Origin: Nostoc sp. CHAB 5834
GTDB lineage: Bacteria; Cyanobacteriota; Cyanobacteriia; Cyanobacteriales; Nostocaceae
Assembly (NCBI GenBank): GCA_020829485.1
Contig: JAIVFU010000179.1
Span: 1-10,442 of the forward strand
Direction: 5' to 3'
Length of the DNA: 10,442 nt
The notes under the pieces are model-generated. The model did no database searches. It was not told the origin of the DNA and saw only the letters and a list, made by a program, of their open reading frames with translations. Made by a program: the position numbers and the translations under genes. Within the stretch, counting starts at the first letter, position 1; each line of letters begins with the position of its first letter. This document shows positions 1 to 10,442 of the stretch, piece by piece.

Positions 1-13
1 CCACGTAAATTTT

Positions 14-34
14 TGGTTAACTACCAATTAACCA
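14..34. repeat. Inverted repeat TGGTTAA / TTAACCA
   Basis: Perfect 7-bp arms (14-20 and 28-34) flank a 7-base spacer in an AT-rich stretch at the window edge. It could be an operator or the end of a terminator for a gene outside the window. No T-run follows on the plus strand, and nothing in the window shows which gene it serves. Confidence 0.4.
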
Positions 35-65
35 TTAGATCTGTGGCTCGTCTGTTCACGCGCAA

Positions 66-248
66 TTATTTTAAGTACAAAAAAAGCAGTGGCGTAAGTA
101 AAAGCAAGCCGAGTAATAAGTCGAGTGGCCATGCGGGAATGATCCGAACTTCCGGCGACGGCGTGTGAATCACGTTTAACATCAGCTCCCACAACCCCTT
201 GAGATTTACTGGATATCTCTTTTCTTTTGGTGGCTCAAAAGGGATCAT
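66..248 (-). CDS. Possible small tail-anchored membrane protein (60 aa)
   Basis: I do not recognise this protein. From the ATG at 248 it would have 60 residues. It starts with a polar, proline-rich part (MIPFEPPKEKRY), continues through a segment containing HTPSPEVRIIPAWP, and ends in a run of about 18 hydrophobic residues rich in Leu, then YLK. That pattern suggests a C-terminal membrane anchor with the N-terminus in the cytoplasm. AGGA lies about 9 bases upstream of the ATG, which favours it over the in-frame TTG at 317. The gene stands alone, facing the left edge of the window. The ordered polar-then-hydrophobic layout argues for a real gene, but the short length means it could be chance. 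Confidence 0.35.
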   Translation of the reverse strand: MIPFEPPKEKRYPVNLKGLWELMLNVIHTPSPEVRIIPAWPLDLLLGLLLLTPLLFLYLK

Positions 249-522
249 GAATTTTGTCCTAATTCTGACCGTTGCGGTACTAGGCAAGTGTTGAATTTTC
301 GTGAACGCTGAACACAAAGGGCCTCAGAATTATCCTGAGCTTTTGATGAGTTTCGAGGTCATCCAACCGTCTCTGGCGTCGAATCCCAACAACCGACTGT
401 CACAAGTGACCGGAATTACCGCAAAATATCGCTCGACGGAAAATCATTAGCGATATCGCCGACTGGCTGGTGCAGCACGCAGTCATGCTCGAACTGGTCT
501 CACGCAAATTTTGGCGGTTTCA

Positions 523-554
523 CCCTGTTATCCGCGATAACAGGGAGGTTTTTT
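523..554 (+). terminator. Terminator-like hairpin followed by six T
   Basis: CCCTGTTATC (523-532) and GATAACAGGG (536-545) form a perfect 10-bp stem with a 3-base CGC loop. AGG follows, then six T (549-554). This has the form of a Rho-independent terminator on the plus strand, although three bases separate stem and T-run. No complete plus-strand gene lies upstream in the window, so it may belong to a decayed gene or to a dispersed repeat. Confidence 0.45.
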
Positions 555-775
555 GCCCATCGAAGGACTTCGGCCGAGCCACTGCGCGCGCTGCAGCCAG
601 TTTCGCTGACAATCCGCCAAAAATTATCAGGGAAGGCCCGTTCGAATACCCGGCTGCGAACACGGAGCGGCAATTGTCCGAACACCGACAGGCAGTGCTT
701 GAAAAAGGTCACCTAAATTTCTTTGAAAATCATCTGGGCAATTGCGCTGCGATAAGGTAATACTGACGTCAACGA

Positions 776-794
776 GGATGATCACGAATCATCC
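776..794. repeat. Inverted repeat GGATGAT / ATCATCC upstream of methylase
   Basis: Perfect 7-bp arms (776-782 and 788-794) surround a 5-base spacer, about 90 bases before the methylase start. The size suits a dimeric regulator's operator, but no promoter elements could be placed next to it. Confidence 0.3.
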
Positions 795-881
795 CGACAC
801 ACTGCCGCCAAGGCTCCGTCCGCGGACCATCCAGCCCGATAACCGGGTTGGGCCGATGGTCCATTTAAAAGGAACTTGGCA

Positions 882-2222
882 GTGAATAATCTTACTTTGT
901 CATATCGTTCGCCGGGACAGATCAAACCCCGACTTAGACAGTGGCGTCCACACTCTTCCCAACAGATCGGATTGGTGGAGAATTCGCTGCGTGAACACGG
1001 GTGCGTGGAGGCTGTGCTTATTGACAGCGAGGACCGCGTAGTATGCGGCCAGGCTGTTGTCATCGCTGCACAGAATATCGGCCTCAATAGTATACCCGTT
1101 TTATGCGTCGACAACCTGAGCGACGAGCAGCTTCGCGCCTATGCTATCAAGGCAAACCGCATAGCCGACCTTGCCGGCTATGATGAGGCGTTGCTCGCAC
1201 TCGAGCTGAACGAGATCAACGAGCTGCTTGGCGGTGATCTGGATTTTGCTGATTTCGGATTTGAGCCTGCCGAACTCGACCGCATTTTGGGCCTGACGGA
1301 TATCGAGCGAGACGAGCTGCTCGATGTTGTTCCCGACATCTTGCCCGAACAGGCGGTGAGCAAGCCGGGTGACCTGTGGCTAATCGGCGAGCACCGACTT
1401 TATTGCGGAGATGCGCTTATCAATGACAGTTACGTCATGCTGCTTGACGGCCAGCTGGCGCAATTGGTCTTAAGTGATTTGCCATATAATCTTCCTGCTC
1501 AAACGATCTCTGGAAATGGCAAATTTCAACATCGCGATTTTTTGCAGGCGGCCGGCGAGCTATCGCCAGACCAGTTCACGCGGTGGCTGACCAAGGGTCT
1601 CAGACTGATGCGCGCGCATAGCGTCGATGGTTCATTGCATATGCTGTTCATGGGTAGACAGTTTCTGCTGGAACTGCTGCGCGCTGGAAAGATCGTTTAT
1701 AGCGACCTCAAGGACATCGTGACATGGGTTAAAAAATCGGGCGGACAGGGCCCGCTATATCGGTCGCAAACAGAGTTTGTGGTAATCTACAAAAGCGGAG
1801 AAGGTAAATATATCAATAATATAGCCATGGGTAAATATGGGAGAAACCGGACAAACGCGTGGTTTTACGACGGCATGAACACCCCCTCGGCCGAGCGGGA
1901 TGAACTTCTGGCTTCGCATCCGACGTGCAAACCGGTCGAACTTTTGGCTGACGCCATCCTAGATGCCTCCACCCAAGGCTCGATTGTTCTGGATCCCTTT
2001 GCCGGCTCAGGCAGCCTGATCCTGGCAGCGCACAAGGTCCAGCGCCGCGCGTATGCGATGGAACTCGATCCCCTCTATGTCGATGTCAGTCTGCGGCGAA
2101 TTTACAATACGCTCGGCATAGATGCCGTCCGCGCATCCAACGGTGCGTCGTTCGCAGATCTCGATGCCCAGGCACGGGAAAAATCCGCGTCCATCAATAC
2201 GGGCAAGGAGTCAGCCGCATGA
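882..2222 (+). CDS. ParB-like domain / DNA methyltransferase fusion
   Basis: Predicted SAM-dependent DNA methyltransferase (amino-methylating, N6-adenine or N4-cytosine) with an N-terminal ParB/Srx-like domain. Counting from the TTG at 876: residues about 10-115 are ParB-like, but the usual GHxR motif is replaced by CGQAV, so this half is probably not an active nuclease. Residues 166-180 (PGDLWLIGEHRLYCG) open the methylase domain. Motif IV is DLPY (201-204), a variant of DPPY. RSQTEFVVIYKSG (297-309) and SHPTCKPVELLADAI (347-361) follow, then the SAM-binding DPFAGSG (373-379) and MELDP (395-399). Motif IV before the SAM motif places it in the beta class. The GTG at 882 is preferred because AAAAGGAA (867-874) lies about 8 bases before it; the TTG at 876 is too close. 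The stop overlaps the next ATG (ATGA). No restriction enzyme is adjacent, so it is probably an orphan island or prophage methylase. The target site is unknown. Confidence 0.9.
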   Translation: MNNLTLSYRSPGQIKPRLRQWRPHSSQQIGLVENSLREHGCVEAVLIDSEDRVVCGQAVVIAAQNIGLNSIPVLCVDNLSDEQLRAYAIKANRIADLAGYDEALLALELNEINELLGGDLDFADFGFEPAELDRILGLTDIERDELLDVVPDILPEQAVSKPGDLWLIGEHRLYCGDALINDSYVMLLDGQLAQLVLSDLPYNLPAQTISGNGKFQHRDFLQAAGELSPDQFTRWLTKGLRLMRAHSVDGSLHMLFMGRQFLLELLRAGKIVYSDLKDIVTWVKKSGGQGPLYRSQTEFVVIYKSGEGKYINNIAMGKYGRNRTNAWFYDGMNTPSAERDELLASHPTCKPVELLADAILDASTQGSIVLDPFAGSGSLILAAHKVQRRAYAMELDPLYVDVSLRRIYNTLGIDAVRASNGASFADLDAQAREKSASINTGKESAA

Positions 2223-2974
2223 CTAAGAGTTCAAGAAGCTCACATCCATCGCGGTCCGGTCCGCGCCAACCTAACCCCGAAGGATACCAGGTCGGACCGG
2301 GAAACCCTCCCTTTCCGACACGCTTTGAAAGGGATGCACCGTCCCCAAACCCTGGCGGTCGTCCAGCCAAGAAGAAACAGGAGGCTTTAATGAATTCTCT
2401 CGACGCTTTTCAAAACACCATCATCAAGCATGGCGAGACCAAAATGCCGCTTTTTCGTGACGGAGAAAATGTGGAATTGTCGCGGCTGGAGGCGTTCCTG
2501 GACGTCGTTTTTAAACTGGCCGTCAAGGGAAATCCCAAAGCACTGGCGCTATATATGATGGCACAAAAGGAAGCAGCAGAGGCAGCGAAAGTATTCAAGG
2601 AAGGGATATTACTCGCCGCGAACGAACACATAGATCGCTGGCTGGCCGAGTTCCTTCAGAATGAGCGTAAAGGCAAACCGATGCCCCCATTTGTCTATCC
2701 CGATCCTCGTGATATTATCATCCATCCAGACGGCTCGGTTGAAATTGTTGGCCCGATTAATGTGCAGCAGTATCTGCTCACGGATGAGATAATGCATCAC
2801 CGAGACGAGCATATTGAGCTGTGGGATAAAGTGCTGATGGTTCGCAAATCATCATGCAATGACCTCGAACGGGAATGGCGCAAGCGCAGCAAACACATAG
2901 AAAAAATGAACAGTGTGCTGCCGCCACGATTGCGAAAGTCGTTGCCACCCCTGGAGAAGTATCTTCGTGAGTAG
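2219..2974 (+). CDS. DUF5681 domain-containing protein
   Basis: A 251-residue protein whose N-terminal part carries a DUF5681-type signature: VGPGNPPFPTRFERDAPSPN (26-45), then PGGRPAKKKQ. In the family this appears as a PP..TRF..G.SGNP.GRP pattern. The rest is charged and mostly helical, with EAFLDVVFKLAVKGNPKALA (residues 87-106) and a segment rich in Lys, Arg and Glu towards the end. No catalytic motif, signal peptide or membrane segment was seen. The ATG overlaps the methylase stop codon, so the two are translationally coupled. Proteins of this family are commonly encoded beside ParB-methylase fusions in prophages and islands. Their function is not established; nucleic-acid binding is plausible from the basic composition but unproven. 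Confidence 0.85.
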   Translation: MTKSSRSSHPSRSGPRQPNPEGYQVGPGNPPFPTRFERDAPSPNPGGRPAKKKQEALMNSLDAFQNTIIKHGETKMPLFRDGENVELSRLEAFLDVVFKLAVKGNPKALALYMMAQKEAAEAAKVFKEGILLAANEHIDRWLAEFLQNERKGKPMPPFVYPDPRDIIIHPDGSVEIVGPINVQQYLLTDEIMHHRDEHIELWDKVLMVRKSSCNDLEREWRKRSKHIEKMNSVLPPRLRKSLPPLEKYLRE

Positions 2975-3022
2975 AAGCGGTTCTTTACCCCTGCGTGTGT
3001 TGTAAGGGCTCTGACCTTGATG

Positions 3023-3830
3023 TTATTTTCGCCGCCGAATGTCGAAGGTCGGATCCCCGAGATCAGACACTGAGCGGTGTGGACAAGGGCGACTACGTAA
3101 AATACGCATTCGATCGGAAGGATGGATCGTATGCGTATTTCCATCATACTCGAGGCATTGGCCCATTGTCACAGGTGAGTTCCACGGTAACAAAAGCTGC
3201 ATAAACAATCCAACTGCGGTTGATGCGAGGACGCCGTTCGGCCAGACCACTTGTGGTTTGCCCCCAGCTGCTCCGTAGTTCCGTCCTTCGATTTCGAGCG
3301 CCTCGTCGGTTACGATGCCAAGGCATCGCAGGCATGGTGCACCTGGGACTGAAAGAACGACTTGCCCTGCGACAATGAATCCGGGTCCTGCCTCATGAAC
3401 GTCCATGCCTTGGTCGATATATGGCATGAGCAACCGGCGGCTCAGATCCTCGAGCTGATCCTTTGCGGTCACGCTGTCGAGGCATCCAAACACCACATCG
3501 CCATGCCGTATTTCGTCGAGAGCATTTTGCCATTTGCGAGCAATAGGAGTTATGCGGGCAGTTGGATTTACAGCCCGGATCATCCGGGCAGCTATGTCAA
3601 CTTTCCGCATTTTGTTTTCGACATCGGCATATGTACCGCCCACTAGCCGGTTCAAATTGGTTTCATTGATGACGTCATCGTCTATGAGAATGAAACCCCC
3701 TACACCAACATGGGCGGCTTGCTGCGCGACATGTGATCCGCCGCCTCCAAGTCCGGCGATCACGATTGTTACATCATCCAACCGACTTTCGTTCTCGGCG
3801 CCAAAAGCTCTGACGATCTAACCAACTCAT
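3023..3830 (-). CDS. E1-like (ThiF) ubiquitin-activating enzyme, +1 frameshift near codon 9
   Basis: Predicted to adenylate the C-terminus of the operon's ubiquitin-like protein. Counting from the in-frame TTG at 3781: ATP-binding GLGGGGSHV (10-18), DDDVINETNLNR (34-45) with the usual Asp and Arg, Lys57, and CLDS at 100-103. Zinc-type ligands are likely Cys150/Cys153 (PCLRC) and Cys233/His235 (PCPH). The crossover region reads QVVWPNGVLAS, with no cysteine at the place of the E1 catalytic Cys. The natural start is very probably the ATG at 3830, which overlaps the JAB stop (ATGA). Its frame reads MSWLDRQSF and then goes out of phase; skipping one base at the TTTT run (3806-3803 in the coding sense) restores GAENESRLDDVTIVIAGLG, the expected E1 N-terminus. 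The full product would have 268 residues. A shorter product from the TTG would lose only the N-terminal helix. The break may be programmed, a mutation or an assembly error. Confidence 0.88.
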
Positions 3831-4333
3831 AGCGGACTCCAGTCTCGGGCGTAGCGGTTTCCAATTTGGGTAAAGGTGTGGATAGGTGAGGGGCTTTTGT
3901 CGTCCGCGAGCCAGATTAAGCCTGCGGCAGAGTCATTGCTAAGCACTATCATGCCTTGCGGCATCCCGGGAACGGTCGCAAAGAAACTCGGAACAAATTC
4001 CGATCCACTTCTTAAATCTACGTTGCTAAATTCTGGCCGTCCGTCGTGACAATGGGCATGGACATGAATGAGCGCGGACTTGGGCCGATAGGCCAGTTGG
4101 GCTGCTTTGCGAAAAGCTTCAGGTCCAATGGCAGCGCCAACGTTTTTAGAAACGATATAATCGCTATCCGCCACCGGCTGATAATTCCGGACAAGTAGCA
4201 GTAATTTTCCCGGAGAAGACGTTGCGGCGGCAACCATGAACCCGACACGCTCCCAAGCATGCGGGTGCGGACGTTCCAAATCTGCCCGAATTTGGGAAAG
4301 CATGTCAGACCGTATGCGGATGGCGATATTCAT
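3827..4333 (-). CDS. JAB/MPN (JAMM) isopeptidase, Mov34/PAD-1 type
   Basis: Predicted zinc metalloprotease of the JAB1/MPN superfamily, 168 residues. It would trim the ubiquitin-like precursor, remove it from targets, or both. The JAMM ligands are visible: Glu28 in WERVGF, the His cluster HVHAH (90-94), and Ser103 and Asp106 in FSNVD. The domain fills the whole chain, with no signal peptide or membrane segment, so it should be cytoplasmic. Its ATG overlaps the E2 stop (ATGA at 4330-4333), and its own stop overlaps an ATG for the E1 (3827-3830), so the order E2-JAB-E1 is translationally coupled. Phage-tail and RadC-like relatives share the fold, but the E1/E2/Ubl context makes deconjugation or maturation by far the best assignment. 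No key residue is missing. Confidence 0.9.
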   Translation of the reverse strand: MNIAIRIRSDMLSQIRADLERPHPHAWERVGFMVAAATSSPGKLLLLVRNYQPVADSDYIVSKNVGAAIGPEAFRKAAQLAYRPKSALIHVHAHCHDGRPEFSNVDLRSGSEFVPSFFATVPGMPQGMIVLSNDSAAGLIWLADDKSPSPIHTFTQIGNRYARDWSPL

Positions 4334-4677
4334 ACCACCGCCTCTGCGCCTTTTACCGCTTCAATATGGCCCGCCAAAATATCTAACCATGGCTGATCTG
4401 CCGGAATCCCGCTCCACGAAAATGCATACCAGTTTAAAGCTTTGATGACATGTGGCCCCCAGTTGCGGTTTACAGGCAGTTGCTCCGCAAAGAACAGCCG
4501 TGTGTCATAACCATCGCGCGCCCGAGGACAGAGCAATCCGTCCACGGTATGAGTTTCACCTGCGCATAAAACCTTTAAGCCTGGGAGGAATACTAGCGGA
4601 TCGCCGCCGTCATCCCATAACTCGGCTCCGGGACAAAGAGCCCGGAGCCGAGCAACTTGAGCATCATGCTCGGTCAC
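4330..4677 (-). CDS. E2-like conjugating protein (Prok-E2_E / E2-UBC family)
   Basis: A 115-residue protein resembling the bacterial E2/UBC family E. Supporting segments are VDGLLCPRARDGYDTRLFF (45-63), NWGPH (72-76), the aromatic ALNWYAFSW (80-88) and DILAGHIEAV (99-108). It should accept the activated ubiquitin-like protein from the E1 and pass it to a target. Its cysteines (15, 38, 50) do not sit in an HPN-x-Cys arrangement as in eukaryotic E2s. Ser87 or Ser89 in FSWSG lies in the most conserved-looking block and is a candidate acceptor; that is inference. Translation starts at GTG, which overlaps the Ubl stop (GTGA, 4674-4677). A perfect GC-rich hairpin covers codons 9-19. Family assignment is fairly secure from sequence plus context; the mechanism is not. 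Confidence 0.8.
   Translation of the reverse strand: MTEHDAQVARLRALCPGAELWDDGGDPLVFLPGLKVLCAGETHTVDGLLCPRARDGYDTRLFFAEQLPVNRNWGPHVIKALNWYAFSWSGIPADQPWLDILAGHIEAVKGAEAVV
4621..4652 (-). promoter_or_regulatory. Perfect 12-bp hairpin inside the start of the E2 gene
   Basis: CTCGGCTCCGGG (4621-4632) and CCCGGAGCCGAG (4641-4652) are exact inverse complements separated by 8 bases. In the mRNA this is a very stable stem 25 bases after the E2 GTG start. No U-run follows in the coding sense, so it is not a standard terminator. It could slow ribosomes or RNA polymerase, or act as an RNase processing barrier, so that far more ubiquitin-like protein is made than E2, JAB and E1. Confidence 0.55.
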
Positions 4678-4958
4678 GACGACTGACCGATCGGAACATG
4701 TGACGTGAAAACCATACCTTCGCGGACGTTTACTTTCCGACCGGGCTTCAGCTCTTTGAATTCACCATCGGGTTCGATGAGGTCGAGGATATGGCCGGCA
4801 GGAACGCCAAAAAGCTCAATCAGCTCTTCCGTCGTCCACTGCCGCCGCTCAACCTCAAAGGGCTGCTCGCGATATTCGATTGAAACCGTGCCTTTGCCGT
4901 CCGGTTTCGGCGGTTTGGGTGCCTTGTTATTGGGCGGTTTGTCATCTGGTGTAGTCAT
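4674..4958 (-). CDS. Ubiquitin-like protein (multiubiquitin-type, single beta-grasp domain)
   Basis: Predicted ubiquitin-like modifier of 94 residues. A Pro/Lys/Asn-rich flexible tail (residues 4-21, with PPNNKAPKPPKP) precedes one beta-grasp-like domain (about 23-90): VSIEYREQPFEVERRQWTTE, then ELIELFGVPAGHILDL, EPDGEFKELKPGRKVNVREG and a final strand. It matches the Multi_ubiq pattern of a strand, helix, GV/DL loop and charged strands. The chain ends VPIGQSS, so a C-terminal glycine (Gly91) would be exposed only after removal of QSS, a natural job for the JAB protein. The ATG at 4958 is chosen because GGAGAA lies about 6 bases upstream; the GTG at 5006 would add 16 residues without a clear site. 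It is the first gene of the operon, and its stop overlaps the E2 start (GTGA). Confidence 0.82.
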   Translation of the reverse strand: MTTPDDKPPNNKAPKPPKPDGKGTVSIEYREQPFEVERRQWTTEELIELFGVPAGHILDLIEPDGEFKELKPGRKVNVREGMVFTSHVPIGQSS

Positions 4959-5086
4959 GTATTTTCTCCAGCAGCGGGAATCGCCGCTGCCGTTTAAATA
5001 CCCCACAACCGAACGCTACGGCAACTATGTGTAACGCATTAGGTAACAGAAAATATTCAAGCTACTGAAACGCAAGGGGTTTCATT
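4959..5086 (-). promoter_or_regulatory. Leader region of the ubiquitin-like operon
   Basis: This 127-base gap follows the HTH-ImmA gene. Just past that gene's stop, TGAAAC (5066-5071) and GTTTCA (5079-5084) can form a weak 6-bp hairpin without a T-run. Two GTAAC-type repeats (5031-5036 and 5043-5049) resemble those before the toxin gene. A good ribosome-binding site (GGAGAA) lies next to the Ubl start. No -35/-10 pair could be placed with confidence, so read-through from the toxin/ImmA operon is equally possible. Confidence 0.4.
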
Positions 5087-6193
5087 TCAGTTCCCCGCCC
5101 ACTCATAAGTGGTACGCAGATGGTTCATCTCCGAAAAGGCAATTACTCCATTATGTTGAAGCTGACCGACTACAATTCCGGCACTGATGCCTTGCTTCGC
5201 AGCGAAATTGATGATGCCGTCTTCGGATCCGTCGAATTTAGTAATGAATCGGCGCATCGCATCTGAAGGTACGAGAAAATCGGCTGCCCAAGCATTGGCC
5301 TCGGCCTCTTGTTTTGGATTTGCACTGCCTGGTCCCTTGGTCATGTCGATGAATATTTCTTTTCGGCTATGTAGAAGCAGATGTGCACACTCATGGAAGA
5401 AGGTGAACCAAAAATGATCATGTTTCATATGGCGAAAGCTCTGTTGGATTAGTGCTTTGCGGGGCGAGAGCCATCGTGATACGCCGCTGGCGCGAACCTT
5501 AGGAAGCGGTTTTTCCAATACGAATACAACGCCGGCGGATGCACATTTTCTTTTCAGATCGTCCAGAGCTTCATTCACTGGAACCAGTGTCAGTTCTCGC
5601 AGTTCGTCCAACACCGTCAAAAAATTTTCTCGGTCATAGTCGGCTGTTTCCGTCAACGCCGCTTCTCGTTCGCCGATCCGCAACCATGCTGCGAGCGACC
5701 ATTCGTCGTTTTTAAAGACGTCAGACGTGCGAAAGTCGACCGCCATGAGATCATTAAGGCGCTCCTCGCACGCCGTAACACTTGCCACCCCGAAATATTT
5801 CAGGAGAATGTCAACTTGCGCCGCTTTAATCGGGGTTCTTTCAATTAAATTGCGGTCGGCCATCTCTTTTAGCGGGAATTTTTTTGCCCAGTCGAAATGA
5901 CTGGCCAGCAGTTGGTTTTCGTTTTCGCGGGCTTGATGTAGTTGAAAGGCAGCTTCCATGTTTATGAGAATGGCAGCGGGAAGATTGAGAACGCGCTCAA
6001 GTTGCAAAGCAGTCTCTGGTTCCACTGGCGCTTTTCCAGCAACGATTTCCGAGATAAGCTTACCTGATCGACCGCAGCGTCGCGCCAATTCGCGCGCGGA
6101 TATTTGCAGCGTATCGAGATATTCTTCGATCAAATCGCCTGGTGGACAGGCATAATCTGGCGAATAGGTGAAGCGCGGGGCGGACGTCTTCAT
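5087..6193 (-). CDS. HTH (XRE/HigA-like) - ImmA/IrrE metallopeptidase
   Basis: A 368-residue cytoplasmic protein. Residues about 18-75 form a HigA-type helix-turn-helix (ISARELARRCGRSGKLISEI, 31-50, and APVEPETALQLERVLNLPA after it). A helical middle region follows. The C-terminal half is an ImmA/IrrE zinc peptidase with HECAH (267-271) in FTFFHECAHLLLH and a third-ligand block EAEANAWAADFLVP (296-309). Such proteins repress their own operon through the HTH and can cut partner repressors or toxins. The ATG overlaps the toxin stop (ATGA, 6190-6193), so it is the antitoxin or regulator half of a toxin-antitoxin unit. It lies directly upstream of the ubiquitin-like operon on the same strand and may regulate it. 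All zinc ligands appear present. Confidence 0.9.
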   Translation of the reverse strand: MKTSAPRFTYSPDYACPPGDLIEEYLDTLQISARELARRCGRSGKLISEIVAGKAPVEPETALQLERVLNLPAAILINMEAAFQLHQARENENQLLASHFDWAKKFPLKEMADRNLIERTPIKAAQVDILLKYFGVASVTACEERLNDLMAVDFRTSDVFKNDEWSLAAWLRIGEREAALTETADYDRENFLTVLDELRELTLVPVNEALDDLKRKCASAGVVFVLEKPLPKVRASGVSRWLSPRKALIQQSFRHMKHDHFWFTFFHECAHLLLHSRKEIFIDMTKGPGSANPKQEAEANAWAADFLVPSDAMRRFITKFDGSEDGIINFAAKQGISAGIVVGQLQHNGVIAFSEMNHLRTTYEWAGN

Positions 6194-6513
6194 GGTTTTC
6201 TTCCTTCTAGGGTTTGAATTTTTTCTATTCCGATGACTTCTATCTCTGAGATCTTCGACGCGGACGGTGACGTGGGTGTCGATAGAACGAGCCTGTATTC
6301 TGAATCGAGAGCGACAGAATATGGCCCACGCTTTGGTAGCGGAGTCAGACTTATGGGTGGCCCGAATGGCACTGCATCTAAAGTCGGGGCTGCGGCCAAT
6401 ACCGACAAACGACAGCAGATTTTCTTCGCAAGCTTCACTCCAAATTCGGAGATCAAGGACTTACGGCAGCAACAAAGGGTATAAATTTTAGCATCGGAGA
6501 AGGTAATCTCCAC
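6190..6513 (-). CDS. HigB/RelE-like toxin
   Basis: A small toxin-like protein of 107 residues. The start EITFSDAKIYTLC followed by SEFGVKLAKKICCRLSVLAA resembles the HigB/killer-protein branch of the RelE superfamily, where such a helix pair precedes the beta-sheet. The later PYSVALDSEYRLVLS has the Arg (YRL) common in this fold, and EIEVIGIEKI is the last strand. Family members are usually ribosome-dependent mRNA interferases. It precedes and overlaps the HTH-ImmA gene, the HigBA-type order of toxin first. The GTG at 6513 is preferred because GGAGA (6523-6519) sits about 5 bases before it; the TTG at 6525 has no such site. It is unusually cysteine-rich (CCC, CC) for a cytoplasmic toxin. Confidence 0.75.
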   Translation of the reverse strand: MEITFSDAKIYTLCCCRKSLISEFGVKLAKKICCRLSVLAAAPTLDAVPFGPPISLTPLPKRGPYSVALDSEYRLVLSTPTSPSASKISEIEVIGIEKIQTLEGRKP

Positions 6514-6533
6514 ACATTTCTCCAAACATGTTT

Positions 6534-6547
6534 CGTAACACGTAACA
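6534..6547. promoter_or_regulatory. Tandem CGTAACA repeat upstream of toxin gene (candidate operator)
   Basis: CGTAACA occurs twice back to back (6534-6540 and 6541-6547), about 20 bases before the toxin start codon. In this position it could be the autoregulatory operator for the HTH-ImmA protein. A related GTAAC pair precedes the ubiquitin-like operon. Binding is inferred only from position and repetition. Confidence 0.35.
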
Positions 6548-6628
6548 GTTTATCGTTGTGGATGCAAATCGGCGGCTATTTTTGTTTTGGAGAAAGACTT
6601 GACGTGAATACGATAAAATAGGGAACGT

Positions 6629-7144
6629 TCAAAATATCTGAAACCCGGTCACCGATTTGCTCTTGCTCGATACCTCGCAAATAAACGTGTGCCTTGACCA
6701 TGCTCCAAAACCGTTCTGCAGTTTGAGGCCGCCGCCATAGACCGTAACGGTCACATCGCCGCCTGTTGTCACCTTCCGGTCAATTCCTTTTTTGTCAGGA
6801 ATGCCGAACATACTTTCCCATTCGTATTCGAACTTTGCACTGGCCTCCGCATGATACTGGCACATTATAAGCGCTTCGTTGTCGTCGATTTCGGTCATAA
6901 GCGACGTTTCGTCATCTGTGATTTGTTGGTTCGCGCTCGCCTGAGTCACGGGATCGTTAGTCGTCCTGTTTGGTGCGGCGAAAAAAGCGACAATCACGAT
7001 TGCGCCAATAACTACCAACACCCCGATGCAGGACATTTGAAACCTTTTGCCGGCAGGTGTGGGCGGCTCCGTCCCAAGATTGTCAACCTCAATCCCTCGA
7101 GACTCCAACTCTTTGCGAAACCGTTCATGAACGTCTCCGGCCAT
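6629..7144 (-). CDS. Single-pass membrane protein of unknown function
   Basis: I do not recognise the family. This is a 171-residue protein with a charged N-terminal cytoplasmic part (1-36, including HERFRKELESRGIEV), one membrane helix (about 37-58, MSCIGVLVVIGAIVIVAFFA) and an extracytoplasmic domain. That domain has two cysteines that could form a disulfide (in MCQYHAE and FICEV) and a block GGGLKLQNGFGAWSRHTFIC. The QNGFGA..R..F.C pattern is common in small bacterial envelope proteins of unknown role. The ATG at 7144 has GGGGAAG about 6 bases upstream. The gene is separated from the toxin gene by about 115 bases, and the transposon sits directly before its start, so its original promoter may have been displaced. 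Confidence 0.65.
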   Translation of the reverse strand: MAGDVHERFRKELESRGIEVDNLGTEPPTPAGKRFQMSCIGVLVVIGAIVIVAFFAAPNRTTNDPVTQASANQQITDDETSLMTEIDDNEALIMCQYHAEASAKFEYEWESMFGIPDKKGIDRKVTTGGDVTVTVYGGGLKLQNGFGAWSRHTFICEVSSKSKSVTGFQIF

Positions 7145-7244
7145 TTCTACTTCCCCGAGCTACCAACCTAAATACATATTATAGATGGTGGTATTCGCTC
7201 GGCATGGTTGAGAAGATGGAGCTTCCCAATCGAGGAGGAATCCG

Positions 7245-8273
7245 ATGCCAAATTTTGCAGGTTTGGACGTGTCCCTTCAGTTGACGAGCGTGTGCATCGT
7301 CGACGATGAAGGCAAAATTGTCCGCGAATTTAAAACATCTACCGAAGCTGAAACGCTCTGCCATGCGCTCCAGCCGTACGCCCATGAACTTAAGGCGATT
7401 GGTCTGGAGGCAGGTCCGATGTCGCAACATCTGTACTCCGAGATGGCCGAGGCGGGCTTTCCGGTAATCTGCGTTGAGTCCCGGCACATGGCGCAGGCCT
7501 TGCGTGCTCAAACGCTCAACAAGACCGACCGTAATGACGCGCGCGGTATCGCGCAGATGATGCGAGTTGGGCTGTTTAAACCCGTTCATGTGAAGACCGA
7601 TCGGAGTCAGCGGCTGAAGGTATTGCTGACCGCTCGCAAGCTGCTCAAATCCAAACTGCTTGATATCGAAGCCGACCTGCGTGGGGTCCTGAAGAATTTC
7701 GGGCTCAAACTGGGCAAAGTTGGCCCCAGACATTTTGAGGATCGGGTCCGCGAACTGGCGTCGTTCGATAGGTTTGTTTCCGAGGTCGTTGAACCTGTTC
7801 TTACCGCACGAAGGGTGCAGCGCGAACAATACGACCGATTGCACCATATGCTTGTTGCTGCGGCTAAAGCAGATCCGGTGTGCCAGCGACTGATGACCAT
7901 GCCTGGTGTCGGTGTCGTTGTGGCGATGACCTACCGTGTTACCATCGATATACCCGTGCGCTTCGCCAAGTCGCGAACGGTCGGCGCGCATATTGGTCTG
8001 ACGCCCAAGCGATACCAGTCCGGAGAGATCGACTGGAGTGGCCGAATTTCCAAAACGGGTGACCAGCTGCTGCGCGCATCGCTCTACGAAGCCGCCCAAG
8101 TGCTCATGACCCGTGTTGCCCGTCCATCGCCCCTTCGGTCGTGGGCGATGCGCCTTGCCAAACGTCGCGGCCACAAACGAGCCACTGTCGCGTTGGCCCG
8201 AAAGATGGGGGTCATATTGCACCGCATGTGGAGCGACGGCACCGACTTCCACTGGGGCAATGCCGTGCAGTGA
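7245..8273 (+). CDS. IS110-family transposase (DEDD recombinase)
   Basis: A complete 342-residue transposase. The N-terminal RuvC-like DEDD domain shows Asp8 in GLDVS, Glu55 in GLEAG, and Asp95 and Asp98 in KTDRNDARGIAQ. A helical linker (about 115-210) follows. The C-terminal Transposase_20 domain begins at MPGVGVVVAMTYR (219-231) and carries GLTPKRYQSGEIDWSGRISK (251-270), where Ser259 is the best candidate for the nucleophilic serine. The family cuts and joins DNA under guidance of an element-encoded RNA. A strong Shine-Dalgarno (GAGGAGGAA, 7232-7240) precedes the ATG. No frameshift or stop interrupts it, so the element may still be active. Confidence 0.95.
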   Translation: MPNFAGLDVSLQLTSVCIVDDEGKIVREFKTSTEAETLCHALQPYAHELKAIGLEAGPMSQHLYSEMAEAGFPVICVESRHMAQALRAQTLNKTDRNDARGIAQMMRVGLFKPVHVKTDRSQRLKVLLTARKLLKSKLLDIEADLRGVLKNFGLKLGKVGPRHFEDRVRELASFDRFVSEVVEPVLTARRVQREQYDRLHHMLVAAAKADPVCQRLMTMPGVGVVVAMTYRVTIDIPVRFAKSRTVGAHIGLTPKRYQSGEIDWSGRISKTGDQLLRASLYEAAQVLMTRVARPSPLRSWAMRLAKRRGHKRATVALARKMGVILHRMWSDGTDFHWGNAVQ

Positions 8274-8457
8274 AGACGAGAGAGAAGTATTGAAGTTCCG
8301 CTTCGGCGGATAGTTGGCCCGCAAGGGACGATGGGACGGCAAAGCCGAGTTATCAACTGGCCAGCAGGATTTATCCTTCAAGGCCGCATTATAGATCAGG
8401 CTTGCCGGCCTTTCCGACCCCAGCTTGCGGCGATCGAGCATCGACCGCGAAGAGAAG
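8274..8457 (+). ncRNA. Candidate bridge/seeker RNA region of the IS1111-like element
   Basis: IS1111-type elements encode their guide RNA in the non-coding DNA after the transposase, which is this stretch. Visible structure: stem TCCGC-TTCG-GCGGA (8297-8310) with a UUCG loop, and a bulged stem GCGG..TCGA-GCA-TCGA-CCGC (8427-8448). The 9-mer ATTATAGAT (8388-8396) also occurs in the left flank just outside the element (7178-7186), as expected if it lies in a guide loop. The boundaries are guesses. Confidence 0.4.
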
Positions 8458-8525
8458 CATGAGCCCGAGCGGGTTGCATTTTAACTGTGTTGTTCAAGCG
8501 GAGTGATCCTACGGGTGGTCATGTA

Positions 8526-8535
8526 GAGTATACTC
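8526..8535. promoter_or_regulatory. Palindrome GAGTATACTC upstream of first XRE gene
   Basis: A perfect 10-bp palindrome 39 bases before the XRE start. Its right half, ATACTC, recurs at 8545-8550, giving a direct repeat 15 bases apart. Short XRE controllers often bind such symmetric boxes in their own promoter. TATACT within the palindrome could also serve as a -10 element, but no -35 fits. Confidence 0.35.
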
Positions 8536-8574
8536 CGTTGTCAAATACTCATCAAGTCCGTTCTCTGCTATCCT

Positions 8575-8793
8575 ATGGAGATACGGGAAGTTTTTGCGCG
8601 TAATTTGAAATATCTGCGCCTCGAGAAGGGGCTTTCGCAGGAAGAACTCGCACATCTGGCCGAAATCGACCGTACCTATGTCAGCTCGCTGGAGCGCAGC
8701 GTCTACAATGCCAGTATCGACGTCGTCGACCGCATCGCGCATGCGCTGGGTGCCCAGGCTGCAGACCTGCTAAAGCGGCCGCCGCTGGGCTAA
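8575..8793 (+). CDS. Short XRE-family transcriptional regulator
   Basis: A 72-residue protein that is almost entirely one helix-turn-helix domain: NLKYLRLEKGLSQEELAHLA (10-29), recognition helix region DRTYVSSLERS (32-42), and NASIDVVDRIAHALG (45-59) as the closing helices. It should be a dimeric DNA-binding repressor or controller like the C proteins of restriction-modification systems or phage repressors. No upstream in-frame start exists before the TAG at 8524, so the ATG at 8575 is used although no ribosome-binding site is visible. A second, similar regulator follows 77 bases later. The nearby transposon end may have separated it from its former neighbours. Confidence 0.85.
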   Translation: MEIREVFARNLKYLRLEKGLSQEELAHLAEIDRTYVSSLERSVYNASIDVVDRIAHALGAQAADLLKRPPLG

Positions 8794-8870
8794 ATAACTC
8801 GCTTTCAATGGTGCTTGACGAATAGAGAAGTTGATAAACTCGGTTCGCATTCAAAGCCAATGGTTTGTGC

Positions 8871-9080
8871 ATGGACATGCGCAAACTTGTTGGAGCGAAC
8901 ACCGCCCGGATACGGAAGGAAAAAGGCCTGACGCAAGAGGCGCTCGCCGAGAAATCCGGGCTCAGCCAGCAGTATATTTCAGGGCTGGAAAACGGGCAGC
9001 GTAATCCGACGATAGTGACGCTTTATGAGCTGGCTGTTGCGCTAGAAGTAAGACCTCTGGATTTATTGTCAGTCCATTGA
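8871..9080 (+). CDS. Second short XRE-family transcriptional regulator
   Basis: A 69-residue single-domain helix-turn-helix protein: RKLVGANTARIRKEKGLTQE, then ALAEKSGLSQQYISGLENGQ and RNPTIVTLYELAVALEV, with the GLTQEALAE / SQQYISGLE pattern of XRE repressors. It resembles the preceding regulator in size and layout but is clearly different in sequence, so it is not a recent duplicate. The ATG at 8871 is chosen; ATG 8877 and TTG 8865 are alternatives, and no strong ribosome-binding site separates them. TTGACG (8815-8820) upstream could be a -35 element, but the AT-rich box after it is too close for a standard -10. The gene ends 136 bases from the convergent nuclease gene. Confidence 0.85.
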   Translation: MDMRKLVGANTARIRKEKGLTQEALAEKSGLSQQYISGLENGQRNPTIVTLYELAVALEVRPLDLLSVH

Positions 9081-9216
9081 TTTAACAACTCATTTATCGC
9101 CGACGTGATTGATACGAAGTACTTTTTGTAGCTTGCATCGCGAAGTGGAAGGAGGGGTCGCCTAAAATGGGACTGTTTCTCTACCCAGGAGTAGTTTCAC
9201 GCAGTTTTTGAAGCAG

Positions 9217-10442
9217 CTAGTCAATATCTAGAAACTGAAGCACCTGCTGAAGCAGAGGTTGAAAGTTTGCCAATGTCACCGCACACTCAGCATCCGGTTG
9301 GCGGCAAACACGCTGTGCAGTAACTATTTTGTGGTCAGGGTTAAAATCATCTTTGACGAGATAGGACCAAGCCGCATCTAGATGTTCGTCAAAGGTGGTC
9401 TCCGCGAGAAGAATTTTATTCACGAGTATTGGGTGGCAAACTTTTCCGGGGTCGCGTCGAACAAGATGTTTTTTTGTATGTGCGACGGTCCAGACTTCCT
9501 GCGGATATAGTGTCTCGAGTGACGCATAGACATCAAAGTGCGCAGCCCGAGCGGCGCGAACTTGGTGAGGCATAGGGTACACAAAACACTTTGCCGATTT
9601 CACATTGTCAGGCTGTTTGTTAAATTCATCTTTTGGCTGTGCGGCATCCCCGTCGACGATACCTACTGCCTTTGGTCGTGTCGGGTGATGTTTGTGTTGT
9701 GATCGCCAACCAACCAGCATGTCGATAACGTAGGTGTGTCCTGCCCCTGCTCGTTTCGTCTCAAAACGCACCTGATCAACTTTAGCGGGAAAGAAAAGCT
9801 CAAGCGCCCTTGCTAATATAAGTCGGTCACTTTCACCTTCCACAAATATGCGGGGGCATTCTTCTTCAGCTAGTTTTGCCGCTGCAGCTTTCGCCGCCTC
9901 CTGTTGCCGCACTTGTGCGACCATCTCGGAAATACGCGGCGCCAGCATCGCCAGCGTTCCTAAGCTTTCGTCGATACCTTTAGCGTCTGTTTTTGTGATC
10001 GTTCCGTCGGTATCCGTTGTTCGAGTAACAAAATTAAGAGCGACGTCAGACTCACGCTGCCCGAGATCGTAGAAAGCTGGAGAGTGTGTTGTTAGGATAA
10101 TTTGAGCCGTTCCCGATTTTGCCAAACTATAAAGCTCGTCTGCGAGCTGTACTGCGCTTCCAATCTCGAGATTGTTCTCTGGCTCCTCATACGCCCAAAT
10201 GCTGCTGATCGGCTGGCCCCCGCGCGTTTGTAGAGCAGCTTTTTTCTCAGCCATAAACCGTAAGATTAGCGGAATGTGGCGAGCTTTTATACCATCACCA
10301 CGGTTGTTGAGAGAAACCGATTTTTCCCCGCTCAGGAAATCTAATCGCTCGAAAATGTGGTAAAGATCTCGTGGAAGGGCGAGCTTCGTTTCAAATCCGA
10401 GCGATTTAGAGATGTTGGTTGTCAATTCGTTAAGGTGGTCTC
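9217..10442 (-). CDS. OLD-family ATP-dependent nuclease (ABC ATPase-Toprim), 5' end beyond window
   Basis: The C-terminal part of an overcoming-lysogenization-defect type protein. The frame stays open to the window edge, so the Walker A region is missing here only because the window stops. Counting from the internal TTG at 10425: a signature-like block NNRGDGIKARHIPLIL (40-55), Walker B WAYEEPENNLE (77-87) and switch histidine LTTHSPAF (111-118). An Ala/Gln-rich helix (about 168-188) follows. The Toprim domain has Glu197 in IFVEGESD and the Asp pair in GIVDGD (Asp258, Asp260). These ligands bind metal for DNA cleavage in OLD and GajA nucleases. No UvrD-like (GajB) gene lies downstream; the gene upstream is outside the window. 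A defence nuclease is the most likely role. Confidence 0.88.
   Translation of the reverse strand, partial: DHLNELTTNISKSLGFETKLALPRDLYHIFERLDFLSGEKSVSLNNRGDGIKARHIPLILRFMAEKKAALQTRGGQPISSIWAYEEPENNLEIGSAVQLADELYSLAKSGTAQIILTTHSPAFYDLGQRESDVALNFVTRTTDTDGTITKTDAKGIDESLGTLAMLAPRISEMVAQVRQQEAAKAAAAKLAEEECPRIFVEGESDRLILARALELFFPAKVDQVRFETKRAGAGHTYVIDMLVGWRSQHKHHPTRPKAVGIVDGDAAQPKDEFNKQPDNVKSAKCFVYPMPHQVRAARAAHFDVYASLETLYPQEVWTVAHTKKHLVRRDPGKVCHPILVNKILLAETTFDEHLDAAWSYLVKDDFNPDHKIVTAQRVCRQPDAECAVTLANFQPLLQQVLQFLDID

Follow-up and report, generated by a model that had tools for sequence, protein, structure and literature searches.

Four genes are found on the minus strand at positions 3023-4958 of the window (the whole stretch of 10,442 nucleotides that was analysed), as given by the open reading frames and their translations. 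They encode, in this order, a ubiquitin-like protein (Ubl), an E2-like protein, a JAB/JAMM metalloprotease and an E1-like adenylyltransferase. The four-gene operon proposed in the earlier note is seen in the sequence, with its GTGA overlap between the Ubl and E2 genes and its ATGA overlap between the E2 and JAB genes, and the assignment of the products as Ubl, UBC-fold E2, JAMM protease and ThiF-type protein stands. A genome scan based on the E1 yielded 25 loci (L001-L025). Matches to all four window proteins were found in 22 of these (L001-L022); L023 matches the E2, JAB and E1, and its short Ubl ORF escaped the single-sequence search; L024 and L025 match the E1 alone. Since four-gene relatives exist, chance is implausible as the origin of the gene set. 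The operon is genuine and is related to Bub. In the loci, the start codon nearest to the end of the preceding gene was taken, a rule that favours short overlaps; with starts chosen in this mechanical way, the E2 and JAB genes overlap by 4 nt in all 22 complete loci. L012 and L014-L017 have nearly equal scores and are near-copies within the locus set; L012, L014, L016 and L017 were left out of all alignments. Relatives of the E2 number 27 (12 in alignment A1, 21 in A4), and alignment A2 was made without the JAB of L028, which is split over two frames.

The Ubl (4674..4958, 94 aa) consists of one beta-grasp domain that follows a Pro/Lys-rich N-terminal extension; its C-terminus is P-I-G91-Q-S-S. 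The single domain given in the earlier note is thus that of the window protein, the Pro/Lys-rich part being N-terminal and not a tail. The score against Multi_ubiq is 22.8 bits, slightly below the 24.5-bit cut-off; the Ubl of L026 reaches 65.7 bits, well above it. A single domain is not the rule among relatives: those of six annotated plasmid records have 234-237 aa, and the window protein in full corresponds to the final domain of the longer relatives, the first two domains of most relatives being absent. Three database relatives also have 94 aa (identities of 95, 89 and 79%); the length of a fourth is 128 aa. The recurrence of the 94-aa form argues that it is inherited and not an accident of the window DNA; its frequency is not readable from this search, which was restricted to proteins of 0.55-1.75 times the query length. 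G91 and S93 are invariant (22/22 rows, alignment A6). The C-terminus is G-x-S-S or G-x-S-A in 21 of the 22 Ubls of the four-gene group, that of L010 being one residue longer; the Ubl of L030, a locus of another type, has a different ending.

The E2-like protein (4330..4677, 115 aa, GTG start) has a UBC/UEV-like fold in its predicted model (pLDDT 94.4; Foldseek E-values 0.067 at best). It shares with BubB an E2 fold that lacks a conserved cysteine: the best cysteine column is occupied in 26 of 41 rows, and Cys50, present in the window protein, in 23. Five other residues, Ser87 (codon 4419-4417), Y57, R60, W73 and W83, are invariant in all 41 rows. The earlier assignment to the Prok-E2_E type is retained as a remote relation only, a moderate link being given by hhalign (E 3.2e-5, probability 72.7); PF14462 (Prok-E2_E) does not match the window protein at the gathering cut-off. 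A single place matching PF14462 turned up in 10 genomes that carry a window-type operon, and it lies outside that operon. No credible match was obtained with the E2 profile among PDB sequences (best E 0.68, unrelated). The JAB (3827..4333, 168 aa) carries a JAMM motif (E28, H90-x-H92, S103-x-x-D106), and its predicted model has a JAMM fold (pLDDT 89.6). Prok-JAB (PF14464) does not match it at the Pfam gathering cut-off and matches 5 of 22 members of its family, weakly (best E 0.0024).

The E1 is encoded by an open frame of 264 codons (3023..3817) and matches ThiF of Pfam at 102.9 bits (2e-29); Citrobacter BubCD is its best PDB match (single sequence, 4.4e-14; profile, 5.5e-24). It shares an adenylation fold and a CxxC half-site with ThiF and MoeB. 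It was described in the earlier note as a free-standing protein of about 268 residues. JAB and E1 are indeed separate ORFs; the gene is not intact, as a TAG at 3820-3818 lies inside the 268-codon frame. An ATG at 3830, overlapping the JAB stop codon, opens a different frame (3774..3830) that reads MSWLDRQSF and closes after 18 codons. The beginning of this frame resembles the N-termini of relatives, e.g. MKWLERQSFLGADS in P0037, which continue uninterrupted. The long frame (3817-3023; first common start codon, TTG at 3781) picks up where the sequence of the relatives continues. The start of the window E1 is therefore frame-shifted, being either truly broken or misassembled at a T run, and for this reason the window copy may be inactive. 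Programmed frameshifting was considered: the TTTT run permits slippage, yet the relatives read at the same place need none, which makes it unlikely.

Decay of the window operon, with a real frameshift in the E1 gene and a single-domain Ubl as a remnant, is a possible explanation, held to be doubtful on balance. The start of the E1 is frame-shifted in the window and intact in the nearest relative (P0037, 77%), two Ubl domains of most relatives are lacking, and such operons do decay, since the JAB of L028 is broken over two frames. However, the frameshift, placed at the T run, could stem from faulty assembly; the short Ubl recurs in the three database relatives of equal length, and that of L023 is short too; the E2, the JAB and the remaining 264 codons of the E1 are open and keep their motifs.

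The only invariant cysteines of the E1 are C162, C165 and C245, which together with H247 are likely zinc ligands; another column has Cys in 21 of 23 rows and Gly in the window. Tyr181 (codon 3277-3275) is invariant (23/23 rows) and is aligned by HMMER with Cys184 of E. coli ThiF, a catalytic residue of that enzyme. A tyrosine of BubCD is a probable equivalent. The title of PDB 9eav is BubCD(D104A/Y370F)-BubB-BubA(155-229); residues 106 and 372 of the chain are the JAMM Asp and the Tyr of GYITG, so that Y370 would be the GYITG Tyr if chain positions exceed those of the title by two, an offset deduced from these residues. Tyr is found at the Y370 position in 15/15 Bub-type E1s compared (alignment without L049 and L051). 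The equivalence of Tyr181 with Tyr370 is rated probable and not certain because the distance from the Tyr to a shared P-x-V is 7 residues in the window E1 vs 9 in Bub and because MAFFT places the two tyrosines two columns apart; the HMMER alignments to BubCD end short of the Bub Tyr.

The four-gene group is found on conjugative and other plasmids and on other genome contigs. The E2 is present in 10 plasmid records (6 conjugative, 3 mobilizable). The near relatives that bear a name are Sphingomonadales proteins and a conjugative plasmid of Sphingobium herbicidovorans. Carriers in the E1 tree belong to Pseudomonadota, Verrucomicrobiota, Acidobacteriota and Planctomycetota, with one Desulfovibrio. 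The E2 is rare in whole genomes: with a Sphingopyxis carrier as reference, it occurs in 4 of 396 genomes sampled from the carrier's order (the carrier and one near-copy counted) and in 1 of 398 sampled from its phylum, the one being the carrier itself. No plasmid DNA near-identical to the window was found; no E2 relative was found in phage records and no E1 relative was confirmed in IMG/VR contigs. The E2 and the JAB are unlabelled in the records examined: annotated plasmid records call the Ubl gene multiubiquitin or hypothetical, the E2 and JAB genes hypothetical and the E1 gene ThiF, because neither the E2 nor the JAB has a family label. Nine of the 10 plasmid records with the E2 are annotated, and all nine list its gene as a hypothetical or conserved hypothetical protein. 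For the same reason, such operons would tend to be overlooked by surveys built on the Prok-E2_E or Prok-JAB models.

The best matches, in sequence and in structure, are to BubCD and BubB. Like Bub (Citrobacter BubA/BubB/BubCD; PDB 9ea4, 9ea5, 9ea8, 9eae, 9eav), the window type has a probable Multi_ubiq-type Ubl, a UBC-fold protein corresponding to BubB and a JAMM protease, a conserved and probably equivalent E1 Tyr in the stretch of ThiF Cys184, and HTH/ImmA or CapK/CapS-like upstream regulators. It differs by separate JAB and E1 genes in place of the BubCD fusion, by an E2 that escapes PF14462, by a Ubl that ends in G-x-S-S/A and, in the window, is single-domain, and by E1s that are set apart by a branch with 100/100 support. 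This branch separates all 23 window-type rows in an unrooted tree of 40 E1s. JAB-E1 fusion is absent from the window and from L001-L023, where the two are separate ORFs, and the operon is for this reason named Bub-related and not Bub. L029 (Spirosoma, belonging to no group) falls inside the window-type side; a single frame holds both its JAB remnant and its E1, so that the split layout is the rule, with an exception. Relatives matching PF14462 were found in 17 of 396 genomes, and 15 loci of that search were kept (L037-L051). A long ORF unites a JAMM-like motif and the E1 in 14 of these 15, L051 being unclear. In 12 of the 15 canonical loci, the E2 carries a fused Ubl-like stretch, and x-x-G (TEG, NNG, etc.) stands near the boundary; the separate Ubl of L037 ends exactly in TEG, and L047 and L051 have no clear Ubl-E2 boundary.

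Of the links to Bil and Bub made in the earlier note, the one to Bub is right; Bil is not the match, because the window-type E2 has no conserved cysteine. Bil (BilABCD) also comprises Ubl, E2, JAB and E1 as four genes, but the window type lacks a conserved catalytic Cys and has a single adenylation domain. In the accessible part of a 2024 review (PMC11354881), BilB is given a catalytic Cys138, and BilD a Cys417 and two adenylation domains, one inactive and one active. With a best E2 cysteine column of only 26/41, membership in Bil was rejected. Type II CBASS and 6A-MBL E1-E2 systems were rejected as well: the E2 is a separate gene, with no E1-E2 fusion, and the corresponding PADLOC and NCBIfam models match only past their first ~170-370 residues. 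The kind of operon is itself known. As far as the accessible part of Iyer et al. 2006 goes (PMC1779556), their fifth operon type (Table 1, row 6e) has a one- to three-domain Ubl, an E2 lacking the cysteine, a JAB and an E1; it resembles the window type in this gene set and differs in that the JAB is mostly fused to the E1. The same part describes an unfused E1 as always adjoined by a JAB gene and the cysteine-less E2 as sometimes a gene of its own, so that parts of the split layout were already noted in 2006. The 2024 review, in the part cited above, restates this fifth type, and the accessible part of a 2025 review (PMC12687455) mentions Bub. No other paper recognised as describing the four-gene group was retrieved by the literature search, which cannot prove absence. 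What is new relative to these parts of Iyer et al. and of the reviews is the gene layout, the sequence group and the divergence of the E2.

The reading somewhat favoured overall is that of a Bub-related tagging operon of a distinct group, with genes separate as a rule and a proposed cysteine-free mechanism. The JAB would remove the Ubl tail by a cut after the invariant Gly91, as the x-x-G boundaries of the canonical loci suggest cleavage behind a glycine. The E1, which has conserved ThiF-type ATP-site motifs, would then adenylate Gly91, and the acyl group would pass to a target amine without a cysteine thioester. Conservation argues strongly for such cysteine-free chemistry, because, apart from the zinc site, no cysteine is retained throughout either the E1 or the E2 family. 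E1 Tyr181 and E2 Ser87 are the likeliest catalytic residues, each as a putative nucleophile or helper. The JAB could also take the tag off. The more specific version, a wholly cysteine-free conjugation group in which an E1 Tyr and an E2 Ser would form an oxygen-ester relay for a G-x-S-S-tailed Ubl, is put forward tentatively and is judged rather improbable in this full form. Oxyester intermediates, which may be a feature of Bub, are not used as evidence here. The same operon could work with an E2-like protein that is a catalytically dead UEV-type adaptor, transfer being left to the E1 alone, whose Tyr181 would be the nucleophile or an acid/base. This is considered unlikely: the invariance of S87, Y57, R60, W73 and W83 goes beyond what a scaffold usually needs, an argument that is not decisive. 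A sulfur-carrier or cofactor pathway (ThiS/MoaD-like) that tags no protein would agree with the match of ThiF and MoeB models to the E1, but was rejected as highly improbable, given that the listed ThiF and MoeB equivalog scores are all far under the cut-offs, that the partner genes are others (an E2-fold protein and a JAB), that Tyr181 replaces Cys184 in every row, that BubCD is the best PDB match and that no thiamine or molybdopterin gene occurs among annotated or scanned neighbours, most other neighbours being unlabelled.

For Bub-related tagging, the four-gene group offers a natural split relative of Bub, whose proteins can be expressed and mutated one at a time, and two invariant non-cysteine residues, Tyr181 of the E1 and Ser87 of the E2, are named as targets for tests.

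A gene encoding an HTH and ImmA/IrrE (M78) protein (5087..6193, minus strand) lies directly upstream of the operon. The protein matches Peptidase_M78 (40.8 bits), a HigA model (54 bits, above the 47.7 cut-off) and PD-Lambda-2_B of PADLOC (7.5e-34). Its gene overlaps by 4 nt a small ORF (6190..6525, minus strand) that is HigB-like by position only, has one Pfam match (E 0.26) and has none in NCBIfam, PADLOC or PHROGs. The HTH-ImmA protein is possibly a regulator of the operon or the antitoxin of the small ORF; as the fusion is on the operon strand with the small ORF before it, a toxin-antitoxin unit may be present here instead of a regulator. Promoter and terminator scans gave scores not above those of shuffles. 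The region upstream was surveyed in 25 loci (L001-L011, L013, L015, L018-L023, L026-L028, L052-L054); L012, L014, L016, L017, L024, L025 and L029-L031 were left out, being near-copies, at contig ends or of other types. Expression of the group would probably be gated by a DNA-damage-type HTH/ImmA switch, like that of part of the Bub operons: according to the accessible part of a 2026 study (EMBO J, PMC13373217), 219 of 544 Bub operons have CapW or CapH+CapP next to them, and others have CapK+CapS. A gene for an ImmA/IrrE-type peptidase is found upstream in 17 of the 25 loci surveyed (Pfam M78 above cut-off in L001-L005, L008, L009, L011, L018, L019, L021 and L023, below it in L010; from annotation in L028 and L052-L054). 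It is mostly divergent from the operon; in L005 and L010 it shares the operon strand. An HTH gene with no M78 gene is found in L006, whose contig begins 686 bases before the operon, and in L013, L015, L020 (judged by its likeness to L015) and L022. L007 and L026 have GHKL-ATPase-like and winged-helix genes that resemble CapK and CapS, with weak Pfam support, and L027 has a toxin-antitoxin pair.

The operon in the window is flanked by a gene pair encoding a ParB-N/N6_N4 DNA methyltransferase (phrog_498) and then a DUF5681 protein (876-2974), which looks to be of phage or island origin. An IS110-family transposase gene (7245-8273) separates the operon side from a gene encoding an AAA_15/OLD-like ATPase (9217-10440). 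The latter gene, represented by the C-terminal part of its product, is cut by the contig end; the product matched parts of the AriA, GajA and OLD models.

Among the relatives, the Bub-type operon found on a Deinococcus plasmid (locus L030, 2797-6691) encodes a protein with one Multi_ubiq domain, an E2/UBC protein, a JAB-like-ThiF fusion, a phosphotransferase and a DUF6527 protein. In the E1 tree, its E1 was placed near the group of window-type E1s, which are as a rule encoded separately from the JAB. A single genome (G003) was found to harbor both a split-type operon (L007) and a canonical Prok-E2_E Bub-type operon (L032), with about 25 kb between them; the contigs given for these two loci are both 92,696 bases long.

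An exonuclease gene was found past the HTH or HTH/ImmA genes upstream of the operon in five loci (L011, L013, L019, L028 and L052). This function was assigned by Pfam check (L011, L013), from the annotation (L052) or by resemblance (L019, L028). Downstream of the E1 gene, L027 and L028 carry genes encoding a PD-(D/E)XK nuclease and a UvrD-type helicase, L019 a gene encoding a PDDEXK protein and L011 SbcCD-like genes, the last assigned by resemblance. In L028, carried by a Rhizobium plasmid, the JAB gene (3334-3977) is broken across two frames and lacks an annotation; it is intact in L019, a near-copy of this locus. In two different plasmids, the E1 gene is directly followed by a pair of genes encoding an ATP-binding protein and an S8 peptidase (L053, 6047-9414; L054, 6022-9401).
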